Shown: positions 1-64,000 of the stretch, piece after piece
How positions within the stretch are numbered: the first letter of the stretch is position 1
Layout of the letters: every line of letters starts with the position of its first letter
Origin: Cryobacterium sp.
Lineage (GTDB): Bacteria; Actinomycetota; Actinomycetes; Actinomycetales; Microbacteriaceae
Reading direction: 5' to 3'
Length of the DNA stretch: 64,000 nucleotides
Assembly (NCBI GenBank): GCA_019639015.1
Contig: JAHBSS010000002.1
Coordinates: 34,799 to 98,798, forward strand
Position numbers and translations under genes: made by a program
The notes under the pieces: generated by a model
What the model saw: only the letters and a program-made list of their open reading frames with translations
Told to the model about the DNA's origin: nothing
The model's database searches: none

Positions 1-416
1 GGAGTGACAAGCTTGGCTCCCCTCTCGCGATCATCCACAAGAGGCGCGATCCGCTTGTGCCAAACAAGGTGACCGTTCACGACATCGTCGGTGAAGTTGA
101 GGGCAGGGTTTGTCTGATTGTCGACGACATGATTGATACCGGTCGCACAATTGTGAAGGCATCCGAAGCGTTGAAAAATGCCGGAGCGTTGTCGGTAGTG
201 GTTGCCGCAACTCACGCGATTTTCTCAGACCCGGCTCCCGAGATTCTGCAATCGGACTTCATTGATCAAGTAGTGGTCACAGATACTTTGCCGTTGCCGG
301 AGTCGAAGAGATTCCCTACCTTGACAGTGCTTCCGATTGCGCCGATCCTTGCTAGGGCGATCCGCGAAGTGTTTGAGGACGGCTCCGTCACCTCAATGTT
401 CGATGGGGCAGCCTAG
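1..416 (+). CDS. prs: Ribose-phosphate pyrophosphokinase, 3' part
   Basis: Partial gene cut by the window edge; the frame is open from base 3 and encodes the last 137 residues. PRPP synthetase makes phosphoribosyl pyrophosphate from ribose 5-phosphate and ATP in the cytoplasm, feeding nucleotide, His, Trp and NAD synthesis. The PRPP-binding loop VDDMIDTGRTI is intact, preceded by LAIIHKRRD, and the C-terminus has the usual VLPIAPILARAI segment. Its position upstream of rplY and pth fits the common actinobacterial order, although here a phosphatase, gnd, gntK and nadE intervene. Identification is secure from the loop and tail. Confidence 0.95.
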   Translation, partial: SDKLGSPLAIIHKRRDPLVPNKVTVHDIVGEVEGRVCLIVDDMIDTGRTIVKASEALKNAGALSVVVAATHAIFSDPAPEILQSDFIDQVVVTDTLPLPESKRFPTLTVLPIAPILARAIREVFEDGSVTSMFDGAA

Positions 417-480
417 TCGGGAAACCCCGCCAAGTACCACATATCCTAGGTTGAGGGCCTTTCAGTAGAACACGGACGTA

Positions 481-1077
481 ATGACAACTTTTTCTCTCAT
501 CCGCCACGGTGAGACCGAGTGGAATCGCACGGGCAAGGTTCAAGGTATATCAGACATTCCACTCAACCAAACGGGAGTGAGCCAAGCTCAGGATGCGGTT
601 TCACGACTTCTCGACTTGAACACCGGGATCAATTGGGCGGCTGTGGTCACTTCCACGCTTTCCAGAGCACACGAAACCGGCAGAATCATTGCCAATGGTT
701 TGGGAATACCGTTGCTTGACCCGATAGCGGAACTCGTTGAACGCAATTATGGACTCGCTGAAGGCCGGGAGATCGATTGGGTGAGTGATCGTTTTCCAAC
801 TTGGGAAATACCAGACTCCGAATCGAACGAAACGATGATCGAACGAGCGTCTAGAGCCCTGGATCAATTGCGCAACCAAGACCCGAACCGGCCGCTCATA
901 GTCGTGGCACACGGTGGCTTGATTCGGAATTTTATGACGTGGATTTCGGGTACTGAGCTTGATTCAATTGCAAATACTTCCGTGAACATGATTGAACATG
1001 CCGACGGCGCTTGGAAGGTTCGCATGGTCAACGGCCGCCCTTTCGACGGAATTGCTAGCAGCGAGGTCTATTTCTAG
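481..1077 (+). CDS. Histidine phosphatase family protein
   Basis: A 198-residue protein of the phosphoglycerate-mutase-like histidine phosphatase superfamily. The phosphoacceptor motif RHGETEW lies at residues 8-14 and the second catalytic histidine is in VVAHGGLIR near residue 143. The family includes cofactor-dependent phosphoglycerate mutases, but this length is more typical of broad phosphatases such as sugar-phosphate phosphatases; the substrate cannot be read from sequence. The ATG at 481 has no strong Shine-Dalgarno site. It follows prs on the same strand and faces gnd tail to tail. Cytoplasmic, no signal peptide. Confidence 0.88.
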   Translation: MTTFSLIRHGETEWNRTGKVQGISDIPLNQTGVSQAQDAVSRLLDLNTGINWAAVVTSTLSRAHETGRIIANGLGIPLLDPIAELVERNYGLAEGREIDWVSDRFPTWEIPDSESNETMIERASRALDQLRNQDPNRPLIVVAHGGLIRNFMTWISGTELDSIANTSVNMIEHADGAWKVRMVNGRPFDGIASSEVYF

Positions 1078-1102
1078 AACGTATAGGTTTTGCCAATAGC
1101 GA

Positions 1103-2542
1103 CTAGTTTGAATCGACCTGCACCTCGCGGCGGCCTTCCGACCACAACGTGTGGAATACGCCTTCGCGGTCAATTCGACGATACGTGTGTGCACCGAAAA
1201 AGTCGCGCTGGCCTTGAACTAGGGCGGCCGGGAGGCGCTTTGCGCGAAGGCCATCGTAGTAGGAAAGCGAAGATGAAAATGCGGGGGAGGGGATGCCGTT
1301 GCTGGCCGCGTGTGCGACCACGCGCCGCCATGAATCTTGAGCTCTTTCGAAAATGCCTCTGAAGTATGGAGCAGTTACCAATACAACCAGGCCGGGGTCG
1401 GCGGCGAAAGCTTCGGTTATGCGGTTTAGGAACTGGGCACGGATGATGCACCCGCCTCGCCAAATCTTCGCGATCTCGCCTTTATCGATTTCCCAGCCGT
1501 ACTCGCTCGCACCGGCCACGATCTCGTCGAAACCTTGACTGTAGGCAATGATTTTTGAGGCGAACAAAGCTAATCGGACATCCTCAATGAAACTGTCTGG
1601 ATCTGCCACAAGAGTTGCACCGGGGCCAGGCAAGCCGGATGCTGCGGCTCTTTGTTCAGGCTTTGACGAGAGCGACCGCGCGAAGACAGCTTCGGCAATC
1701 CCCGAGACCGGAACCCCGAGGTCAAGAGCAGTTTGCACGGTCCATGCTCCCGTCCCTTTCGCTCCAGCCTGATCGAGGATCACGTCAACGAGAGGTTTGC
1801 CAGTTGCCGCATCCACTTGGCGAAGCACCTCAGCGGTAATTTCAATGAGATAGCTTTCGAGCTCACCCTTGTTCCATTCCGCGAAAATTTCGGCAATCTC
1901 GGCCGGCGACTTACCGGTTCCTTGGCGGATGAGGTCGTAGGCTTCGGCAATCAACTGCATGTCGGCGTATTCGATCCCGTTGTGGATCATTTTCACAAAA
2001 TGTCCGGCACCGTCGGTGCCAACGTGGGTGACGCACGGCTCACCCTCAGCGACAGCCGCAATCGACTTCAAGATCGGTCCGAGCGTCTGCCATGCTTCTA
2101 CCGAACCACCAGGCATGATCGATGGCCCGTGGAGTGCACCTTCTTCGCCCCCGGAAATCCCTGCGCCGACGAAATTGATTCCAGTCGCTCGCACGGCTCT
2201 CTCTCGCCGAATCGTGTCTGTGAACAACGCGTTCCCGCCGTCAACGATGATGTCGCCCGGCTCGAAGACTTCGACTAGTTGGTCGATCACGGCATCCGTC
2301 GGCGCCCCAGCCTTCACCATGATGATCGCAGTTCGTGGTTTCGAAAGAGAAGCTGCGAAGTCCTTGACCGACTCACTCCGCACAAACCCCGCCTCGGGAT
2401 GCTCGGCGACAAGTTCACGAGTCCGCTCCGGCGAGCGATTGTAGACGGCAACTCTATTGCCCTCGCGGCTAGCCAAATTCCGAGCGAGGTTGGAACCCAT
2501 CACAGCAAGACCCACGACCCCGATATTCGCCGTTGCTGACAT
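1103..2542 (-). CDS. gnd: 6-phosphogluconate dehydrogenase, decarboxylating
   Basis: Oxidative pentose phosphate pathway enzyme converting 6-phosphogluconate and NADP+ to ribulose 5-phosphate, CO2 and NADPH. The 479-residue length fits the long bacterial form. The N-terminal Rossmann motif GLAVMGSNLARNLA, the substrate signature GISGGEEGALHGPS and the catalytic region KMIHNGIEYADMQ are all present. I chose the ATG at 2542 because GGGAGGAAGA sits just upstream and the protein then begins directly before the Rossmann strand; an upstream ATG adding eight residues is less likely. It is divergent from gntK, which supplies its substrate, so the pair forms a gluconate-to-pentose module. Confidence 0.95.
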   Translation of the reverse strand: MSATANIGVVGLAVMGSNLARNLASREGNRVAVYNRSPERTRELVAEHPEAGFVRSESVKDFAASLSKPRTAIIMVKAGAPTDAVIDQLVEVFEPGDIIVDGGNALFTDTIRRERAVRATGINFVGAGISGGEEGALHGPSIMPGGSVEAWQTLGPILKSIAAVAEGEPCVTHVGTDGAGHFVKMIHNGIEYADMQLIAEAYDLIRQGTGKSPAEIAEIFAEWNKGELESYLIEITAEVLRQVDAATGKPLVDVILDQAGAKGTGAWTVQTALDLGVPVSGIAEAVFARSLSSKPEQRAAASGLPGPGATLVADPDSFIEDVRLALFASKIIAYSQGFDEIVAGASEYGWEIDKGEIAKIWRGGCIIRAQFLNRITEAFAADPGLVVLVTAPYFRGIFERAQDSWRRVVAHAASNGIPSPAFSSSLSYYDGLRAKRLPAALVQGQRDFFGAHTYRRIDREGVFHTLWSEGRREVQVDSN

Positions 2543-2621
2543 TGAATCTTCCTCCCGTTTATGCACGTCCTAATTCAGGCTAGCGCCATTGCGGCAATTC
2601 AAATTGGATAGGGTCGAGCTA

Positions 2622-3119
2622 ATGAAGCCTCTAATCGTTGTTGCGGGTGTCAGTGGGTCTGGAAAGAGCACGATTGGTATCAAGCTTGCTGCGAGACTAG
2701 GTGTCCCGTTCATTGATGGCGACGAATTGCATCCCGATTCCAATGTTCAAAAGATGGCAATCGGGATTCCACTTGACGATGAAGATCGCTGGCCCTGGCT
2801 TTGGCGTGTTGGTAGTTCTTTGCGCGAAGCCGAAGGAACTGGTCTCGTTATTGCTTGTTCCGCTCTAACCCGCTCTTACCGGCAAATAATTCTCGACGCG
2901 GAATTTCGAACCAGATTCGTAATGTTGGAAGGTTCTCCGCAGTTGCTTGCAAGTCGCCTGAAGAAAAGAAAAGGGCACTTTATGCCACCAACTTTGCTTG
3001 GGTCCCAGTTTGAGACTCTAGAGGAGTTGGCGTCCACTGAACCAGGATTCACGGTTCGTGTCACTGATTCCCCGACCGAAATCGTCGATGAAATTATCGA
3101 GCGGTTGCAGGCAATGTAG
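2622..3119 (+). CDS. gntK: Gluconokinase
   Basis: A 165-residue thermoresistant-type gluconate kinase that phosphorylates D-gluconate to 6-phosphogluconate using ATP. The P-loop GVSGSGKST begins near residue 8, followed by the substrate-region motif DGDELHPDSN and the family motif KKRKGHFMPPTLLGSQF. The ATG at 2622 puts the P-loop strand at the very N-terminus, as in relatives; an in-frame TTG at 2589 would add an unrelated 11-residue extension. It is transcribed divergently from gnd, whose substrate it makes, and is followed nine bases later by nadE. No gluconate permease is seen in the window. Confidence 0.92.
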   Translation: MKPLIVVAGVSGSGKSTIGIKLAARLGVPFIDGDELHPDSNVQKMAIGIPLDDEDRWPWLWRVGSSLREAEGTGLVIACSALTRSYRQIILDAEFRTRFVMLEGSPQLLASRLKKRKGHFMPPTLLGSQFETLEELASTEPGFTVRVTDSPTEIVDEIIERLQAM

Positions 3120-3128
3120 GGTGCTCTC

Positions 3129-3950
3129 ATGCGTGAATTGCAACAGCGAATAATTCGTGAACTCGGAGTTGAATCGACTATTGATCCGGTCGAGCAGATC
3201 AACTTGCGTGTCCAATTTCTCGTTAACTATGCGAAGTCTTCTCATGCGAAAGGTTTTGTGCTCGGGATCAGCGGTGGTCAAGACTCGAGCCTTGCGGGCA
3301 GGCTTTGTCAGATCGCGGCTGAAAGACTCACCGAGACTGGAGTGTCATCCGAGTTTGTTGCAGTCAGGTTGCCGTACGCGGTTCAGGCTGATGAAGCGGA
3401 TGCCCAACTTGCACTCGAGTTCATCAAACCGATGCGAACTGTCACCTTCAATATTCGGCAGGCTGTCGACGGTTTCGAGGCGGAGTACGCCCAAGCTCTG
3501 GGCGGCGAAATGACCGATTTCACCAAAGGTAACGTGAAGGCCAGATCTCGAATGATCGCCCAGTATGCGATCGCTGGTCAACGGTCGCTGCTTGTTGTCG
3601 GGACGGATCACGCCGCCGAGGCGGTCACTGGATTTTTCACCAAGTTCGGTGACGGCGGAGTTGATTTGACGCCGCTTACGGGATTAACCAAACGGCAAGG
3701 CAAGGCAATGCTTATTGAGCTTGGGGCGCCGAAACGGCTTTACACGAAACCGCCTACCGCTGATCTTCTTGATGACAACCCTGGTCAAACAGATGAGGCA
3801 AATCTCGGTTTGAGTTATGAGCAAATTGATGACTACTTGGAAGGAAAAGACGTTCCGGTTGCAATTGCCGAGGCGATCGAGGCGAAGTTCCTTGCAACAC
3901 GACACAAGAGAAATCTGCCGGTAACCCCAAATACCAATTGGTGGCGCTGA
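3129..3950 (+). CDS. nadE: NAD synthetase, ammonia-dependent
   Basis: A 273-residue NadE of the short form that lacks an N-terminal glutaminase domain, so it uses free ammonia to convert deamido-NAD to NAD. The ATP pyrophosphatase loop [13 protein letters not shown] is at about residues 46-58, and the downstream deamido-NAD/ATP-binding elements ([29 protein letters not shown]) are intact. It starts nine bases after gntK and probably shares its transcript. Cytoplasmic dimer by family knowledge. It is followed by a promoter-like region and the rplY leader. Confidence 0.94.
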
Positions 3951-3956
3951 CCCTGA

Positions 3957-3985
3957 TTCACGGATTCACCTCGGTGCGCTAGACT
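3957..3985 (+). promoter_or_regulatory. Putative promoter for rplY
   Basis: A -35-like TTCACG (3957-3962) and a -10-like TAGACT (3980-3985) are separated by 17 bases, consistent with a housekeeping promoter. It would give a leader of roughly 155 bases before the rplY start, long for this compact genome. The leader holds small inverted repeats, for example AGGC and GCCT arms just before the AAGGAGA ribosome-binding site. Matches to consensus are only 4 of 6 in each box, so this is inference. Confidence 0.4.
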
Positions 3986-4150
3986 CTTGGATTGAACTTC
4001 GGCGAGGGATCGTCGCGTTGCGAAATGCGAAGGATCCGAAATCGACGCGGTGAGCAGGCAGCGCCTTTTGGCCGCACGTCTTTCCTCACGCGCAAGCGTT
4101 CGAGTTGACAAACACAAGACAGGCGGGCCAAGAGCCTGCGAAGGAGACAA

Positions 4151-4798
4151 ATGACTAAAAAGAAGGCAGCAGCCGACAACCATATCGTCGCTGAAATCAG
4201 AGAGAACTTCGGCAAAGGATACGCGCGACGCCTACGCACCGCGGGTCGCATCCCAGCTGTTATTTACGGACACGGAACCAAGCCGCAACACGTTAGCGTT
4301 CCGAGCCACGAAGTTTCGTTGTTGCTCAGAAAGGCGAACGCGATCCTTGACCTCAACATTGAAGGCAAGAAGCAACTCGTTCTCGTGAAAGACGTGCAGA
4401 AAGACCCGGTGCGTCAAATCATCGAGCACCTTGACCTCGTGATTGTTAAAAAGGGTGAAAAAGTGCACGTTGAAGTTCCGATTCACCTAGAAGGTGAATC
4501 CTTCAGCGGCACTCTAACTGTCGTGGATGTTGCAACCATCAAGCTTGAAGTTGAAGCGACTCACATTCCAGAGCGGATCACGATTAACATCGAGGGTGCA
4601 GAGGAAGGCACTCAGATTCATGCAAAGGATGTCGCCCTCCCCGAAGGCGCCACCCTTATGGATGCTCCCGACCTTCTACTCGTTAATGTCATCCTGCCGG
4701 CAGCAGCGAGCGCAACCGAAGGTGAAGCGACTGAAGAAGTGGCAACTCCTGCCGCTGAAGCTCCCGCCGAGGCTCCGGCTGAACCAGCATCCGAGTAA
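4151..4798 (+). CDS. rplY: 50S ribosomal protein L25/general stress protein Ctc
   Basis: A 215-residue L25 of the long TL5/CTC type. The N-terminal domain (about residues 1-95) binds 5S rRNA and contains GRIPAVIYGHG, typical of the family; the C-terminal beta-rich domain covers about residues 100-190. The tail is a low-complexity Ala/Glu/Pro stretch, common in actinobacterial CTC. The ATG follows a clear AAGGAGACAA ribosome-binding site. It precedes pth by 18 bases, the standard rplY-pth order. A long untranslated leader upstream may carry regulation. Confidence 0.96.
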   Translation: MTKKKAAADNHIVAEIRENFGKGYARRLRTAGRIPAVIYGHGTKPQHVSVPSHEVSLLLRKANAILDLNIEGKKQLVLVKDVQKDPVRQIIEHLDLVIVKKGEKVHVEVPIHLEGESFSGTLTVVDVATIKLEVEATHIPERITINIEGAEEGTQIHAKDVALPEGATLMDAPDLLLVNVILPAAASATEGEATEEVATPAAEAPAEAPAEPASE

Positions 4799-4816
4799 CG
4801 ATCCGATGGCGCACCA

Positions 4817-5404
4817 TTGACTGACGATTCGTGGTTAGTAGTTGGGCTAGGTAATCCTGGTCCCAACTACGCCGCAAATCGTCACAACGTTGGTGAAATG
4901 GTGGTGGCAGAGCTTGGTGCAAAATACAACGCGAAGTTCAAGAACCATAAAGCCAACGCGATGGTCGCTGAGGTAAAACTCAAAGCCACAAGACTCGTGC
5001 TTGCCGGCACCAATACCTACATGAATAATTCGGGCGGACCGGTGGCGAATCTCTTGAAGTACTTCAAAATTGCCCCAGCAAACTTGATCGTGATTCACGA
5101 CGAATTGGACTTGCCTTTCGATTCGATTCGACTCAAATTCGCTGGTGGTCACGGTGGACACAACGGGTTGCGCGACATCATTTCGGCGATCGGGACTGCG
5201 GAGTTTACGCGGGTTCGGATTGGCATCGGGCGGCCCCCCGGCAGGCAAGACCCAGCCGATTTCGTACTAAACAATTTCAGTGCGACGGAGAAGAAGAATT
5301 TGCCAGTAATTCTGACTGAAGCTTCGGATGCCGTGGAAGAAATAGTGGGGAAAGGGTTAGTCGCCGCCCAGCAACGTTTTCACTCAGCGCAGCCGTCGCA
5401 ATGA
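4817..5404 (+). CDS. pth: Peptidyl-tRNA hydrolase
   Basis: A 195-residue Pth that recycles peptidyl-tRNA released by stalled ribosomes by cleaving the ester bond. The catalytic histidine lies in NPGPNYAANRHNVGEM, with the tRNA-contacting TYMNNSGG and the signature DELDLPFDSIRLK followed by GGHGGHNGLRDI. It starts at TTG 4817, 18 bases after rplY, and is followed closely by mfd, so rplY-pth-mfd form an operon. No upstream Met gives a better N-terminus; DDSWLVVGLGNPG is the expected beginning. Confidence 0.95.
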   Translation: MTDDSWLVVGLGNPGPNYAANRHNVGEMVVAELGAKYNAKFKNHKANAMVAEVKLKATRLVLAGTNTYMNNSGGPVANLLKYFKIAPANLIVIHDELDLPFDSIRLKFAGGHGGHNGLRDIISAIGTAEFTRVRIGIGRPPGRQDPADFVLNNFSATEKKNLPVILTEASDAVEEIVGKGLVAAQQRFHSAQPSQ

Positions 5405-5425
5405 GGCTAGCGATAAACTCGTTCG

Positions 5426-8400
5426 GTGACTCTAAAGGGCTTAAATGCCAGGCTTCTGCACGCCCACGCATTTAAGCGCGCCCTAAAGTCAAGCAATCAA
5501 CTAGTCGATCTATCAATCACCGACGGATTGCGTGCGCCACTGATTGCAGCCGCACTTGAGGATGCCGGTTCTAGAAACTGCGTTCTCGCGATTGTTGCGA
5601 CCGCTCGGGATTCGGAGTCGCTTAGAACTTCAGTTGCGTCTCTCGCGCCCGCCGCGGAAATTCTCGACTTTCCCTCTTGGGAGACCCTTCCCCACGAAAG
5701 GCTCAGTCCAAGCGCGGAGTCTGTGGGAGCGAGGCTGCACACTCTCAGGCGACTGAAGCAATGGGAAAGCGCACGGTCATCACCACTCTTGGTAGTTGCT
5801 TCCGTCCGAGCCGCACTTCAACCAATCGCAGCAGGGTTGACGGATGTCGAACTCGTGAACCTTCAGGTTGGCTCTCGTGGTTACGACTTGTCAGCGATTG
5901 GCAAGAAGCTCATTTTGCTCGCTTACAACCGAGTGGACATGGTGACAAGGCGAGGAGAGTTTGCAATTCGCGGTGGCATTCTCGACGTATTTCCACCGAC
6001 CGCTGACCATCCTGTCAGAGCGGATTTGTTCGGTGACGAGCTTGAACAATTGCGTCAATTCGCCGTTACCGATCAAAGGTCCTTTGGTGACGGGCTTGAT
6101 CGAATTGAACTTGGCCCGAGTCGAGAGTTGCTGCTGACGGATTCGGTGCGCCAGCGTGCTCGCGAGCTTCAACACGAATTTCCAAATTTGGGTTCGATGC
6201 TTGAAAAGATCGCCGAAGGTATCCCCGCTGATGGAATGGAATCGCTTGGTCCTGCCTTGGCTGGAGACTTCCAGCCTCTGACTTCATACTTGCCTGCCGC
6301 ATCGCAAATCTTCGTGGTTTCCCCCGAACGCGTCGCCGCAAGAGCGGTCAGTCTCGCCGAAACCAACCGCGAGTTTCTTGCCGCTGCCTGGAGCGCAGCA
6401 ACTTCTGGAGCAGAAGCCCCAATAGATTTGGACGCGGGATTTCAAGAGCGTTTGTCGACCGGTGAGTTCCTGACCGTCAATCAGCTTCGCGAATCGGCGG
6501 ATTCAAGGAAGTGGTGGACGCTAAGCAGCTTCGACAAAGGCCCAGACGAACAGGATGAACCAAACTATTTGCGCGTCGAAGCAAGTGCCGTACCAGACTT
6601 TTCGGGTAATCCTGAAAGTGCCCTTGGTTTCGTTGAATCGTTAATTGGTGACGGTTGGAGCGTCATCATTGTCGCCGCAGGTGTCGGACTCGTTGAGCGG
6701 GCCGCCGCCGTGCTTTCCGAGAGCGGGCTCGCCGCGCGAATTGTTGATGACATTCCCGAACAGACGGATGCAGGTGTCGCCTACCTGACGACGGGCTACG
6801 CAGAGTCGGGTTTCCAGATTCAAGAGGCAAAGCTCGCACTGCTTACCGAGTCGGAGTTTTTTGGACGCAACATCGGTCACGAGCCGCGTCAAATCAAGAA
6901 ACTCGCTTCAAAACGAAAGAATGTTGTCGATCCGCTGCAACTAAAAACCGGCGATTTTGTAGTGCACGAAACTCACGGCATCGGCAAATTTATCGAATTG
7001 GTGCAACGCCAAGTGAGCTCCGGGGGTCGAAACCCGACCAAGATTTCGCGCGAGTTCTTGTTGATCGAATACGCGCCATCCAAACGGGGCTATCCGGGAG
7101 ACAAGTTGTATGTGCCAACGGATCAGCTTGATTTGTTGACGCGTTATGTCGGTGGGGAATCTCCAGCACTAAGCAAGATGGGTGGAAGTGACTGGGCCGC
7201 CGCAAAGGGCAAGGCGCGTCGAGCAGTTCGCGATATCGCGGTTGAATTAGTGAAACTCTATTCCGCGCGAATGGCGAGCAAGGGTCATGCTTTTGCTCCT
7301 GATACACCATGGCAGCACGAGCTTGAGGAAGCATTCCCGTTCGTCGAAACCCCTGATCAGCTCACAACGATTGATGAAGTCAAGGCTGACATGGAGCGCG
7401 ACATTCCGATGGACAGGCTGTTGGCAGGTGACGTCGGGTACGGAAAGACCGAGATCGCAGTTCGAGCGGCGTTCAAGGCAATTCAAGGGGGAAAACAAGT
7501 TGCGATGCTTGTTCCCACAACTTTGTTGGTGAAGCAGCACATTGAAACATTTTCGGAACGCTTCGCTGGGTTCCCAATCCACTTGCGTGCATTGAGTCGC
7601 TTCCAGTCAGACAAAGAAGTGCGCGAAACTCTTGCCGGGCTCGCTGATGGAACCGTGGATATGGTGATCGCAACCCACAGGTTGCTAAACAAGGACATCC
7701 GTTTCAAAGCGCTCGGACTTGTAGTTGTCGATGAAGAACAACGATTCGGTGTCGAACACAAGGACGCATTGAAGAAGCTGAAGACGAATGTCGACGTGCT
7801 TGCGATGAGCGCGACTCCGATCCCTCGAACGCTAGAGATGGCGGTAACCGGAATCCGCGAAATGTCCACTTTGGCGACACCACCAGAAGATCGGCATCCA
7901 ATTCTCACGTTTGTTGGGCCGTACAACCCGAAACAAGTTGCCGCCGCGATCCGCAGAGAGCTACTTCGAGAAGGTCAAGTATTTTTCGTTCACAACCGGG
8001 TTTCCAGCATCAATCGAGTTGCTTCGGACTTAGCGGAATTGGTTCCGGAGGCGAGAATTGCAGTCGCACACGGCCAACTCCCAGAAGGTGTACTCGAGCA
8101 GGTCATGGTTGATTTCTGGGAGCGAAAGTTTGACGTGTTAGTAAGCACGACGATTATCGAAACAGGGATTGATATCACGAATGCGAACACCCTGATAATT
8201 GATCGCGCCGACAAGTTTGGGTTAAGCCAGCTACACCAGATTCGCGGTCGGGTTGGTCGTGGACGCGAACGGGCATACGCCTACTTTCTCTATGACGAAC
8301 TCAAACCCCTAAGCGAGACGGCACACGATCGCTTGGCCACAATTGCCGCGAACAATGAACTCGGTGGCGGGATGCAAATCGCACTGAAAGATCTGGAGAT

Positions 8401-9016
8401 CCGCGGTGCCGGGAACCTTCTCGGCGGTGAACAATCCGGACACATTGCCGGAGTCGGATTCGACTTGTACTTGCGGATGATCGGTGAAGCTGTGAGCGAT
8501 TTTCGAGGAGAGCCAACGGCCGGGTCTGATGAGTTGCGACTTGAACTGCCGGTCAACGCACATATCCCCGAGGACTATATCGACAGCGAACGGTTGCGGC
8601 TCGAGGCCTACCAAAAACTTTCGGCCGCCAGCAGTGCTTCCTCCAACGAAAACCAATTGGATGCCGTGGCGGAGGAGCTTGAAGACCGGTACGGTGGCAT
8701 CCCTGCCGCGGTCCAAAACTTGTTTGCGATTTCGAAACTAAGGCGAACAGCGCAACTGACCGGATTAACCGACCTGGTAGCAGCCGCGGGCAAGGTTCGT
8801 GCGGTCGGACCGGAACTTGCGGATTCCATGCAAATCAGACTTAAGAGGTTGTACCCAAATTCAAGGTATGTCGCGGTGAGTCGCACAGTATTGCTGCCGT
8901 TGCCAGATTTCGATTCCGATCAGGAGTTGATTTCTTGGGTGTCCGGTTTCGTGGCCGCGATCTACCCTGTCGTCGACCACGCAAGTTCACAATCAAAATC
9001 TTTGAGTGAGCCCTAG
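5426..9016 (+). CDS. mfd: Transcription-repair coupling factor
   Basis: A 1196-residue Mfd, the translocase that removes RNA polymerase stalled at DNA lesions and recruits UvrA. Domains in order: UvrB-like N-terminal modules (about 1-350), a CarD-like RNA-polymerase interaction domain beginning near residue 505 (LKTGDFVVHETHGIGKF), the RecG-like helicase core with Walker A GDVGYGKTE near residue 668 and Walker B VVDEEQRFG, then helicase motifs including QIRGRVGRGR and a C-terminal TRCF domain. GTG start at 5426, 21 bases after pth. Full length and apparently intact. Confidence 0.97.
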   Translation: MTLKGLNARLLHAHAFKRALKSSNQLVDLSITDGLRAPLIAAALEDAGSRNCVLAIVATARDSESLRTSVASLAPAAEILDFPSWETLPHERLSPSAESVGARLHTLRRLKQWESARSSPLLVVASVRAALQPIAAGLTDVELVNLQVGSRGYDLSAIGKKLILLAYNRVDMVTRRGEFAIRGGILDVFPPTADHPVRADLFGDELEQLRQFAVTDQRSFGDGLDRIELGPSRELLLTDSVRQRARELQHEFPNLGSMLEKIAEGIPADGMESLGPALAGDFQPLTSYLPAASQIFVVSPERVAARAVSLAETNREFLAAAWSAATSGAEAPIDLDAGFQERLSTGEFLTVNQLRESADSRKWWTLSSFDKGPDEQDEPNYLRVEASAVPDFSGNPESALGFVESLIGDGWSVIIVAAGVGLVERAAAVLSESGLAARIVDDIPEQTDAGVAYLTTGYAESGFQIQEAKLALLTESEFFGRNIGHEPRQIKKLASKRKNVVDPLQLKTGDFVVHETHGIGKFIELVQRQVSSGGRNPTKISREFLLIEYAPSKRGYPGDKLYVPTDQLDLLTRYVGGESPALSKMGGSDWAAAKGKARRAVRDIAVELVKLYSARMASKGHAFAPDTPWQHELEEAFPFVETPDQLTTIDEVKADMERDIPMDRLLAGDVGYGKTEIAVRAAFKAIQGGKQVAMLVPTTLLVKQHIETFSERFAGFPIHLRALSRFQSDKEVRETLAGLADGTVDMVIATHRLLNKDIRFKALGLVVVDEEQRFGVEHKDALKKLKTNVDVLAMSATPIPRTLEMAVTGIREMSTLATPPEDRHPILTFVGPYNPKQVAAAIRRELLREGQVFFVHNRVSSINRVASDLAELVPEARIAVAHGQLPEGVLEQVMVDFWERKFDVLVSTTIIETGIDITNANTLIIDRADKFGLSQLHQIRGRVGRGRERAYAYFLYDELKPLSETAHDRLATIAANNELGGGMQIALKDLEIRGAGNLLGGEQSGHIAGVGFDLYLRMIGEAVSDFRGEPTAGSDELRLELPVNAHIPEDYIDSERLRLEAYQKLSAASSASSNENQLDAVAEELEDRYGGIPAAVQNLFAISKLRRTAQLTGLTDLVAAAGKVRAVGPELADSMQIRLKRLYPNSRYVAVSRTVLLPLPDFDSDQELISWVSGFVAAIYPVVDHASSQSKSLSEP

Positions 9017-9048
9017 TCAGAGCATTGAATTTGCGCTAGTTTCAGCGC

Positions 9049-9222
9049 ATGAATTTTGATTTCTCTCAATATGCCGGACTCGGAATAGTGTTTGCCGTTG
9101 TCTGGGTTGTAGTTTCAATCCTGTTCTTCTTGCTCTGGATATGGATTCTCTACACAGTCATTTGGCACGCAGTCCGTCGCGGAATGCGCGAGTTCCACGG
9201 AAACCAACCACCACCCCAGTAG
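9049..9222 (+). CDS. Small hydrophobic membrane protein
   Basis: A 57-residue reading frame in the gap between mfd and the HNH gene. It starts at ATG 9049 (MNFDFSQYAG), has one strongly hydrophobic stretch at about residues 11-40 rich in Val, Phe, Trp, Leu and Ile, then a basic juxtamembrane segment (HAVRRGMREF) and a Pro-rich end NQPPPQ. The layout is a single-pass membrane microprotein with a basic cytoplasmic end. No Shine-Dalgarno site is visible; a hairpin (9032-9037 with 9044-9049) reaches into the start codon. Function unknown; coding status is inferred from the coherent composition. Confidence 0.55.
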   Translation: MNFDFSQYAGLGIVFAVVWVVVSILFFLLWIWILYTVIWHAVRRGMREFHGNQPPPQ

Positions 9223-9241
9223 TTCCGGTCAGGTAAGGATG

Positions 9242-10138
9242 CTAGCCAACGAAGGCTTTGAATCTCTCGGCTAGTCGGTCGCGGTCCGGCCAATATTTCT
9301 TCTCATTGGGGAGTTTTCGTAGCTTTTGCCCGTGCATGTCTTTCAAGCCGTGTTCGAGCATTGGACCGTCAGTTTCTTCGAGGAGATCTTGATTGATTTT
9401 GACTTCAAAGTCGGCATTTATCCCGAGCAACTTTGCATCGTAAGCGGCGTGGTGGATTTTGCACATTGCCAGACCGTTTGTCACATGGACGATGCTGTTC
9501 GGATCCGTATCCGGAGTGATGTGCGCGGCGTCAAGCAACCTCAAGTGTCCTAAGTTACAAATCGTGCACCGACTTTCATATGCCGTCATCACGATGTCCC
9601 GAAAGCGAGGTTGGTGTAGTCGCGCGAGGATCGTTCGCTCTGCATGGGCTCGTTCTGCAGCTGGCATCCCCGAAAGTTCGATTTGGAATCGAATGTCGTC
9701 GTCAAAGGCAAGAGTCACCATTCGGGCACCGGGATCGTCGTGTACATACATTGGAAAATGAGCGTAAAACGGTCCTGCTATTTTCACTTGCTCGAAATAT
9801 ACGACTGGCACACGAAGTTCGGCTGCGCGACGCAATTTCACATTATCTCCGCCATCGCCCTCGCGGTAGGCATATCGAATCAGTCCATCGCCGATATCGA
9901 TGTCGGCGTACGGATTACCTTTTCGGTCCGCACTTGTCATGACCGAGAGTGTCGCTTCAAAATCCGCCGGGTTGCGGATGCCGCGAGATTGGTCAAGCAA
10001 CGGAATCTTCTGACCGTGGAACTCAAAGTTTGAAAGTTCTTCTCGGGTATAAGTTGATCGACCGGTAGTTTCAGCCCTCCGAGCGAGCCAATGGAAAACC
10101 TCTGAACGGATGAGGTCTTGCTCCCACTTTGGACGCAC
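9242..10138 (-). CDS. HNH endonuclease family protein
   Basis: A 298-residue protein ending in an HNH nuclease domain: CTICN, then LDAAHITPD, then NGLAMCKIHHAAYD gives the zinc Cys pair, catalytic His and distal HH expected of the HNH_2 type found in putative restriction endonucleases. The roughly 180-residue N-terminal part (about residues 1-190) is a separate domain with DQSRGIRNP and FYAHFPMYV that I cannot name; in this family it is often a DNA-recognition module. It is not accompanied by a methyltransferase. It converges with mfd and stands downstream of a CPBP protease gene on the same strand, near an unusual inverted-repeat cluster. Confidence 0.8.
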   Translation of the reverse strand: MRPKWEQDLIRSEVFHWLARRAETTGRSTYTREELSNFEFHGQKIPLLDQSRGIRNPADFEATLSVMTSADRKGNPYADIDIGDGLIRYAYREGDGGDNVKLRRAAELRVPVVYFEQVKIAGPFYAHFPMYVHDDPGARMVTLAFDDDIRFQIELSGMPAAERAHAERTILARLHQPRFRDIVMTAYESRCTICNLGHLRLLDAAHITPDTDPNSIVHVTNGLAMCKIHHAAYDAKLLGINADFEVKINQDLLEETDGPMLEHGLKDMHGQKLRKLPNEKKYWPDRDRLAERFKAFVG

Positions 10139-10191
10139 GATTTAAGTATGGCCCGACTTGCTATCCAATCGGTCAACTCGCGTTCGTCTAA

Positions 10192-10971
10192 TTAGCGACT
10201 AGTGGCATCCGTCTGTTTGTGAACCCCATAAACCAACATTGGGATGAACACGAGCGAGCGGATATCAAACAGCGCGTGCACGATGATCGGCCAAATAATG
10301 TTCCCCGTGACGAGGAACAGCGCCATAAAAATAACGCCGAGAATGAAACTGCCGATCACGCCCGAAATCCCTTGGTAAGCGTGCATTAGGCCAAACGCCA
10401 AGAGACTCGATGCGACTGCGATTATCGCGTTCGAAGAAAGGGCAAAAATCAAGGTTGGCATTGCGAGGCGGAACAAAAGCTCTTCGACGAGCCCAGCATT
10501 GATCGAGAGCGCCAAGCCGTATTTCAGCTCGGCTCGATTGCGAGGCAAAAGTGCATGGATATCGCCAATTGCGTGCACCTGCTTTGCTTCGCGACCAACA
10601 AAAATGAACACAACTACGGCAACGACTAGACCTATCGCTACGCCAACTACCAATCCTCGAACCATTCCACTGTCTGCATCCAAATCGCGAAGCCAACGCA
10701 TGGCCGGCCAAGTCTCAACTTGAGCGAGCATCCTTGGGATATACGCCCAAACGCAAGCCAGAACGACTAGCGAAGCACCACCGAACCATCCGAATGATTC
10801 GAATATCCAGCGCCGCATCATCACTTGTCTGGATCGGGTCGAGCGGTAGCGCTTGAATCTGGCGTACTCTTGTCGATCCCTTGGGCCGCCCCGCCATGCG
10901 AGAAATCCAATCAGTCCAACGAGCAACGCTCCAAGCACCCACGGGGTGAACGGCGCGTCAACAGGAACCAC
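10192..10971 (-). CDS. CPBP family intramembrane metalloprotease
   Basis: A polytopic membrane protein of 259 residues carrying the CAAX-protease/bacteriocin-processing (Abi) signature: EELLFR with the glutamate pair, FGLMHAYQG with the second motif histidine, and a late HALFDI. At least six hydrophobic segments are seen. I place the start at GTG 10971, because GGGAGG lies eight bases upstream; a GTG at 10995 would swallow that site. Substrates of this family vary widely, from prenylated peptides to bacteriocin-related targets, and are not predictable here. It is divergent from mazG with the repeat locus between them. Confidence 0.8.
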   Translation of the reverse strand: MVPVDAPFTPWVLGALLVGLIGFLAWRGGPRDRQEYARFKRYRSTRSRQVMMRRWIFESFGWFGGASLVVLACVWAYIPRMLAQVETWPAMRWLRDLDADSGMVRGLVVGVAIGLVVAVVVFIFVGREAKQVHAIGDIHALLPRNRAELKYGLALSINAGLVEELLFRLAMPTLIFALSSNAIIAVASSLLAFGLMHAYQGISGVIGSFILGVIFMALFLVTGNIIWPIIVHALFDIRSLVFIPMLVYGVHKQTDATSR

Positions 10972-10994
10972 ACCCCCATCCTCCCAGCCCTGCA

Positions 10995-11173
10995 CGCAAT
11001 TCAGGCAAAGCGTGCCCGCCTATCGTTATCTGCATCCCGTCTCTGTTCGTAATTCAGGCAATACGGATGCCGGACGCCCGACACGCCGTCAAAACCGGCA
11101 TCCCTTGTTCGTTCTGCCTGAATTACGAACACCGCAATGGTCGGGCGGGATTGGTACTGCCTGAATTGCGAAC
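10995..11173 (+). repeat. Nested inverted-repeat locus between CPBP protease and mazG
   Basis: Four copies of one motif are arranged symmetrically. CGCAATTCAGGCA (10995-11007) matches TGCCTGAATTGCG (11158-11170) in inverse orientation, and inside it GTTCGTAATTCAGGCA (11045-11060) is exactly inverted as TGCCTGAATTACGAAC (11115-11130). A third inner pair is GGATGCCGG (11065-11073) and CCGGCATCC (11095-11103). The whole can fold into a cruciform or an RNA with nested stems. It lies between divergent genes and could hold operators, a small RNA or a miniature mobile element; none is proven. Confidence 0.8.
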
Positions 11174-11205
11174 AAGACGGGCGGGGGAGGGTGGGAGGAT
11201 GAGTC

Positions 11206-11868
11206 ATGCCAGTACAGCATCCTGCGTTTGACGAGTTGGTTGAGTTGGTGTCGCGGCTTCGCGGTCCCGGTGGCTGCGCGTGGGATGGTGAGCAAACCCA
11301 TGAGAGCCTGGCTCGCTACCTCATTGAGGAATGCTTTGAGCTTGTTGAAGCAATTGAAGCAAGAGATCGCGACGGGATGCTTGAGGAGCTCGGCGACGTT
11401 CTTTACCAAGTGCTGTTTCATGCTGACATTGCCGCGCATACCGAGGACGAAGGTTTTGACATTGAAGAAGTCGCCGCGCGCCTTAAGGCGAAAATGATCG
11501 GTCGCCATCCGCATGTGTTTGATGCAGAAGCTGCTACCCGAATGGGGATAAGTAGTGGGGAGGATGTTGCAAAGGTTTGGGACCAGCTCAAAACTGCTGA
11601 CAAACCGGAAAGAAAGAGCGTGTTGGAAGGTATCCCGATTTCGATGCCTTCGTTGCTGCTTGCCGAAAAGGTGAGCGGAAAGGCGGCGAAGATCGATATT
11701 GATCTGCCGCTGGTTGTGGTGCCCGAGAGCGAGGAGTTGCTCGGAGAACTACTCCTACAACTCGTGAACTCCGCCCGATTAAGCGGTTTGGATGCCGAAC
11801 GTTCTCTTCGTGGGGCAGTTCGAAAGCTTGCTGAACGAGTTCGAGAAGCCGAGGCCTGGCCCGGATGA
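11206..11868 (+). CDS. mazG: MazG family nucleoside triphosphate pyrophosphohydrolase
   Basis: A 220-residue MazG. The family removes pyrophosphate from non-canonical or excess nucleoside triphosphates. The all-alpha metal-binding motif is present: EECFELVEAIE then EELGDVLYQVLFHA, giving the ExxE...ExxD arrangement in the first MazG domain (about residues 20-120); the C-terminal half is a shorter helical region. A strong GGGAGGA site lies seven bases before ATG 11206. The last bases overlap a DtxR/IdeR-like palindrome that precedes the ferritin gene. Its position between mfd and eno is typical for the family in Micrococcales. Confidence 0.92.
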   Translation: MPVQHPAFDELVELVSRLRGPGGCAWDGEQTHESLARYLIEECFELVEAIEARDRDGMLEELGDVLYQVLFHADIAAHTEDEGFDIEEVAARLKAKMIGRHPHVFDAEAATRMGISSGEDVAKVWDQLKTADKPERKSVLEGIPISMPSLLLAEKVSGKAAKIDIDLPLVVVPESEELLGELLLQLVNSARLSGLDAERSLRGAVRKLAERVREAEAWPG

Positions 11869-11884
11869 GGCAAGGCTTGCCTGC
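11866..11884 (+). promoter_or_regulatory. Putative DtxR/IdeR iron box before ferritin
   Basis: TGAGGCAAGGCTTGCCTGC contains the perfect interrupted palindrome AGGCAAG-G-CTTGCCT (11868-11882). By hand it agrees with the 19-base actinobacterial DtxR/IdeR consensus TWAGGTWAGSCTWACCTWA at 14 positions. It starts at the mazG stop codon and ends 36 bases before the ferritin start. In mycobacteria and corynebacteria this regulator family controls ferritin genes in response to iron, so the site makes biological sense. No regulator gene is in the window. Confidence 0.55.
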
Positions 11885-11920
11885 CTAGAAAAGCCAAGGT
11901 CGAGCGCGTAACGTCAAGAT

Positions 11921-12448
11921 ATGTCGAACTTCGATGAACTACTAAGCGTTCAAATTGGCAATGAATTCGCTGCAAGCCAGCAGTACTTGGCGATCGCCGT
12001 TTGGTACGACAATCGTGACTTGCCACAACTCGCAAAGCATTTCTACCGGCAGTCTCTAGAAGAACGAAATCACGCAATGATGCTCGTGCAATATCGGCTC
12101 GATCGAGACTTGGGCATTGTGATCCCCGGCGTTGGGGAAGTAATTAACGAATTCAAGGATGACGCGGCTCCCATCGCGCTGGCACTCGAGCAAGAAAAGC
12201 GAGTGACTTCTCAAATTGAAGCGTTATTTGCCGCGGCTAGATCCGAAAGCGATGCGCTCGGCGAACAATTCATGCTTTGGTTCCTCAAAGAGCAAGTCGA
12301 AGAGGTTGCCTCAATGACGACGTTGCTAACTGTGATCAACCGCGCAAACAACAACTTGTTTGATGTCGAGAACTACCTTGCACGAGAAAGTGCGTCAAAT
12401 GCTGGACTTGATCCAGATGCTCCGGCCGCCGCAGGCGGGGCTCTATAG
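11921..12448 (+). CDS. Ferritin
   Basis: A 175-residue ferritin-like four-helix protein that oxidises and stores iron in a 24-mer shell. Ferroxidase-centre ligands are visible: the Glu in QIGNEFAASQQY, the ExxH pair in LEERNHAMMLV, the Glu in LALEQEKRVT and the Gln/Glu of FLKEQVEEV. The C-terminus is Ala/Gly rich. It has only a weak ribosome-binding site and is preceded by a DtxR/IdeR-like box, consistent with iron-dependent control. Its last codons are imperfectly repeated immediately downstream. Confidence 0.92.
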   Translation: MSNFDELLSVQIGNEFAASQQYLAIAVWYDNRDLPQLAKHFYRQSLEERNHAMMLVQYRLDRDLGIVIPGVGEVINEFKDDAAPIALALEQEKRVTSQIEALFAAARSESDALGEQFMLWFLKEQVEEVASMTTLLTVINRANNNLFDVENYLARESASNAGLDPDAPAAAGGAL

Positions 12449-12486
12449 TCGCGACTGTTGCGGGTGGGGCCTTTTAGTCGGAACTG
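12431..12486 (+). repeat. Imperfect tandem copy of the ferritin 3' end
   Basis: The final bases of the ferritin gene plus nine bases beyond its stop (12431-12457) are followed, two bases later, by a similar segment (12460-12486). Shared blocks are GC-GG-GGGGC, then TAGTCG and ACTG, with about 20 of 27 positions alike. Both copies encode an Ala-Gly-Gly-Ala-hydrophobic-stop ending. It may be a slipped duplication or a recombination scar. Confidence 0.5.
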
Positions 12487-12526
12487 CTGAGCGCAGAGCC
12501 CAGTAAACGCAACCGCTCTTGAGGGT

Positions 12527-12559
12527 GGTGCCCATATCGACCCGAACGATATGGGCACC
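12527..12559 (+). terminator. Strong hairpin in the 330-base ferritin-TetR gap
   Basis: A perfect 13-base-pair stem, GGTGCCCATATCG (12527-12539) with CGATATGGGCACC (12547-12559), closes a seven-base loop. There is no T-run on either side, so it is not a canonical intrinsic terminator; it could still stop or stabilise the ferritin transcript, or be a DNA palindrome bound by a protein. The rest of the gap (12560-12738) holds no convincing gene. Confidence 0.5.
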
Positions 12560-12738
12560 TACTTCCTGACCGTGCTCTAAAAATTTGGAGACAATCGGCC
12601 GGTTTTGACTGGGGAATTTCCTGCGTTCCCAGCCAAGCTACGAGAAATCCTGATCCCATTATCTCTCGCAAGCTCTGACGCCGCCGACCGAATCCCCCGG
12701 ATCCTCTGTGGTCGAAAGCGACGTAATAATTGTAATAG

Positions 12739-12768
12739 ATAACGCCTGTAATTGCTAACGTGCGTTAT
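12739..12768 (+). promoter_or_regulatory. Candidate TetR operator at the start of the 12778 regulator
   Basis: ATAACGC (12739-12745) and GCGTTAT (12762-12768) form a 7-base inverted repeat spaced by 16 bases, ending ten bases before the regulator's ATG. The position suits autorepression by the TetR-type protein it precedes. The surrounding sequence is A/T-rich and likely contains the promoter. Confidence 0.45.
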
Positions 12769-12777
12769 GGTAATGTC

Positions 12778-13377
12778 ATGAGTCGCAGAGCGGAGCCTGG
12801 TCGTAAGGCAGAACTGCTTGAGCAGATTTTGGACTATTTGGTCGACAAACCCTTATCAAGACTGACTTTCAGGACCGTCGCCGCGGCTCTTGGCGTTAGT
12901 ACCTTCACTCTCGTTTACCAATTTGGAAATAGAGCTGGACTCGTAGCCGCAATTGTGAAACAAGTTACTTCGAGGCAAGAAGAGATTGAAAAGCGATTGA
13001 TCGTTGGTGCTGGATCATTGCACAACTATTACGAAAATCTTGAAACGTCTTGGAATTGGACTCTTGATCCCCGCAACCGGCAGCTTCAACGGTTGGAATT
13101 TGAGGCTGCAATGCTTGGAGTCTTGGATCCAGAGGTTGGAGCGTTCAGCAAGGCGCTCTATGAAACTTGGCTTCGAGTGGGGACCGAGTCTCTTGTTGCA
13201 TTTGGGCTCGACACCAAGGAGGCCGCAACTCAAGCCAGAATCGCCGTTGATACGTTCTACGGCTTGCAATATGACTTGCTCGTAAACGGTCGCGAAGAAG
13301 AAACCACAAATTCGTTTCGAACGTTTGTGAAAGAACATCGAGAACGAGTTGAGGGACTTGTTGGAGACCTGGTTTAG
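12778..13377 (+). CDS. TetR family transcriptional regulator
   Basis: A 199-residue one-component repressor. The N-terminal helix-turn-helix lies at about residues 15-65 (RLTFRTVAAALGVSTFTLVYQFGNRAGLV region), and the rest is an alpha-helical ligand-binding domain. ATG 12778 is preferred; a GTG at 12760 would overlap the candidate operator. It sits alone between ferritin and hisS with no obvious efflux or enzyme partner, so the target is unknown and may be only itself. It reads toward hisS, 41 bases away. Confidence 0.82.
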   Translation: MSRRAEPGRKAELLEQILDYLVDKPLSRLTFRTVAAALGVSTFTLVYQFGNRAGLVAAIVKQVTSRQEEIEKRLIVGAGSLHNYYENLETSWNWTLDPRNRQLQRLEFEAAMLGVLDPEVGAFSKALYETWLRVGTESLVAFGLDTKEAATQARIAVDTFYGLQYDLLVNGREEETTNSFRTFVKEHRERVEGLVGDLV

Positions 13378-13418
13378 TGACGTTTTCAAGGCAGTTGGCT
13401 TGATGCCAGAATCAATAG

Positions 13419-14720
13419 GTGGCTACCCAAGTTAACCCGCCAAGAGGGATGCGCGACTTCCTCCCTGGCGAGAAGTCAAAACGCGAACGAATCCTTTCGA
13501 TAATCCGCGAAAGCTACAAGCGCCATGGTTTCGATGAGATTGAAACACCGGTAGCGGAGGATAGCGATCGACTTCACGCGGGACTAGGTGGCGACAATGA
13601 AAAACTCGCGTTCGGAATAATGAAGCGCGGCCTTACGCAAGAGGACTTGCAAAACGCGAAGGACCCGCTCGAGTTGGCAGACCTTGGACTCAGGTTCGAC
13701 CTCACAGTTCCACTAAGTCGGTTCTACGCCACGCATCGAGCAGAGCTTCCAAGCGTGTTTCGTTCCATCCAAATCGGGCCAGTATGGAGAGCAGAGCGAC
13801 CACAAAAAGGGCGATATCGGCAGTTCGTTCAATGCGACATTGATGTAATAGGTGAAGCGAGCGTACTGGCAGAGGCGGAGCTAATTCTCGCTTCTCTTTC
13901 CGCGTTCAGCGCACTGGGCCTTGGCGAGGTGACTTTGCGCATTAACGATCGTCGCATCTTGGAAGGGTTACTTGAATCTTTTGGTTTTCCGAAAGCCGAA
14001 TTCGCTTCAGTGCTAATTAGTCTCGACAAGCTCGACAAGGTTTCGGTCCAAGACATCCTGGCTGAAATTGAGGCGAAGTCAAAGGCACCCGAAGCGGTAA
14101 GAGCGCTTGAGGGTTTCATCAATCGACCGCAAACTCTGGAGTTTCTTCCCTTCGGGGAACGCCAAATCCGAAAAGCGCTACCTGACGGATTCGATTCGGT
14201 CGCTGTTGCCAACATGGTCGAGCTGGGTTCGATTCTCGAAGCTGCGATCGGTGGTAAAGCTGAAAGCTTACCCCTCGTATTTGACCCATTCTTAGTTCGA
14301 GGAATGGGCTATTACACCGGTGCCATTTTTGAAGCGGTGCATCCGACCGCCGGCTATTCGGTCGGAGGAGGCGGCAGGTACGACGGAATGATCGGTCGCT
14401 TTCTAGGAACTGACGTTCCCGCAACAGGATTCTCAATAGGTTTTGAGCGAATCATTGACCTAATTGAGTTCGATGAAACCGCCACCGAAGATTCTGTCGC
14501 GCTAATTTTCGACACTGGAATCGATACTTCGATTCTTATGAAATTGAAAGCTCAACTGGTCTCAACGGGAGTTCGAGTGCGATTGGAGCGATCCACTCGC
14601 AATCTGAAGGGGTTACTTGACGAACTTGCAGCATCCGGATTTAGCAGGTTTGCCCAAGTTGGCGAAGCGACCGAAGTTGATCAGTTGACTTTCAAAAACC
14701 TGAATCAAGAACACAAGTGA
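13419..14720 (+). CDS. hisS: Histidyl-tRNA synthetase
   Basis: A 433-residue class II aminoacyl-tRNA synthetase charging tRNA-His. The N-terminus PPRGMRDFLP is the HisRS hallmark; motif 2 is VWRAERPQKGRYRQFVQCD and motif 3 contains GFSIGFERI, with the histidine-specific GGGRYDGMIGRF before it. The C-terminal anticodon-binding domain begins near residue 330. GTG start at 13419. It is followed by eno after a leader with a 7-base inverted repeat (14742-14748 and 14765-14771). Confidence 0.95.
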   Translation: MATQVNPPRGMRDFLPGEKSKRERILSIIRESYKRHGFDEIETPVAEDSDRLHAGLGGDNEKLAFGIMKRGLTQEDLQNAKDPLELADLGLRFDLTVPLSRFYATHRAELPSVFRSIQIGPVWRAERPQKGRYRQFVQCDIDVIGEASVLAEAELILASLSAFSALGLGEVTLRINDRRILEGLLESFGFPKAEFASVLISLDKLDKVSVQDILAEIEAKSKAPEAVRALEGFINRPQTLEFLPFGERQIRKALPDGFDSVAVANMVELGSILEAAIGGKAESLPLVFDPFLVRGMGYYTGAIFEAVHPTAGYSVGGGGRYDGMIGRFLGTDVPATGFSIGFERIIDLIEFDETATEDSVALIFDTGIDTSILMKLKAQLVSTGVRVRLERSTRNLKGLLDELAASGFSRFAQVGEATEVDQLTFKNLNQEHK

Positions 14721-14761
14721 ACAGTCTTGCTGGGAAATTATCCGTGCATTGATCGCCTTAG

Positions 14762-16078
<1,317 letters not shown>

Positions 16079-16174
16079 GCGCCACCAAAGCACATTATGG
16101 GTTGTCGCAGCGAACCTTGACTCGAACAGCCGGTTCGAAGGCGTTTGTCGGCTCTTCGCGCTTAGGCTTTGAAC

Positions 16175-16678
16175 GTGGCTAAAAAGGATCAATCCCGGCA
16201 AGTGCAAGTGAACTTGCCTGAAGCCACCGAACGCGCAAATTGGTATCGAAGCATCCGTCTTTCTGGATTCACAATTGCAACTCTCACAGTGTTGATTCTC
16301 GCGATCGTCGTGCTCGCGCCATCACTGAAGATTTTCTTTGAGCAGCAGCATCAAATCGCGGTGTTACGCGCTGAAGTCGAGTCACAAAAGGGAGACCTCA
16401 ACGATCTAAAGGACGAACGTGCCCGGTGGGACGACCCGAATTACATTGAGGCCCAAGCTAGGGAACGACTTAATTACGTTTATCCGGGTGAATACAGCTA
16501 TCTGGTAATCGACGACTTAGCTGATAACAACCAGACTGATGGTCTCCCGATCAGCGATAAAGTTCAGTCCGCCCAAGTTGACTGGATTGGAGTCTTGCTT
16601 TCTTCGGTGCTCACCGCCAGTTTGACCCAGGAAAAACCTGGCGAGATCGTGGCGCCGGTGATTGGAACAGGCGGCTGA
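16175..16678 (+). CDS. Septum formation initiator family protein (FtsB/DivIC-like)
   Basis: A 167-residue single-pass membrane protein. A short basic cytoplasmic N-terminus is followed by a transmembrane helix at about residues 30-52 and a coiled coil with heptads (QHQIAVLRAEVESQKGDL), then DDPNYIEAQARERLNYVYPGE, the FtsB/DivIC signature. It acts in the divisome, linking FtsL and FtsQ. GTG 16175 gives a MAKK-type start; a TTG two codons upstream is possible. The C-terminal tail after residue 120 is longer than in E. coli FtsB. Its stop overlaps the next start by one base (TGATG). Confidence 0.88.
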   Translation: MAKKDQSRQVQVNLPEATERANWYRSIRLSGFTIATLTVLILAIVVLAPSLKIFFEQQHQIAVLRAEVESQKGDLNDLKDERARWDDPNYIEAQARERLNYVYPGEYSYLVIDDLADNNQTDGLPISDKVQSAQVDWIGVLLSSVLTASLTQEKPGEIVAPVIGTGG

Positions 16679-17211
16679 TGGTTCGACCGCCTTTTGATGA
16701 GCCGGACCCAAAGGACCTTGAGGTGGTCTCGATTCAGTTGGGTCGTCCCGCGAGGGGTGTCATTGGGATTGCGGCTCGCTGTCGTTGCGGTGCACCGACG
16801 GTCGTTGCAACTGCACCGCAGCTGGAAGATGGTACGCCGTTTCCGACTCTCTACTATTTGAGTCATCCGGCTGCCACCGCGGCCGTTTCACAATTGGAAG
16901 CTAACGGTCAAATGGCTTCGTTCAATGACCTACTATTTCAGGATGAGCGGCTACGGCTCGAATACCGAAACGCTCACGAATCCTACCTTCGTGATCGCGA
17001 ATCACTCGGTGTTGTACACGAGATTGAAGGAATCTCGGCCGGGGGTATGCCAACGAGGGTCAAGTGTTTGCACGCATTGGTTGCACATTCTTTAGCGGTC
17101 GGCGCGGGCATCAACCCAATCGGGGATCGCGCACTCGAGCTTGCGACTTGGAGTCCCGACGAATGTGCGTGCCAACTAACCGAACCAACTCAGAGTCAGG
17201 CTGATCGTTGA
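16678..17211 (+). CDS. DUF501 domain-containing protein
   Basis: A 177-residue protein of the actinobacterial DUF501 family, almost always encoded between ftsB/divIC and an exopolyphosphatase or protease gene. Recognisable parts are RPARGVIGIAARCRCGAP near the N-terminus, FPTLYYLSHP, and the MPTRVKCLHALVAHSLAVG stretch with a conserved Cys-His. The role is not established; operon conservation suggests a link with cell division or envelope. It is translationally coupled on both sides: one-base overlap upstream and four-base overlap with the protease gene. Confidence 0.9.
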   Translation: MVRPPFDEPDPKDLEVVSIQLGRPARGVIGIAARCRCGAPTVVATAPQLEDGTPFPTLYYLSHPAATAAVSQLEANGQMASFNDLLFQDERLRLEYRNAHESYLRDRESLGVVHEIEGISAGGMPTRVKCLHALVAHSLAVGAGINPIGDRALELATWSPDECACQLTEPTQSQADR

Positions 17212-18449
17212 GGCGCCTTGTATTCCTGGCGATAGGTGTCTTACTTACGTCTTCTTTTGTATCGATGGCGACACCGGTAGTTGCCGATTCAATTAGGGGC
17301 AGCGAATATTGGCTTGACCAGTACGGCATCCGCGCAGCTTGGAACGTTACAAAAGGCGCCGGGGTGACCATTGCGATAATTGACACGGGGATTGATTCAA
17401 GTCACGTTGACTTGCAAGGCGCTGTCGTAGGGGGAACCGACGAATCCGGAATTGGTGCATCGGATGGCCAGGCACCAGTCGGTGACAGTGGCGAGCACGG
17501 CACCATGGTTGCTTCTCTCGCTGCTGGCCGCGGACACGGTTCGAACTCAGGCGTAATAGGCGCAGCACCAGAGGCATCCCTACTTTCAGTTTCGATAGCG
17601 TTCGACGCCGGAGCAAGAAATTCGGACGATCAAATAGCCGATGGCGTGAGGTGGGCGGTTGACCACGGCGCAAAGGTAATAAATATGTCACTCACCCGAA
17701 ACAGTCTCGACTGGCCAGAGAGTTGGGATAACGCGTTCCTTTACGCGTTTGAGCACGACGTTGTTGTTGTCGCGGCCGCGGGAAATAGAGGTAGCGGCAC
17801 CACCGAGGTTGGGGCGCCAGCCACAATCCCTGGGGTACTCGTTGTGGGCGGTGTCAATCGCCGTGGAACGGCGAGCTGGAACGCGTCCTCGCAAGGAATT
17901 ACGATAACGGTTTGTGCACCTAGCGAAGACCTCGTTGGTGCGGCTCCCGGCGGAGGTTACTATTCGTGGGCGGGAACCAGCGGTGCTACACCGATAGTTG
18001 CCGGGATCGTCGCACTCGTTCGTGCCGCGCATCCAGAGATGGATGCTGGAAATGTCATCAACCGAATACGGGCTACCGCCAGAAATCCTGGGGTGGAAAC
18101 GCCAAGCGCAATTTACGGGTACGGACTTGTGGATGCTGCAGCTGCGGTATCTGCGGATGTGCCGACAGAGGACTATAACCCGACTCAAGAACTCAAAGAG
18201 TGGATAAAGGTTCATCGGCGAGCAGAAGCAACTGCGCAGCCCTCACCAATCGGTTCGGAAGCCCCCACCAACACGAGGAGCCCCACTCCACAAGTTCAAC
18301 GCAACAACTCGTTCGGTCTTGCGTTGCCAACCATTTCCGAGCTTCGAAATATTGGAATCCCAATTGCAGTTTTCACGATTTTTGGCGTCGCTCTCATCGT
18401 TTGGGTGTGGTCGTTCCTCCGGTGGAAAATTAGGCAACGCGGCAGGTAG
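17208..18449 (+). CDS. S8 family serine peptidase, mycosin-like membrane-anchored
   Basis: A 413-residue secreted subtilase. A signal peptide occupies about residues 1-27, the catalytic triad is Asp59 (IIDTGID), His97 (GEHGTMVAS) and Ser258 (AGTSGATPI), a Pro/Thr/Ser-rich linker follows, and a C-terminal transmembrane helix (about 382-404) ends in a basic tail. This is the architecture of mycosins, but no type VII secretion genes are nearby. TTG start overlaps the DUF501 stop by four bases, so it is the third gene of the ftsB operon. A role in envelope protein processing is plausible but inferred. Confidence 0.88.
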   Translation: MRRLVFLAIGVLLTSSFVSMATPVVADSIRGSEYWLDQYGIRAAWNVTKGAGVTIAIIDTGIDSSHVDLQGAVVGGTDESGIGASDGQAPVGDSGEHGTMVASLAAGRGHGSNSGVIGAAPEASLLSVSIAFDAGARNSDDQIADGVRWAVDHGAKVINMSLTRNSLDWPESWDNAFLYAFEHDVVVVAAAGNRGSGTTEVGAPATIPGVLVVGGVNRRGTASWNASSQGITITVCAPSEDLVGAAPGGGYYSWAGTSGATPIVAGIVALVRAAHPEMDAGNVINRIRATARNPGVETPSAIYGYGLVDAAAAVSADVPTEDYNPTQELKEWIKVHRRAEATAQPSPIGSEAPTNTRSPTPQVQRNNSFGLALPTISELRNIGIPIAVFTIFGVALIVWVWSFLRWKIRQRGR

Positions 18450-18461
18450 TAGATTTAACTA

Positions 18462-19781
18462 GTGCCAAGAATCTTGATCGTCGGCGGCGGATATGCCGGA
18501 TTTTATACAGCAAAAAAGCTCGAAAAATGGTTGCGACCGGGGGAAGCTGAAGTAACAGTCGTAGACCCGCGCCCGTACATGACCTACCAGCCATTCCTAC
18601 CAGAAGTGGCCGCCGGATCAATTGAGCCAAGGCACGCCGTTGTCAGCCAGCGTAGACACTTGCGCAACACCGAGGTAATAACAGCCGAGGTTGCAGAAAT
18701 CGATCACAAGAAGAAGGTCGCAACAATCAAACCCGCCTTGGGGAAGGCTTGGAAACTCGAATACGATGTATTGGTTTTCGCAGCTGGAGCAGTCTCTAGA
18801 ACGTTCCCCATTCCGGGAGTTGCGGATGTTGCAATCGGACTTAAGAACATTGAAGAGGCAATCGAAGTTCGCGATCGCGTGCTCACCAACTTCGATAAGG
18901 CGTCCGACTTGCCAGCGGGTAAAGAGCGCGACCGTTTGCTCACCTTCACCGTAATCGGCGGTGGATTTGCCGGGATCGAAATCTTCGGCGAACTTCGCAG
19001 CCTAGCCAGCGAGCTGATCAAGTATTATCCGTCGATCACGTTCGAGGACATCCATTTCCACCTGATCGAGGCGATGGACAGGATCATGCCCGAGGTTTCT
19101 CTAAAGACAAGCCACTGGGTACTAAAGCACCTTGCTGAGCGCGGCGCGATCGTGCACCTTGAGACACAACTTACTTCCGCAGTCGGTGGAAAGGTCGAAA
19201 TGTCGAACGGCGAGAAGTTCGAATCCGATCTGATCATTTGGACCGCTGGAGTCATGGCCAATCCGATGCTTCGTCAAACTGATTTGCCACTCGATGATCG
19301 TGGTCGATTGACGGTTGGTGCGGACCTTCGGGTCCGAAACGGCGAGACGATCGTTGAAGGAGCCTGGGGTGCAGGTGACGCTTGCGCAGTTCCAGATCTC
19401 ACCGGTGGTGGCGTGAAGGGCTTTTGCGTTCCAAATGCGCAGCACGCGGTTCGCCAAGCAAAGCTCTTGGCTAAGAACGTAGTTGGGGTCATCCGTGGGG
19501 ATGCCCCCGCCGAGTACTTCCACAAGAACATGGGTGCCGTTGCTGGGCTCGGGCTGTATCACGGTGTGTACCAGTCGGGTAAGGTCGCGTTCAAGGGCTT
19601 CATTGCATGGCTCATGCACCGTGGATACCACGGGCTCGCTGTACCCATGTGGGAGCGCAAGATTCGAGTGTTCGGCAACTGGATTATCAACTTCTTAGTT
19701 CACCGTGACGTCGTTTCAATTCAGGATCGGGTGACTCCTCGCGCATCGTTCGAAGAATTCGCCGCACGCCCAAAGGCCTAA
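18462..19781 (+). CDS. ndh: Type II NADH:quinone oxidoreductase
   Basis: A 439-residue flavoprotein that passes electrons from NADH to the quinone pool without pumping protons. Two Rossmann motifs are present: FAD-binding ILIVGGGYAGFYTAKKLE at residues 3-20 and NADH-binding FTVIGGGFAGIE near 165. The second FAD motif and quinone-site region WGAGDACAVPD and CVPNAQHAVRQA are intact, and the amphipathic C-terminal part carries GFIAWLMHRGYHG. GTG start, 12 bases after the protease gene. It is the last gene before the tRNA. Confidence 0.93.
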   Translation: MPRILIVGGGYAGFYTAKKLEKWLRPGEAEVTVVDPRPYMTYQPFLPEVAAGSIEPRHAVVSQRRHLRNTEVITAEVAEIDHKKKVATIKPALGKAWKLEYDVLVFAAGAVSRTFPIPGVADVAIGLKNIEEAIEVRDRVLTNFDKASDLPAGKERDRLLTFTVIGGGFAGIEIFGELRSLASELIKYYPSITFEDIHFHLIEAMDRIMPEVSLKTSHWVLKHLAERGAIVHLETQLTSAVGGKVEMSNGEKFESDLIIWTAGVMANPMLRQTDLPLDDRGRLTVGADLRVRNGETIVEGAWGAGDACAVPDLTGGGVKGFCVPNAQHAVRQAKLLAKNVVGVIRGDAPAEYFHKNMGAVAGLGLYHGVYQSGKVAFKGFIAWLMHRGYHGLAVPMWERKIRVFGNWIINFLVHRDVVSIQDRVTPRASFEEFAARPKA

Positions 19782-19801
19782 TCTTCTAGGCTTGAGGCCG
19801 G

Positions 19802-19875
19802 GCCCCCGTAGCCCAACCGGCAGAGGCAGACGACTTAAAATCGTCACAGTGAGGGTTCAAATCCCTCCGGGGGCA
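19802..19875 (+). tRNA. tRNA-Leu (anticodon TAA)
   Basis: A 74-base cloverleaf. Acceptor arms GCCCCCG (19802-19808) and CGGGGGC (19868-19874) pair perfectly with discriminator A19875; no CCA is encoded. The anticodon stem is GACGA/TCGTC around loop CTTAAAA with TAA at 19836-19838; the T arm is GAGGG-TTCAAAT-CCCTC. The variable region is only five bases (ACAGT), unlike the long variable arm usual in bacterial tRNA-Leu, so identity should be confirmed. It lies 20 bases after ndh. Confidence 0.9.
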
Positions 19876-20055
19876 CGCGATGCCTGCCCCCTACGAGCTT
19901 TGCCGACTATCTGATTTCGCTTACGCGAAATCGGGTTCAAATCCCTCCGGGGGCACGCGATGCCTGCCCCCTGCGAGCTTTGCCGACTATCTGATTTCGC
20001 TTACGTGAAATCGGGTTCAAATCCCTCCGGGGGCACGCGATGCCTGCCCCCTACG
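19853..20055 (+). repeat. 80-bp tandem array containing the tRNA-Leu 3' end
   Basis: Two full 80-base units (19853-19932 and 19933-20012) and a partial third (20013-20055) follow head to tail; the first overlaps the tRNA itself. Units 1 and 2 differ at about two positions. Each begins with the T-loop to discriminator segment of the tRNA and ends with a hairpin, GATTTCGC-TTAC-GCGAAATC (19913-19932 in unit 1; one stem change in unit 2). Within each unit GGGGGCA can also pair with TGCCCCC 16 bases later. This is not a CRISPR: repeats abut with no unique spacers. The following 128 bases (20056-20182) show nothing recognisable. Confidence 0.9.
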
Positions 20056-20182
20056 GGCCAGCCCGCCGATACAACTCGTGAAGTTCGATCGTGGCTACTT
20101 GACAATTGCCTACGAAGCGGTGGAAGATTCAGAGTCGAGTGTCTTGGACGCTTGACCCACTTCAGAGTTGAAGGCGAAACCT

Positions 20183-20821
20183 ATGGCGAGGATGTCAGTC
20201 GCGGATCGGCGCGCCGCCCTGATTCTTGCTGCGCTTCGTGTCATCGAGCGGGATGGCGTGCATGGCGCAACCACGCGAGCGATCGTTGCCGAAGCCGGAA
20301 TGCCGCTAGCGAGTTTTCACTACGCATTTCTGTCTCGAGACGAACTGATTCGCGAATTGATTCGCACTGTTGTTGAAACCGAGGGTCAGGCTGCGAGCGA
20401 GACTCTCAGCGAACAAGCGGGCATCCGTACTTCTATTCGCGATGGATTGCAAGCCTATTTCGATTTACTCGTTGCGGAGCCGAATCGAGAGCAGGCAATG
20501 TTTGAACTCTTGCATTATTCCCTTCGGACTGAAGAACTTCATGATTTGCCGAAGGCACAGTACTCGACCTATTGGAAAACCGCCGCTTCCGTGCTTGAAG
20601 TTGGCGCGAAAGCTGCGCGTGTGCAATGGAAGCTACCAGTGGCGGAGGTAGCGCGGTTGCTCGTCACATTTATAAGCGGACTAACGCTTGCTTGGCTGGC
20701 AGACCGAGACGCTGAAGCTGCAGCAAGGACGATGGATTTTGCCGCGGATTCCCTTGCTGTGCTCGCTGAACCGATTTCTGACTTAGCCGATGCCAAAACC
20801 AACCAGTCAATCGAAAGGTGA
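20183..20821 (+). CDS. TetR family regulator of the sugar cluster
   Basis: A 212-residue TetR-type repressor with the helix-turn-helix at about residues 10-55 (GVHGATTRAIVAEAGMPLASFHYAF region). The C-terminal domain carries a TetR_C-like helical bundle. The ATG at 20183 is used; a TTG at 20168 and an ATG at 20192 are alternatives. It ends eight bases before the MFS gene start and is the first gene of a five-gene run, so it very likely controls the downstream transporter and enzymes. The inducer is unknown but probably a sugar or glycoside metabolite. Confidence 0.85.
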   Translation: MARMSVADRRAALILAALRVIERDGVHGATTRAIVAEAGMPLASFHYAFLSRDELIRELIRTVVETEGQAASETLSEQAGIRTSIRDGLQAYFDLLVAEPNREQAMFELLHYSLRTEELHDLPKAQYSTYWKTAASVLEVGAKAARVQWKLPVAEVARLLVTFISGLTLAWLADRDAEAAARTMDFAADSLAVLAEPISDLADAKTNQSIER

Positions 20822-20828
20822 AACTAGA

Positions 20829-22103
20829 GTGACGAATGTAACTATGAAAGCCCCTGAAGCGCTAACCGAACCGACAAGGTTAGTGTCCGCTGGTTGGATC
20901 GCCTTGTTTGCCACCGCTTGGTTCGGTATTTGGATGGCGCAACTAACTCCGATCCAATTATTACTACCGCAACAAATTGAGGTGCATGTTCAAGGTGACC
21001 ACTGGGTCGACAAGGTCGTCGCATTCGGGATAATCTCCGGAATCGCGGGTGTTTGCGCACTTGTCGCCTATCCACTTACCGGAGCATTATCGGATCGCAC
21101 GACAAGCCGCTTTGGCAGGCGACGCCCCTGGATTTTGGGCGGTGCAATAGTGTTCGCAGTTTCCCTTGTTTTGCTCGGACTGCAAAACACCATGATTGGT
21201 GTTGGCATCTTCTGGTCCCTAGCAATCATCGGATTTTGCATGCTCACAGCCGCTTTGACCGCGACAATCTCGGATCAAGTGCCAATCAGCCAGCGGGGAT
21301 ACGTTTCGGGTTGGCTATCCGCGCCGCAAGCCGTCGGCACTATCGCAGGCTTGTTGCTCATCATTCTCTTGGAGATCGGCCAATTCGTCGGTTACACGCT
21401 CATGGCAGTCCCGCTCGTACTGTTTGTGATCCCGTTCGTACTCCGAGTTCCTGACGCGGTGCTGCCGCTGTCAGAACGTCCGCCATTCACGCTGAGAGCT
21501 TTGATCGCCGGATTCTGGATTAGTCCGAAACAGTTTCCAGACTTCGGCTGGACCCTATTGAGCCGAATCCTCGTCAACTTTGGAAACGCTTTTGGCACGA
21601 CGCTCTTGCTCTACTTTCTAGAAGATGGACTCGGGTTCGCCGCCGGGGAACCAGCAGAAGACGCGTTGCTCACCTTGACGCTCGTGTACATGATTTTCGT
21701 GGTGTTGGCTTCCCTTATTCTTGGAAAGCTTTCGGACAAGTTGGGCAAACGCAAGATGTTCGTGTTCGCCTCATCCGCACTCCAAGCAATCGCGGCACTA
21801 CTACTCGCGTTCATCCCTAGTTATGACGTTGCCATGGTTGCGGCCGGACTTCTCGGTTTGGGTTACGGTTGCTTCCTATCAGTTGATCAAGCACTTGCCA
21901 CTCAAGTCTTGCCAGCCGCAGTGTCCCGCGGTAAAGACCTCGGAATCATGAATATTGCCACGGCCGTGCCGCAAGCGATTGCACCATTGTTTGGTGCATT
22001 CATCGTTGCCGTCCTTGTTGGATTCCAAGGGTTGTTCTTGATTTCCGCAATTTGCGCGTTGGTTGGTGCACTCGCAGTCGTTCCAGTTCGCGCCGTTAAG
22101 TAA
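20829..22103 (+). CDS. MFS transporter, sugar:proton symporter-like
   Basis: A 424-residue major facilitator with about 12 hydrophobic segments. The loop 2-3 motif GALSDRTTSRFGRRRPWILGG, whose RRRPW block is typical of the glycoside/sucrose symporter branch, and the mirror motif GKLSDKLGKRKMF in the second half are seen. GTG 20829 is favoured because AAAGG lies a few bases upstream; an ATG at 20790 inside the regulator gene would add 13 residues. Context with a GH1 glycosidase suggests import of a disaccharide or glycoside. Substrate is not proven. Confidence 0.82.
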   Translation: MTNVTMKAPEALTEPTRLVSAGWIALFATAWFGIWMAQLTPIQLLLPQQIEVHVQGDHWVDKVVAFGIISGIAGVCALVAYPLTGALSDRTTSRFGRRRPWILGGAIVFAVSLVLLGLQNTMIGVGIFWSLAIIGFCMLTAALTATISDQVPISQRGYVSGWLSAPQAVGTIAGLLLIILLEIGQFVGYTLMAVPLVLFVIPFVLRVPDAVLPLSERPPFTLRALIAGFWISPKQFPDFGWTLLSRILVNFGNAFGTTLLLYFLEDGLGFAAGEPAEDALLTLTLVYMIFVVLASLILGKLSDKLGKRKMFVFASSALQAIAALLLAFIPSYDVAMVAAGLLGLGYGCFLSVDQALATQVLPAAVSRGKDLGIMNIATAVPQAIAPLFGAFIVAVLVGFQGLFLISAICALVGALAVVPVRAVK

Positions 22104-22108
22104 ACGAA

Positions 22109-23350
22109 TTGACCAACGTGAAACTAACTAAATCTGTTGACTTTGATTGGTTGCAACCATCGGAGTACTGGCAGAGGCTACAAACTGCGACAGCGGATTT
22201 GGAAACACCGTTCGGAGTGATTTCGGCCGAAGCCCTAGCCTTCAACGCGCAGAACCTGCTCGATCGGATGCCGAACCACTCGACTCCGAAGACAATTCGT
22301 GTCGCGACAAAGTCGATTCGAGTTCGCGAAATCATTCAAGCCGTTGAGGCTTTACCTGGATATCGTGGTGCGCTCGCATTCACGCTGCCAGAAGCGCTTT
22401 GGCTCGCAGAGTGGATTCCGGATGTCGTCGTCGCCTACCCAAGCGTCGATCGATCCGCTTATGAACGCCTTGGTCGTGACGACAAACTTGCGTCAAGAGT
22501 CACGGTGATGATCGACGATGGTGCTCAATTGGATTTAATCGATTCGGTAATTCCTCCTGCCAAGCGCAATGAGATTAGGGTCTGCCTAGAACTTGATGCC
22601 GCATGGGATGCTCCCTTGCTTGGCCACATGGGGGCTTGGCGCTCGCCGCTACATTCCGTTGATCAAGTGCGAACTCTCGCCGAGACTGTAGTTGAAAGAA
22701 AAGGTTTTGAACTTGTCGGCCTCATGGGCTACGAGGGTCAAATCGCCGGGACTGTGGACGAACCTGAAGGCAAACCAATTTACGGGGCACTCGTGCGTTG
22801 GATGCAATCAAGGTCAGCGAACGAAATAGCCGAGCGTCGAGCCAAAGCCGTGGCTTCGGTGCGAGAACTAACCGCGCTTGAGTTTGTAAATGGTGGTGGC
22901 ACGGGTTCGATCGAGTCAACTGGTGCTGAGGAGGCGGTAACAGAAGTGGCTGCCGGCAGCGGACTGTTTGGTCCGCACCTGTTTGATCACTATTCAAAGT
23001 TTTCACCGGCACCCGCTGCATCTTTCGCTCTGTCGGTGGTGCGAAAGCCCCGGCCAGATATGGCGACCATACTGGGGGGAGGTTGGGTGGCATCCGGCCC
23101 ACCGGGAATTGATCGCCTGCCGAAACCAGTCTGGCCGGTCGGGCTCAAGATGGTTCCTAGGGAAATGGCTGGAGAAGTGCAGACCCCTCTCACCGGTGCG
23201 AGCACTCTAAAGATTGGTGATCGTGTTTGGTTTAGACACACGAAATCCGGCGAACTCGCCGAACACCTGAACGAGATTGCAATTGTTGAAGGAGAGCGAG
23301 TCGTTCAAATGATGCCGACGTATCGCGGGGAAGGAAAAGCATGGCTGTGA
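22109..23350 (+). CDS. Amino acid deaminase/aldolase, alanine racemase-like fold
   Basis: A 413-residue PLP enzyme related to D-threonine aldolase/D-serine dehydratase (COG3616 type). The PLP lysine is in RVATKSIRV near residue 70 after an N-terminal segment; the C-terminal beta domain bears the metal/PLP region with GGGTGSIEST and FRHTKSGELAEH, the latter a His-containing metal motif. It begins TTG 22109 and overlaps the next gene by ten bases, showing translational coupling. Why an amino-acid-type PLP enzyme sits with a lactone oxidase is unclear, but this pairing recurs in actinobacteria as far as I recall. Confidence 0.8.
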   Translation: MTNVKLTKSVDFDWLQPSEYWQRLQTATADLETPFGVISAEALAFNAQNLLDRMPNHSTPKTIRVATKSIRVREIIQAVEALPGYRGALAFTLPEALWLAEWIPDVVVAYPSVDRSAYERLGRDDKLASRVTVMIDDGAQLDLIDSVIPPAKRNEIRVCLELDAAWDAPLLGHMGAWRSPLHSVDQVRTLAETVVERKGFELVGLMGYEGQIAGTVDEPEGKPIYGALVRWMQSRSANEIAERRAKAVASVRELTALEFVNGGGTGSIESTGAEEAVTEVAAGSGLFGPHLFDHYSKFSPAPAASFALSVVRKPRPDMATILGGGWVASGPPGIDRLPKPVWPVGLKMVPREMAGEVQTPLTGASTLKIGDRVWFRHTKSGELAEHLNEIAIVEGERVVQMMPTYRGEGKAWL

Positions 23351-24678
23351 CTAAGGGGACTGAGTTGCTGACACCAGGCAAGCGTTGGACGAATTGGGGC
23401 AGAGTTGAACGAGTCGTGCCGAAGTTCGCTTCGAAACCCTCAAACATTGAAGAAGTCCAGCAGACCATCTTGCGCGCCCGCGAATTGGGCGTGCCGGTAA
23501 AGGCAATCGGTGCTGGACATAGTTTTACGGCGATCGCGATTGCCCCTGGAGTGCAGCTCGATCCAAGCGGACTCGACGGGCTTCTAGAAGTGGATGCGAA
23601 ATCAAAGAGGGTAAAAATTGCCGCGGGCACCAACCTTTACCAACTTCCTGCACTACTAAGTCCACACGGTTTGGCGATGGAGAACCTTGGAGACATCGAT
23701 CGGCAAACGATCTCCGGCGCAACTTCTACCGGCACGCATGGGACAGGTGGGAAATTCAGGGGGATTGCGGCGCAAATTGTGGCAGCAACCCTGGTGAAAG
23801 CCGACGGCGAGATTTTGGTCGTTTCTGAAACAGAAAACAAAGAATTGCTTCCTGCTGTGCGGCTCGGGCTCGGGGCTCTCGGGATTCTCGTTGATCTCAC
23901 GATTCAATGTGTTCCGGCATTTGTAATGCAAGCAATCGAAAAGCCTGAACCAATGGAGACCGTTCTCAACGAATGGGACGAAAGAGTAGATGGGACTGAT
24001 CACTTCGAGTTCTATTGGTTCCCTTACACCGACACAGTGTTGACTAAGTCAAACAAGAGACTCCACGCTGAAACTAAGTTGCAACCGCTCGGAAAGCTGA
24101 AGCGCTGGGTAGATGATGTCGCGGTTTCAAATGGCGTATTTGAACTGACGTGCGCTACCGGCAAGCTCATTCCAGCCGCTGTTCCAGGCATCAATCGAAT
24201 CGCGACGAAACTCACTGGAAACCGCGAGTTTACCGACGTGTCAACCTCGGTTTTCACAACCCAACGCACGGTACATTTTCGCGAGATGGAATATGCAATC
24301 CCGCGCGAAGCGATCCCAAATGCGGTGCGCGAAATCAACTCGATGATTCGCAAGCGGGACTTCAAGATTTCGTTCCCAATCGAAGTTCGGGCAGCAGCTC
24401 AAGATGACTTGTGGCTCTCAACGGCTTTCGGTCGAGAAAGTGGCTACATCGCGGTTCACCGCTACTGGCGCGAGAACTATCTGGAATACTTCAAAGCAGT
24501 GGAGCAGATAATGAACAGTTATGATGGCAGACCGCATTGGGGCAAGATCCACTTTCAGGATGCCGAATCACTTTCAAAACTCTACCCAAAGTATGAAGCG
24601 TTTTTGAAAGTGCGTAACATGTTGGACCCAGAACGCATCTTCGCGAACCCATATCTTGATCGAGTTCTTGGCGCATGA
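23341..24678 (+). CDS. D-arabinono-1,4-lactone oxidase family protein
   Basis: A 445-residue FAD-linked oxidase. The N-terminal PCMH-type FAD domain (about residues 10-185) contains VKAIGAGHSFTAIA and the DRQTISGATSTGTHGTGG stretch, and the C-terminal ALO domain ends with HWGKIHFQDAESL and MLDPERIFANPYLDRVL, the aldonolactone oxidase hallmark. It oxidises a sugar-1,4-lactone, giving an ascorbate-like product or H2O2; bacterial members also act on other lactones or alditols. It overlaps the PLP enzyme by ten bases and the GH1 gene by four, so the three are tightly coupled. Confidence 0.88.
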   Translation: MAVTKGTELLTPGKRWTNWGRVERVVPKFASKPSNIEEVQQTILRARELGVPVKAIGAGHSFTAIAIAPGVQLDPSGLDGLLEVDAKSKRVKIAAGTNLYQLPALLSPHGLAMENLGDIDRQTISGATSTGTHGTGGKFRGIAAQIVAATLVKADGEILVVSETENKELLPAVRLGLGALGILVDLTIQCVPAFVMQAIEKPEPMETVLNEWDERVDGTDHFEFYWFPYTDTVLTKSNKRLHAETKLQPLGKLKRWVDDVAVSNGVFELTCATGKLIPAAVPGINRIATKLTGNREFTDVSTSVFTTQRTVHFREMEYAIPREAIPNAVREINSMIRKRDFKISFPIEVRAAAQDDLWLSTAFGRESGYIAVHRYWRENYLEYFKAVEQIMNSYDGRPHWGKIHFQDAESLSKLYPKYEAFLKVRNMLDPERIFANPYLDRVLGA

Positions 24679-26099
24679 CAAAGACGTTCTTGCAGGATGC
24701 CGATCTTGTACCGGAGGAGTTTGCCAAGCGAATTCCTTCAGATTTCACGGTCGGAGTTTCCACCTCAGCTTTCCAAATAGCTGGCGCGGTGTCTGAGGGT
24801 GGTCGCACTCGATCAACTTGGGACACATTCATGGCACAGCCGGGACGCATCTCTGACAAGAGCACCGCAAAGGTTGCAGCTGACCACTACCACCGCTACA
24901 GGGAAGATGTTGATCTAATACAGAAGCTAGGTGTCGATTCATACCGGCTATCGGTCTCCTGGCCAAGGGTTCAGCCAGGCGGAAAAGGTGCAGTCAATCA
25001 AGAAGGGATTGACTTTTACGACAAGCTTCTAGATGCACTTTTGCAGGCCGGGGTGCGCCCAATGGTCACGATCTACCACTGGGAAACCCCCGAAGAGTTA
25101 CAGGAACAAGGCGGATGGCTAAACCGCGAAACAGCGAAGCGGCTAGGTGACTTCGCAGAAATTCTCGGCAAGGCATTCGGCGATCGTGTAGATAAGTGGG
25201 TGACGATTAACGAACCAACTACCGTCACATTGAACGGATATGGCCTCGGTATCCACGCTCCGGGCGAAGAACTACTGTTTGATGCTCTTCCGGCAGCCCA
25301 CAATCAGCTTTTGGGTCACGGGCTAGCGGTTCAAGCTTTGCGTGGTGTTGGGGTTAAAGGTGGAATTGGAATTACCAATGTCCATTCCCCGGTTGTGCCA
25401 GCAAGAGGCAAATTTCTTGACAAGTATTTTGCCACAGTTTTCGATCTGGTCCACAACCGCATTTTTGCCGACCCGGTATTGCTCGGGCGATATCCAAAAG
25501 CTCCTTTCGGAGCCGGGCGGGTGCTTAAGTCTCTTGATGACTTAGATCCGGATGACTTGAAGATCATCCACCAGCCTTTGGATTTCTACGGCATGAACTA
25601 CTACATGCCGACTCGAATCAAAGCGGGTTCACCGAAAATCGGTACAACCCCGGACGGCGAAACCGAGACCATAAAACAAGTCCCGTTCTCGCTAGAACCG
25701 TTCCCCGAATTCGCAAAAACCGGTTTCGGCTGGCCGGTTGCGCCCGAATACCTTGCTGTCGCCCTCGGTGACATGGCGGAGCGCTACGGAGACGCCATGC
25801 CTCCCATCTACATCACGGAAGGTGGGGTGAGTTATCCGGATGCGCGAGCCGCAAGTGGACATTTTCACGATGAGCGACGGATTGACTATTTGGCGGAACA
25901 CATCGCGATAGTTCTAAACGGCGCCCCGGGAATTGACGTGAAAGGTTACTTCGTTTGGTCGCTAATCGACAACTGGGAGTGGGCAGCTGGATTCAGTCAA
26001 AGATTCGGACTCGTCCATGTTGATTTCGACTCACTTGAGCGAACCCCGAAGGACTCATACCGCTGGCTGCAAGGCGTGCTCGCTGCTCGAAAGCGCTAG
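24675..26099 (+). CDS. Family 1 glycoside hydrolase (beta-glucosidase)
   Basis: A 474-residue GH1 enzyme hydrolysing beta-linked glucosides or galactosides with retention. The acid/base glutamate is in WVTINEPTTVTLNGYG and the nucleophile in PPIYITEGGVSYPDA; FTVGVSTSAFQIAGA at the N-terminus and SLIDNWEWAAGFSQRFGLVHVD at the C-terminus are standard. No signal peptide, so it works in the cytoplasm on sugars imported by the adjacent MFS protein. It is the last gene of the cluster and overlaps the lactone oxidase by four bases. Confidence 0.94.
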   Translation: MTKTFLQDADLVPEEFAKRIPSDFTVGVSTSAFQIAGAVSEGGRTRSTWDTFMAQPGRISDKSTAKVAADHYHRYREDVDLIQKLGVDSYRLSVSWPRVQPGGKGAVNQEGIDFYDKLLDALLQAGVRPMVTIYHWETPEELQEQGGWLNRETAKRLGDFAEILGKAFGDRVDKWVTINEPTTVTLNGYGLGIHAPGEELLFDALPAAHNQLLGHGLAVQALRGVGVKGGIGITNVHSPVVPARGKFLDKYFATVFDLVHNRIFADPVLLGRYPKAPFGAGRVLKSLDDLDPDDLKIIHQPLDFYGMNYYMPTRIKAGSPKIGTTPDGETETIKQVPFSLEPFPEFAKTGFGWPVAPEYLAVALGDMAERYGDAMPPIYITEGGVSYPDARAASGHFHDERRIDYLAEHIAIVLNGAPGIDVKGYFVWSLIDNWEWAAGFSQRFGLVHVDFDSLERTPKDSYRWLQGVLAARKR

Positions 26100-26119
26100 C
26101 GTTTCAAGTTGAACACGTT

Positions 26120-26854
26120 CTAGTTGGTACGACGCCTTAGTGTCGCCGATCCCAATATGACTGCACCGACAGCGAACGCAAGAATTATCAGTATTTTCAT
26201 TCCGATGTAGTTGGCATCTTCTGTGTCTTTCGCTATTGCGTTCAACGCGTCAATCACGTGTGAGAGCGGAAGCCAATCAGAGATTGCGTGAAGCACATCC
26301 GGCATGGTGTCGCGAGGCAAAAACACACCCCCCAGGAGAATCTGCGGAAACACCAGGGCGGGCACAAACTGTGCGACTTGGAACTCACTATTTGCGAACG
26401 CGCTCGCGAGCAATCCAAGTGTCGTGCCGAGCACGGCATCGGCGAGCGCTACCCACAATAAGAGCCAAATAGAACCCTTGGTGTCTAGACCGCAAACCCA
26501 CACTGCGAACCCGACTGCGATTGCCGATTGCAGGATGGCCAAGAAACTGAAGGCAAGCGCGTAACCGAGGGTGAATTCGAACTTGCTTATTGGCATCGTG
26601 AGTAGTCGCTCCAAGGTCCCGCTTCGACGTTCACGCAAGGTTGTGATGCTTGTGACAAGGAACATGACTGTGAACGGAAACAAAGCAAGCACGGCTGGAC
26701 CAAACTGGTCGAAGAAAGGTGTGTCGGAGAATATCCAGGCCATGAGTCCAACTAGCAAGCTCGGCACGAGCAGCAGTAGCCCTAACGTTCTCGGATCATG
26801 AGCAATCTGGGTTAGCACTCGACTGGCGGTTCGCCATGCATTTTGAATTCGCAT
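26120..26854 (-). CDS. ABC-2 type transporter permease
   Basis: A 244-residue membrane protein with about six transmembrane helices and the ABC-2 membrane-domain motif around TLRERRSGTLERLLTMPISKFEF, the coupling loop that contacts the ATPase. It is the membrane half of a drug or lipid exporter of the DrrB type. It begins at the last base of the ATPase gene (overlap of one base), and the two form an operon with the TetR regulator upstream. Its start ATG is in MRIQNAW. The exported molecule is unknown. Confidence 0.88.
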   Translation of the reverse strand: MRIQNAWRTASRVLTQIAHDPRTLGLLLLVPSLLVGLMAWIFSDTPFFDQFGPAVLALFPFTVMFLVTSITTLRERRSGTLERLLTMPISKFEFTLGYALAFSFLAILQSAIAVGFAVWVCGLDTKGSIWLLLWVALADAVLGTTLGLLASAFANSEFQVAQFVPALVFPQILLGGVFLPRDTMPDVLHAISDWLPLSHVIDALNAIAKDTEDANYIGMKILIILAFAVGAVILGSATLRRRTN

Positions 26855-27606
26855 CAGGCCACCCGCTTAGAATCGCTAGTTTGTTCGTCAAAGTCAGGTT
26901 CGTTTCGAATCAAGCGCAGGAAGGCGTCATCCGGGTCGGTGGCTCCCGTGCGTTTGAGTAACCCGGCGGGTGTTTCATCGGCGAGAATTAGCCCGTTCCT
27001 TAGCAGGAGTAACCTGTCGCAACGGCTCGCCTCATCCATGACGTGACTTGAAACTAGCAACGTCGTGCCTTCAGCGGCGAGCTGGCGAAACAGCGTCCAA
27101 AGGTCCGCTCGCAGTACTGGGTCAAGGCCAACTGTTGGTTCGTCGAGCACGAGAAGCGCCGGTTTACCTAGTAGCGCAATTGCAAGGGATGTTCGATTAA
27201 GTTGACCACCGGAGAGCGTGGAAACAAGTTGCCTTGCTTGAGATTCAAGCCCGGTAACTTTCAATACTCGAGTCGCATCGTTTCGAGGGACGCGCATGAT
27301 TGATGCGAAATATTTCAGGTTCTGGATAACGGTGAGGTCCTCGTAGACGCTCGGGCTCTGGGAAACGTATCCGAGTTTTAGACGCAAGCTCTTGCTTCCG
27401 GCAGGCTCTCCAAGCACATTGATTTCGCCATGCACGTGTCTTTGTACCCCGACGATCGAGCGCATGAGTGTGGACTTGCCTGAACCGCTTGGCCCAAGGA
27501 GTCCGACAACGCTTCCTTCTGTAACATCAAAGTTCAGGCCGTGCAGGATTTCGTGCTTACCCCTAATTACTCGAAGGTCTTTCGCCGAGATCACAGAATT
27601 CACCAT
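26854..27606 (-). CDS. ABC transporter ATP-binding protein
   Basis: A 250-residue nucleotide-binding subunit of a multidrug or antibiotic-type exporter. Walker A GPSGSGKST, Q-loop GYVSQSP, signature LSGGQLNR, Walker B LLVLDEPTVGLDP and the switch His in VSSHVMDE are all present. A long-form C-terminal extension with DDAFLRLIRNEPD follows, as in the DrrA subclass. It sits eight bases downstream of the TetR gene, so regulator, ATPase and permease probably share one transcript. Confidence 0.92.
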   Translation of the reverse strand: MVNSVISAKDLRVIRGKHEILHGLNFDVTEGSVVGLLGPSGSGKSTLMRSIVGVQRHVHGEINVLGEPAGSKSLRLKLGYVSQSPSVYEDLTVIQNLKYFASIMRVPRNDATRVLKVTGLESQARQLVSTLSGGQLNRTSLAIALLGKPALLVLDEPTVGLDPVLRADLWTLFRQLAAEGTTLLVSSHVMDEASRCDRLLLLRNGLILADETPAGLLKRTGATDPDDAFLRLIRNEPDFDEQTSDSKRVA

Positions 27607-27614
27607 GTGATGAA

Positions 27615-28262
27615 TTATTCTCTTGGTGATTGCTCCATGTCAATTGGATCATTTGAACCGGTGAGGTGCCACTGAATGATTGGACCGAAATGCAAAGCAG
27701 CATCCTCAACTGAAATTTTTGCAAGCGGTTCAAACTTCACACCGTATCGAATTACAAACAACCCCACCAATTGGGACGCCGCCGCTGTCGCTCGAAAATC
27801 ACCATCCGGTACGTCGAGATACTTTGAAAGCTTTCCCACGACTTCACGGGTCATAAACTGGCGCAAAATTGTCGCTGCAAAATCGTGCGAAAGAGCCGTG
27901 CGAAGTAATCCAATGAATTGCTTTTGAGCGCTCGGTTTATCAAGGTTGGTCAGAGCGGCACGAACAAGATTTACCCCGATGAGTTCACGTGGTCCTGCTA
28001 GAGCCTCGCGAACAATTCGGTCCGGACGAACTGGCGCGGAAATTGTCTCGGCGAACAGATCGGCTTTGCTCGCAAAATAGTGATGAACAAGCGCGGGGTC
28101 GACTCCTGCCACTTTGGCAATGCCTCGCATCGAAGTTGAATCGTATCCGCGAGATAGGAATTCCGAACTGGCGGCTTTCAAGATTGCGAGCCGAGTATCC
28201 CCGTGACCGGCACGACGACCCCTTCGTGTTCCCCGAAGTGCGGATTGGGCTTCGAGTGGCAT
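27615..28262 (-). CDS. TetR family regulator of the ABC exporter
   Basis: A 215-residue TetR repressor. The helix-turn-helix lies at about residues 35-80 (STSMRGIAKVAGVDPALVHHYFASKADLF region), followed by a ligand-binding domain. It heads the operon with the ABC exporter and is divergent from lemA. A 16-base palindrome at 28325-28340 upstream is a candidate operator for it. By analogy it senses a substrate of the exporter. Confidence 0.87.
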   Translation of the reverse strand: MPLEAQSALRGTRRGRRAGHGDTRLAILKAASSEFLSRGYDSTSMRGIAKVAGVDPALVHHYFASKADLFAETISAPVRPDRIVREALAGPRELIGVNLVRAALTNLDKPSAQKQFIGLLRTALSHDFAATILRQFMTREVVGKLSKYLDVPDGDFRATAAASQLVGLFVIRYGVKFEPLAKISVEDAALHFGPIIQWHLTGSNDPIDMEQSPRE

Positions 28263-28324
28263 GAAAAAAGGCTATCCCGAAGTTGTGAGAGCGGTAGGGG
28301 TTTGTTGTCGCACACTTTTTGAAA

Positions 28325-28340
28325 CTGGGAGTTCTCCCAG
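28325..28340 (+). promoter_or_regulatory. Palindrome between tetR and lemA
   Basis: CTGGGAG-TT-CTCCCAG is a perfect palindrome with 7-base arms and a two-base centre, in the 180-base divergent region. A -10-like TATAGT lies at about 28362-28367 toward lemA. It is a good operator candidate for the adjacent TetR protein and might also influence lemA. Confidence 0.5.
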
Positions 28341-28442
28341 CAGATACTGAGTGCTAATTCGTTATAGTTGACCCCAAGCTGTAAGCACCCGGCGAACAGC
28401 GAATCGCGGTTCAGCCGCACAGAACAGAAGGAGTCTTGGTCA

Positions 28443-29012
28443 ATGGAACCATTGCTCGTCATTATCGGCGTTATCGTACTGATCGTCGTAATTGTCGGTA
28501 TTTACCTATGGGCGACCTATAACGGTTTGGTTCGACTCAACGTTCGTGTTGATGAGGCATGGAGCGATATAACAGTTCAGCTGAAGCGACGGGCTGATTT
28601 GATCCCAAACCTAATTGAAGCGGTCAAAGGTTATGCCGCACACGAAAAGAGCGTGTTCGAGGAAGTAACTAAAGCTCGCGCCGAGTCTCTTAACGCCAGC
28701 ACTCCGAAGGAAGCTGCCGCGGCCGAGAATCATATTCAAGCTGCACTTAAGAGCATCTTCGCTGTCGCAGAAGCATACCCGCAGTTGCAGGCGAGCCAGA
28801 ACTACTTGCAATTGCAGGGCGAACTTGTCGACACTGAAGACAAGATCCAGGCTTCAAGGCGTTTCTACAACGGCGGCGTTCGTGAACTAAACACCAAGAT
28901 CAAGGTGTTCCCGAACACGTTGTTTGTTCGCGGACTTGGATTCACCGAACGCGAGTTCTTCGAAGTTTCAGATTCGGCTGCAATTGCCGATGCTCCGAGA
29001 GTTCAGTTCTAG
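28443..29012 (+). CDS. LemA family protein
   Basis: A 189-residue LemA protein: one N-terminal transmembrane helix (about residues 3-26) with short outside end, then an all-helical cytoplasmic or exterior domain with the family pattern TYNGLVRLNVRVDEAWSDI and LKRRADLIPNLIEAVKGYA, and RRFYNGGVRELN near the end. ATG 28443 follows AGAAGGAG at nine-base spacing. LemA genes are frequently paired with HtpX-type M48 proteases or TPM-domain proteins; here an M48 gene follows after a strong hairpin. The molecular function is unresolved. Confidence 0.92.
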   Translation: MEPLLVIIGVIVLIVVIVGIYLWATYNGLVRLNVRVDEAWSDITVQLKRRADLIPNLIEAVKGYAAHEKSVFEEVTKARAESLNASTPKEAAAAENHIQAALKSIFAVAEAYPQLQASQNYLQLQGELVDTEDKIQASRRFYNGGVRELNTKIKVFPNTLFVRGLGFTEREFFEVSDSAAIADAPRVQF

Positions 29013-29035
29013 GCAAAGTTCTTCGAATTTGTGTC

Positions 29036-29067
29036 TTGGCCTTGGCTGTAATGCAAGCCAAGGCCAA
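29036..29067 (+). terminator. Perfect 12-bp hairpin between lemA and the M48 gene
   Basis: TTGGCCTTGGCT (29036-29047) pairs exactly with AGCCAAGGCCAA (29056-29067) across an eight-base loop. No U-tract follows on the plus strand, so it may act as a partial terminator, an mRNA stabiliser or a processing site that sets different levels of LemA and the protease. Confidence 0.55.
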
Positions 29068-29111
29068 AACAACTGTCTCCATCTGGTGAATTGTTAAGTC
29101 AAGGCTGAAAC

Positions 29112-30011
29112 ATGTATCGAGCTATTGCGCGTAACAAACGCAACACGGTGTTCATAGTCATCATGTTTGTGATTGTCGTAATCGCAATTGGAATGGCCGT
29201 GAATCTTATTTGGGGTGACCCAATAAGAACGGGTGACTGGACGGTCACAATCTTCACGATAATTGGGGTCGGCATCTATACGCTTATTCAATGTTTCTCG
29301 GGGAGCCAAGAGGCGTTATCAATGAGCGGGGCGCGACAAATCGAAAAGTCGGATGATCCAAGGCTCTATCGAATCGTCGAAAATCTTGCAATCACCAAGG
29401 GCCTGCCGATGCCGAAGGTGTACATCATTGATGATGAAGCTCCGAATGCGTTCGCTACCGGAATGAGCCCCAAAACAGCTTGTGTTTCTGCGACGACCGG
29501 ATTGCTCGCGATGATGGATGATAGCGAGTTGGAAGGTGTCATGGCTCATGAAATGGGTCACGTCGAGAACTTTGACATCAGACTGAACACAATAGTTTTC
29601 GCCTTGGTAGTCGCGATTGGCGTTATTTCGGACATCCTGCTCAGGCTGACGTGGTTTGGTGGGCGCGGAAGAAACAACAGCGGTTCGAATCCGATTTTCA
29701 TGATTGCTGGCCTTGCCGCTTTGGTTATCTCGCCAATTGTTGCCGCGCTAATTCAGGCAGCGATTTCCAGACAGCGAGAGTATTTGGCTGACGCCACCGG
29801 GGCGATGACTACAAGAAACCCTGAAGGACTAGCAAAAGCGTTGGAAAAGCTTGGCCAATATGGCAGGCCAATGCAAAAGCAAAACACCACGATGGCTCAC
29901 ATGTGGTTCGCCGACCCCTCAAAACCCGGAGTGATGGATCGACTATTCGGCACTCATCCACCAATCTTCGATCGGGTTCAACGGCTACGCGAGAACGAAG
30001 CTAGGTTCTAG
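29112..30011 (+). CDS. M48 family metallopeptidase (HtpX-like)
   Basis: A 299-residue membrane zinc protease. Two N-terminal transmembrane helices (about 13-35 and 45-65), then the zinc motif HEMGH (His146, Glu147, His150) and the third ligand in ISRQREYLADATGA; two more hydrophobic segments lie between. The ending THPPIFDRVQRLRE is typical of HtpX. The family degrades misfolded membrane proteins. It follows lemA on the same strand, a common pairing, and overlaps the downstream convergent gene by four bases. Confidence 0.92.
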   Translation: MYRAIARNKRNTVFIVIMFVIVVIAIGMAVNLIWGDPIRTGDWTVTIFTIIGVGIYTLIQCFSGSQEALSMSGARQIEKSDDPRLYRIVENLAITKGLPMPKVYIIDDEAPNAFATGMSPKTACVSATTGLLAMMDDSELEGVMAHEMGHVENFDIRLNTIVFALVVAIGVISDILLRLTWFGGRGRNNSGSNPIFMIAGLAALVISPIVAALIQAAISRQREYLADATGAMTTRNPEGLAKALEKLGQYGRPMQKQNTTMAHMWFADPSKPGVMDRLFGTHPPIFDRVQRLRENEARF

Positions 30012-31219
30012 TCTTCTCGTGAATAGAGCGCCGCTCCGGTAGTTGCGGCTACATTGCTTGCCAAGTTTCCCCAATTCGTAACGCAAATATCTTCTAAGCC
30101 TTGCCAATTCGCGGTTTGTCGAAGTAGTGGCGCAATTCGTTGCGCAACTTGGTTGGCATCTTGACCGGCTTCAACCCATGCAGATTGAACCTTCAAGACT
30201 CGTAGCTTCCGGTCACTCTTTAGATCAATCCGACCAACAATTTCATGATCGATCAGAATCGGCAGGTTGTAGTACCCAAATTTTCGTTTCGGTGCCGGTG
30301 TGTAGATTTCGATCAAATACTCAAAGTTGAATAGTCTCGCCGCGCGGCTTCGCTCCCAAACGATCGGATCAAACGGGGACAGGAACGCGACAGTGTCAAT
30401 TTTTCGGGGAATGGTTGAACCAATGGGCATCCAAGCTGGTTGCTTCCAACCCTCCACAGAAACTTGTTGAACCAAACCGCTCGATTCCAATTGTTCGAGC
30501 GCAACTTTGGCTTCCGTGCTCTTGAGGCGATAATAATCCGCGATGTCTTTTAGAGTTCCAACCCCGAGTGCTTTAACCGCGTGCTCAACGAGCATCGCTT
30601 GCGCCTGGGCGATTGGCACTTGCCTCTCCAAAATTTCAGCGGGAAGAACTTGATCTGGCAAACCGTAAACGCGTTCGAATCTCTTGCGGCCGGCTGAAAC
30701 AACCTCACCGCTCCTAAACAGAGCCTCTAGCGCTGTTTTTACTTCAGACCAGCCCCACCAAGGGCCGGTTCTTCGATTGAGATCGTGCTCGATTTCGCTA
30801 GCCGGTAGTGGGCCTTTGGTCCGAAGCTCGCCTAGTAGCCACTGAACAGTGGTTTTGTGTTCCTGTGCCCACAGATTCCAGTCGCTGCCTTCGCTGCGAT
30901 ACTGCTCCATGCGCCAACGAAACAGGGGCCAAGATTCGCGCGGAATCAACGATGCAACGTGAGCCCAATACTCCAAATATTTGGCACCTTTGACAAACGT
31001 GAGGCGATCTAGTTGTTGCTTATCGAAAGCGCCAAGTCTGGCGAATAAGGGTAAATAATGACTGCGCTCGAATACATTGACTGAATCGATCTGAAGGAGC
31101 CCAAGCTTGTCGACGATCTTGCTTAGATCTCGAGAGCCAACCGAAGAGTTATTCGTTTTGCCGAACCCTTGAGATGCCAACGCGATTTTTCGCGCTTGAA
31201 GCAACGACAGTGAATCCAC
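30008..31219 (-). CDS. Winged helix DNA-binding protein, YcaQ-like
   Basis: A 404-residue member of the HTH_42 (winged helix DNA-binding domain, COG3214) family. In characterised members such as E. coli YcaQ it is a glycosylase that unhooks interstrand crosslinks, and in Streptomyces relatives AlkX/AZL it confers resistance to crosslinking or alkylating agents. The N-terminal LSLLQARKIALASQGF, the central YLEYWAHVASLIP and SPFDPIVWERSRAARLFNFEY match. The GTG at 31219 is favoured since the family starts at this helix; 21 upstream codons exist in frame. Specific lesion unknown. Confidence 0.82.
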   Translation of the reverse strand: MDSLSLLQARKIALASQGFGKTNNSSVGSRDLSKIVDKLGLLQIDSVNVFERSHYLPLFARLGAFDKQQLDRLTFVKGAKYLEYWAHVASLIPRESWPLFRWRMEQYRSEGSDWNLWAQEHKTTVQWLLGELRTKGPLPASEIEHDLNRRTGPWWGWSEVKTALEALFRSGEVVSAGRKRFERVYGLPDQVLPAEILERQVPIAQAQAMLVEHAVKALGVGTLKDIADYYRLKSTEAKVALEQLESSGLVQQVSVEGWKQPAWMPIGSTIPRKIDTVAFLSPFDPIVWERSRAARLFNFEYLIEIYTPAPKRKFGYYNLPILIDHEIVGRIDLKSDRKLRVLKVQSAWVEAGQDANQVAQRIAPLLRQTANWQGLEDICVTNWGNLASNVAATTGAALYSRED

Positions 31220-31314
31220 CACGAGTATCGAAGATACAGCGAAGTATGGACATGGAATGCGCTTCGAAAATGGCGGGACCAAGGCATTGAAGCAAATGTT
31301 GAATAAACTAAAGC

Positions 31315-32466
31315 GTGAGATTCAAGAACCTTTCGGTCGGCACAAGGCGTTCAGTAAGTGCTGATGAAGAGTTTGTGCCGGTTCCCATGCGGATCGCAGG
31401 GGCATGGTCTTGGCGAATTTTGGTGCTCGCGGGCGCTATTGCTCTGGTCATCTACTTGGTGATTCAGTTGCGACTTGTAGTGGTTCCACTGCTAGTAGCA
31501 GTCTTGCTTGCCGCGCTCCTCGTGCCATTCGTGCAATTTGTTCGAAGACACGGATGGCCGAAATGGCTTGGAGTCGCTGTCGCTGAGCTTGGGCTTATTG
31601 GGATCGTCACCGGCTTGGTTTACCTCATCGTGACTCAGATTCTTCGCGGTTTTCCCGAGTTGAGTGATCGTTCAATCTCCTTTTTTGAAGACGTCAAACA
31701 ATTACTGCTGACCTCGCCACTGCATTTGACCGAGGATCAGCTCGCCGAATATTTGAAACAGACCTGGGCCTCAATTCAAAAAGACAGTGGCTGGTTGCTT
31801 TCGGGGGCACTTCAATTTGGTTCGAGTTTCGGTCATTTGCTCGCTGGCATCCTGCTGACTTTGTTCGCCACGCTGTTTCTTCTAATCGATGGTGACAAGA
31901 TTTGGGCGTGGATCGTTGGACTGTTCCCGAAGAAGGCTAGAGCCGCCGTGAACGGAGCTGGCAAGGCGGGCTGGGTTACGCTTTCAGACTTCGTGAGAGT
32001 ACAGATATTTGTGGCATTCATCGACGCCCTGGGAATCGGATTAGGCGCTTGGATCCTGGGTCTAATTTTTGGCGGATTCCCTCTAGTAGTGCCAATAGCC
32101 ATTGCGGTATTTCTCGGGTCATTCATTCCAGTTGTTGGTGCGGTGCTAACGGGCGCAATTGCGGTATTTGTCGCTCTCGTCTATTTGGGCCCGTGGCAAG
32201 CGCTCATCATGCTTGGAATTGTCTTGTTAGTGCAACAGATTGAAGGCCATGTGCTGCAGCCTCTAGTTATGGGAAACGCGGTGAAAGTTCATCCGCTCGC
32301 TGTAGTGCTTGCGGTCGCTGCGGGCGGATTCTTAGCTGGGATTTCCGGCGCACTGTTTGCAGTACCGCTAGTTGCGACCCTCAACGCAATGATTGGTTAT
32401 ACGGCGAGACGTCGATGGGAAACTGATCCTGATCCGAGTTTGGAGGATGTGCTTCGTGACAAATGA
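31315..32466 (+). CDS. AI-2E family transporter
   Basis: A 383-residue membrane protein of the AI-2E/YdiK-PerM family with a hydrophobic pair near residues 30-70, a soluble-like loop around 110-165, and several more helices in the second half. Typical residues are seen in GNAVKVHPLAVVLAVAAGG near residue 322 and GISGALFAVPLVA. Members have been implicated in AI-2 export or Na+/H+ antiport; the substrate here is unknown. GTG start 31315. Its end overlaps the ilvA start by 11 bases, implying coupled translation. Confidence 0.88.
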   Translation: MRFKNLSVGTRRSVSADEEFVPVPMRIAGAWSWRILVLAGAIALVIYLVIQLRLVVVPLLVAVLLAALLVPFVQFVRRHGWPKWLGVAVAELGLIGIVTGLVYLIVTQILRGFPELSDRSISFFEDVKQLLLTSPLHLTEDQLAEYLKQTWASIQKDSGWLLSGALQFGSSFGHLLAGILLTLFATLFLLIDGDKIWAWIVGLFPKKARAAVNGAGKAGWVTLSDFVRVQIFVAFIDALGIGLGAWILGLIFGGFPLVVPIAIAVFLGSFIPVVGAVLTGAIAVFVALVYLGPWQALIMLGIVLLVQQIEGHVLQPLVMGNAVKVHPLAVVLAVAAGGFLAGISGALFAVPLVATLNAMIGYTARRRWETDPDPSLEDVLRDK

Positions 32467-33691
32467 ACCGAGCGCTATCCCTGAACTAGCTGAAATTGAG
32501 GATGCTCGCAAAATCGTCAGCGCTGTTGCGCAACTGACTCCGATGGATAGCTCCAGGTACCTTTCGAATGTTCTGGGATCTGAACTCTTCCTGAAATGCG
32601 AAAACTTGCAGCGAACGGGCTCATACAAGATTCGCGGAGCCTACAATCGCATGGTTCGGTTGAGTCCCGAGGAGCGTAGCCGCGGAGTTGTTGCCGCCTC
32701 CGCTGGTAATCACGCTCAAGGTGTCGCGCTCGCCGCCAAAGAGTTAGGCATAAAGGCAACGATCTTCATGCCGGTAGGTGCAGCATTACCGAAGCTTCAA
32801 GCGACGAAAGATTATGGTGCGGAAGTGGTGCTTCGGGGTCACAACATCACGGAACCGCTTCGAGCTGCTGCTGAATTTGCTGAGCAGACGGGAGCTATCT
32901 TCATTCCGCCGTTTGACCATCATGATGTCATCGTCGGCCAAGGCACACTGGGCCTTGAGATTCTGGATCAAGTGCCGGATGTTGAAACCGTCATCGTGCC
33001 AATTGGTGGTGGTGGGCTAATAGCCGGAGTTGCAAGCGCGTTGAAGCAGAAGGCGGCTCTTGAGGGGCGGAAGATTCGCGTTATTGGTGTGCAGGCAGAA
33101 AACTCTGCGCCTTACCCGTTATCGCTAAGCGCGGGTGAGCCGGTCGAAATACGAATGCGACCGACAATCGCAGACGGAATCGCGGTGGCCAAACCTGGCA
33201 ACCTAAACTTTCAAATCATCCGAGAGCTTGTGGATGAGATTGTCACGGTATCGGATGATGAGACGGCTCAGGCGCTTCTAATTCTTCTTGAGCGGGCAAA
33301 GCTTGTTGTTGAACCGGCCGGCGCTGTTTCTGTCGCGGCGATTATCACCGGGAAGATTCGCAACACCGGAAAAACAGTTGCCATATTGAGTGGCGGGAAC
33401 ATCGATCCGCAAGTGATGGAGAAAGTGATTGCCCTTGGGTTGTCCGCGTCGGATCGATATTTGCGATTAACGATCAAGCTTCCGGATCGACCGGGTCAAC
33501 TTGCGCGAATCGCGGAACTCGTTTCTGACGCAAACGCGAACGTAATTGAGGTCTCACACACAAGAAACAGCCGTGGCGCGCTGCTTGGCGATGTTGAGCT
33601 CGAAATCAGTTTAGAAACTCGCGGCCCAGACCACGTTCAAGCGGTGCTCGAACGGCTTCGGGCCGCGGACTACGACCCGCAAGTTCAATAG
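32456..33691 (+). CDS. ilvA: Threonine ammonia-lyase
   Basis: A 411-residue PLP enzyme deaminating threonine to 2-oxobutyrate, either for isoleucine synthesis or for degradation. The PLP lysine lies in TGSYKIRGAYNRM, the glycine-rich phosphate loop is IPIGGGGLIAGVA, and a C-terminal ACT-like domain (about residues 330-411, RLTIKLPDRPGQLARIAELV) suggests allosteric control. GTG 32456 is chosen since GGAGGATG lies just before it, inside the preceding gene. It faces greA tail to tail. The short 400-residue form resembles TdcB plus ACT rather than the long E. coli IlvA. Confidence 0.92.
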   Translation: MTNEPSAIPELAEIEDARKIVSAVAQLTPMDSSRYLSNVLGSELFLKCENLQRTGSYKIRGAYNRMVRLSPEERSRGVVAASAGNHAQGVALAAKELGIKATIFMPVGAALPKLQATKDYGAEVVLRGHNITEPLRAAAEFAEQTGAIFIPPFDHHDVIVGQGTLGLEILDQVPDVETVIVPIGGGGLIAGVASALKQKAALEGRKIRVIGVQAENSAPYPLSLSAGEPVEIRMRPTIADGIAVAKPGNLNFQIIRELVDEIVTVSDDETAQALLILLERAKLVVEPAGAVSVAAIITGKIRNTGKTVAILSGGNIDPQVMEKVIALGLSASDRYLRLTIKLPDRPGQLARIAELVSDANANVIEVSHTRNSRGALLGDVELEISLETRGPDHVQAVLERLRAADYDPQVQ

Positions 33692-33700
33692 CGCTTTGAA

Positions 33701-34186
33701 CTAGTGCTGGAAGGTGCGAACCTTGAGCAGTTCCACCGCTATCTCTTTGCCGTTTGGTGCGGTATAGCTCGTTGACTGGCCCTCTTTGAGTCCGATAATC
33801 GCCTGACCAAGCGGGCTCTGTTCGCTGTACACATCCAAATCGGAGTCACCCGCGATTTCACGATTTCCGACCAAGAACTCTGAGGTCTCACCCGCAATTT
33901 TTGCGGTAACAATCATTCCCGACTCAACAATTCCGTCGTCAGGCGGAGTGCCAACTTGCGCTGTGCGAAGCAGGGACGTGAGTTGACGAATACGCGCCTC
34001 AATCTTGCCTTGCTCTTCTTTCGCGGCGTGGTATCCGCCATTTTCTTTCAGGTCGCCTTCTTCGCGAGCCAATTCGATTTTGTGAGCGATCTCAATTCGA
34101 CCGGTTCCACTTAGTTGCTCCAGTTCAGCACTAAGCCGATCAAAGGCTTCCTGAGTCAGCCAAGTCTCGGTGGTTGCGTCAACCAT
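33701..34186 (-). CDS. greA: Transcription elongation factor GreA
   Basis: A 161-residue GreA. The N-terminal coiled coil (about residues 15-80) carries the tip acidic region and KIELAREEGDLKENGGYHAAKEEQ, the Gre signature; the C-terminal globular domain ends with SPLGQAIIGLKEGQSTSY. It inserts into the secondary channel of RNA polymerase to stimulate cleavage of backtracked RNA. The ATG has a GAAGGAGCAA site. Codes opposite to ilvA, with ten bases between stops. DUF4307 is upstream on the same strand with an intrinsic terminator between them. Confidence 0.95.
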   Translation of the reverse strand: MVDATTETWLTQEAFDRLSAELEQLSGTGRIEIAHKIELAREEGDLKENGGYHAAKEEQGKIEARIRQLTSLLRTAQVGTPPDDGIVESGMIVTAKIAGETSEFLVGNREIAGDSDLDVYSEQSPLGQAIIGLKEGQSTSYTAPNGKEIAVELLKVRTFQH

Positions 34187-34240
34187 GATTTGCTCCTTCG
34201 GCTACCGACACCAATTTCGGCAGTCTTTGCGAATTCCATT

Positions 34241-34272
34241 GAAAGAAATAAGACCGGCCAATCGACCGGTCT
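34241..34272 (-). terminator. Intrinsic terminator of the DUF4307 gene
   Basis: On the minus strand AGACCGG pairs with CCGGTCT (34251-34257 and 34266-34272) over an eight-base loop, followed by the T-rich TATTTCTTTC. It lies 20 bases past the DUF4307 stop and before greA, insulating the two genes. Confidence 0.65.
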
Positions 34273-34292
34273 ACCAAACGATGTACTCAATT

Positions 34293-34709
34293 CTAGGTTA
34301 GCCAACAGCTATAGATCAACCCGGTTACCGGCTTCTGGATACTAATTACGTTTTCCGAAAACTCCCGAGTTTGAGTTTCCGATCTTGGAATATGCACAAT
34401 TTTCCAACCAACGATCTCGTGTGAAGCGTTTTGGATTTGCAATGCGCAATCTGCTGAAAGTCCAGGGTCTACGCTCAGTTGGAACTTCACTTCCACGGTT
34501 CGTTCCGAGACAAGTCGGCTACCCAAATCACGACTATCTAACCCGCCCTTGATTGCGAACGGACCGAACAAGACCAGCCAGGCAACGAATCCTGCGCACA
34601 AAATAATTGCTGATGAAATTAACAAGATGCGATCTAATCGTCGGCCTGACGATTTGCCGTATCGCGCATCCAAACTTGCGCGATCTGGTTCGCGTTGTGC
34701 GTGCGCCAT
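34293..34709 (-). CDS. DUF4307 domain-containing membrane protein
   Basis: A 138-residue actinobacterial protein. The N-terminal YGKSSGRRLDR is followed by a single transmembrane helix (about residues 30-52) and an exterior beta-rich domain with ERTVEVKFQLSVDP and CALQIQNASHEIVGW; a Cys near the end may pair with that Cys. DUF4307 genes typically lie next to mca and greA, as here, where it is divergent from mca. Function unknown, presumably envelope associated. Confidence 0.87.
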   Translation of the reverse strand: MAHAQREPDRASLDARYGKSSGRRLDRILLISSAIILCAGFVAWLVLFGPFAIKGGLDSRDLGSRLVSERTVEVKFQLSVDPGLSADCALQIQNASHEIVGWKIVHIPRSETQTREFSENVISIQKPVTGLIYSCWLT

Positions 34710-34763
34710 CCAACTCCCAATTATTGTTGTATGCCTAGGCTAACCGTGAAAAAGGAGAAATTG

Positions 34764-35627
34764 GTGTCAAAGCGGCTACTTGCAGTACACGCTCATCCGG
34801 ATGATGAGTCGAGTAAGGGAGCCGCAACTTATGCGCACTACGTTGCTGAAGGCGTTGAGGTTCTCATAGTTACTTGCACGGGAGGCGAGCGAGGTTCGAT
34901 CCAGAACGAGGACTTGGGTCCAAAACCCATGGCGCAGCGAGACATTGCGGGGCTTAGGCGTCTGGAAATGCAAGCGGCGACCGCGGCGGTTGGATTCGAC
35001 CATGTTTGGCTTGGTTTTGAAGATTCGGGTTTACCAGAGAATGACGAACCTTTGCCTTTGAACTGTTTTGCATCCATACCGCTTGAAACTTCGGCGGCGC
35101 CCCTAGTTGAGATTTTGCGCCGGTTTAGGCCACAGGTTGTAATCACGTACGACGAGCAAGGTGGTTACCCGCATCCCGATCACATTCGCACGCACGAGAT
35201 TTCGATGTTCGCAATTGAAGCGGCAGCAGATCCCGGCCGGTATCCAGAAACTGGCGAAGCATGGAAGGTTCAGAAGGTTTACTACGACCGAGTCTTCAAT
35301 ACGCCAAGAATTAAGGCGCTCATGTCCGGACTTGAACGCGAATATCCAGATTCCCCGCTTATTGCTGAGTTGGCCGAAATAAACTCGTGGATGAGGGAAC
35401 GACCCGATCTTGCAACGAGCCACATCGATGTTGGCGCCCATCTAGAAACGCGAGATGCGGCACTTAGGGCGCACGCAAGTCAAGTCGCACCTGACAGCAG
35501 GTTTTTCTTTTGGCCGAATGATCTGCTTAGGCAGTTTTGGCCGTGGGAAGATTTTCAATTAGTGAGTTCAACAGTTGAAACCAAATTGCCGGAGACGGAC
35601 TTATTCGCCGGCATTATTGAGGAGTAG
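34764..35627 (+). CDS. mca: Mycothiol S-conjugate amidase
   Basis: A 287-residue LmbE-like zinc amidase that cleaves mycothiol-toxin conjugates into a mercapturic acid and GlcN-Ins for export and recycling. Zinc ligands are in AHPDDES (His, Asp) and the distal GGYPHPDHIRTHE; the Mca-type lid sequence PFFFW-like DSRFFFWP and the C-terminus DLFAGI are present. GTG 34764 is supported by AAAGGAGA just upstream and by the HAHPDD motif at normal distance. This gene is good evidence for an actinobacterium making mycothiol. Followed at two bases by a small membrane protein gene. Confidence 0.93.
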   Translation: MSKRLLAVHAHPDDESSKGAATYAHYVAEGVEVLIVTCTGGERGSIQNEDLGPKPMAQRDIAGLRRLEMQAATAAVGFDHVWLGFEDSGLPENDEPLPLNCFASIPLETSAAPLVEILRRFRPQVVITYDEQGGYPHPDHIRTHEISMFAIEAAADPGRYPETGEAWKVQKVYYDRVFNTPRIKALMSGLEREYPDSPLIAELAEINSWMRERPDLATSHIDVGAHLETRDAALRAHASQVAPDSRFFFWPNDLLRQFWPWEDFQLVSSTVETKLPETDLFAGIIEE

Positions 35628-35629
35628 TT

Positions 35630-35956
35630 GTGATTTTCGGTTCCATCATAATTTGGCTAGCCAGCCCTTCGCCTTCACCAGATATTGACCCAAACACGGT
35701 CACTCCAACTTGGGTTGGATTCGCGGTTACGTTCTTCGTGGCGGTGGCTTCAGTGCTGTTGATCTTGGATATGTCCAGAAGAATCCGGCGGGTTCGATAT
35801 CGGGAAGAGATTAGAGGTCACTTGGGAGACGACCCTCAGCCAGGAGACACTGAGCCAGGCGACCCTGAGCCAGGCGACACTGAGCCAGGGGGCACTCTGC
35901 CAGGGGGTACTGGGCAAAAGGGTCCGAACGCCAAACATTCGAAGCCTAAGAACTGA
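35630..35956 (+). CDS. Small membrane protein with Pro-Gly repeat tail
   Basis: A 108-residue protein with an N-terminal hydrophobic segment (residues 1-12), a second transmembrane helix at about 28-46 and a basic juxtamembrane region RRIRRVRYREE. The C-terminal third is a repetitive acidic tail of pentapeptides of the form (D/G)(T/P)(E/Q)PG repeated five times, then a basic end with PNAKHSKPKN. GTG start, two bases after mca, so it is co-transcribed. Actinobacterial mca is often followed by a short membrane protein, but I cannot name this family. The tail is encoded by a 15-base DNA repeat. Confidence 0.7.
   Translation: MIFGSIIIWLASPSPSPDIDPNTVTPTWVGFAVTFFVAVASVLLILDMSRRIRRVRYREEIRGHLGDDPQPGDTEPGDPEPGDTEPGGTLPGGTGQKGPNAKHSKPKN
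35831..35920 (+). repeat. 15-bp tandem repeat inside the mca-linked gene
   Basis: Six units of 15 bases, the first four closely alike with the form GACACTGAGCCAGGC and two decayed units after. Each in-frame unit encodes one pentapeptide of the Pro-Gly tail, so length changes by slippage would keep the frame. Confidence 0.85.
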
Positions 35957-35958
35957 GT

Positions 35959-36753
35959 TCAAACCCCAAGCGGCGGAGCAATCGCAACTAGCAGGATTCC
36001 AGTCCAATGGCACAGGAATGCGAGCAACGTGAACGTGTGGAAAATCTCATGAAATCCAAATGTGCCCGGTAGCGGGTTCGGTTTCTTCAGCCCGTAAACT
36101 ACCGCTCCCGCTGAATAAAGCAACCCACCAATTAGAACCAAGATCATCATCGCGGGGTTTGCGTTGAAGAAATCAACGATGAACATCATCGCCGCCCAAC
36201 CGAGCAACAGGTAAATCGGGACGTAGAGCCAACGCGGCGCGGAAATCCAAAACACTCGAAAACAAATTCCGAGCAAGGCGCCACCCCAAACCAGGAAAAG
36301 CAAGATCGTCGACTTTGGTTGGGGGAGCGCAAGTACGGTAATTGGAGTGTAAGTGCCGGCGATCAGCAAGAAGATATTTGCGTGATCCAATCGTTTCAGT
36401 ACCTTTTTTACTTTCGGTGACCAATTGAATCGGTGGTACAGAGCAGAAATACCAAAAAGCAAGAGTGAACATGTCAAGAACACCGCGGAACTAGCTTTTG
36501 CCGGCACGCCTTGCGCGAGTACTATCAGCACGACACCGAGCGCGATAGCTGCAGGGAAAGTTCCTGCGTGAATCCAACCTCGCCACGAAGGCCTGACATC
36601 CTGATTCGCCTCGGCTGCCTCGAGCAAGGGGATGTTTGGAATCGACTCAACTGTCGGGGAGTCGCTTGCTGATTCCACTGCGACTTGGTTGTCGATTTTT
36701 GAACTCACGGTTTGACGATACGTCATTGAAGTAACGGCAATCTGGGAATCCAT
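35959..36753 (-). CDS. Hemolysin III / TrhIII family membrane protein
   Basis: A protein of up to 264 residues with about seven transmembrane helices in the second three quarters and a roughly 50-residue hydrophilic N-terminus. Family motifs SALYHRFNW and VKKVLKRLDHANIFLLIAGTYTPI and the late FHEIFHTFTLLAFLCHW give the conserved Ser-His, Asp and His residues of the PAQR/hemolysin III superfamily, likely a metal-dependent hydrolase or channel. Several in-frame Met/Val codons could be the real start. It is divergent from uppS and ends two bases from the previous gene. Confidence 0.87.
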   Translation of the reverse strand: MDSQIAVTSMTYRQTVSSKIDNQVAVESASDSPTVESIPNIPLLEAAEANQDVRPSWRGWIHAGTFPAAIALGVVLIVLAQGVPAKASSAVFLTCSLLLFGISALYHRFNWSPKVKKVLKRLDHANIFLLIAGTYTPITVLALPQPKSTILLFLVWGGALLGICFRVFWISAPRWLYVPIYLLLGWAAMMFIVDFFNANPAMMILVLIGGLLYSAGAVVYGLKKPNPLPGTFGFHEIFHTFTLLAFLCHWTGILLVAIAPPLGV

Positions 36754-36779
36754 ACCGACAATTGGGCTAACGTAGCGAT

Positions 36780-37565
36780 GTGACTAGCCGCGACATCTTC
36801 CTGGGCGGAGGAGTCTTATACAAACTCTATGAACGCCGCTTACGTAGGCAGATTTCAGGTCGCAGGGTTCCGCGGCACATTGCAATGATTCTTGACGGGA
36901 ATCGGCGTTGGGCCAAACAAAACTTCTTGGAGAATGTCGCTCACGGGCACCGAGCGGGAGCCGCAAAGTTCGTAGAGTTTTTGGACTGGTGTGACGAACT
37001 CGGTGTGTCCGTTGCGACGCTCTATTTACTTTCCACCGACAACCTAAAAGGAAGAAACTCAACTGAACTAGCGGACCTGTTTGAGATTATCGGGCAGCTA
37101 GCAACAGACCTCTCGGAGCACAAGAACTGGAAGATCAAGAGAGTTGGAACAGCCGAAGGTTTGCCGCAAGCCCTCGTGAAGCGACTTGAGAACGCCGAAT
37201 CACAATCCGCGAAAAACACTGGAATGCACATCAATCTTGCCGTTGGTTACGGAGGTCGGCGCGAAATCGTCGATGCCATGCGCTCCATAGTGCAAATGCA
37301 CGCGAAGAAAGGTGAATCGCTTGAGGCCTTGGCTGAAATCCTCACTCCAGAGCTCATTGGAGAGCATTTGTACACTGGGGGCCAACCGGATCCGGACTTA
37401 GTGATCCGCACCTCTGGAGAACAGAGATTGAGCGACTTTATGCTTTGGCAGAGTGCACACAGTGAGTTCTATTTCATGGAAGCGTTAGGGCCTGATTTAC
37501 GAAAAATTGATTTTCTAAGGGCGATTCGTGACTACGCGGATCGTGATCGCCGTTTTGGTCAATAG
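36780..37565 (+). CDS. uppS: Isoprenyl (undecaprenyl-type) diphosphate synthase
   Basis: A 261-residue cis-prenyltransferase that builds the long lipid carrier for peptidoglycan precursors. The catalytic aspartate region HIAMILDGNRRWAKQ is at residues 38-52 and the C-terminal signature RTSGEQRLSDFMLWQSAHSE is intact, with EFYF beyond. GTG start at 36780. In mycobacteria two homologues share the job; only one is seen here. Divergent from the hemolysin III gene, a common pairing in Actinomycetota. Confidence 0.93.
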   Translation: MTSRDIFLGGGVLYKLYERRLRRQISGRRVPRHIAMILDGNRRWAKQNFLENVAHGHRAGAAKFVEFLDWCDELGVSVATLYLLSTDNLKGRNSTELADLFEIIGQLATDLSEHKNWKIKRVGTAEGLPQALVKRLENAESQSAKNTGMHINLAVGYGGRREIVDAMRSIVQMHAKKGESLEALAEILTPELIGEHLYTGGQPDPDLVIRTSGEQRLSDFMLWQSAHSEFYFMEALGPDLRKIDFLRAIRDYADRDRRFGQ

Positions 37566-37609
37566 CTTCAAGTTGACTGCAACCTCAATGTCGCTGTAAA
37601 ACTACTCAA

Positions 37610-38734
37610 ATGATTTCCATCGAAGATTTTCTAACGAGGTTCAACGACGAACCCGGATACTTCGACTTCGCCAGGGTGTCTCCTATCGCACAGTCGGCGT
37701 TAGAAGAAGAACGTGCACTAACCGAGACACTCTCTCGTGCTCGATTCGGAAGTCTCGATTCCCTTTTCGATCAAACTGATCGAGTTCAGCGGGCAGTATC
37801 GGCGCTAACTGGATTTGAGCCAGAACAGATCGTGTTTCAACCAAACACAAGTAGCGGACTATTACAGGCGATGTTTGGATTGAGCGGAAAAGTTTTGGTT
37901 TCGCCGGCAGAATTTCCAAGTAGCCCTTTCGCGGCGGTCCGAGCAGCATCAGCGCTTGGAACGCTTGAACCGCAATGGTTGGAAACCGATTTTGGGGGAG
38001 TCAGTGCCGCTGCAATAAGGGCACAAATCACCGCTGACACTACTGCCGTTTGTTTGAGTCTTGTAGATTTCCGGTCTGGCCGATTGGCAGATCTTGAAGC
38101 GATCCGTCAAGTTATAGGTGATCGCCTATTGATAGTTGACGCTATTCAAGGTTTCGGTGCAGTCGACGTTGATTATTCGCTCGCGGATGTCGTATCGAGC
38201 GGTGGTCAGAAGTGGGTTCGAGCGGGTTGGGGCACCGGATTTCTCGTGCTCAGTGATCGCGCGATGGGGGCGATCAAGCCCGTGCTCTCGGGATTCAACG
38301 CTACCGATGTTGAACCGTTGCCCTTAGATGAAGTACCAGAACCTTCAAGGAGTGCCAAAGCGTTCCAGTGGAGCAATCCAAACCCGATAGCGCAGGCACG
38401 GTTTGCTTGCGCTCTAGAAGAGATAGCTGAAGTCGGCGTGGCCCAAATAGAGGCGAAGATTAGAGAGAACACCGCCCGCCTGATCAGCATGGCTGACGAG
38501 TACGGCATCCAAGTTTCTTCACCGCGAGCGGATGCGGAGCGAGCCGGTATCGTCGCACTTGAGCCGACACCGGAAAACTACACCGTGCTCATTGCGAGTT
38601 TGCACAATCACGGGGTCACGGCAACCGCTCGAGGAAACTCCATCCGTCTTAGCGCTCACGCTACGACAGGGTCAGAATCATTTGAAATGCTCGACTCAGC
38701 GTTTAAATCGTTTTCCACCGCCTCACGAGTCTGA
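37610..38734 (+). CDS. Class V-fold PLP-dependent aminotransferase
   Basis: A 374-residue fold type I PLP enzyme of the class V aminotransferase/kynureninase/cysteine desulfurase group. The PLP aspartate is in [17 protein letters not shown] and the Schiff-base lysine in [16 protein letters not shown]. No cysteine-loop typical of cysteine desulfurases is apparent. The small C-terminal domain contains [13 protein letters not shown] and the end [14 protein letters not shown]. Reaction not predictable. Start ATG 37610 lies 44 bases after uppS. Downstream is an apparently structured gap before phoH. Confidence 0.8.
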
Positions 38735-38751
38735 AACTCCCCCAAATTGGG

Positions 38752-38910
38752 CGTTCCATTCGGGCGTGTCGATCCCACAGGAATGCGAGTCAGACCGTAG
38801 CGTCGAGACATCAGGCACGGAGCCTGGACGAGGCGGACAACCTAGATCGCTTTGGCAACCTGGATGGCCGCATCGGTGGAAACCGGCGTGTTTCACTCCG
38901 GGAATGGAGC
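38752..38910 (+). promoter_or_regulatory. Structured leader before the PhoH gene
   Basis: The 169-base gap is rich in potential stems. GTTCCATTC near 38752-38760 can pair with GAATGGAGC (38902-38910), which includes the ATG of the PhoH gene. Inside are CAGGC-ACGGA-GCCTG, a stem capped by GGAA (GGT-GGAA-ACC), and direct repeats CAACCTAG/CAACCTGG. I could not match it to a known riboswitch class. It may be an mRNA leader controlling translation. Confidence 0.35.
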
Positions 38911-40262
38911 AGTTTGTGGCCCCTACGAAATCTCCCCAAACCAAGCAACTTGCGGGGGAGGTGGTGGGCCAGTCACTTAAGACATATGTGCTCGACACCT
39001 CCGTTTTGCTTTCTGACCCGAAAGCAATTTTTCGATTCGCTGAGCACGATGTCGTACTTCCGGTTGTTGTGATTAGCGAGCTTGAAGGCAAACGCCACGA
39101 CCCGGAGATTGGCTATTTTGCACGTCAAGCGTTACGAAACCTGGACGAGTTAAGAATTAAGCACGAACGGCTAGATTTTCCGGTCTCGATCGGAGCCGGT
39201 GGGAGTTTGAGGGTTGAACTGAATCACTCAAACCTTTCAGTTCTCCCGTCCGGCTTGCAATTGGCTGACAACGACTCTCGAATCCTCGCAGTCGCATCTA
39301 ACCTCGCCAATGACGGACTAAATGTCACCGTGGTTTCGAAGGATTTACCGCTTCGAGTGAAGGCTGCGGCAATCGGGTTATCGGCGGAAGAATATCGCGC
39401 CGAACTTGCTGTTGATTCAGGTTGGACCGGAACCGCCGAGATCAATCTTGGTTCGCGAGAAATATCTAAGCTCTATGACGAAGAAGGCTTGGAGACCGAC
39501 CTCGTATGCGACTTGCCAGTGAACACCGGACTCGTCATCCATTCCGAGCGGGGTTCCGCTTTGGGACGGGTCACAGGGGCCGGTCGGCTTTGCCTGGTTA
39601 GAGGTGACCGAGAAGTATTTGGAATGCACGGGCGTTCGGCAGAGCAGAGGCTTGCAATCGATTTGCTACTTGATCCGGAGCTCGGAATCGTTTCACTAGG
39701 TGGCCGTGCTGGAACTGGAAAGTCGGCACTAGCGTTGTGCGCAGGACTCGAGGCGGTGCTCGAACGGCAGCAGCATAAGAAGATCATGGTGTTTCGCCCC
39801 CTGTATGCGGTAGGCGGGCAAGATTTGGGTTATCTACCGGGGGATGCGGCCGAGAAGATGAACCCGTGGGCGCAAGCGGTGTTCGATACCCTCGGTTCGG
39901 TCGTTTCGCAGAATGTGCTCGATGAAGTGTTGGAGCGCGGCCTGCTTGAAGTGCTACCGCTTACACACATTCGTGGGCGCAGTTTGCACGATGCGTTTGT
40001 AATCGTCGATGAGGCACAGTCTCTTGAGCGCAATGTGCTCTTGACAGTTCTAAGCCGAATCGGGCAAAACTCCCGGGTTGTTTTGACTCATGACGTGGCG
40101 CAACGAGACAACTTGAGGGTTGGTCGACACGACGGAGTTGCGTCGGTAATCGAGACCTTGAAGGGGCACAAGCTATTCGGTCACATTACTTTGACTCGTT
40201 CGGAGCGTTCGGACATAGCCGCTCTCGTTACCGAACTGCTTGAAGGAAACGAATTGGTTTAG
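38904..40262 (+). CDS. PhoH family protein with PIN domain
   Basis: A 452-residue two-domain protein. The N-terminal PIN ribonuclease domain (about 27-170) has [13 protein letters not shown] and [12 protein letters not shown] with the acidic residues, and [12 protein letters not shown]. The C-terminal PhoH P-loop domain has Walker [14 protein letters not shown] near residue 267, [26 protein letters not shown] and Walker [15 protein letters not shown]-PhoH proteins such as mycobacterial PhoH2 combine helicase and RNase activity. The frame is open far upstream, but ATG 38904 is chosen because the upstream 124 residues look non-coding and overlap the aminotransferase gene. Confidence 0.88.
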
Positions 40263-40292
40263 GGCAGTCGTTTGATCTGTTAAGTTCGAGGG

Positions 40293-41072
40293 GTGGAACT
40301 CCTGCTCTACGTCGTTCTAGGCAGTCTCGGCGTGCTGTTTGTTTGGGGCCTTGTTGCGCCAAGAAGCATCTGGAAATTGATGTTTAGTTGGACCTACCGG
40401 GATTCGTTTCGAGGTGAACCTAGCAGAAGTGGGTATTTGCTGTTCCGGCTTGTATCGGCAATCGGAGTTATCTCGCTAACGCTAGGTTCTGTTGGGGCGT
40501 ATCAAGTGTGGCAACGCCGGCAGCCAGTTCCCCCGGCACCACCAACCTTGGTTGAACTAATGTGGGGAAAACCGAATCCGGTTGTGTTGAACAAAGTTGT
40601 TCACGGGGTGACGCAAATTCCGACCGGATTGGTTGACCAGCCGATTCTTGGTTACCAAGTCGTTGACGGTCAAACTCGACAACCTTCTTATCTGTTCGGC
40701 CTCAAACATTTCAAACTTAAGTCGGCAACCAAGTTGAACGGTCTTGTCGGGACTGGCCCAAGCGCTGGACTTGTAGCGCTGGATACAGCGGACCTCGTCC
40801 TAAAAGTTTCGGGCGATCCGAAGTGCTTTGCACAAGTTGTGGTAGTTCGCGAGGATGCTGAGAAAGTTGAAGTTGGCGTTTATTACGGCCAAGCCAACCC
40901 GTCAGATGGCTCCAACAAGGATCAAGTTGCTAACTGCTCGACAATCTCCGCAAGGGAAAATCGATCGACCCTAATTCCCATTGACTTGAATGACGAAGTC
41001 GGAAAAAGGCAAGTAGTTGGGCTTGATGGTCGCGGTATTTTCGAAGTCAAAGACTTAACAAATCAAGGATGA
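40293..41072 (+). CDS. Hypothetical membrane-anchored protein
   Basis: A 259-residue protein with two N-terminal transmembrane helices (about 3-22 and 50-70) flanking a segment with PRSIWKLMFSW and a basic patch, followed by a Pro-rich linker (PVPPAPPTLVELMWG) and an extracytoplasmic domain of about 170 residues rich in Val and beta-prone stretches, with two cysteines (PKCFAQ and ANCSTI) that could form a disulfide. The N-terminal part resembles small DUF6199-like domains, but I am not certain. GTG start, 30 bases after phoH. Function unknown. Confidence 0.75.
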   Translation: MELLLYVVLGSLGVLFVWGLVAPRSIWKLMFSWTYRDSFRGEPSRSGYLLFRLVSAIGVISLTLGSVGAYQVWQRRQPVPPAPPTLVELMWGKPNPVVLNKVVHGVTQIPTGLVDQPILGYQVVDGQTRQPSYLFGLKHFKLKSATKLNGLVGTGPSAGLVALDTADLVLKVSGDPKCFAQVVVVREDAEKVEVGVYYGQANPSDGSNKDQVANCSTISARENRSTLIPIDLNDEVGKRQVVGLDGRGIFEVKDLTNQG

Positions 41073-41081
41073 GTCGCAGCT

Positions 41082-42521
41082 CTACCCAGGGTGCGTCATG
41101 CTCAACACATCAAGCAGAGCATCCAATTGAGCTTCAGAGACCTCGCCCCTTTCCACAAATCCAAGGTCAATAACCGACTCTCGAATTGTTATGCCCTTCG
41201 CAACAGCGTTCTTTGCTACTTTCGCTGCGGATTCGTAACCAATAACGCGGTTTAACGGGGTCACGATTGATGGAGAAGATTGGGCCAATGCTTTCGCTCG
41301 TTCGATGTTGGCTTGAAGTCCGTCGATCGTTTTTTCCGCGAGAACTGTTGCGGAGTTTGCCAGCAATCGAATCGATTCAAGTAGCGCTGTGCCCATGACT
41401 GGAATCGCAACGTTCAACTCGAACGAACCGCTGGCTCCGGCCCAAGCAATCGTCGCGTCGTTACCTACCACTCTCGAGCACACCATCAGCACCGCTTCGG
41501 GAATCACCGGATTGACTTTGCCGGGCATGATGGAGGAGCCCGGCTGAAGGTCGGGGATGTGAATTTCGGCGATGCCGGTGTTTGGGCCGGATCCCATCCA
41601 TCTCAAGTCGTTGCAAATTTTTGTGAGGCTAACTGCTATCACGCGTAGCGCGCCGGATGCCTCAACCAGTCCGTCTCTCGCCCCTTGGGCCTCGAAGTGG
41701 TCGAGCGCTTCTGTAATCGGGAGCCCTGATTCTTTCGCCAATTCCGCGATAACTTTTTGAGGGAAACCCTTTGGGGTGTTGATACCAGTTCCCACAGCGG
41801 TACCGCCCAGTGGAACTTCAGCCACTCTTGGAAGCGCAGATTTGACTCGTTCAATTCCGAGTCGCACTTGACGGGCGTAACCACCAAACTCTTGACCAAG
41901 TGTTACAGGTGTTGCATCCATCAAGTGGGTGCGACCAGATTTCACGGCCTGCGCCCATTCTTTCGATTTTGCCTCTAACGATTTGGCAAGTGTCTCAAGG
42001 GCCGGGATCAGTTGCTGTAGGAGCGCACCGGTCACAGCCAAGTGAACGGAAGTTGGAAATACATCATTTGAAGATTGCGAGGCGTTGACATGGTCGTTCG
42101 GGTGAACTGCCCTACCCAATCGTTCAGTTGCGAGCGTTGCCAACACTTCATTCATGTTCATGTTCGAAGACGTACCGCTACCAGTTTGGTAAACATCAAT
42201 CGGGAACTGGTCGAGGTGGCTTCCACCGATTAACTCGTCTGCCGAATCGATAATCGCTTTAGAAATATCACCGTCGACGATTCCAAGTTCCCCGTTGATG
42301 ACCGCCGCAGCTCGCTTGATTCGGGCGAGAGCGATGATTTGCGCCGATTCAAGTCGAGAACCTGAGATTGGAAAATTTTCTACCGCTCTTTGAGTTTGAG
42401 CGGCATAAAGCGCATTCTTCGGGACGCGCACTTCACCCATTGTGTCGTGCTCAATTCGGTAATCCTGATCGTCAGCCACGTCTGAACCTCTGCTCTCTTT
42501 CGACTTGCTACTACCTGGCAT
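41082..42521 (-). CDS. fumC: Class II fumarate hydratase
   Basis: A 479-residue fumarase interconverting fumarate and malate in the TCA cycle without an iron-sulfur cluster. Signatures: [41 protein letters not shown] and the mobile loop [15 protein letters not shown]. The first ATG (42521) overlaps the carbonic anhydrase gene by 11 bases; a GTG at 42479 preceded by AGAGG would give a 465-residue protein of usual length and is a good alternative. Last gene of the exonuclease-to-fumarase operon. Confidence 0.94.
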
Positions 42522-43152
42522 TTCCGATTGTGACGTCAGGAACTACTTGACCCTCAAGGAGTTTGTAGTTCGCGCCGACAATCGCCAAACTGCCATCAGC
42601 TATTGCTTCACTTATTACTTCAGATTGTCGGACCAAGTCTGCAACCGTCCCTCTTAAGTGGAGGCGTCCAACTTCGCCGGCATCCAACTCGGCATTCACT
42701 TCGCTGCGAGCTCGAATCGCCTTAGCAGATTCAACAACCGGTTCGATGAGCTTTTGGATGTGAGGGGGAATTTGCGCCGAATCTGATTTCTCGCTTGCAA
42801 TAGCGGCGGCAACCGCGCCGCACTCATCGTGACCAAGCACAACCACGAGCGGAACTTTCAGAATCGCAACGGCGTACTCGATTGAACCGATCACCGAATC
42901 TGAAATTACTTGACCGGCGTTTCGAATCACGAATAGGTCCCCCAGGCCCATATCGAAGATGATTTCTGCTGCTAATCGTGAGTCACTGCATCCAAACAAT
43001 GCGGCCTTTGGGTACTGACTGCCAACAAGCTCACCGCGTCGTTCGACATCTTGCCTAGGATGCCTAGGCTCACCGGCAATGAATCGACCGTTGCCTTTGA
43101 CCATCTCACGCCAAGCTTCAGCGGGGGAGACAGGGGTTGGGACAGTTGTCAT
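42511..43152 (-). CDS. Beta-class carbonic anhydrase
   Basis: A 213-residue zinc enzyme interconverting CO2 and bicarbonate. Zinc ligands and catalytic dyad are clear: CSDSR (Cys, Asp-Arg), VIRNAGQV and [10 protein letters not shown] (His and Cys). No signal peptide, so it supplies bicarbonate in the cytoplasm. ATG 43152 follows a GGGTAAGA-like site and starts ten bases after the DUF4245 stop; its own end overlaps fumC. The operon link with fumarase may reflect bicarbonate demand of anaplerosis, which is inference. Confidence 0.93.
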
Positions 43153-43162
43153 TTCTTACCCT

Positions 43163-43792
43163 TCATTTTTGAGTTTCTTGCCACGCCGCCAAGTTTGATG
43201 CAAGAACGTCAAAGTCTTGCTCGCTGGCCGTACCGAATAGCACAATTGCGCCACTATCGGTTTGGGTTTGCATGACATAGGCAAGGTTTCCGACCTCGGC
43301 CGTTGACCGATAATCGTAAATTGACCAGGCAAGCCCGGAAATAGTTTTGGAGCCCGTCGCTCGCCTTGAATCTAGTTGGTTTGCGATCCAGGTCGGGTTT
43401 GAATCTATTCCTTGTTTGAGTCCTATGTAGCCGTTTTTTGGCGTCAAGAATCCGATGTACCAGGTCGCTACATTGTCGGGGGTGTCCGCTGCAAATTTGG
43501 CGCTATTAGCACTCCAACCGCTCGGTAGTGCGGGGGAGGCGAGAGCGGTTTCAACATCCGCTTGCAAGGCAATTTTTTGATAGTCAACCTTTGGGATGTT
43601 TGGGCCAGGTTGCTCGGTGAATGTGACAACCAGAAGTACGACGGCCAGGCAGGCAAAAAGCGCAATCACAAGGTTGGAAAGAGTCTGACTTTGCCTTCGC
43701 CTTTGGCGGGATTCTTCCTGACGGTTAGCAGTTTCGGCGGGCGTTTCAGGCCGACCCAATTCGGCAACTACGGGAGCGGATTTCGAGTTCAT
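43163..43792 (-). CDS. DUF4245 domain-containing protein
   Basis: A 209-residue actinobacterial protein with a charged N-terminus, one transmembrane helix at about residues 40-61, then an exterior domain containing [12 protein letters not shown] and [18 protein letters not shown], characteristic of DUF4245. The family is usually found, as here, next to xseA/xseB or glpX. It overlaps xseB by four bases, indicating coupling. No catalytic residues are apparent; role unknown. Confidence 0.88.
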
Positions 43793-44040
43793 GCGTCATC
43801 GTTAGAAGCATTTTGAACTGCGCTTCGAGCCGCATCTAGTCGTTGTTTGGCTCCAATCAGCCATTCCTCGCAGCGCGCAGCTAGAGCCTCTCCGCGTTCC
43901 CAAAGTTCGAGGGATTGTTCGAGAGTGGCTGAACCTTGCTCTAGTTCTGAAACTACTTTCACCAATTCGTCTCGAGCTCGCTCATAACTAAGGTTTGAAA
44001 AGTCAAACTTCGCGTTTGCTTTGCTTGCATCGGGACTCAC
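43789..44040 (-). CDS. xseB: Exodeoxyribonuclease VII small subunit
   Basis: An 83-residue helical protein with [38 protein letters not shown], the core XseB sequence, including the conserved LE-G...LEESL-type hairpin. Several copies bind each XseA large subunit and activate cleavage of single-stranded DNA. It overlaps xseA by four bases upstream and DUF4245 by four downstream. Standard length and context. Confidence 0.93.
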
Positions 44041-45281
44041 CGTTCCAGATTACCCTTCTGTGGGATCATCGACTCGTTGACGTTTGCTCCGAAAGAACCG
44101 TCAGCCAGTGTCACACGGATGCCGGTACCAGCTTTGAGGGCGTGCGACTTTCTAATAATTTCACCGCTTTCAAGTTGAGCGATCGCGTAACCGCGCTCAA
44201 GAGTTCTAGTGGGTGAAATTGCGTGAAGCTTTGAAGTGAGCTCGTTGGTGCGAGATTGGGCGCGTTCAAGCGCGCGCTCCATGAGCTCCGCCCCCCTTGC
44301 AACAAATCTGGTTACTTCTTCCGATCGTTCTGCGAATATCCAACTCGAATCCACCAGCACTGGCCTAGATCGCAATTGACCGATCTTGTCAATCTCGTTG
44401 TTAACAAGCGATGTAAGTCTCAATCCCAACCTCGACTTCGCCTGCCGAATCAGGTTTAGTTCTTCGGCGACGTCCGGAACTACGCGCTTTGCGGCATCCG
44501 TTGGGGTTGAAGCTCGCAGGTCGGCCACAAAATCAAGCAACGGGCGGTCATTCTCGTGGCCGATAGCACTCACCAATGGGGTCACACAATTAGCGGCAAC
44601 TCGAACTAGAGCCTCATCGCTGAACACAAGCAAATGTTGAAAATCGCCCCCTCCTCTAGCAACGATGATGACGTCCACGACTGGGTCAGCATCCAGTTGC
44701 TCAATCGCGGAAATCACTTCCCCTACTGCTCGGTCGCCTTGAACTGCCGCGTGAACGACTCGAAACAAAACAGAGGGCCACCTCAACTGGGCATTCCGAA
44801 GCACATCCTTCTCGGCGTCAGAGTCTTTGCCTGTAACCAGTCCGATGCAATTCGGGAGAAACGGGAGCGGCTTCTTTCTTGATTCGTCAAAGAGTCCCTC
44901 GGTGGCAAGCTTGAGCCGCAGTTTTTCAAGTCTCTCAAGCAAGTCGCCAAGCCCAACGTGACGCATCTCGAACACTTGCATGCTGAGTGTGCCGCCCTTT
45001 GGCCAGAAATTTGGTTTGACCAAAGCGATGACTCGGTCACCTTGCTTCAAATCATCTGGAACTTTCGAACGCGATGACGACCAGATATTGAAGCTAACGG
45101 TTACGTCAACTTCAAGGTCTTTGAGTTTTCCATACACATTTCCGGCAGACACTCCCCACTGGGTGATTTCGCCTTCAATCCAAACCGAACCTAGTCGGTC
45201 AATCCATTCCTTTAGCTTTGTCGAGAGGGTTGATACTGGCCACGGTGAATCTACGGATGTTGGAGCTACAGTGTCGGTCAA
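44037..45281 (-). CDS. xseA: Exodeoxyribonuclease VII large subunit
   Basis: A 414-residue catalytic subunit degrading single-stranded DNA to oligonucleotides. N-terminal OB-fold (about 15-110, with WIEGEITQW and GNVYGKLKD), catalytic core with [38 protein letters not shown] and [28 protein letters not shown], then a C-terminal helical region. ATG 45281 overlaps the upstream NTase-like gene by four bases. Complete and normal in length. Confidence 0.94.
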
Positions 45282-46606
45282 GTTACGATCTCTTCTTGAA
45301 TTTTCGCCATGTATGACTTGATGGTTGGCATTCCGTCCAGTTTGTCTCGGAAGAACGTATTTACAACGTTAATGATGCGAGTCCTAGCAGCTTCAACTTC
45401 AACCTGTTTCTCTGCTTGATCTTGACGTTCAAGCGCTTCCTTGAGCCCGAGTAAAGATCTAACGATCTCCGCTTCCTCGTCACCGTCCAGTGCCTGGATT
45501 ACGTCCAGAATGAGGGCATCAGCTTGGCTTCTAACCTCCGAGAATGGGATTGGTGAGTTTGGTAAGGTTGCTCGCTCCAAGGTGGAGATAAGCGACCAAA
45601 CTTGATACAACACGGTGGTTGGTTCATCGAACAGTCCGCGAATGTACGCGGCTTCCAAGTGCTGGCCCGAGAGTCGAAACACGTTGTACATGCGTTTTGC
45701 TGCCTTGCCGTAGTTCAAGTGGTTGGTCAGATACTTCCGCACTTCTTCCTGGAGTCGATCAACGTATGCGTCTAGAGCGTCCGTGGAGACGTGCTTGGCA
45801 ATCTTCGCAAACGTTGGCACATCCTCTGAATCCAAATACACCTCTTGGAAGAACGAATCAAGGTAACCGTCTAGAGCTACGATTTCACCATCCGGCGACT
45901 CCCAGGTCACGTCAATGACGTTGCTCGCATTGGAGAGCTGTCGACGTTCCGAATCGCTAACCACCCAGTCGAGTTTGCACCAGCCTGGATCTTTCGCTGC
46001 GTCATCCCAAGAGAACCCGACCAAACCATTCGGACCAGTTAGCTCAATCCGACCGGCATCTACTTCTTCGGGTGTCCAACTTATCGGGGAACCTTTCTTA
46101 ACTTGATTTCCCGAATGGATGGCATCGAACGGGTAGCTACCGAACTTGGCTTCAAGAAACTGATAGCTTGAGCCGCGCCGCTGAGATATTGCTTTGTCTC
46201 GCATGAGCGTTGCCATTTTTTGAGCGGCTTCAGCGCGAGTGGTTGCTTTGATGTTGAGCCTTTGAAAGTAGTCGCAGTCCCCTGGGTAGGTCTGAATCTT
46301 CGATTGAGCAGCCGAACCTGAAATGGCTAACGCGCTTTCGACGTTCGGATCATCACTCGTGATCTCGACGATCTTTCCGATCTTGCGGAATCTAGCTAGT
46401 TCGTTCGCGCTGAAATCAAGCATTGCGACCTTGTTGCCGAATGCACCACTTTGAGTATCGACAATGACTTCACTCAGTCCAGAATCGTTCTCAATTGAGT
46501 CAATCCATCGACTGGTTTCATCCTCTTTGATTTCAAATCCGAGTCGTTTGGCTGACTGGGCGATCCGTCTAATATCGGCATTCGAATGTTTTGGTGAGAT
46601 GCTCAT
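45278..46606 (-). CDS. Uncharacterised protein with polymerase-beta-type nucleotidyltransferase motif
   Basis: A 442-residue protein I cannot assign to a named family. It contains a nucleotidyltransferase-like pattern: Gly97-Ser98, eleven residues, then Asp110-Cys-Asp112 (SGSAAQSKIQ to PGDCDYF), and a possible third carboxylate Asp213 in KLDWVV, as in poly(A) polymerase, OAS and CCA enzymes. The C-terminal 180 residues are helical and highly charged. ATG 46606 is favoured because AGGAGAAG lies just upstream. It is coupled to xseA by four bases and follows a 3'-5' exonuclease gene, so a nucleic-acid role is likely. Confidence 0.7.
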   Translation of the reverse strand: MSISPKHSNADIRRIAQSAKRLGFEIKEDETSRWIDSIENDSGLSEVIVDTQSGAFGNKVAMLDFSANELARFRKIGKIVEITSDDPNVESALAISGSAAQSKIQTYPGDCDYFQRLNIKATTRAEAAQKMATLMRDKAISQRRGSSYQFLEAKFGSYPFDAIHSGNQVKKGSPISWTPEEVDAGRIELTGPNGLVGFSWDDAAKDPGWCKLDWVVSDSERRQLSNASNVIDVTWESPDGEIVALDGYLDSFFQEVYLDSEDVPTFAKIAKHVSTDALDAYVDRLQEEVRKYLTNHLNYGKAAKRMYNVFRLSGQHLEAAYIRGLFDEPTTVLYQVWSLISTLERATLPNSPIPFSEVRSQADALILDVIQALDGDEEAEIVRSLLGLKEALERQDQAEKQVEVEAARTRIINVVNTFFRDKLDGMPTIKSYMAKIQEEIVT

Positions 46607-46635
46607 TTTGAAACTTCTCCTACCTGGCTCGAGTC

Positions 46636-47175
46636 TTACGGAGTGATCTCGGCTCTTAGAGCGCAAAACAGTTCGGCTTGCACCTTTGCGTCCTCCAGAG
46701 CGTTGTGATTCAGTTGAATGCCATTTAAGTATTTCGGTGAGAGATAGCGCAATGATGTGCCTTGCCAACTGCCATCGGTGACTGCTGCGCTGTAGGACTT
46801 AATGTCGAACGCGGAATGGCCAAATGGGTTGTATCCGAGGTAACGCCAGAAGTATTCGCACACGAACATCCAATCAAAAGCGGCATTGAAGCCGACAAAT
46901 ACGCACGTGTCGCCTTCCGGGCAAACCTCTTCCAACCAGTCGGAGAATCGCTGCATCGCCTCAGTAGGGTCGACGCCAGTTTTCGCAAGGCTTTCCATAC
47001 TTAGGCCAGAAACTTGCATTGCTTCGGGGGTGTGGTCGAGGCTGACTGGCTTTAGTTCAATGTAAAAGTCACGTTCCCGGTCCTCAAGCAAACAAGCACC
47101 AATTGAAAGTAGCGAGTAACGACTCGGATGAGGTCCGGCCGTTTCGACGTCGACGCTTACAAATACTTCTGCCAC
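46636..47175 (-). CDS. 3'-5' exonuclease, DnaQ/RNase T type
   Basis: A 179-residue DEDD exonuclease. Exo I VDVETAGPHPS gives the Asp-Glu pair near residues 9-11, Exo II is GFNAAFDWMF, and Exo III is LNHNALEDAKVQA with the His and Asp of a DEDDh enzyme. It acts on nucleic acid 3' ends; RNA or DNA cannot be told. It is the first gene of the minus-strand operon leading to the NTase-like protein and exonuclease VII, 29 bases upstream of the former. Confidence 0.87.
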   Translation of the reverse strand: MAEVFVSVDVETAGPHPSRYSLLSIGACLLEDRERDFYIELKPVSLDHTPEAMQVSGLSMESLAKTGVDPTEAMQRFSDWLEEVCPEGDTCVFVGFNAAFDWMFVCEYFWRYLGYNPFGHSAFDIKSYSAAVTDGSWQGTSLRYLSPKYLNGIQLNHNALEDAKVQAELFCALRAEITP

Positions 47176-47271
47176 AACTCACCTTCACCCAAATTTCTAC
47201 TTCCACGAGATTACGCGAATCCTTGGACCCTGCTCGCTATTCTCAGTTGCCGAACTATCTAGAATCATGGC

Positions 47272-47847
47272 ATGGCGAATTCTGACGAAAGACACCAAGC
47301 TGGTACAGGTGCTTCCGAACCGGAGCTTCCAGAGTTTGGGGAACTCGCCACTCCAGAAGAGCAAGCCCGCGCAAGATCACGCTACGGCGAGGCGAGGCCG
47401 GGAAATTCTCTGCCGAGCGCTTCACCGGCCCCAAAGCCGCAGCCCCGCCCCTCAAACGTTTCAATCCAGTCAAACCGGCAAGGTCGATTTGACCGCATGG
47501 CGACGATCTTTTTGCTGGCGGTCGAGCTCATGTTCATCGTCAGTAGTATTGGCGGCTATTTGAATCTGGGCGAAGCAATGTCCAAAGTGTTCGATCAACT
47601 TGGCATGACCGATTACTCACCTCCGGCATCCGCCTCAACTTGGGGAATTGCGGTGCTGTTGATTCAGTCGATTATTTGGATCGTGACTGCGGTGTGGGCA
47701 TATTCGAGGCTTTCCCAACTTAAGAGTGCTTGGTGGATACCTTTGGTTGGAGGAATCGTAAGCTTCTTGTCGTCAGTACTCGTGTTTGCAATCTTGATTT
47801 CAGGCGATCCAAGTGTTCAAGATTTCATCACGCATCAAGGAAGCTAA
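47272..47847 (+). CDS. DUF6264-like membrane protein
   Basis: A 191-residue protein with a long disordered, Pro/Ser-rich N-terminus (about residues 1-75, including PEFGELATPEEQ and PAPKPQPRP), then three to four hydrophobic helices between 76 and 175. The layout and the PEYGE-like N-terminal motif match DUF6264 proteins described mainly in Microbacteriaceae. It is divergent from the exonuclease operon and convergent with fba, five bases between stops. Function unknown. Confidence 0.72.
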   Translation: MANSDERHQAGTGASEPELPEFGELATPEEQARARSRYGEARPGNSLPSASPAPKPQPRPSNVSIQSNRQGRFDRMATIFLLAVELMFIVSSIGGYLNLGEAMSKVFDQLGMTDYSPPASASTWGIAVLLIQSIIWIVTAVWAYSRLSQLKSAWWIPLVGGIVSFLSSVLVFAILISGDPSVQDFITHQGS

Positions 47848-47852
47848 AGCAG

Positions 47853-48884
47853 CTAGCCCGCGCTAATTGACTGCCCCGCTGAACCTAGTTGGTTTGTGGA
47901 CTGAACAACTCTCGCCGCCATTGCTGATTCGGCAACTTTGCCCCAAGCCCTCGGATCGTACTGCTTCTTCACTCCAACACCGCCGTCAACTCGAATGACC
48001 CCGTCGTAGTTTTTGAGCATGTAGTCGGCGACCGAACGAGTGAATGCATATTGCGTGTCGGTATCGACGTTCATTTTGACAACACCGTTGCGTACCGCTG
48101 TCGCAATTTCTTCGTCACTCGAACCGGACCCGCCGTGGAATACCAAATACAGCGGGTTCGGTCCGGTACCAAACTTCTTCGCTATGCCAGCTTGAATTTC
48201 AGCGAGCAACTCGGGACGTAGCTTCACATTTCCCGGTGCGTAAACTCCGTGAACATTGCCAAACGTCAAAGCCGCAATGTACCGTCCGTTTTCCCCCAGC
48301 CCTAGAGCTTCGACCGTCTGGATGCCGTCTTCAACCGTCGTATACAAGTGCTCATTGATTTCGTGGCTAACTCCGTCTTCTTCGCCGCCTACAACACCGA
48401 TCTCAACCTCAAGTATTGAGTGGATCGCTTTCATCCGAGGCAAGAGCGACTTAGCTATTTCGAGGTTCTCTTTCAACGTGACCGAAGATCCATCCCACAT
48501 GTGAGATTGGAAAATCGGCTCTCCTCCCGCCTTCACGCGCTCTTCGGAAGCCTCGATTAGCGGAAGTACGAAACCCGGCAGGGCATCCTTTGGACAGTGG
48601 TCAGTGTGAAGCGCAACCGTAATCGGATAGTTCTTGGCAACCTCAGTCGCGTATTGCGCGAATGCGATCGCTCCTGACGCTCTGGCCTTAACACTTTGGC
48701 CGGCAAAATAGTCGGCGCCACCGGTTGAAACTTGCAGGATTCCGTCTGAACCTGCCTCAGCGAAGCCTTGCAAAACCGCGTTCACAGTTTGTGAAGAAGA
48801 AACGTTGATCGCCGGATACGCGAAGCCGTGCTTTTTCGCTTTGTCGAGCATCTCGGCGTACTGTTCTGGGGTTGCAATTGGCAT
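47853..48884 (-). CDS. fba: Class II fructose-bisphosphate aldolase
   Basis: A 343-residue zinc-dependent aldolase of glycolysis and gluconeogenesis. The zinc ligands and catalytic Asp are in VALHTDHCPKD, FQSHMWDGSS holds substrate contacts, and the phosphate-binding loop is FHGGSGSSDEEI, with MNVDTDTQYAFTR near the end. ATG 48884 follows AAGGAGCC. It is divergent from glpX, the FBPase gene, so opposite steps at fructose 1,6-bisphosphate are encoded side by side with a 168-base shared control region. Confidence 0.95.
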   Translation of the reverse strand: MPIATPEQYAEMLDKAKKHGFAYPAINVSSSQTVNAVLQGFAEAGSDGILQVSTGGADYFAGQSVKARASGAIAFAQYATEVAKNYPITVALHTDHCPKDALPGFVLPLIEASEERVKAGGEPIFQSHMWDGSSVTLKENLEIAKSLLPRMKAIHSILEVEIGVVGGEEDGVSHEINEHLYTTVEDGIQTVEALGLGENGRYIAALTFGNVHGVYAPGNVKLRPELLAEIQAGIAKKFGTGPNPLYLVFHGGSGSSDEEIATAVRNGVVKMNVDTDTQYAFTRSVADYMLKNYDGVIRVDGGVGVKKQYDPRAWGKVAESAMAARVVQSTNQLGSAGQSISAG

Positions 48885-49052
48885 TTCGGCTCCTTGAAGG
48901 CTGGCTACAAATTGAGTCTATTCAGTCGTAAGCGGCGGTGTTTGAGCGGCCGGACTGAAATCGAGACTCAAATGTAGCAAGAACTTAAGAAGCCGCTTTC
49001 TTTCCGCCTATGCGACCCGCAATCCTTAGGATCACCTCAATATGGTGGAATC

Positions 49053-50039
49053 GTGAACACTGATACCGCCCCACTAATGTTGCAACCCGACCGAAACCTC
49101 GCAATGGAGTTGGTGAGGGCCACGGAAGCCGCAGCAATCCGTGCTTGGCCTTTCATCGGTAGGGGCGACAAGAACGCCGCAGATGGTGCCGCGGTCGATG
49201 CCATGCGCAAGTTCTTGGGAACCGTGAACTTTGACGGAGTCATCGTTATTGGTGAAGGGGAAAAAGACAAGGCGCCGATGCTGTTCAACGGAGAGAAGGT
49301 CGGGAACGGTCGCGGGCCGGCTTGTGACATTGCAGTCGACCCGATAGACGGTACTTCATTGACCGCTGCCGGGCGACAGAACGCAATCTCAGTTATCGCG
49401 GTTTCTGATCGCGGTAGCATGCTTGACGCTTCATCGGTCTTCTACATGGACAAGATTGTTTGCGGACCGGAAGGCCACGGAGTGCTTGACCTTGATCGGC
49501 CAATCGGGGACAACATCCGTGCTCTCGCGAAAGCTAAAGGTAAACCTGTTGGTGAAATCACTGTTGCCGTATTGGACAGGCCAAGGCACGCGAAACTCAT
49601 CGAAGAAATCCGTGCCTCAGGTGCAGGCACGAGGCTCATGCTAGACGGTGACGTCGCAGGTGGCATCAATGCCGCGAGGTACGAGACGAGGATCGATCTT
49701 TGCGCCGGTATTGGAGGCAGCCCCGAGGGGATCACAACTGCTTGCGCGATCAAAGCACTCGGAGGATTCATGCAGGCAAGACTTGCGCCGGGTACTGATC
49801 AAGAAATTCAACGAGCGAAGGATGCTGGCCTTGACCTTGAAAAGGTCATGACCGTAGATGACATGGTTCGCGGCGATAATACGTTCTTTGTTGCAACAGG
49901 GGTGACCGATGGCGGTCTGGTTGACGGTGTGCGTCGAAAGGGTCCGATCATTAGAACCGAGAGCATCGTGCTTCGTTCCCGCTCTGGCACGATTCGTCGG
50001 GTGGTCGCAGAACACCTAGTCGAGAAATGGCTCGACTAG
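49053..50039 (+). CDS. glpX: Class II fructose-1,6-bisphosphatase
   Basis: A 328-residue GlpX-type phosphatase of gluconeogenesis. Metal-binding residues are in IGRGDKNAADGAAVDAMR, IVIGEGEKDKAPML and the DPIDGTSL-like VAVDPIDGTSLTA. The C-terminal half contains GGSPEGITTACAIKALGG. GTG start at 49053; a -10-like TTAGGAT lies about 30 bases upstream. The stop overlaps rmuC by four bases tail to tail. Intact. Confidence 0.95.
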   Translation: MNTDTAPLMLQPDRNLAMELVRATEAAAIRAWPFIGRGDKNAADGAAVDAMRKFLGTVNFDGVIVIGEGEKDKAPMLFNGEKVGNGRGPACDIAVDPIDGTSLTAAGRQNAISVIAVSDRGSMLDASSVFYMDKIVCGPEGHGVLDLDRPIGDNIRALAKAKGKPVGEITVAVLDRPRHAKLIEEIRASGAGTRLMLDGDVAGGINAARYETRIDLCAGIGGSPEGITTACAIKALGGFMQARLAPGTDQEIQRAKDAGLDLEKVMTVDDMVRGDNTFFVATGVTDGGLVDGVRRKGPIIRTESIVLRSRSGTIRRVVAEHLVEKWLD

Positions 50040-51328
50040 TCTTCTTCATTCGTGAGTTCGAATGCCGTCAATTGTCTGGGCGATTCTTCGATTCCGTCGA
50101 TGGTTCCTAGAACCTTTGACTCGTCAAGAGCGCTTAGTTTTCTTGCGCTTGGCAGCACGTTTCGCTCAAGCGATCCGACGAACGCGTTGTAGTCCTTGAC
50201 GCTTCGTTCTATCGATCTGCCCAACTTTTCCACATGTTCTGAAAGTTTTGAGAGTCTGCCGTAAAGCTCGCGACTCAAATCGAAAAGGAGTTTGGCATCC
50301 TCAGTTAGCACGTTCTGCTGCCAGGTATACGACACGGTTCTCAATACCGACCAGAGAGAGACGGGGGATGCCAAAGCAACTCTCTTTCCAAACGCGTAAT
50401 CCATGATCCCCGGGTCAGCCTCCATGGCACTTGAAACTAGCGATTCGCTAGGAATAAAGGCGATAACCATCTCTGGAGAAGAGTCAAGACCCGCGAAATA
50501 CTCCCTTGCCGCGAGAGCATCGATATGTGCCCGCAACGCCTTCACGTGTTGCTTTAGCAGTCGCTCTCGTCTTGCAGCTTCTTCACCGACTGCCGTAGCA
50601 GGGATCGCGCTCGCTTCAAGATAGGAATTGAATGGCACTTTTGCATCTACTGCAATGTTCTTGCCGCCTGGGAGGTGGACCACCATGTCGGGTCGGCCGG
50701 ATCCGGCATCCGAAGCGATGCTTTCTTGAACATCAAAGTCGACTCGCTCCAAAAGTCCAGCAGCTTCAACAACGTTTCGAAGTTGGGTCTCACCCCAGAC
50801 ACCCCTAGTGCTGTTGCTCTTGAGAGCCGCGGCAAGCGACTCCGCAGTACTACGCAAACGCTCCTCTGATTCGGCTGCACTCTTGAGTTGCTGAGTGAGT
50901 TCCCCATGTTGCTGTTGCCGTTGCGTTTCCAAGTCAGCAACCTTTGATTGCATGGTTCTCAGATTTTCCTGGACAGGGGTGAGCATTTGCAGAACTTTGC
51001 TTTCTGCTCGTTCTCGTTCGAGTTGGGCAAGTTGCTCAGACTTTTGACGATCTAGCAATTCTTGATGCTGATTCTGCATTGATTGCACTTGATCACGAAG
51101 TGCGTTTGCTGTGGCTTGCACTCCTGCCAGCTCGCTTGAAAGCGCAGCTTGCGCCTCTTGTTCAAGTGTTTTGAGTTCTGCAAGTTCAACCTCGTGTCGT
51201 GCTCGCAAAATCTCTGGGTCGTTGCCGCCTCGCCTCGCACTCATCAACTTGCCGAAAAGCCAGCCAATGAGTGCACCTACAACAAGGCCGCCGCCAATTC
51301 CGACAGCAAGTGCAATTACTGGATCCAT
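50036..51328 (-). CDS. rmuC: DNA recombination protein RmuC
   Basis: A 430-residue RmuC. One N-terminal transmembrane helix (about residues 4-29) precedes a long coiled coil (about 40-155, Gln/Glu/Leu rich) and the RmuC nuclease-like domain (about 160-400) with STRGVWGETQLRNVVEAAGL, GRPDMVVHLPGGKNIAVDAKVPF and VIAFIPSESLV. The AVDAKVPF segment is the family's PD-(D/E)XK-type core. It limits DNA inversions at short repeats in E. coli. ATG start, complete. Confidence 0.93.
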   Translation of the reverse strand: MDPVIALAVGIGGGLVVGALIGWLFGKLMSARRGGNDPEILRARHEVELAELKTLEQEAQAALSSELAGVQATANALRDQVQSMQNQHQELLDRQKSEQLAQLERERAESKVLQMLTPVQENLRTMQSKVADLETQRQQQHGELTQQLKSAAESEERLRSTAESLAAALKSNSTRGVWGETQLRNVVEAAGLLERVDFDVQESIASDAGSGRPDMVVHLPGGKNIAVDAKVPFNSYLEASAIPATAVGEEAARRERLLKQHVKALRAHIDALAAREYFAGLDSSPEMVIAFIPSESLVSSAMEADPGIMDYAFGKRVALASPVSLWSVLRTVSYTWQQNVLTEDAKLLFDLSRELYGRLSKLSEHVEKLGRSIERSVKDYNAFVGSLERNVLPSARKLSALDESKVLGTIDGIEESPRQLTAFELTNEED

Positions 51329-51371
51329 ATTGAGAGCATTTCAGCAACAACCGACAGTTGATTAGTACCGG

Positions 51372-51989
51372 CTAACCAAGGGCCATGCTCCGATGAGTTT
51401 CTGCCTCGACAGCTTTTGCGGCTGTACCGATCTTTCGCACTTGTTGGCTTGTTATTCGAGCCAAGTGTGAAATATCGCTTGCATCGTGCCTTCGGGCAGC
51501 GTGCACAATGATTGCGGCGCAAGCTTGAGCATCTGCCAGAGCGTTGTGGTGCGCGAAGTCTTCGAATCCCGCAGCCATTGCAGCAACAGGTAATCGGTAT
51601 GAATCAAGATGGTAGGTGCGCCGTGCCACGAGAAGGCTACAAATGTAGCTGAAGTCTGGGCAGTCAATGTGGCTCGCTTCGCAAGCGGCGGAAATGACAC
51701 CCATATCAAATCCTGCGTTGTGTGCCACTAAGACATCACCTTCGGTGAAGTTCACTAGGTCGGGGAGTTGCTCACTCCAAAACGCAGCTTCGGCAACATC
51801 CGGCGCCATGATTCCGTGGATGCGAGTGTTCCACTCGTTGAACGCATCGAAGCCAAGTGGCGGATGAATGAGCCAAGAAGTCTCGTCTACAACGTTTCCG
51901 TCGCGAACCTTCACAAGCCCGACCGAGCAAGCAGAAGCGGAATGGGAGTTGGCTGTTTCGAAATCGATCGCCGTGAAATCCAATCCCAT
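51372..51989 (-). CDS. Exonuclease, DNA polymerase III epsilon-like
   Basis: A 205-residue DEDDh exonuclease. Exo I is FTAIDFETANSHSAS near residues 5-19, Exo II VAHNAGFDMGV, and Exo III AHHNALADAQACAAI. The rest contains FSYICSLLVARRTYHLDSYRLP. Such stand-alone epsilon-like proteins are common in actinobacteria, with roles in DNA or RNA trimming rather than replication proofreading. It is a separate paralogue of the exonuclease at 46636-47175. Divergent from psuG. Confidence 0.87.
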   Translation of the reverse strand: MGLDFTAIDFETANSHSASACSVGLVKVRDGNVVDETSWLIHPPLGFDAFNEWNTRIHGIMAPDVAEAAFWSEQLPDLVNFTEGDVLVAHNAGFDMGVISAACEASHIDCPDFSYICSLLVARRTYHLDSYRLPVAAMAAGFEDFAHHNALADAQACAAIIVHAARRHDASDISHLARITSQQVRKIGTAAKAVEAETHRSMALG

Positions 51990-52141
51990 TTAGGAATCGT
52001 CCCACTCTCCACCGACTTAATGTTTCGCCACGCCCGACGTGTCACGACTTGTTCGGATTTTTGATTCGATTTCGGCAAGTTGTAGCGCGACCCAAGTCGG
52101 CTTAGGTTTGAGTGGTATCGATCAGGATCAAGGGATGCGAA

Positions 52142-53053
52142 ATGCAAACACAAATTCACGTTTCAGCAGAAGTTTCGGAAGCACTCTCGACCGGGCGGCC
52201 GGTGCTTGCGCTAGAGTCAACGATTTTCACTCACGGATTGCCGCGCCCAAGAAACGTTGAAGTCGCCCGCGAAGCCGAAGCGAACTTGCGCTCAAGTGGA
52301 GTTACACCGGCGACGATCGGTGTTGTTGATGGGGTGCCAACGATTGGAATGTCGGATGCCGAAATCGCCCGACTTTCGGACGACGACTCCGTTGTAAAGG
52401 TGAGCCTTCGCGATTTGCCGATAGCCGCAGCGAAAAAGTTGAACGGCGGAACGACTGTAGCCGCGACCGCCTATCTTGCCCACTTGGCTGGAGTGAAAGT
52501 GTTTTCGACTGGTGGCCTCGGTGGAGTACACCGCGGCGCTTCCGAAACGTTTGACGAGTCAGCGGATCTTGGCACTCTCGCAAGCGTGCCGATCGTAGTA
52601 ATTAGCGCGGGCGTGAAGTCGATTCTGGACATCCCGCTAACCCTTGAGCGGCTTGAGACCTTGAACGTTCCGGTCGTCGGCTACAAGACGACAAATTATC
52701 CGGGCTTTTTTGTTTCGGACTCGGGATACGACATCGAGTACTCGGCTGACTCTCCGGAGGAGATCGCCGCAATCGCTCACAGCCGAGACGAGCTTGGATT
52801 GCACTCGACGTTACTTGTCGCAAACCCTGTCGCGGCTGACAAGCAACTTGATCCGAAAGTACACGCCACCGTTCTTGCTGAGGCGATCGAGGCATCCCAC
52901 AAAGAGGGTATTCACGGCAACGACACGACACCGTTCTTGCTCGACTACATTCAACGTGCAACAAACGGCCAAAGCCTCGAAGTGAATATCGAGGTGTATC
53001 GCGGAAACGTTGCGCTAGGCGGCAAGATCGCGGCGGCCCTGCTCAATGCGTGA
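52142..53053 (+). CDS. psuG: Pseudouridine-5'-phosphate glycosidase
   Basis: A 303-residue PsuG that reversibly splits pseudouridine 5'-phosphate into uracil and ribose 5-phosphate. Typical features are LESTIFTHGLPRPRN near the N-terminus, GVVDGVPTIGM, the catalytic-Lys strand NGGTTVAATAYLAHLAG, FSTGGLGGVHRGA with active-site residues, and GNDTTPFLLDYI. ATG 52142 is preferred over an ATG ten codons earlier, since AAGGGA lies upstream and the family begins close to this point. No psuK kinase gene is adjacent. ychF follows 33 bases later. Confidence 0.93.
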   Translation: MQTQIHVSAEVSEALSTGRPVLALESTIFTHGLPRPRNVEVAREAEANLRSSGVTPATIGVVDGVPTIGMSDAEIARLSDDDSVVKVSLRDLPIAAAKKLNGGTTVAATAYLAHLAGVKVFSTGGLGGVHRGASETFDESADLGTLASVPIVVISAGVKSILDIPLTLERLETLNVPVVGYKTTNYPGFFVSDSGYDIEYSADSPEEIAAIAHSRDELGLHSTLLVANPVAADKQLDPKVHATVLAEAIEASHKEGIHGNDTTPFLLDYIQRATNGQSLEVNIEVYRGNVALGGKIAAALLNA

Positions 53054-53086
53054 ACCCTTGGGTTTCGACCGTTACGCTTTAACCCC

Positions 53087-54160
53087 GTGGCCCTAACCAT
53101 CGCTATTGTCGGACTTCCGAACGCCGGCAAGTCGACCCTGTTCAACGCGCTCACTCGCAACCAAGTGCTTGCCGCGAATTACCCGTTCGCGACTATCGAA
53201 CCGAATATCGGAGTCGTGAATCTGCCGGACGCGCGACTGAACGTGCTTGCTGAACTCTTTAAGAGCGAGAAGATTCTGCCCGCGCCAGTGTCGTTTGTAG
53301 ACATCGCCGGCATTGTCAAGGGCGCGAGTGAAGGGGAGGGGCTAGGCAATAAGTTTTTGGCCAACATTCGTGAAGCGGATGCGATCGCAGTTGTTAGTCG
53401 CGGCTTCGCTGACCCGGACGTCATCCACGTTGACGGTCGAGTGGATGCCAAGGCCGATCTCGAAACGATCCACACCGAATTGGTGCTCGCCGACTTGCAG
53501 ACCCTTGAGAAGGCAATCGAGAGGTACGAGAAGGAACTTCGCGGTCGAAAGATTGAGCCAGCCGTGCTTGAAACCGCTAAAGCTGCGGCCGAGTGGTTGA
53601 ATCAAGGAAAGCCGTTATCCGCCAACACTTCGCTCGACTTGTCGCTCATCCGCGAGTTGGGTCTGTTGACATCGAAGCCCATGCTTTACGTCTTCAATGT
53701 CGATGACACGGTCTTGGCGGATGCTTCAGCGAAGAGTGCATTGGCTAGCCTCGTGGCACCAGCGAAAGCAATCTTCCTCGACGCAAAACTTGAAAGCGAA
53801 CTCATCGATTTGGATCCAGCGGATGCCGCAGAACTCCTTGCCTCGACCGGCCAAGAAGAAAGTGGCCTCGACCAACTCGCCAGAATCGGGTTCGATGTCC
53901 TTGGCTTGCAAACCTATCTGACCGCTGGCCCCAAGGAAGCGCGAGCCTGGACGATCCACAAGGGTTGGAAAGCCCCGCAAGCCGCTGGCGTCATCCACAC
54001 AGATTTCGAAAAGGGCTTCATCAAAGCCGAGGTAATCTCTTTCGACGACCTAGTCGATTCCGGTTCGGTCGTCGAAGCCCGCGCTCGCGGCAAAGCCCGC
54101 ATGGAAGGCAAAGACTACGTCATGCAGGATGGTGACGTCGTGGAGTTCCGCCACAGTTAG
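53087..54160 (+). CDS. ychF: Redox-regulated ATPase YchF (Obg-like)
   Basis: A 357-residue OLA1/YchF ATPase that binds ribosomes and takes part in stress responses. G1 GLPNAGKSTLFNALT, G3-like DIAGIVKGASEGEGLGN and an NxxE-type G4 in LYVFNVDD are present, with a coiled coil and the C-terminal TGS domain (TIHKGWKAPQAAGVIHTDFEKGFI, MEGKDYVMQDGDV). It ends in FRHS, whereas the usual ending in many bacteria is FRFNV; that ending appears on a fragment 2.7 kb downstream. GTG start. Its 3' end is the apparent insertion point of the accessory region. Confidence 0.94.
   Translation: MALTIAIVGLPNAGKSTLFNALTRNQVLAANYPFATIEPNIGVVNLPDARLNVLAELFKSEKILPAPVSFVDIAGIVKGASEGEGLGNKFLANIREADAIAVVSRGFADPDVIHVDGRVDAKADLETIHTELVLADLQTLEKAIERYEKELRGRKIEPAVLETAKAAAEWLNQGKPLSANTSLDLSLIRELGLLTSKPMLYVFNVDDTVLADASAKSALASLVAPAKAIFLDAKLESELIDLDPADAAELLASTGQEESGLDQLARIGFDVLGLQTYLTAGPKEARAWTIHKGWKAPQAAGVIHTDFEKGFIKAEVISFDDLVDSGSVVEARARGKARMEGKDYVMQDGDVVEFRHS
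54102..54160 (+). repeat. ychF 3' end, reference copy of the tail repeat
   Basis: The last 59 bases of ychF encode MEGKDYVMQDGDVVEFRHS. Related segments recur at about 56846-56888 and 60566-60626, and an upstream ychF segment (around 53934-53968) recurs at 59789-59823. This is the left boundary of the accessory region. Confidence 0.85.
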
Positions 54161-54267
54161 ACATTTGGATGACGCCGTTTCGCTAGAGATGCGAAGGGCC
54201 TCGAAGGTGACCTGCGCACTATTCACGAAAGGGCTCATCGGAGCGGGACCATGACTGGCCTAAGGCT

Positions 54268-54292
54268 AGCCGGTGAACGTCGCTCACCGGTT
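54268..54292 (+). terminator. Hairpins in the gap after ychF
   Basis: CCGGTGA (54270-54276) pairs with TCACCGG (54284-54290) over seven bases, extendable by two pairs, and a second stem GCGGGG/CCCCGC lies near 54320-54342. Neither has a T-run. They may end ychF or the convergent 799-codon gene. The rest of the 240-base gap shows no gene. Confidence 0.4.
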
Positions 54293-54401
54293 GAAGACTA
54301 ATTCCAAAACTAACGACGCGGGGCAAGAGCTGTACCCCGCTGTCGCCTGCCAATTCGGGGTCCAATTCCTTGACTGGTTCAGAGTTGGGTCGAGGAGGTT
54401 G

Positions 54402-56801
54402 TTATCCGAGCGAAGTTAGTACCTCGAGGTTCAGTCCAAACGGCATGACCTTTGCACACTCGGTCTCCGCATGACGGACATCAGTCACGTTGAAGCGGTC
54501 GTTCGTTGTAGCCAACACTATCTGGTCGGCGCGGAGCACATTCGCGATCCGGAGCAGCTTTTTAGTCTGTGCAACGCGTTTGGTCCCCCCGAACGTCCCG
54601 TTTGATTTTGCCTCGACTACTGACAGTTTCCCGTCTGCGCACGAGATCAAGTCGATCTCGGCGATGACCTTCCCCGTCTTGACCTCGAAGAACTCGAGTT
54701 CGGGGGCGTCGTTGTAGCTGTGCCGCGACTCGCTCCGCAGATACGCCGCGGCGAGCAGGGGGATGTCGCCGTGCGCACGGAATAACTCACGAAATGCGGT
54801 GTAAAGGTCGTAGAACCATCGTGGTTCGGCGGTTTTTCTCCATCTCTCGGAGGTCAGCTCGTTCGATGCGCCGCACTGTGAACAGTCGAACCGCTGCGCG
54901 ACGTGATCGGCGTCGTAGAACGATGGCCGCCCGCACTCGTCGCAGTCTAAGATCAACCCGCGCCGCAGTAGCCGCGCCGCAGTGAGCCGGTCGACTAGAG
55001 CGACTGCGTCTGAAAGGTCGCCTGAAAAGCGGGTGTCGATGCCTTCGATGCTGAGGTAGGGGTCGAGATCGTTTAGGACGACCATGTCGGGGTCACGGGT
55101 CTTCGGCTGTTTCTCCATGGGTGTGAAGGCTCGGAGCAGCGGCAGGTTTTCGGTCTTTATCAGATCGAGGAGGTCCCCGCGGGTGCCGAGCCGCCGACGC
55201 ACCAGTTCACCGAGTCGGCCGGCTGACGACAGTCGCACTCCCAGGCCCGCGGGTTTGGCCATTGCCTCGATCCATGCGAGCATCGAGAGAGAACGTAGCC
55301 GCGGCCGGCCGATGCGGCCCGACAAGGGTGAACCCGCGAGAACCAGTCCCATCGAGTGGGGGTCGAATGTGATGCCGTCTCGTGTTGCTCGGAGGTTCAC
55401 GCTTGAGAATGCGCCGTCCGCGACCGCGAGTATGTCACCGGGAAGATCGCGTGCGCGCGGCGTCGAGTCGCCGGCGAGGGCAACGTCGACCAGCCAGTAG
55501 GGCATCCACTCGGAGTTTGGGTCGTGTACGGGATTTGTCGGGATCGGGGTTTCCAGTCCGGTAAGGGCCTCGCGCGTCCCATCTGGAGCTCTCGACACGG
55601 GGATTGAGATATTTGCACCGACGTGCTCATTTGCCAGATACGAGACTGAGCCGCTGCTAAGGTCGGGCAAACGTGCTTCGACCGTTTCATCGCGTCGATG
55701 TATCTGGCTCCCGTTGATCCGCACAGTGAAGTATGGCTCGCGGATGGCCTTGACGAGGTCGGTGATGCAATCCGGATTCGCCGACGTCGAGGTGACGATC
55801 ATCCGATCCCCGCGATTCTCCAATCCAGAAATGATCGTCGACAGCGTCGGGTGGACGTTCTTGCGGAAGGTGTCCACGTCGTCGAGCATCGCCGTTGGTA
55901 GCCAGATTCCATGGCCGATGAGGCGGTCATAGGCGAGTGCGAGCGCGAAGTCCCGTGCCGTGTCCCCGACGACAACTGCGATCCGATCGCGGCGCAGTCC
56001 GTGGGCCCATTGCGCGAGCCCTTGGTCGGCGAGGAACCATAGGGGGAGATCCGTCGATGCGATGGTCGGCACCCCCTGGTTGGCCCAGATGAGCGACGTG
56101 GGGGCGTCCCCAACCGGGTTAATGAACCATTCCAGCCCGTCGGTCGGCTCGGGTCTGTCTTCCAGTTCGGCGTTGGCGACTCCAGCCCGCATCGCCGCCA
56201 TTAACCCGAAGTCGGACCGCCATGCTTCGGATGCTGCGATCCGCGCGCCTGAGAGTGGGTGCGGAGCGGGAGTGAGTCCAGTACGGAACCCGCGAGCCTC
56301 GCCTGCAGCGGTCCGGGGTTTGAGCGAAGTCACCACCTCCATCTGTCGCTCGGCCTCATCGGTCGTCAAGCGCATGCCGCGCATCGGAGAGCACCAGCCC
56401 GCGACCTCATTGCGCGCGATCTTCGCGGCGGGATCGTCGAACTCGAAGTGCGTGCTCGCGAGGAGTTGGAGGCGCTGTTCCTCGGCTTCGACACCCTCGG
56501 CGCGAAAGTAACCCGGCTGCCAGGCCTCCCACTGTTTTGGCGGCAGGGGGAGGGTTACGACGTGATCCGGGTCGTACGTGCGGACGATCTCGGCGAACTC
56601 TGGAGCGACAGTTCCCGAGTTCGTGTCGTAGGGCACGATAATGAAGCCGGCTCCACCCCAGTAGTCGGACGCGGTCCGGAGCGCAATCATCGCCCAGTCG
56701 CGCCAATGATCATCGCTCGCCACCAGAATTGCTATGCGCGGTGGGCGAAGGGCGATCGACGCTGTGAGGAAACCAACTTCGGTATTCATACTTATATCCA
56801 A
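54402..56801 (-). CDS. Large protein with zinc ribbon and PD-(D/E)XK nuclease domain, unknown family
   Basis: A 799-residue protein I do not recognise. The N-terminal 130 residues are a Rossmann-like alpha/beta segment (RIAILVASDDHW, GGAGFIIVPYD). The middle (200-600) has further alpha/beta and beta-rich parts. Near the C-terminus a four-cysteine zinc ribbon uses Cys620/623 and Cys640/643, followed by a restriction-like nuclease core with Asp717 (AEIDLI), Glu730 and Lys732 (VVEAKSNG). This layout suits a single-protein anti-phage or anti-plasmid effector. Codon and base use is far more GC-rich than ychF, implying transfer. ATG start could be residue 1 or 5. It faces ychF and is divergent from the next module. 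Confidence 0.75.
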   Translation of the reverse strand: MDISMNTEVGFLTASIALRPPRIAILVASDDHWRDWAMIALRTASDYWGGAGFIIVPYDTNSGTVAPEFAEIVRTYDPDHVVTLPLPPKQWEAWQPGYFRAEGVEAEEQRLQLLASTHFEFDDPAAKIARNEVAGWCSPMRGMRLTTDEAERQMEVVTSLKPRTAAGEARGFRTGLTPAPHPLSGARIAASEAWRSDFGLMAAMRAGVANAELEDRPEPTDGLEWFINPVGDAPTSLIWANQGVPTIASTDLPLWFLADQGLAQWAHGLRRDRIAVVVGDTARDFALALAYDRLIGHGIWLPTAMLDDVDTFRKNVHPTLSTIISGLENRGDRMIVTSTSANPDCITDLVKAIREPYFTVRINGSQIHRRDETVEARLPDLSSGSVSYLANEHVGANISIPVSRAPDGTREALTGLETPIPTNPVHDPNSEWMPYWLVDVALAGDSTPRARDLPGDILAVADGAFSSVNLRATRDGITFDPHSMGLVLAGSPLSGRIGRPRLRSLSMLAWIEAMAKPAGLGVRLSSAGRLGELVRRRLGTRGDLLDLIKTENLPLLRAFTPMEKQPKTRDPDMVVLNDLDPYLSIEGIDTRFSGDLSDAVALVDRLTAARLLRRGLILDCDECGRPSFYDADHVAQRFDCSQCGASNELTSERWRKTAEPRWFYDLYTAFRELFRAHGDIPLLAAAYLRSESRHSYNDAPELEFFEVKTGKVIAEIDLISCADGKLSVVEAKSNGTFGGTKRVAQTKKLLRIANVLRADQIVLATTNDRFNVTDVRHAETECAKVMPFGLNLEVLTSLG

Positions 56802-56845
56802 CCGGACCTGGACTTCAACTGCGTTACTTGCGGCGACGAGGTCTC

Positions 56846-56888
56846 TGTGTCGGACGGGGATGTTGCGGAGTTCCGCTTCAACGTTTGA
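56846..56888 (+). repeat. Diverged ychF 3'-end fragment, second copy
   Basis: In frame it reads VSVSDGDVAEFRFNV followed by stop, the standard C-terminus of YchF proteins, although no ychF body precedes it. Bases GACGGGGA-GT and GGAGTTCCG match the other tail copies. It lies 45 bases upstream of the 799-codon gene and probably is the displaced original host or donor ychF end. Confidence 0.7.
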
Positions 56889-57034
56889 CCGCGCACTCGT
56901 TCATCCCCTGGAGCAATCTGCGCCCGATGGGACCCCGCAAACCAACGCGATCAGCGGGTTTTGCGCTTTCATCGGAATAGGTGGGTGCTCGTCGTTGTTT
57001 AGGTTTGTCTGGTGCTGATCATTGAGGAGGCTGC

Positions 57035-57748
57035 GTGAGAGAAACGATCGAGAAGAAGAGTGTCGGCGCAACCTCGGGGGTGCAGTCGGAGTTGGCCGTG
57101 CCGCAGTTACCAGCGTTGACAGCGCAAGCCGAACGACTGATCGCGACGGGCCTTCTGGGTGGTGAGGGCGGCGCACTCGCCGCTGATGAGTTGCGTGACG
57201 CTGCCATCAACCTGCAAAAACGTGTCGCTCTGGGAGCGCTACTCGTCGCATCAGAACGGGTTTTGCCAGTGGGAACACTCGTCTCGCGGGTGATTCGCAC
57301 ATCGGATGTGCGGGAGCGGGAGGGCTACGTTGTGGTCGACATGAACGACGTTGGCGACTTCGTGCCCACAGCCGAAGCACCCGTTCCGAGCACGCTAGTG
57401 TACGCAATCGAAGATCCGAGGCGCGGAGATGAAATGCGCAACTGGACTCCGGCTGAGGCGCAAGACGCGTTGTCGAAGGCTGGGCGCACACCATTCACCG
57501 TCGTCGAAGGTGTGCACTGGGCGTTGCAGGTACCCGATGTCCTTGATCGCAACGCCTGCTACATGATGATCGGCTCGCGTCGGCGAAATGCGAAGGGATT
57601 CGACTCGCGCACGCCCGCGCTCTGGATATCGAATGGTACGGGTAGGGATGGCCGCGATCGTAACGGCTCCCCGAAACTGGGTTGGTGCTGGTGGAATAAC
57701 AGGCACACGTGGCTGGGATTTGCTTCTGGCTCTCGTCGCGTTGCCTGA
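57035..57748 (+). CDS. DUF5701 family protein
   Basis: A 237-residue protein matching the actinobacterial DUF5701 family in its C-terminal half: APVPSTLVYAIEDPRRGDEM, FTVVEGVHWALQVPDVL, and the ending ALWISNGTGRDGRDRNGSPK then LGWCWWNNRHTWLGFASG. The N-terminal half is helical (LTAQAERLIATGLL). GTG start with GAGGAGG four bases upstream. Function unknown; the family recurs in accessory or variable regions. Base composition is GC-rich like the previous module. Followed by an AT-rich Mrr-like gene. Confidence 0.75.
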   Translation: MRETIEKKSVGATSGVQSELAVPQLPALTAQAERLIATGLLGGEGGALAADELRDAAINLQKRVALGALLVASERVLPVGTLVSRVIRTSDVREREGYVVVDMNDVGDFVPTAEAPVPSTLVYAIEDPRRGDEMRNWTPAEAQDALSKAGRTPFTVVEGVHWALQVPDVLDRNACYMMIGSRRRNAKGFDSRTPALWISNGTGRDGRDRNGSPKLGWCWWNNRHTWLGFASGSRRVA

Positions 57749-57824
57749 ATTGGTGACGTAGTCTCAGAGAGTTCCACCATCAGCGCCAAGTCCGCACAAC
57801 GAACTAGTCAAGTAAGGTTGGGTA

Positions 57825-58940
57825 ATGGAACTTCCTGAACCTAAAGCAACTTTCCTTCTCGACTGGCAAAGTGCGGAGATTGCGGCTTTGGAACACATGA
57901 AATCGCTTGGTTTCATTGATGCTCAAAGGACTCAATCTGGGGCAGATGGTGGCATAGATGTTGAGAGCAGTGAGGCCGCAGCTCAGGTCAAGTTCTACGC
58001 TAGTCCGGTAGGCCGCCCTGACATTCAGAGGCTTCGGGGTGCCGCTAACGGGTATAGGATCTCAGTTTTTTATTCCACTGGCGGTTACACAAAGGAGGCA
58101 GTGGAGTATGCAGATAGCGCGGGTGTCGCACTCTTCCTAATGGATCCCTATGGAAACGCTGAAGCCTATTCGCAGAGTGCTGAGGTTCTCGTAAGACCAG
58201 ATCAAGTTCGGGAACGGCAAGAGCAACTTGAAGAGCTGAAGGCGGTTCGATATCGACTCGCGGCGTTATCGTTCGAAGAGGATTACTCACTCTACGCAAA
58301 ATTCGGCAAGCAAGTTCCTCTGGGCGAAGAAGAGGCGGCGTACTTTGCACACGTACTTTCTGACCTGGATACTTCAGTCAAGAACTTTAGGGAAGCGGTA
58401 AGGGGGTCTCAGTTTCAGGTTGCAGATAGCCTGTTCGAGAAAATTAATAATCGAGTGCTATTTCTCACCTGGATTACGGGCGAAGAATTTCGCGGCAGAT
58501 ATGAAGACATTGACGAAGCTGTAGCGCAGGGGTGGAAGCTCCAGAGTGCTTCAAGTTCTGATGATAGTTTTAGTCGTATTGCAAGTGCGGTTATAGATCT
58601 CATGGCATTTCTCGAGGAACTATTCCGGGCATGGGAAGCCAGCTACCCTCAAGAAGCTGGAGTGTATTTGCTGAGAGAACCCGTTCTTAAGAGATCTGTC
58701 GGGATGCTTCTTTCCGTCGGAATTGATCCATCAATCCTTCAACCGGAACTACAAATGCAGTTGAAAGATTCAGTGAAAGTGGGTGTTGCGCGTTTGGCGA
58801 AACAAACCGATAAGACATTTCGGAGTATTTTTGACTACTATAAGCAACTCAAGTTTGACTGCCCCACGAATGTCTTCGTCGCAAAGCTGAAATTTGAAGC
58901 GCTCGTCGAGAGGATAAGTCGATTGTTGAACGCGAGTTGA
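57825..58940 (+). CDS. Mrr-like restriction endonuclease, stand-alone
   Basis: A 371-residue protein with an N-terminal Mrr-type PD-(D/E)XK domain (about residues 15-125). The active site is Asp45 in GADGGIDV and Gln54-Val-Lys56 in AAQVKFYA, the QxK variant typical of Mrr, followed by GRPDIQRLRGAANGY. The remaining 240 residues are helical with no named domain, possibly sensing. No methyltransferase is adjacent, so it may cut modified DNA (type IV-like) or act in another defence mode. The gene is strikingly AT-rich against its neighbours. ATG start after AAGTAAGGTTGGG. Nothing recognisable fills 58941-59212. Confidence 0.82.
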   Translation: MELPEPKATFLLDWQSAEIAALEHMKSLGFIDAQRTQSGADGGIDVESSEAAAQVKFYASPVGRPDIQRLRGAANGYRISVFYSTGGYTKEAVEYADSAGVALFLMDPYGNAEAYSQSAEVLVRPDQVRERQEQLEELKAVRYRLAALSFEEDYSLYAKFGKQVPLGEEEAAYFAHVLSDLDTSVKNFREAVRGSQFQVADSLFEKINNRVLFLTWITGEEFRGRYEDIDEAVAQGWKLQSASSSDDSFSRIASAVIDLMAFLEELFRAWEASYPQEAGVYLLREPVLKRSVGMLLSVGIDPSILQPELQMQLKDSVKVGVARLAKQTDKTFRSIFDYYKQLKFDCPTNVFVAKLKFEALVERISRLLNAS

Positions 58941-59212
58941 GTGCGATTTGCTCACCTTTGCAATTGAAATTCCAAAATCGAATGCGAAAATTGGGAATTT
59001 ATGGGCGAGCAAACTTCCAAGTCCTGTCTAAGAAGTCCCGTGACTCAGCTTCGGACTTGAACGGTCACTTCGACGCAGATCCTTGTTACTGAACAAGACC
59101 GGAAGACGTCCAACGGCTCTGGCCAGGGGTAAACTACGAGCCCAACATGGCCGGGGTAGAGCTCCACTTTAACACCTAGCGTTATTGACGAGTCGCGTTT
59201 CATAATTTTTGC

Positions 59213-59494
59213 GTGAACAGGTCGTTTGGTGACAAAGATACTGAGCGATTGTGGCGTCGAGAGCCAGTCCGTTCGTTGGATCCGCGAATTCAACGCGTGG
59301 CACTGCGCAAGCTTCGTCAGGTGGGTTCCGCGGTGACGCTAGATGACCACAGAATTCCACCTGGAAACCGACTCGAACTCTTGAAGGGCGATCGATCGGG
59401 ACAACACAGCTTAAGGATTAATGACCAGTGGTGAATCTGTTTCGTGTGGACGACTGCTGGACCAGAAGAGGCGGAGATAGTTGACTATCACTAA
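59213..59494 (+). pseudogene. higB: HigB-type toxin gene with an in-frame stop
   Basis: From GTG 59213 the protein reads SFGDKDTERLW, PRIQRVALRKL and HRIPPGNRLELLKGDRSGQH, a typical HigB/RelE-superfamily toxin. At 59432-59434 a TGA interrupts right after INDQW, where the family has Arg (INDQWRICF). The same frame continues past it with ICFVWT and ends EIVDYH at TAA 59492-59494, the normal HigB C-terminus. A single CGA-to-TGA change explains this, leaving a 73-residue truncated product lacking the last strand. The intact antitoxin gene overlaps its natural end. Confidence 0.88.
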
Positions 59495-59783
59495 GAAAAT
59501 TGCCCCGATTCATCCCGGGGAAGTTCTCATGGAGGATTTCATTGAAGGGTTCGGAATTACGCAGAACAAGCTTGCCGTGTCCATAGGCGTGCCACCTCGA
59601 AGGATTAATGAGATTGTGCACGGAAAACGAGCAATTACCGCTGACACTGCACTTCGACTTTCCAAGTATTTTGGAACGTCAGCGGAATTCTGGATGAATC
59701 TACAGTCCCACTTCGATCTGGATCGAGCAGAAGATCGAATGGCGGATCAAATTGCAGTAATTACACCGCTAAGGGTTGCCTGA
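59481..59783 (+). CDS. higA: HigA family antitoxin
   Basis: A 100-residue XRE-type helix-turn-helix antitoxin. IHPGEVLMEDFI at the start and the HTH around QNKLAVSIGVPPRRINEIVHGKRAI (about residues 28-54) followed by DTALRLSKYFGTSAEFWMNLQ are diagnostic for HigA. TTG 59481 lies five bases after GGCGGAG and overlaps the ancestral higB end by 14 bases. It normally neutralises HigB and represses the operon; here its partner appears inactivated by a stop codon. Confidence 0.92.
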   Translation: MTITKKIAPIHPGEVLMEDFIEGFGITQNKLAVSIGVPPRRINEIVHGKRAITADTALRLSKYFGTSAEFWMNLQSHFDLDRAEDRMADQIAVITPLRVA

Positions 59784-59788
59784 ATTTA

Positions 59789-59823
59789 CCCAGGGAAGCG
59801 CGAGCCCGGACGATGCACAAGGG
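59789..59823 (+). repeat. Internal ychF fragment between TA modules
   Basis: About 32 of 35 bases match ychF at 53934-53968, the segment encoding PKEARAWTIHKG in the TGS domain. Here it stands alone between higA and vapB; the corresponding next piece of ychF (the tail) is not 130 but about 740 bases further, at 60566. The VapBC genes therefore look inserted into a ychF 3' remnant. Confidence 0.75.
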
Positions 59824-59892
59824 AACTTGTCTGCAATCATCGGAGTTGACCACCATCCATGACGGCGTGATATCACAAATAGGAGGTGCAAT

Positions 59893-60117
59893 ATGACTGA
59901 CGTGTTGGTTCGCGGACTCAGTGATGCGGCTATTGGGCAAATCGATTCGGAGGCAGCGGCTCTCGGCTTGTCGCGTAACGAATTCTTGCGCCGCCGCCTC
60001 GAGGCAGAAGCCTCGCCCACAACCGCGGCAACTATCACGCCTCAAGACTGGGAGCGGTCTGCTTCGGCGTTTTCCGACCTCGACGATCCGTCAGTTATGG
60101 ATGCCGCGTGGCCGTGA
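59893..60117 (+). CDS. vapB: VapB-type antitoxin
   Basis: A 74-residue ribbon-helix-helix antitoxin: [20 protein letters not shown] forms the DNA-binding strand and helix, [14 protein letters not shown] the second helix, and the acidic tail [18 protein letters not shown] would wrap the toxin. It has a very strong AGGAGG site six bases before ATG 59893. Its end overlaps vapC by ten bases. It neutralises VapC and autoregulates the pair by family knowledge. Confidence 0.88.
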
Positions 60118-60527
60118 AGAACTGGCTCCTTGATAAGTCCGCCTACCTGCGGATGCAGTCCGGGCAAGTTGCGAACATCAGCGAATGGAACACGCGAATT
60201 GAACGTGGTCTCGTTCACTTGTCGACCATAACCAGGCTGGAACTAGGATTCTCGGCCCGATCAGGGAATGCCGGGTGTGTGGCGTTCGGACATCCACCAC
60301 TTTCACTCATGCCTATCGAACACTTGACACCAGCGATGGAGGACAGGGCATGGGAAGTGCAAATGCTTTTGGCTGACCCGGGAAAGCACAGGGCGTCTTC
60401 CATCCCAGATTTGCTGATTGCCGCGACTGCCGAAAAGAGCGGTCTGTTAGTGCTCGCTGTTGACAAATATTTCGAGCTAATCGCAGAAGTGACCGGGCAA
60501 CCTACTGAATCCCTCAAGATCAACTAG
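60108..60527 (+). CDS. vapC: VapC-type PIN-domain ribonuclease toxin
   Basis: A 139-residue PIN toxin with the complete acidic set: Asp9 (WLLDKSAY), Glu45 (RLELGFS), Asp101 (IPDLLIAA) and Asp119 ([12 protein letters not shown]). VapC toxins cleave tRNA or rRNA and inhibit translation when freed of VapB. GTG start overlapping vapB by ten bases. Unlike the neighbouring HigB gene it seems fully functional. The next feature is a ychF tail copy 39 bases on. Confidence 0.9.
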
Positions 60528-60565
60528 ACCCCGGCCCTTGACAAAGGGTAAGCACGGCAATACCC

Positions 60566-60626
60566 GGATGGAAGGCAAAGACTACGTCATGCAGGACGGG
60601 GACGTGGTGGAGTTCCGTCACAATCA
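60566..60626 (+). repeat. Near-exact ychF 3'-end copy at the right end of the island
   Basis: The segment reads MEGKDYVMQDGDVVEFRHN in frame and is nearly identical to the ychF tail at 54102-54160 (differences at only a few third positions), then diverges after CACAAT. A short in-frame ORF runs through it, but it lacks a ychF body. It is the right-hand repeat of the island. Confidence 0.85.
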
Positions 60627-60682
60627 GCGGTCACGGAGACTTTGGCAAGTCCTGCCAGGTGACGGGATGGGAGGATGGAAAC

Positions 60683-61387
60683 ATGAACTTTGCGGACCGA
60701 GACCCCATGAAACACCCCGAGAGCCGCCGCATCCGTGACCTGGTCTACGAGACCTTCTCCAGCGAAGGCCGTGCACCCTCGGTTGGAGAACTCGCGCGGA
60801 AGACCAATAGCGAACCCTCCCGAGTGCAGGAGCTTCTTCACGAACTGGCGGACGCCCATGCGTTGGTGCTCAGCGATGAGGGCGACCGGATCAGAATGGC
60901 ACACCCCTTCACCTCCGCGCCCATGGCATTCGTGCTGGCACCGGTCGATGGCCGCGATGACCGACGCTGGTGGGGTGGTTGCGCCTGGGACTCCTTCGGC
61001 ATCAGCGCCGCGCTGAAACTGGACGTGCGCATCGACACCGCCTGCCCGCATTGTGGTGAGCGCCTATCCGTTGTCGCCGGGCCCAACACACCGCCAGAAG
61101 GCGAGCACGCAGTTCGGTTCCCGCGGCCAGCGGCCGAGTGGTGGGAGGACGTTGTCGGCACCTGCACCATGATCCGCCTATTCTGTACGCGTGAGCATGC
61201 CGAGCAGTGGGCTGCCACCCACGCACCTGGCCAGGGGTACATCGCCGATGCGCGCACCGTTTGGGATCTCGCGCAGGATTGGTACGGCGACCGCATCAAT
61301 CAGGGTTTCACGCCACACACTCGCGAGCACAATCAACACCTCCTTGAAGATCGGGGGCTGACCGGGGCATTCTGGGAACTGCCATAG
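60683..61387 (+). CDS. Alkylmercury lyase (MerB) family protein
   Basis: A 234-residue protein with an N-terminal winged-helix domain (about 10-70, VGELARKTNSEPSRVQELLHEL) and a MerB-like domain. The catalytic set of organomercurial lyase is matched: Cys100 and Asp103 in WWGGCAWDSFG and Cys168 in RLFCTREHAEQW. An extra CPHCG pair (Cys121/124) could bind metal. MerB splits carbon-mercury bonds; many actinobacterial homologues lack proof of that activity. No merA, merR or merT lies nearby. ATG 60683 is preferred, with GGGAGGAT upstream. GC-rich relative to neighbours. Confidence 0.8.
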   Translation: MNFADRDPMKHPESRRIRDLVYETFSSEGRAPSVGELARKTNSEPSRVQELLHELADAHALVLSDEGDRIRMAHPFTSAPMAFVLAPVDGRDDRRWWGGCAWDSFGISAALKLDVRIDTACPHCGERLSVVAGPNTPPEGEHAVRFPRPAAEWWEDVVGTCTMIRLFCTREHAEQWAATHAPGQGYIADARTVWDLAQDWYGDRINQGFTPHTREHNQHLLEDRGLTGAFWELP

Positions 61388-61439
61388 TGGATCGGTCCTT
61401 TAAGTCCATGCGAACCGAAGGGCCCGTGCGGCAAGATGA

Positions 61440-61610
61440 GTTGGTCGCTTATTCCCATGGAGCCAACGATTGATTCGCGTGGCCGGTGGCGCAACTTACG
61501 ACGGGCTAATTGCGCTAACCGCCCTAGAACACAATGTAGTTCTGGCAACTAGGGATGCCCGAGCGCGATCGACCTACGAGGCAGTTGGAGCAGTTGTTGA
61601 GATCGTTTAG
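61440..61610 (+). pseudogene. VapC-like PIN toxin remnant
   Basis: An open frame without a credible start encodes [19 protein letters not shown] then [19 protein letters not shown] and EIV, the C-terminal third of a PIN-domain toxin including the AxxxD and TRD strands. The first two thirds are missing; a stop lies just upstream of 61440. A decayed second VapC in the island fringe. The remaining bases of the 61388-61683 gap hold nothing else recognisable. Confidence 0.7.
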
Positions 61611-61683
61611 CAACTGTTCACCTCGACTCTTAAAGGTACGCAAAGTTCTGAATTTAATCTGAATCGAATGCGAAGCTTTATAA

Positions 61684-62232
61684 ATGATGTCAGCACAAAC
61701 TCTGAGTGATTCTGACCGCAGAGAGATCGCGCGTTGGGCGGCGGAATGCGCCGAGCGAGCCTTGCCCATTTTCGACGGCGACGGGGTCGCCAGAAAGGCC
61801 TTGGAGGATGCCCTAGAGCGAACTCGCGCCTACCATCGCGGTGAAAGCAGCGCCAAGGTTGAGATCCGTCGACGTTTCGAAGCCGTGCGGGCGGCGAAAT
61901 CTGCAGTTTCGCAAGCCGGTGCGGCCGCGGCCCAATCGGTCGCTCAAGCATCCGCCGTCGCCCACATGGGCGCTCACGCATTGGGAGCGGCCGCCTATGC
62001 GGTAAAGGCGATCTCGCTTGTTCATTCCGGGGCCGGGGATGCTGAAGTAAAAGACAGGACTGATCACGAAATCGAATGGCAGTTGTCGATCCTAAGTGAG
62101 CAGGAAAAGGTCGCATTGAAGCTGCTTCCCAAATTGGGCACAGATTCCTCTGGCCCGCTCGGTAACGGATTGTTGAGTCAGGGTGTTTTAGGTGGAACCA
62201 TTCGCGAAATTCAAGATCGAATCGAACGCTAA
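61684..62232 (+). CDS. Imm5-like putative immunity protein
   Basis: A 182-residue, all-helical, Ala-rich protein. ARWAAECAERALPIFDGD near the N-terminus and AAAQSVAQASAVAHMGAHAL then GAAAYAVKAISLV resemble the putative immunity protein Imm5 family found in polymorphic toxin loci and as solitary genes. No toxin is adjacent. Two adjacent ATG codons could start it. Its last codons (TIREIQDRI) are echoed 680 bases downstream, so its 3' end may have been exchanged. Confidence 0.7.
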   Translation: MMSAQTLSDSDRREIARWAAECAERALPIFDGDGVARKALEDALERTRAYHRGESSAKVEIRRRFEAVRAAKSAVSQAGAAAAQSVAQASAVAHMGAHALGAAAYAVKAISLVHSGAGDAEVKDRTDHEIEWQLSILSEQEKVALKLLPKLGTDSSGPLGNGLLSQGVLGGTIREIQDRIER

Positions 62233-62311
62233 GACATTGCCTCCACTTCTCCGTGATCAAAAAGTTCGCGATGCCCTGGGCCTTCACACCTACTTCTAGC
62301 GCGTCGCAGTG

Positions 62312-62779
62312 CTACGAGCCCCCACGGCGCTCAACTCGCCGTTTGTCGGCCTCATGGGCGGCGCGGAGTGCTACCAGTGCGCGCTCTGTGGTGGCATCCG
62401 CTGGATTGACGATGCATACCCAACCGTATGCCCCATACAGCGGATGCGTCAGGAACGTGTCTGTAGCGCTGTAGTCCACCATTGTTTCGTCGATCTTCTC
62501 CGGCAGATATCCAAGGATGTCGGCGAATAGATCCGTACCGACGTGGATGTTCAAACGCCACCGACCGTCTTCGTTGAGGCGGCTTTTCTCGTCGTTCAGA
62601 TAGTTCTTCGTGATGATCGTCGCATACGGCTGGCGGTTAGTCGGCACCTGGCCATCCGGTGCGTAGTAGAAGAAATGGTCGCCCCACGACACCTCTGGAT
62701 GATCGCTTCCCGGCTGCGGGGCGAGTTCGAGGATGCCATCAAATTTTCTGACCGCTGAGAGAATCTGGCTCATGTTCAT
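62312..62779 (-). CDS. DUF6194 family protein
   Basis: A 155-residue protein with WGDHFFYYAPDGQVP, QPYATIITKNYLNDEKSRLNE, WRLNIHVGTDLF and DTFLTHPLYGAYGWVCIVNPA, features I associate with the actinobacterial DUF6194 family. No catalytic motif is obvious. It is encoded opposite to its neighbours and sits between two copies of an Imm5-like gene end, which suggests it arrived as a cassette. No ribosome-binding site is apparent; ATG 62779 or the next ATG two codons later. Confidence 0.72.
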   Translation of the reverse strand: MNMSQILSAVRKFDGILELAPQPGSDHPEVSWGDHFFYYAPDGQVPTNRQPYATIITKNYLNDEKSRLNEDGRWRLNIHVGTDLFADILGYLPEKIDETMVDYSATDTFLTHPLYGAYGWVCIVNPADATTERALVALRAAHEADKRRVERRGGS

Positions 62780-62851
62780 AGTTCAAGTCTGAGGCAAAAT
62801 TCCTAATCAACGGATTATTTCTTGCGAAACCTCCGTGTGCTGATGTTCGAC

Positions 62852-62946
62852 CTTGCTCTCCGGGAGTTCCGCGAGAGGCCATTCGCGAAATCCAAGAGCG
62901 GGTGGGCGTGAAAAATCAGCTTTCCTTACGCTTCGATCGATAGGTT
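62852..62946 (+). pseudogene. Fragment encoding an Imm5-like C-terminus
   Basis: In one frame the segment reads SPGVPREAIREIQERVGVKN before ending at TAG, resembling the end of the 61684-62232 protein (SQGVLGGTIREIQDRIER). The bases CCATTCGCGAAAT recur exactly at 62198-62210 and 62879-62891. No start or body accompanies it, so it is a leftover gene end. Confidence 0.65.
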
Positions 62947-62955
62947 CGAATCATT

Positions 62956-63534
62956 ATGCGACGACTCACAATCATTGCCGCCCTAGCCGCTGCTGCCACT
63001 CTTACCGGTTGTGCAGCAACTACCACTCAGCCCGAGACCCCGAGCCAAAGTGCGCAGTCCCAGTTTCTTAGCTCCCACAAACTTCAAGGTCTCAGTGCAG
63101 AGCAAATCATCGACAAACTCGATGCGATGGCGATTGCAGATAGACCAACGGATATGACAGCATCCGTTCGAGTCGACGAACTAGTCCTCAAAGACTCAAC
63201 CGGTGAAGTTTCACTTCCGTTACCGGCGGATCGTTTCTATGTTTCGCTCGCGCCGTTCGTCAAGCAATCTCACGAATGCTTCTACCACAGCCTCACGACT
63301 TGCCGAGGTGAAATGGGCAACCAGGAGTTCCAGTTCAAGGTGACAGCCACCGATGGCTCCGTAATTTTTGAAGGTACCCGCACTTCGTTTGACAACGGAT
63401 TCATCGGGACATGGCTACCCCGAGGTAGCCAAGGGACAATCACGGTTACCGATTCAAATGGCCTTAGTGGCCAAGTCCCGTTCGGCACGGGTACGGGTGC
63501 TGCAACTTGCGTGACAACTCTGCAACTCACTTAA
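62956..63534 (+). CDS. CueP family metal-binding lipoprotein
   Basis: A 192-residue exported lipoprotein: signal peptide with lipobox LTGC (Cys19), then a mature domain matching CueP, the copper-binding envelope protein of Salmonella. Key regions are LPADRFYVSLAPFV, HECFYHSLTTCRGEMGN with two cysteines, GFIGTWLPRGSQGTITV and a third cysteine in ATCVTTLQL, giving the conserved Cys set for copper handling. It likely protects the outer membrane leaflet and secreted enzymes from copper. No copper regulator or ATPase is in the window. An intrinsic terminator follows. Confidence 0.88.
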   Translation: MRRLTIIAALAAAATLTGCAATTTQPETPSQSAQSQFLSSHKLQGLSAEQIIDKLDAMAIADRPTDMTASVRVDELVLKDSTGEVSLPLPADRFYVSLAPFVKQSHECFYHSLTTCRGEMGNQEFQFKVTATDGSVIFEGTRTSFDNGFIGTWLPRGSQGTITVTDSNGLSGQVPFGTGTGAATCVTTLQLT

Positions 63535-63544
63535 CGCAGCCGTC

Positions 63545-63590
63545 AAAAAAAAGATGCCGCCCCGCAATCAAGCGAGACGACATCCCTTTA
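63545..63590 (-). terminator. Intrinsic terminator, convergent region
   Basis: A stem built from GATG-CG-CGC on one arm and GCG-CG-CATC on the other (63553-63584, with mismatches) is flanked by an A8 run at 63545-63552. On the minus strand this gives a hairpin followed by eight T residues, a classic terminator for the 63600-64000 gene; on the plus strand it may also end the CueP-like transcript, though only a short T-run follows. Confidence 0.75.
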
Positions 63591-63599
63591 TCTAGCTAG

Positions 63600-64000
63600 T
63601 TACTCAGAAGGGCTGGGTGAAGGAGCAATCGGTTCAAACCCGCACTGCTCAATCTCTTGATTAACCTGCTTGGTTAGGCGGCTCTTGCCTGCTGCGTGAG
63701 CGTCAGCGACTGTGCCGGAGTAGATCGTGTTGTCTTGTGACTCGAGGTTGACAGCGGAAGCGTCTTCACAAAGGTGGAATACCTTGCCGGCTTTCGTCCA
63801 ATACACGAGGTCCTGACCCGTGATGTCGATGACCTGCTGCGTTTCGGCGGTGTACTGCTCGGAGGAAGGGGAGTTCAGGCTGAGCCCGAAGTAGCCAGCG
63901 ACCAACAGCACAACGATGCCGATTGCTCCAGCGATTCCCTTTTGCTTTCCATCCATCTCCTTGTTCGTGAAGATCAAGATGATGAGCGGAACGAACGCGA
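63600..64000 (-). CDS. Membrane protein, partial at window edge
   Basis: The frame is open through the window edge, so the N-terminus is missing. The visible part starts AFVPLIILIFTNKEMDGKQKG, the end of one transmembrane helix, then a second helix (GIAGAIGIVVLLVAGYFGLSL) and an exterior domain of about 90 residues containing two cysteines (HLCEDAS and EQCGFEP) that could pair, ending in a Pro/Ser tail. DLVYWTKAGKVFHLCEDASAV resembles a domain common in actinobacterial membrane proteins of unknown role. It ends just before a strong terminator. Confidence 0.7.
   Translation of the reverse strand, partial: AFVPLIILIFTNKEMDGKQKGIAGAIGIVVLLVAGYFGLSLNSPSSEQYTAETQQVIDITGQDLVYWTKAGKVFHLCEDASAVNLESQDNTIYSGTVADAHAAGKSRLTKQVNQEIEQCGFEPIAPSPSPSE

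Follow-up and report, generated by a model that had tools for sequence, protein, structure and literature searches.

The locus raises two questions: why pieces of the 3' end of ychF recur behind the gene itself, with accessory cargo between them, and what kind of recombination has placed them there. In a first-pass annotation of the window (i.e. the whole stretch of 64,000 nucleotides that was analysed), these pieces had been read as marks of repeated insertion at the ychF 3' end. Our findings from the window and from related genomes support this reading: the inserted modules bring the last codons of the gene with them, and the ychF 3' end is most likely a docking site in many actinobacteria, where small mobile cassettes line up through phage-type serine integrases.

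The ychF gene and its downstream pieces in the window

The relevant features of the window are listed below by coordinates, strand and description.

53087-54160, + strand: ychF (Obg-like ATPase), the target gene; Pfam YchF-GTPase_C, 1.5e-37
54161-56864, no strand: cassette A, with a single long reverse ORF (54402-56801, 799 aa) of a family without match
56823-56842, + strand: left-arm motif of a cassette right end, GTTACTTGCGGCGACGAGGT; two mismatches to the arm of G184, 0 expected
56865-56888, + strand: ychF-end core GCGGAGTTCCGCTTCAACGTTTGA, ending FRFNV-stop; none of 103,904-103,952 control positions scores as high
56889-59155, no strand: cassette B, with a DUF5701 protein and a protein with an Mrr-type restriction endonuclease domain (Pfam and PADLOC)
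59156-59179, + strand: eroded ychF-end core GTAGAGCTCCACTTTAACACCTAG; none of 103,904-103,952 control positions scores as high; aligned with G004
59180-59788, + strand: cassette C, a HigBA-like pair; HTH_3, 2e-10; a homologous module abuts ychF in G004
59789-59823, + strand: internal ychF piece (codons 282-293), whose source is ychF 53930-53964; 91% identity over 35 nt, E 2.1e-7 in the genome
59893-60527, + strand: ribbon-helix-helix/PIN pair (VapBC-like); RHH_1, 0.0021 (below the cut-off), PIN, 2e-6
60555-60627, + strand: ychF tail piece assigned to the long class (codons 334-357), a copy of the last 73 nt of ychF; 88% identity over 73 nt, E 6.7e-20

The host gene ends with EFRHS-stop (54140-54160), where EFRFNV is otherwise found; the first-pass annotation had pointed out this missing end, and also the ychF pieces behind the gene, which we confirm at 56865-56888, 59789-59823 and 60555-60627. 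A search of the window's genome (G000; 1.88 Mb, 94 contigs) with the ychF tail (53930-54160) returns, up to an E-value of 0.001, the gene, the pieces at 59789-59823 and 60555-60627, and nothing else; the core at 56865-56888 is not recovered by this search. With a 48-nt profile that was built from 61 cassette ends of other genomes, the window sites starting at 56841, 59132 and 60583 score above all controls (positions 1-52000 of the window, both strands, 103,904-103,952 positions). The second of these sites spans 59132-59179 and contains the eroded core at 59156-59179, which is new, having been overlooked in the first-pass annotation. A consensus search of the window for the HigBA-type junction, with three mismatches, gave no match at this core; the profile and the alignment with G004 both recovered the site. 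The left-arm motif at 56823-56842 sits 24 nt upstream of its usual spot before the core at 56865. Chance similarity of the ychF pieces is ruled out by the E-values of the genome search, by the profile scores relative to the controls and by the arm motif.

The window thus reads, in order, ychF, cassettes A, B and C, and a longer, two-piece ychF remnant that encloses the VapBC-like pair, each side of the pair being flanked by a long-class piece. The 799-aa protein of cassette A has no match in Pfam, PADLOC or NCBIfam at the thresholds used. Cassette B encodes the DUF5701 protein at 57035-57748 (Pfam, 8e-73) and the Mrr-type protein at 57825-58940 (Pfam, 1.4e-13; PADLOC mREase_IV, 1.6e-5), while cassette C encodes a HigB-like protein, named by position only (59213-59434), and a HigA-like protein (59481-59783; HTH_3, 2e-10); HigBA-like and VapBC-like are labels given in this analysis. 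Together with its core, cassette C (59156-59783) is 74.7% identical over 629 nt to the module directly behind ychF in the congener G004; its similarity to the ychF-abutting modules of G003 and G007 is weaker (67-68%), with the alignment running from inside the core on. The composition shifts along the cargo, as had been claimed, with a GC content of 0.45 to 0.67 in 500-base segments over 50-64 kb. We infer that the window holds an old, eroded array of the short class, i.e. of core repeats, and behind it a longer remnant of ychF that belongs to a second class. The window reaches the end of its own contig (C12, 98798 bases), and the far side of the array may therefore be missing.

Distribution of the ychF-end repeats

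The last 30 nt of ychF, with at most three mismatches, occur at least twice in 50 of 299 genomes of the same family (Microbacteriaceae) and in 71 of 274 genomes from other families of the same order (both totals were counted by hand from tables); a control with the reversed pattern gave 0 in every row listed. In the genus that we call g94, at least two copies, and up to six, are present in 21 of 22 species. When 33 genomes were searched again with all places recorded, the copies were mostly found within kilobases of each other and on one strand; the exceptions are G102, with one match 0.4 Mb off, and G072, G174 and G007, with matches on several contigs, while in G499 (g94) one match lies on a separate contig. 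In G214, the same place appears on two contigs and is probably a single site, and the repeat of G008 is a duplication; some of the 50 family genomes are doubtful, because G214, G072, G174, G102 and G008 are atypical.

In 60 loci and the window segment, where the copies are found downstream of ychF, 124 sites lie on the ychF strand (gene ends included) and eight on the opposite strand; six of these eight occur in two loci that lack a ychF for orientation, and two are inverted copies (G008, G106). No opposite-strand site lies downstream of ychF in any of the 20 g94 loci, and in other families all 20 stretches have their sites on one strand throughout. The ychF 3' end is a real hotspot, and a wide one, with many actinobacteria among its hosts.

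Structure of the attachment site

Many cassette right ends share a left arm, approximately GAGGTTGTTCGGCTACGGAACGTG, that is unlike ychF and lies ahead of a core consisting of the last ~24 nt of ychF (GTGGAGTTCCGCTTCAACGTGTAG); the set was drawn from 83 non-gene sites after 21 had been set aside (seven long tails, G001, G106 and those with three mismatches). In several right ends, arm and core form an inverted repeat (CGGAACTC GGTG GAGTTCCG) that is missing in the ychF gene. An uncounted several (e.g. G227, G258 and G184) carry CGGAACTCGGTGGAGTTCCG or a near variant, where the gene has GACGTS before the core.

The palindrome is centred on the GT that opens the core, while the outer inverted arms of g94 (CAGAGGTTG/CAACCTCTG) centre ~7 nt to the right of this GT. 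A GGTTG-type motif is found at a distance of ~17-22 nt from the central GT, and on the opposite side the CAAC of the ychF end is 13-16 nt away; this shift of 4-5 nt may, by analogy, resemble the 5-bp shift between attP and attB of serine integrases that is described in PMC3783163. The choice between GTC and GTG at the start of the core tracks the host genus, not the cassette. The F codon, on the other hand, is TTT in 12 of 14 HigBA-type junctions vs 16 of 102 others (g94: 6 of 6 vs 13 of 53); since TTT is linked to HigBA-type cassettes, the exchange would fall to the left of the F codon, and the cassettes would bring their own ychF codons. The palindrome suggests GT as a candidate central dinucleotide, and the codon linkage and the outer arms would place it a few bases further right.

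Cassettes as discrete, shifting units

The intervals between successive cores range from 96 to 12342 nt, with a median of 1257.5 (n=64); the set leaves aside L046, L047, L076, loci without ychF, minus-strand sites and three-mismatch sites (except L064); it includes gene ends that were supplied for some loci and, entered by hand, the two eroded cores of the window. The HigBA-type cassette starts at the core adjoining ychF in G003, G004, G007, G056, G076, G197, G203 and G227; in G153, G184 and G238 its start is at a core further inside the array. In g94, a cassette of ~1842 nt opens the array of G463 and comes second in those of G541, G410, G499 and G551, where the cassettes ahead of it measure 609, 609, 886 and 283 nt, respectively; its copies are 83-97% identical to that of G463 over its length. 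Past the last core, the flanks of G551 and G499 are 99.8% identical over 1500 nt, though their first cassettes differ. Similarly, a 785-nt cassette takes the second place in G327 and G531 but the third in G541 (g94), and a 575-nt cassette takes the third place in G327 but the second in G570 (g94). The g94 cassettes shared by different species are cut at the same 24-nt core.

One junction, the sole such case, is seen with and without inserts: the flank behind ychF of G106 corresponds to the one that follows the last repeat detected in G258, with 95.4% identity over 500 nt, starting from the first base after the core, and the ychF of G258 lies 10 kb upstream, on the same strand. G106, on the "empty" side, has an inverted core 2 kb further on. 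The pattern of the arrays, to which both gain and loss may have contributed, favours entry beside ychF.

The cargo was scanned through 81 ORFs, which are crude longest-ORF calls (at most three per interval shorter than ~7 kb), some of them not genes. Helix-turn-helix, sigma-70, GNAT and MFS are the Pfam families seen most often, and Abi_2 occurs in two ORFs; single cassettes carry an AbiD-like protein (PADLOC, 5.9e-57), a Nudix protein and a glyoxalase-type protein. The orientation of the crude ORFs inside the cassettes varies, unlike that of the repeats.

Large serine recombinases at the core

The first-pass annotation had found no recombinase. This holds for the genome of the window, where no relative of the large serine recombinases (LSRs) is detected at E<=1e-30, and for most arrays examined; in some relatives, however, an LSR lies beside the core. 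In G263 (Frigoribacterium sp. PhB116), an LSR of 473 aa (Resolvase, 2.7e-20; Recombinase, 4.6e-17) starts ~10 bp from a core site, 24 kb behind ychF. Among 30 family loci with LSR relatives, the core adjoins the LSR in five, G263, G095, G146 (Cryobacterium gelidum), G041 and G082, which are among the seven best matches by summed bits; the other two of these seven (G011 and G032) lack the core, as do the remaining 23 loci.

The association extends to 80 loci from named genomes, where the core lies at most 150 bp from the LSR start in 27 (L159 and L160 being halves of one contig). Two layouts occur, one with the core immediately after ychF and the other with the core at the distal end of the element. 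In nine more of the 80, ychF itself stops 32-79 bp before the LSR. Five loci (L143, L144, L153, L195 and L203) have ychF 5-11 kb off, at the other end of an apparently complete element, and in L187 and L189 the LSR abuts the core with no ychF detectable in the locus. In viral loci, the core lies within the same 150 bp of the LSR start in two of 33. On a quick tree of 86 LSRs, which leaves aside three of the 80 genome loci and 27 of the 33 viral loci, the ychF label needs nine changes vs a mean of 25.4 after shuffling (0 of 500 shuffles as low).

What chiefly ties the small cassettes to the LSRs is the match of their arms. A profile built only from 19 LSR-side arms (outer 18 nt; threshold at the random 99th percentile) is passed by 39 of 59 cassette ends vs 3 of 49 gene ends. 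In addition to the sites excluded above, this comparison sets aside G146 and one G263 site, as members of the LSR set. The corresponding figures are 38 of 41 vs 1 of 20 in g94, and 30 of 48 vs 1 of 19 in further loci. Twenty of the 59 cassette ends miss the profile, including the site at 56865 in the window (score -6.9).

Where arrays are frequent, LSRs of this type are scarce, and most array genomes examined are without them: in g94, LSR relatives are present in seven of 22 genomes, with the core at none of the six loci examined (out of 10 matches), and a motif scan of the first loci placed an LSR inside one interval only.

Proposed mechanism

On the basis of the core repeats, the discrete and reordered cassettes, the junction with and without inserts and the LSR genes beside the core, all of which are read directly in the sequences, we consider it quite probable that the ychF 3' end holds SCC-like, integron-like arrays that are made by LSRs, mostly in trans. 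The ychF 3' end would serve as the attachment site for a family of mobile cassettes, each with a right end composed of the conserved left arm and the last codons of ychF. A serine integrase would recombine the site of a circular cassette with the ychF end; the right arm of the cassette would re-encode VEFRFNV-stop, leaving ychF whole. With these codons rebuilt, the new junction would look like an empty target, and so the next cassette could enter at the same place and the array would grow.

Since most of the array genomes examined lack such an LSR, we infer that visiting elements provide it in trans, i.e. that LSRs would move the small LSR-free cassettes via a circle, mostly inserting them beside ychF. 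Of the two mechanisms guessed at in the first-pass annotation, action in trans is the better; homologous exchange with foreign ychF alleles fits the short class poorly, because of its 24-nt core, its one orientation and its arm matching the LSR-side sites.

A bolder form of the proposal, on which we are evenly divided, would make ychF the platform of a serine-recombinase "integron": tiny recombinase-free cassettes, common to genera of Actinomycetota, would be moved in trans by visiting phage-type LSRs, and, through the ychF end that each cassette re-encodes, every step would rebuild an attB-like site at the gene and leave an attP-like site further back, so that arrays grow and can be re-shuffled.

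Alternative explanations

The intervals could instead be dead remnants, i.e. large LSR prophages or islands shrunk by deletion, the small cassettes never having moved by themselves. Large elements are indeed present at the ychF site, where the distance from ychF to the LSR-side core is ~24 kb in G263, 13 kb in G041, 8 kb in G082 and 40 kb in G095, and the cores of the window are eroded. However, full-length small cassettes, with both ends, occupy different array positions in different g94 species, and the left end of the HigBA-type cassette is found at different positions in different genera; we regard this explanation as unlikely.

Homologous exchange, where foreign ychF alleles with trailing cargo recombine into the host gene and leave ychF pieces behind, draws its support from the second class of pieces. 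The long ychF copies of G297, G075, G147, G262 and the window have no constant start; those compared, of 280 (G297), 400 (G075), 135 (G147) and 110 nt (G262), are 89-97% identical to the host gene, and the 73-nt and 35-nt pieces of the window appear to belong with them. For each of these four tails, no sequence among the genomes compared is closer than the host's own gene, with a small margin in G147 and G262; this closeness is not predicted by the cassette/LSR model. In G075, all four congeners resemble the end of the gene more than the downstream copy, by 2-3 points, a pattern that decay or a foreign origin would be expected to give. In G297, five congeners are about equally distant from both copies, which speaks against exchange, and a partial PF00589 match lies ~130 bp from the ychF stop, convergent to ychF; the long class may have a homologous or a tyrosine-integrase origin. 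In the short class, by contrast, the core is constant at 24 nt, which is too short for ordinary homologous recombination, and the conserved left arm does not resemble ychF. As an account of the arrays, homologous exchange is distinctly improbable.

A true integron-like system, where a tyrosine integrase acts on folded attC-like sites, would share the gene-sized cassettes, the one orientation, the fixed entry point, the arrays of up to six copies and the imperfect inverted arms of the sites, but it is highly improbable, given that 33 g94 sites are predicted to fold no better than random (mean z -0.65 vs -0.49), that a PF00589 search of 15 genomes found only the partial match in G297 beside ychF, and that the arms match LSR-side sites.

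Implications

If the proposed LSR mechanism is true, a separate serine-recombinase cassette system at the end of a widely conserved gene would show how actinobacteria trade accessory genes, such as toxin-antitoxin pairs and genes for Abi, restriction and acetyltransferase functions. Genome engineering would gain a set of LSRs linked to ychF, together with their sites. Further ychF arrays can be searched for directly with the 24-nt core and the arm profile.

Comparison with known systems

Among the literature matches listed, no paper describes insertion at ychF in actinobacteria, many subscription papers being outside the search, and the main text of a large LSR survey (PMC10083194) does not mention ychF. 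The nearest case by location is that of Streptococcus prophages, for which PMC8637289 places attB between another gene and YchF; these pneumococcal prophages share the gene neighbourhood, but belong to another phylum and have another att sequence.

With serine-integrase phages and islands (Bxb1, phiC31, A118 type), whose att anatomy we have compared as described in PMC3783163, the ychF system shares an LSR that adjoins the att site (in relatives, not in the genome of the window), a short common core, a rebuilt target, and Resolvase and Recombinase domains. It differs from them in the reuse of the ychF site by recombinase-free cassettes. Apart from SCC composites, we know of no described LSR case where recombinase-free cassettes reuse one site.

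Ordered arrays of gene cassettes that enter at one set place are best known from integrons, which depend on a tyrosine integrase and on attC sites that recombine when folded. The ychF arrays are similar in their gene-sized cassettes, the one orientation of their repeats and their fixed entry place; they differ in having no integrase beside those searched and no predicted attC-like fold, and in entering at the end of a housekeeping gene.

The closest likeness in working is to SCC/ECC elements, for which PMC6222049 describes an LSR, entry at the 3' end of rlmH, direct-repeat att sites, an inverted repeat in attR and in the circular form, and complex SCC with several att sites; the ECC elements studied there measure 21-78 kb. 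Both systems combine an LSR, the end of a conserved gene and a rebuilt target, and in several ychF-site right ends the inverted repeat is likewise present only in the right-hand copy. In contrast, the target is the 3' end of ychF and not that of rlmH, the ychF intervals are mostly <2 kb, and five ychF-type LSRs reach only 23-62 bits on the CcrA/B/C models, whose cut-offs are 700-900. The ychF arrays appear to work like SCC/ECC, yet are not a member of SCC/ECC, because their LSRs are far below the Ccr cut-offs and their target is different.

Near-identical recombinases behind a single core variant

The comparison of the loci that carry a large serine recombinase (LSR), the proposed mover of the cassettes at the ychF 3' end, has revealed 11 loci (L171, L172, L175, L176, L182-L187 and L189) whose LSRs are nearly identical to one another and have the same variant of the core, i.e. 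of the last ~24 nt of ychF, which lies ~60 bp before the LSR gene begins. The hosts belong to Corynebacterium, Actinotignum, Varibaculum and Arcanobacterium; the element that carries these LSRs has spread recently among those genera.

In two of these loci, L187 (C. striatum ATCC 6940) and L189 (C. tuscaniense), no ychF is detectable upstream of the LSR-side core. The stretch that precedes the core of L189 is found again, nearly unchanged, ahead of another core in L187, which hints at a second target gene or a rearranged site.

Multiplied, variable and inverted ychF regions

Three occurrences of ychF with its downstream stretch are located in a single assembly, G008 (L046, L047); two of them, mutually inverted, lie where a 3.05-Mb contig ends. 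In G007 (L048-L051), which is of the same genus as the window, one contig terminates within ychF, at codon 300, and three contigs begin with differing ychF tails and differ in cargo too, the picture that a mixture of several array variants would give. In G106 (L082), at about 3263-3331, a ychF core in inverted orientation adjoins core-like stretches that are in direct orientation; the cassette that follows this inverted core is also present in G107 and G008, there the right way round.

Additional features near ychF and its pieces

Window, 60659-61387: MerB-like protein (Pfam MerB, 8.4e-29), directly behind the last ychF piece
G297 (L045), around oriented position 892, convergent to ychF: partial tyrosine integrase, ~130 bp from the ychF stop
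G297 (L045), 12933-13258: ychF tail of 96 codons, 12 kb beyond the partial integrase

Despite its Pfam match, the MerB-like protein scores far under the NCBIfam MerB cut-offs. The partial integrase and the distant ychF tail of G297 perhaps represent a second kind of element at ychF.
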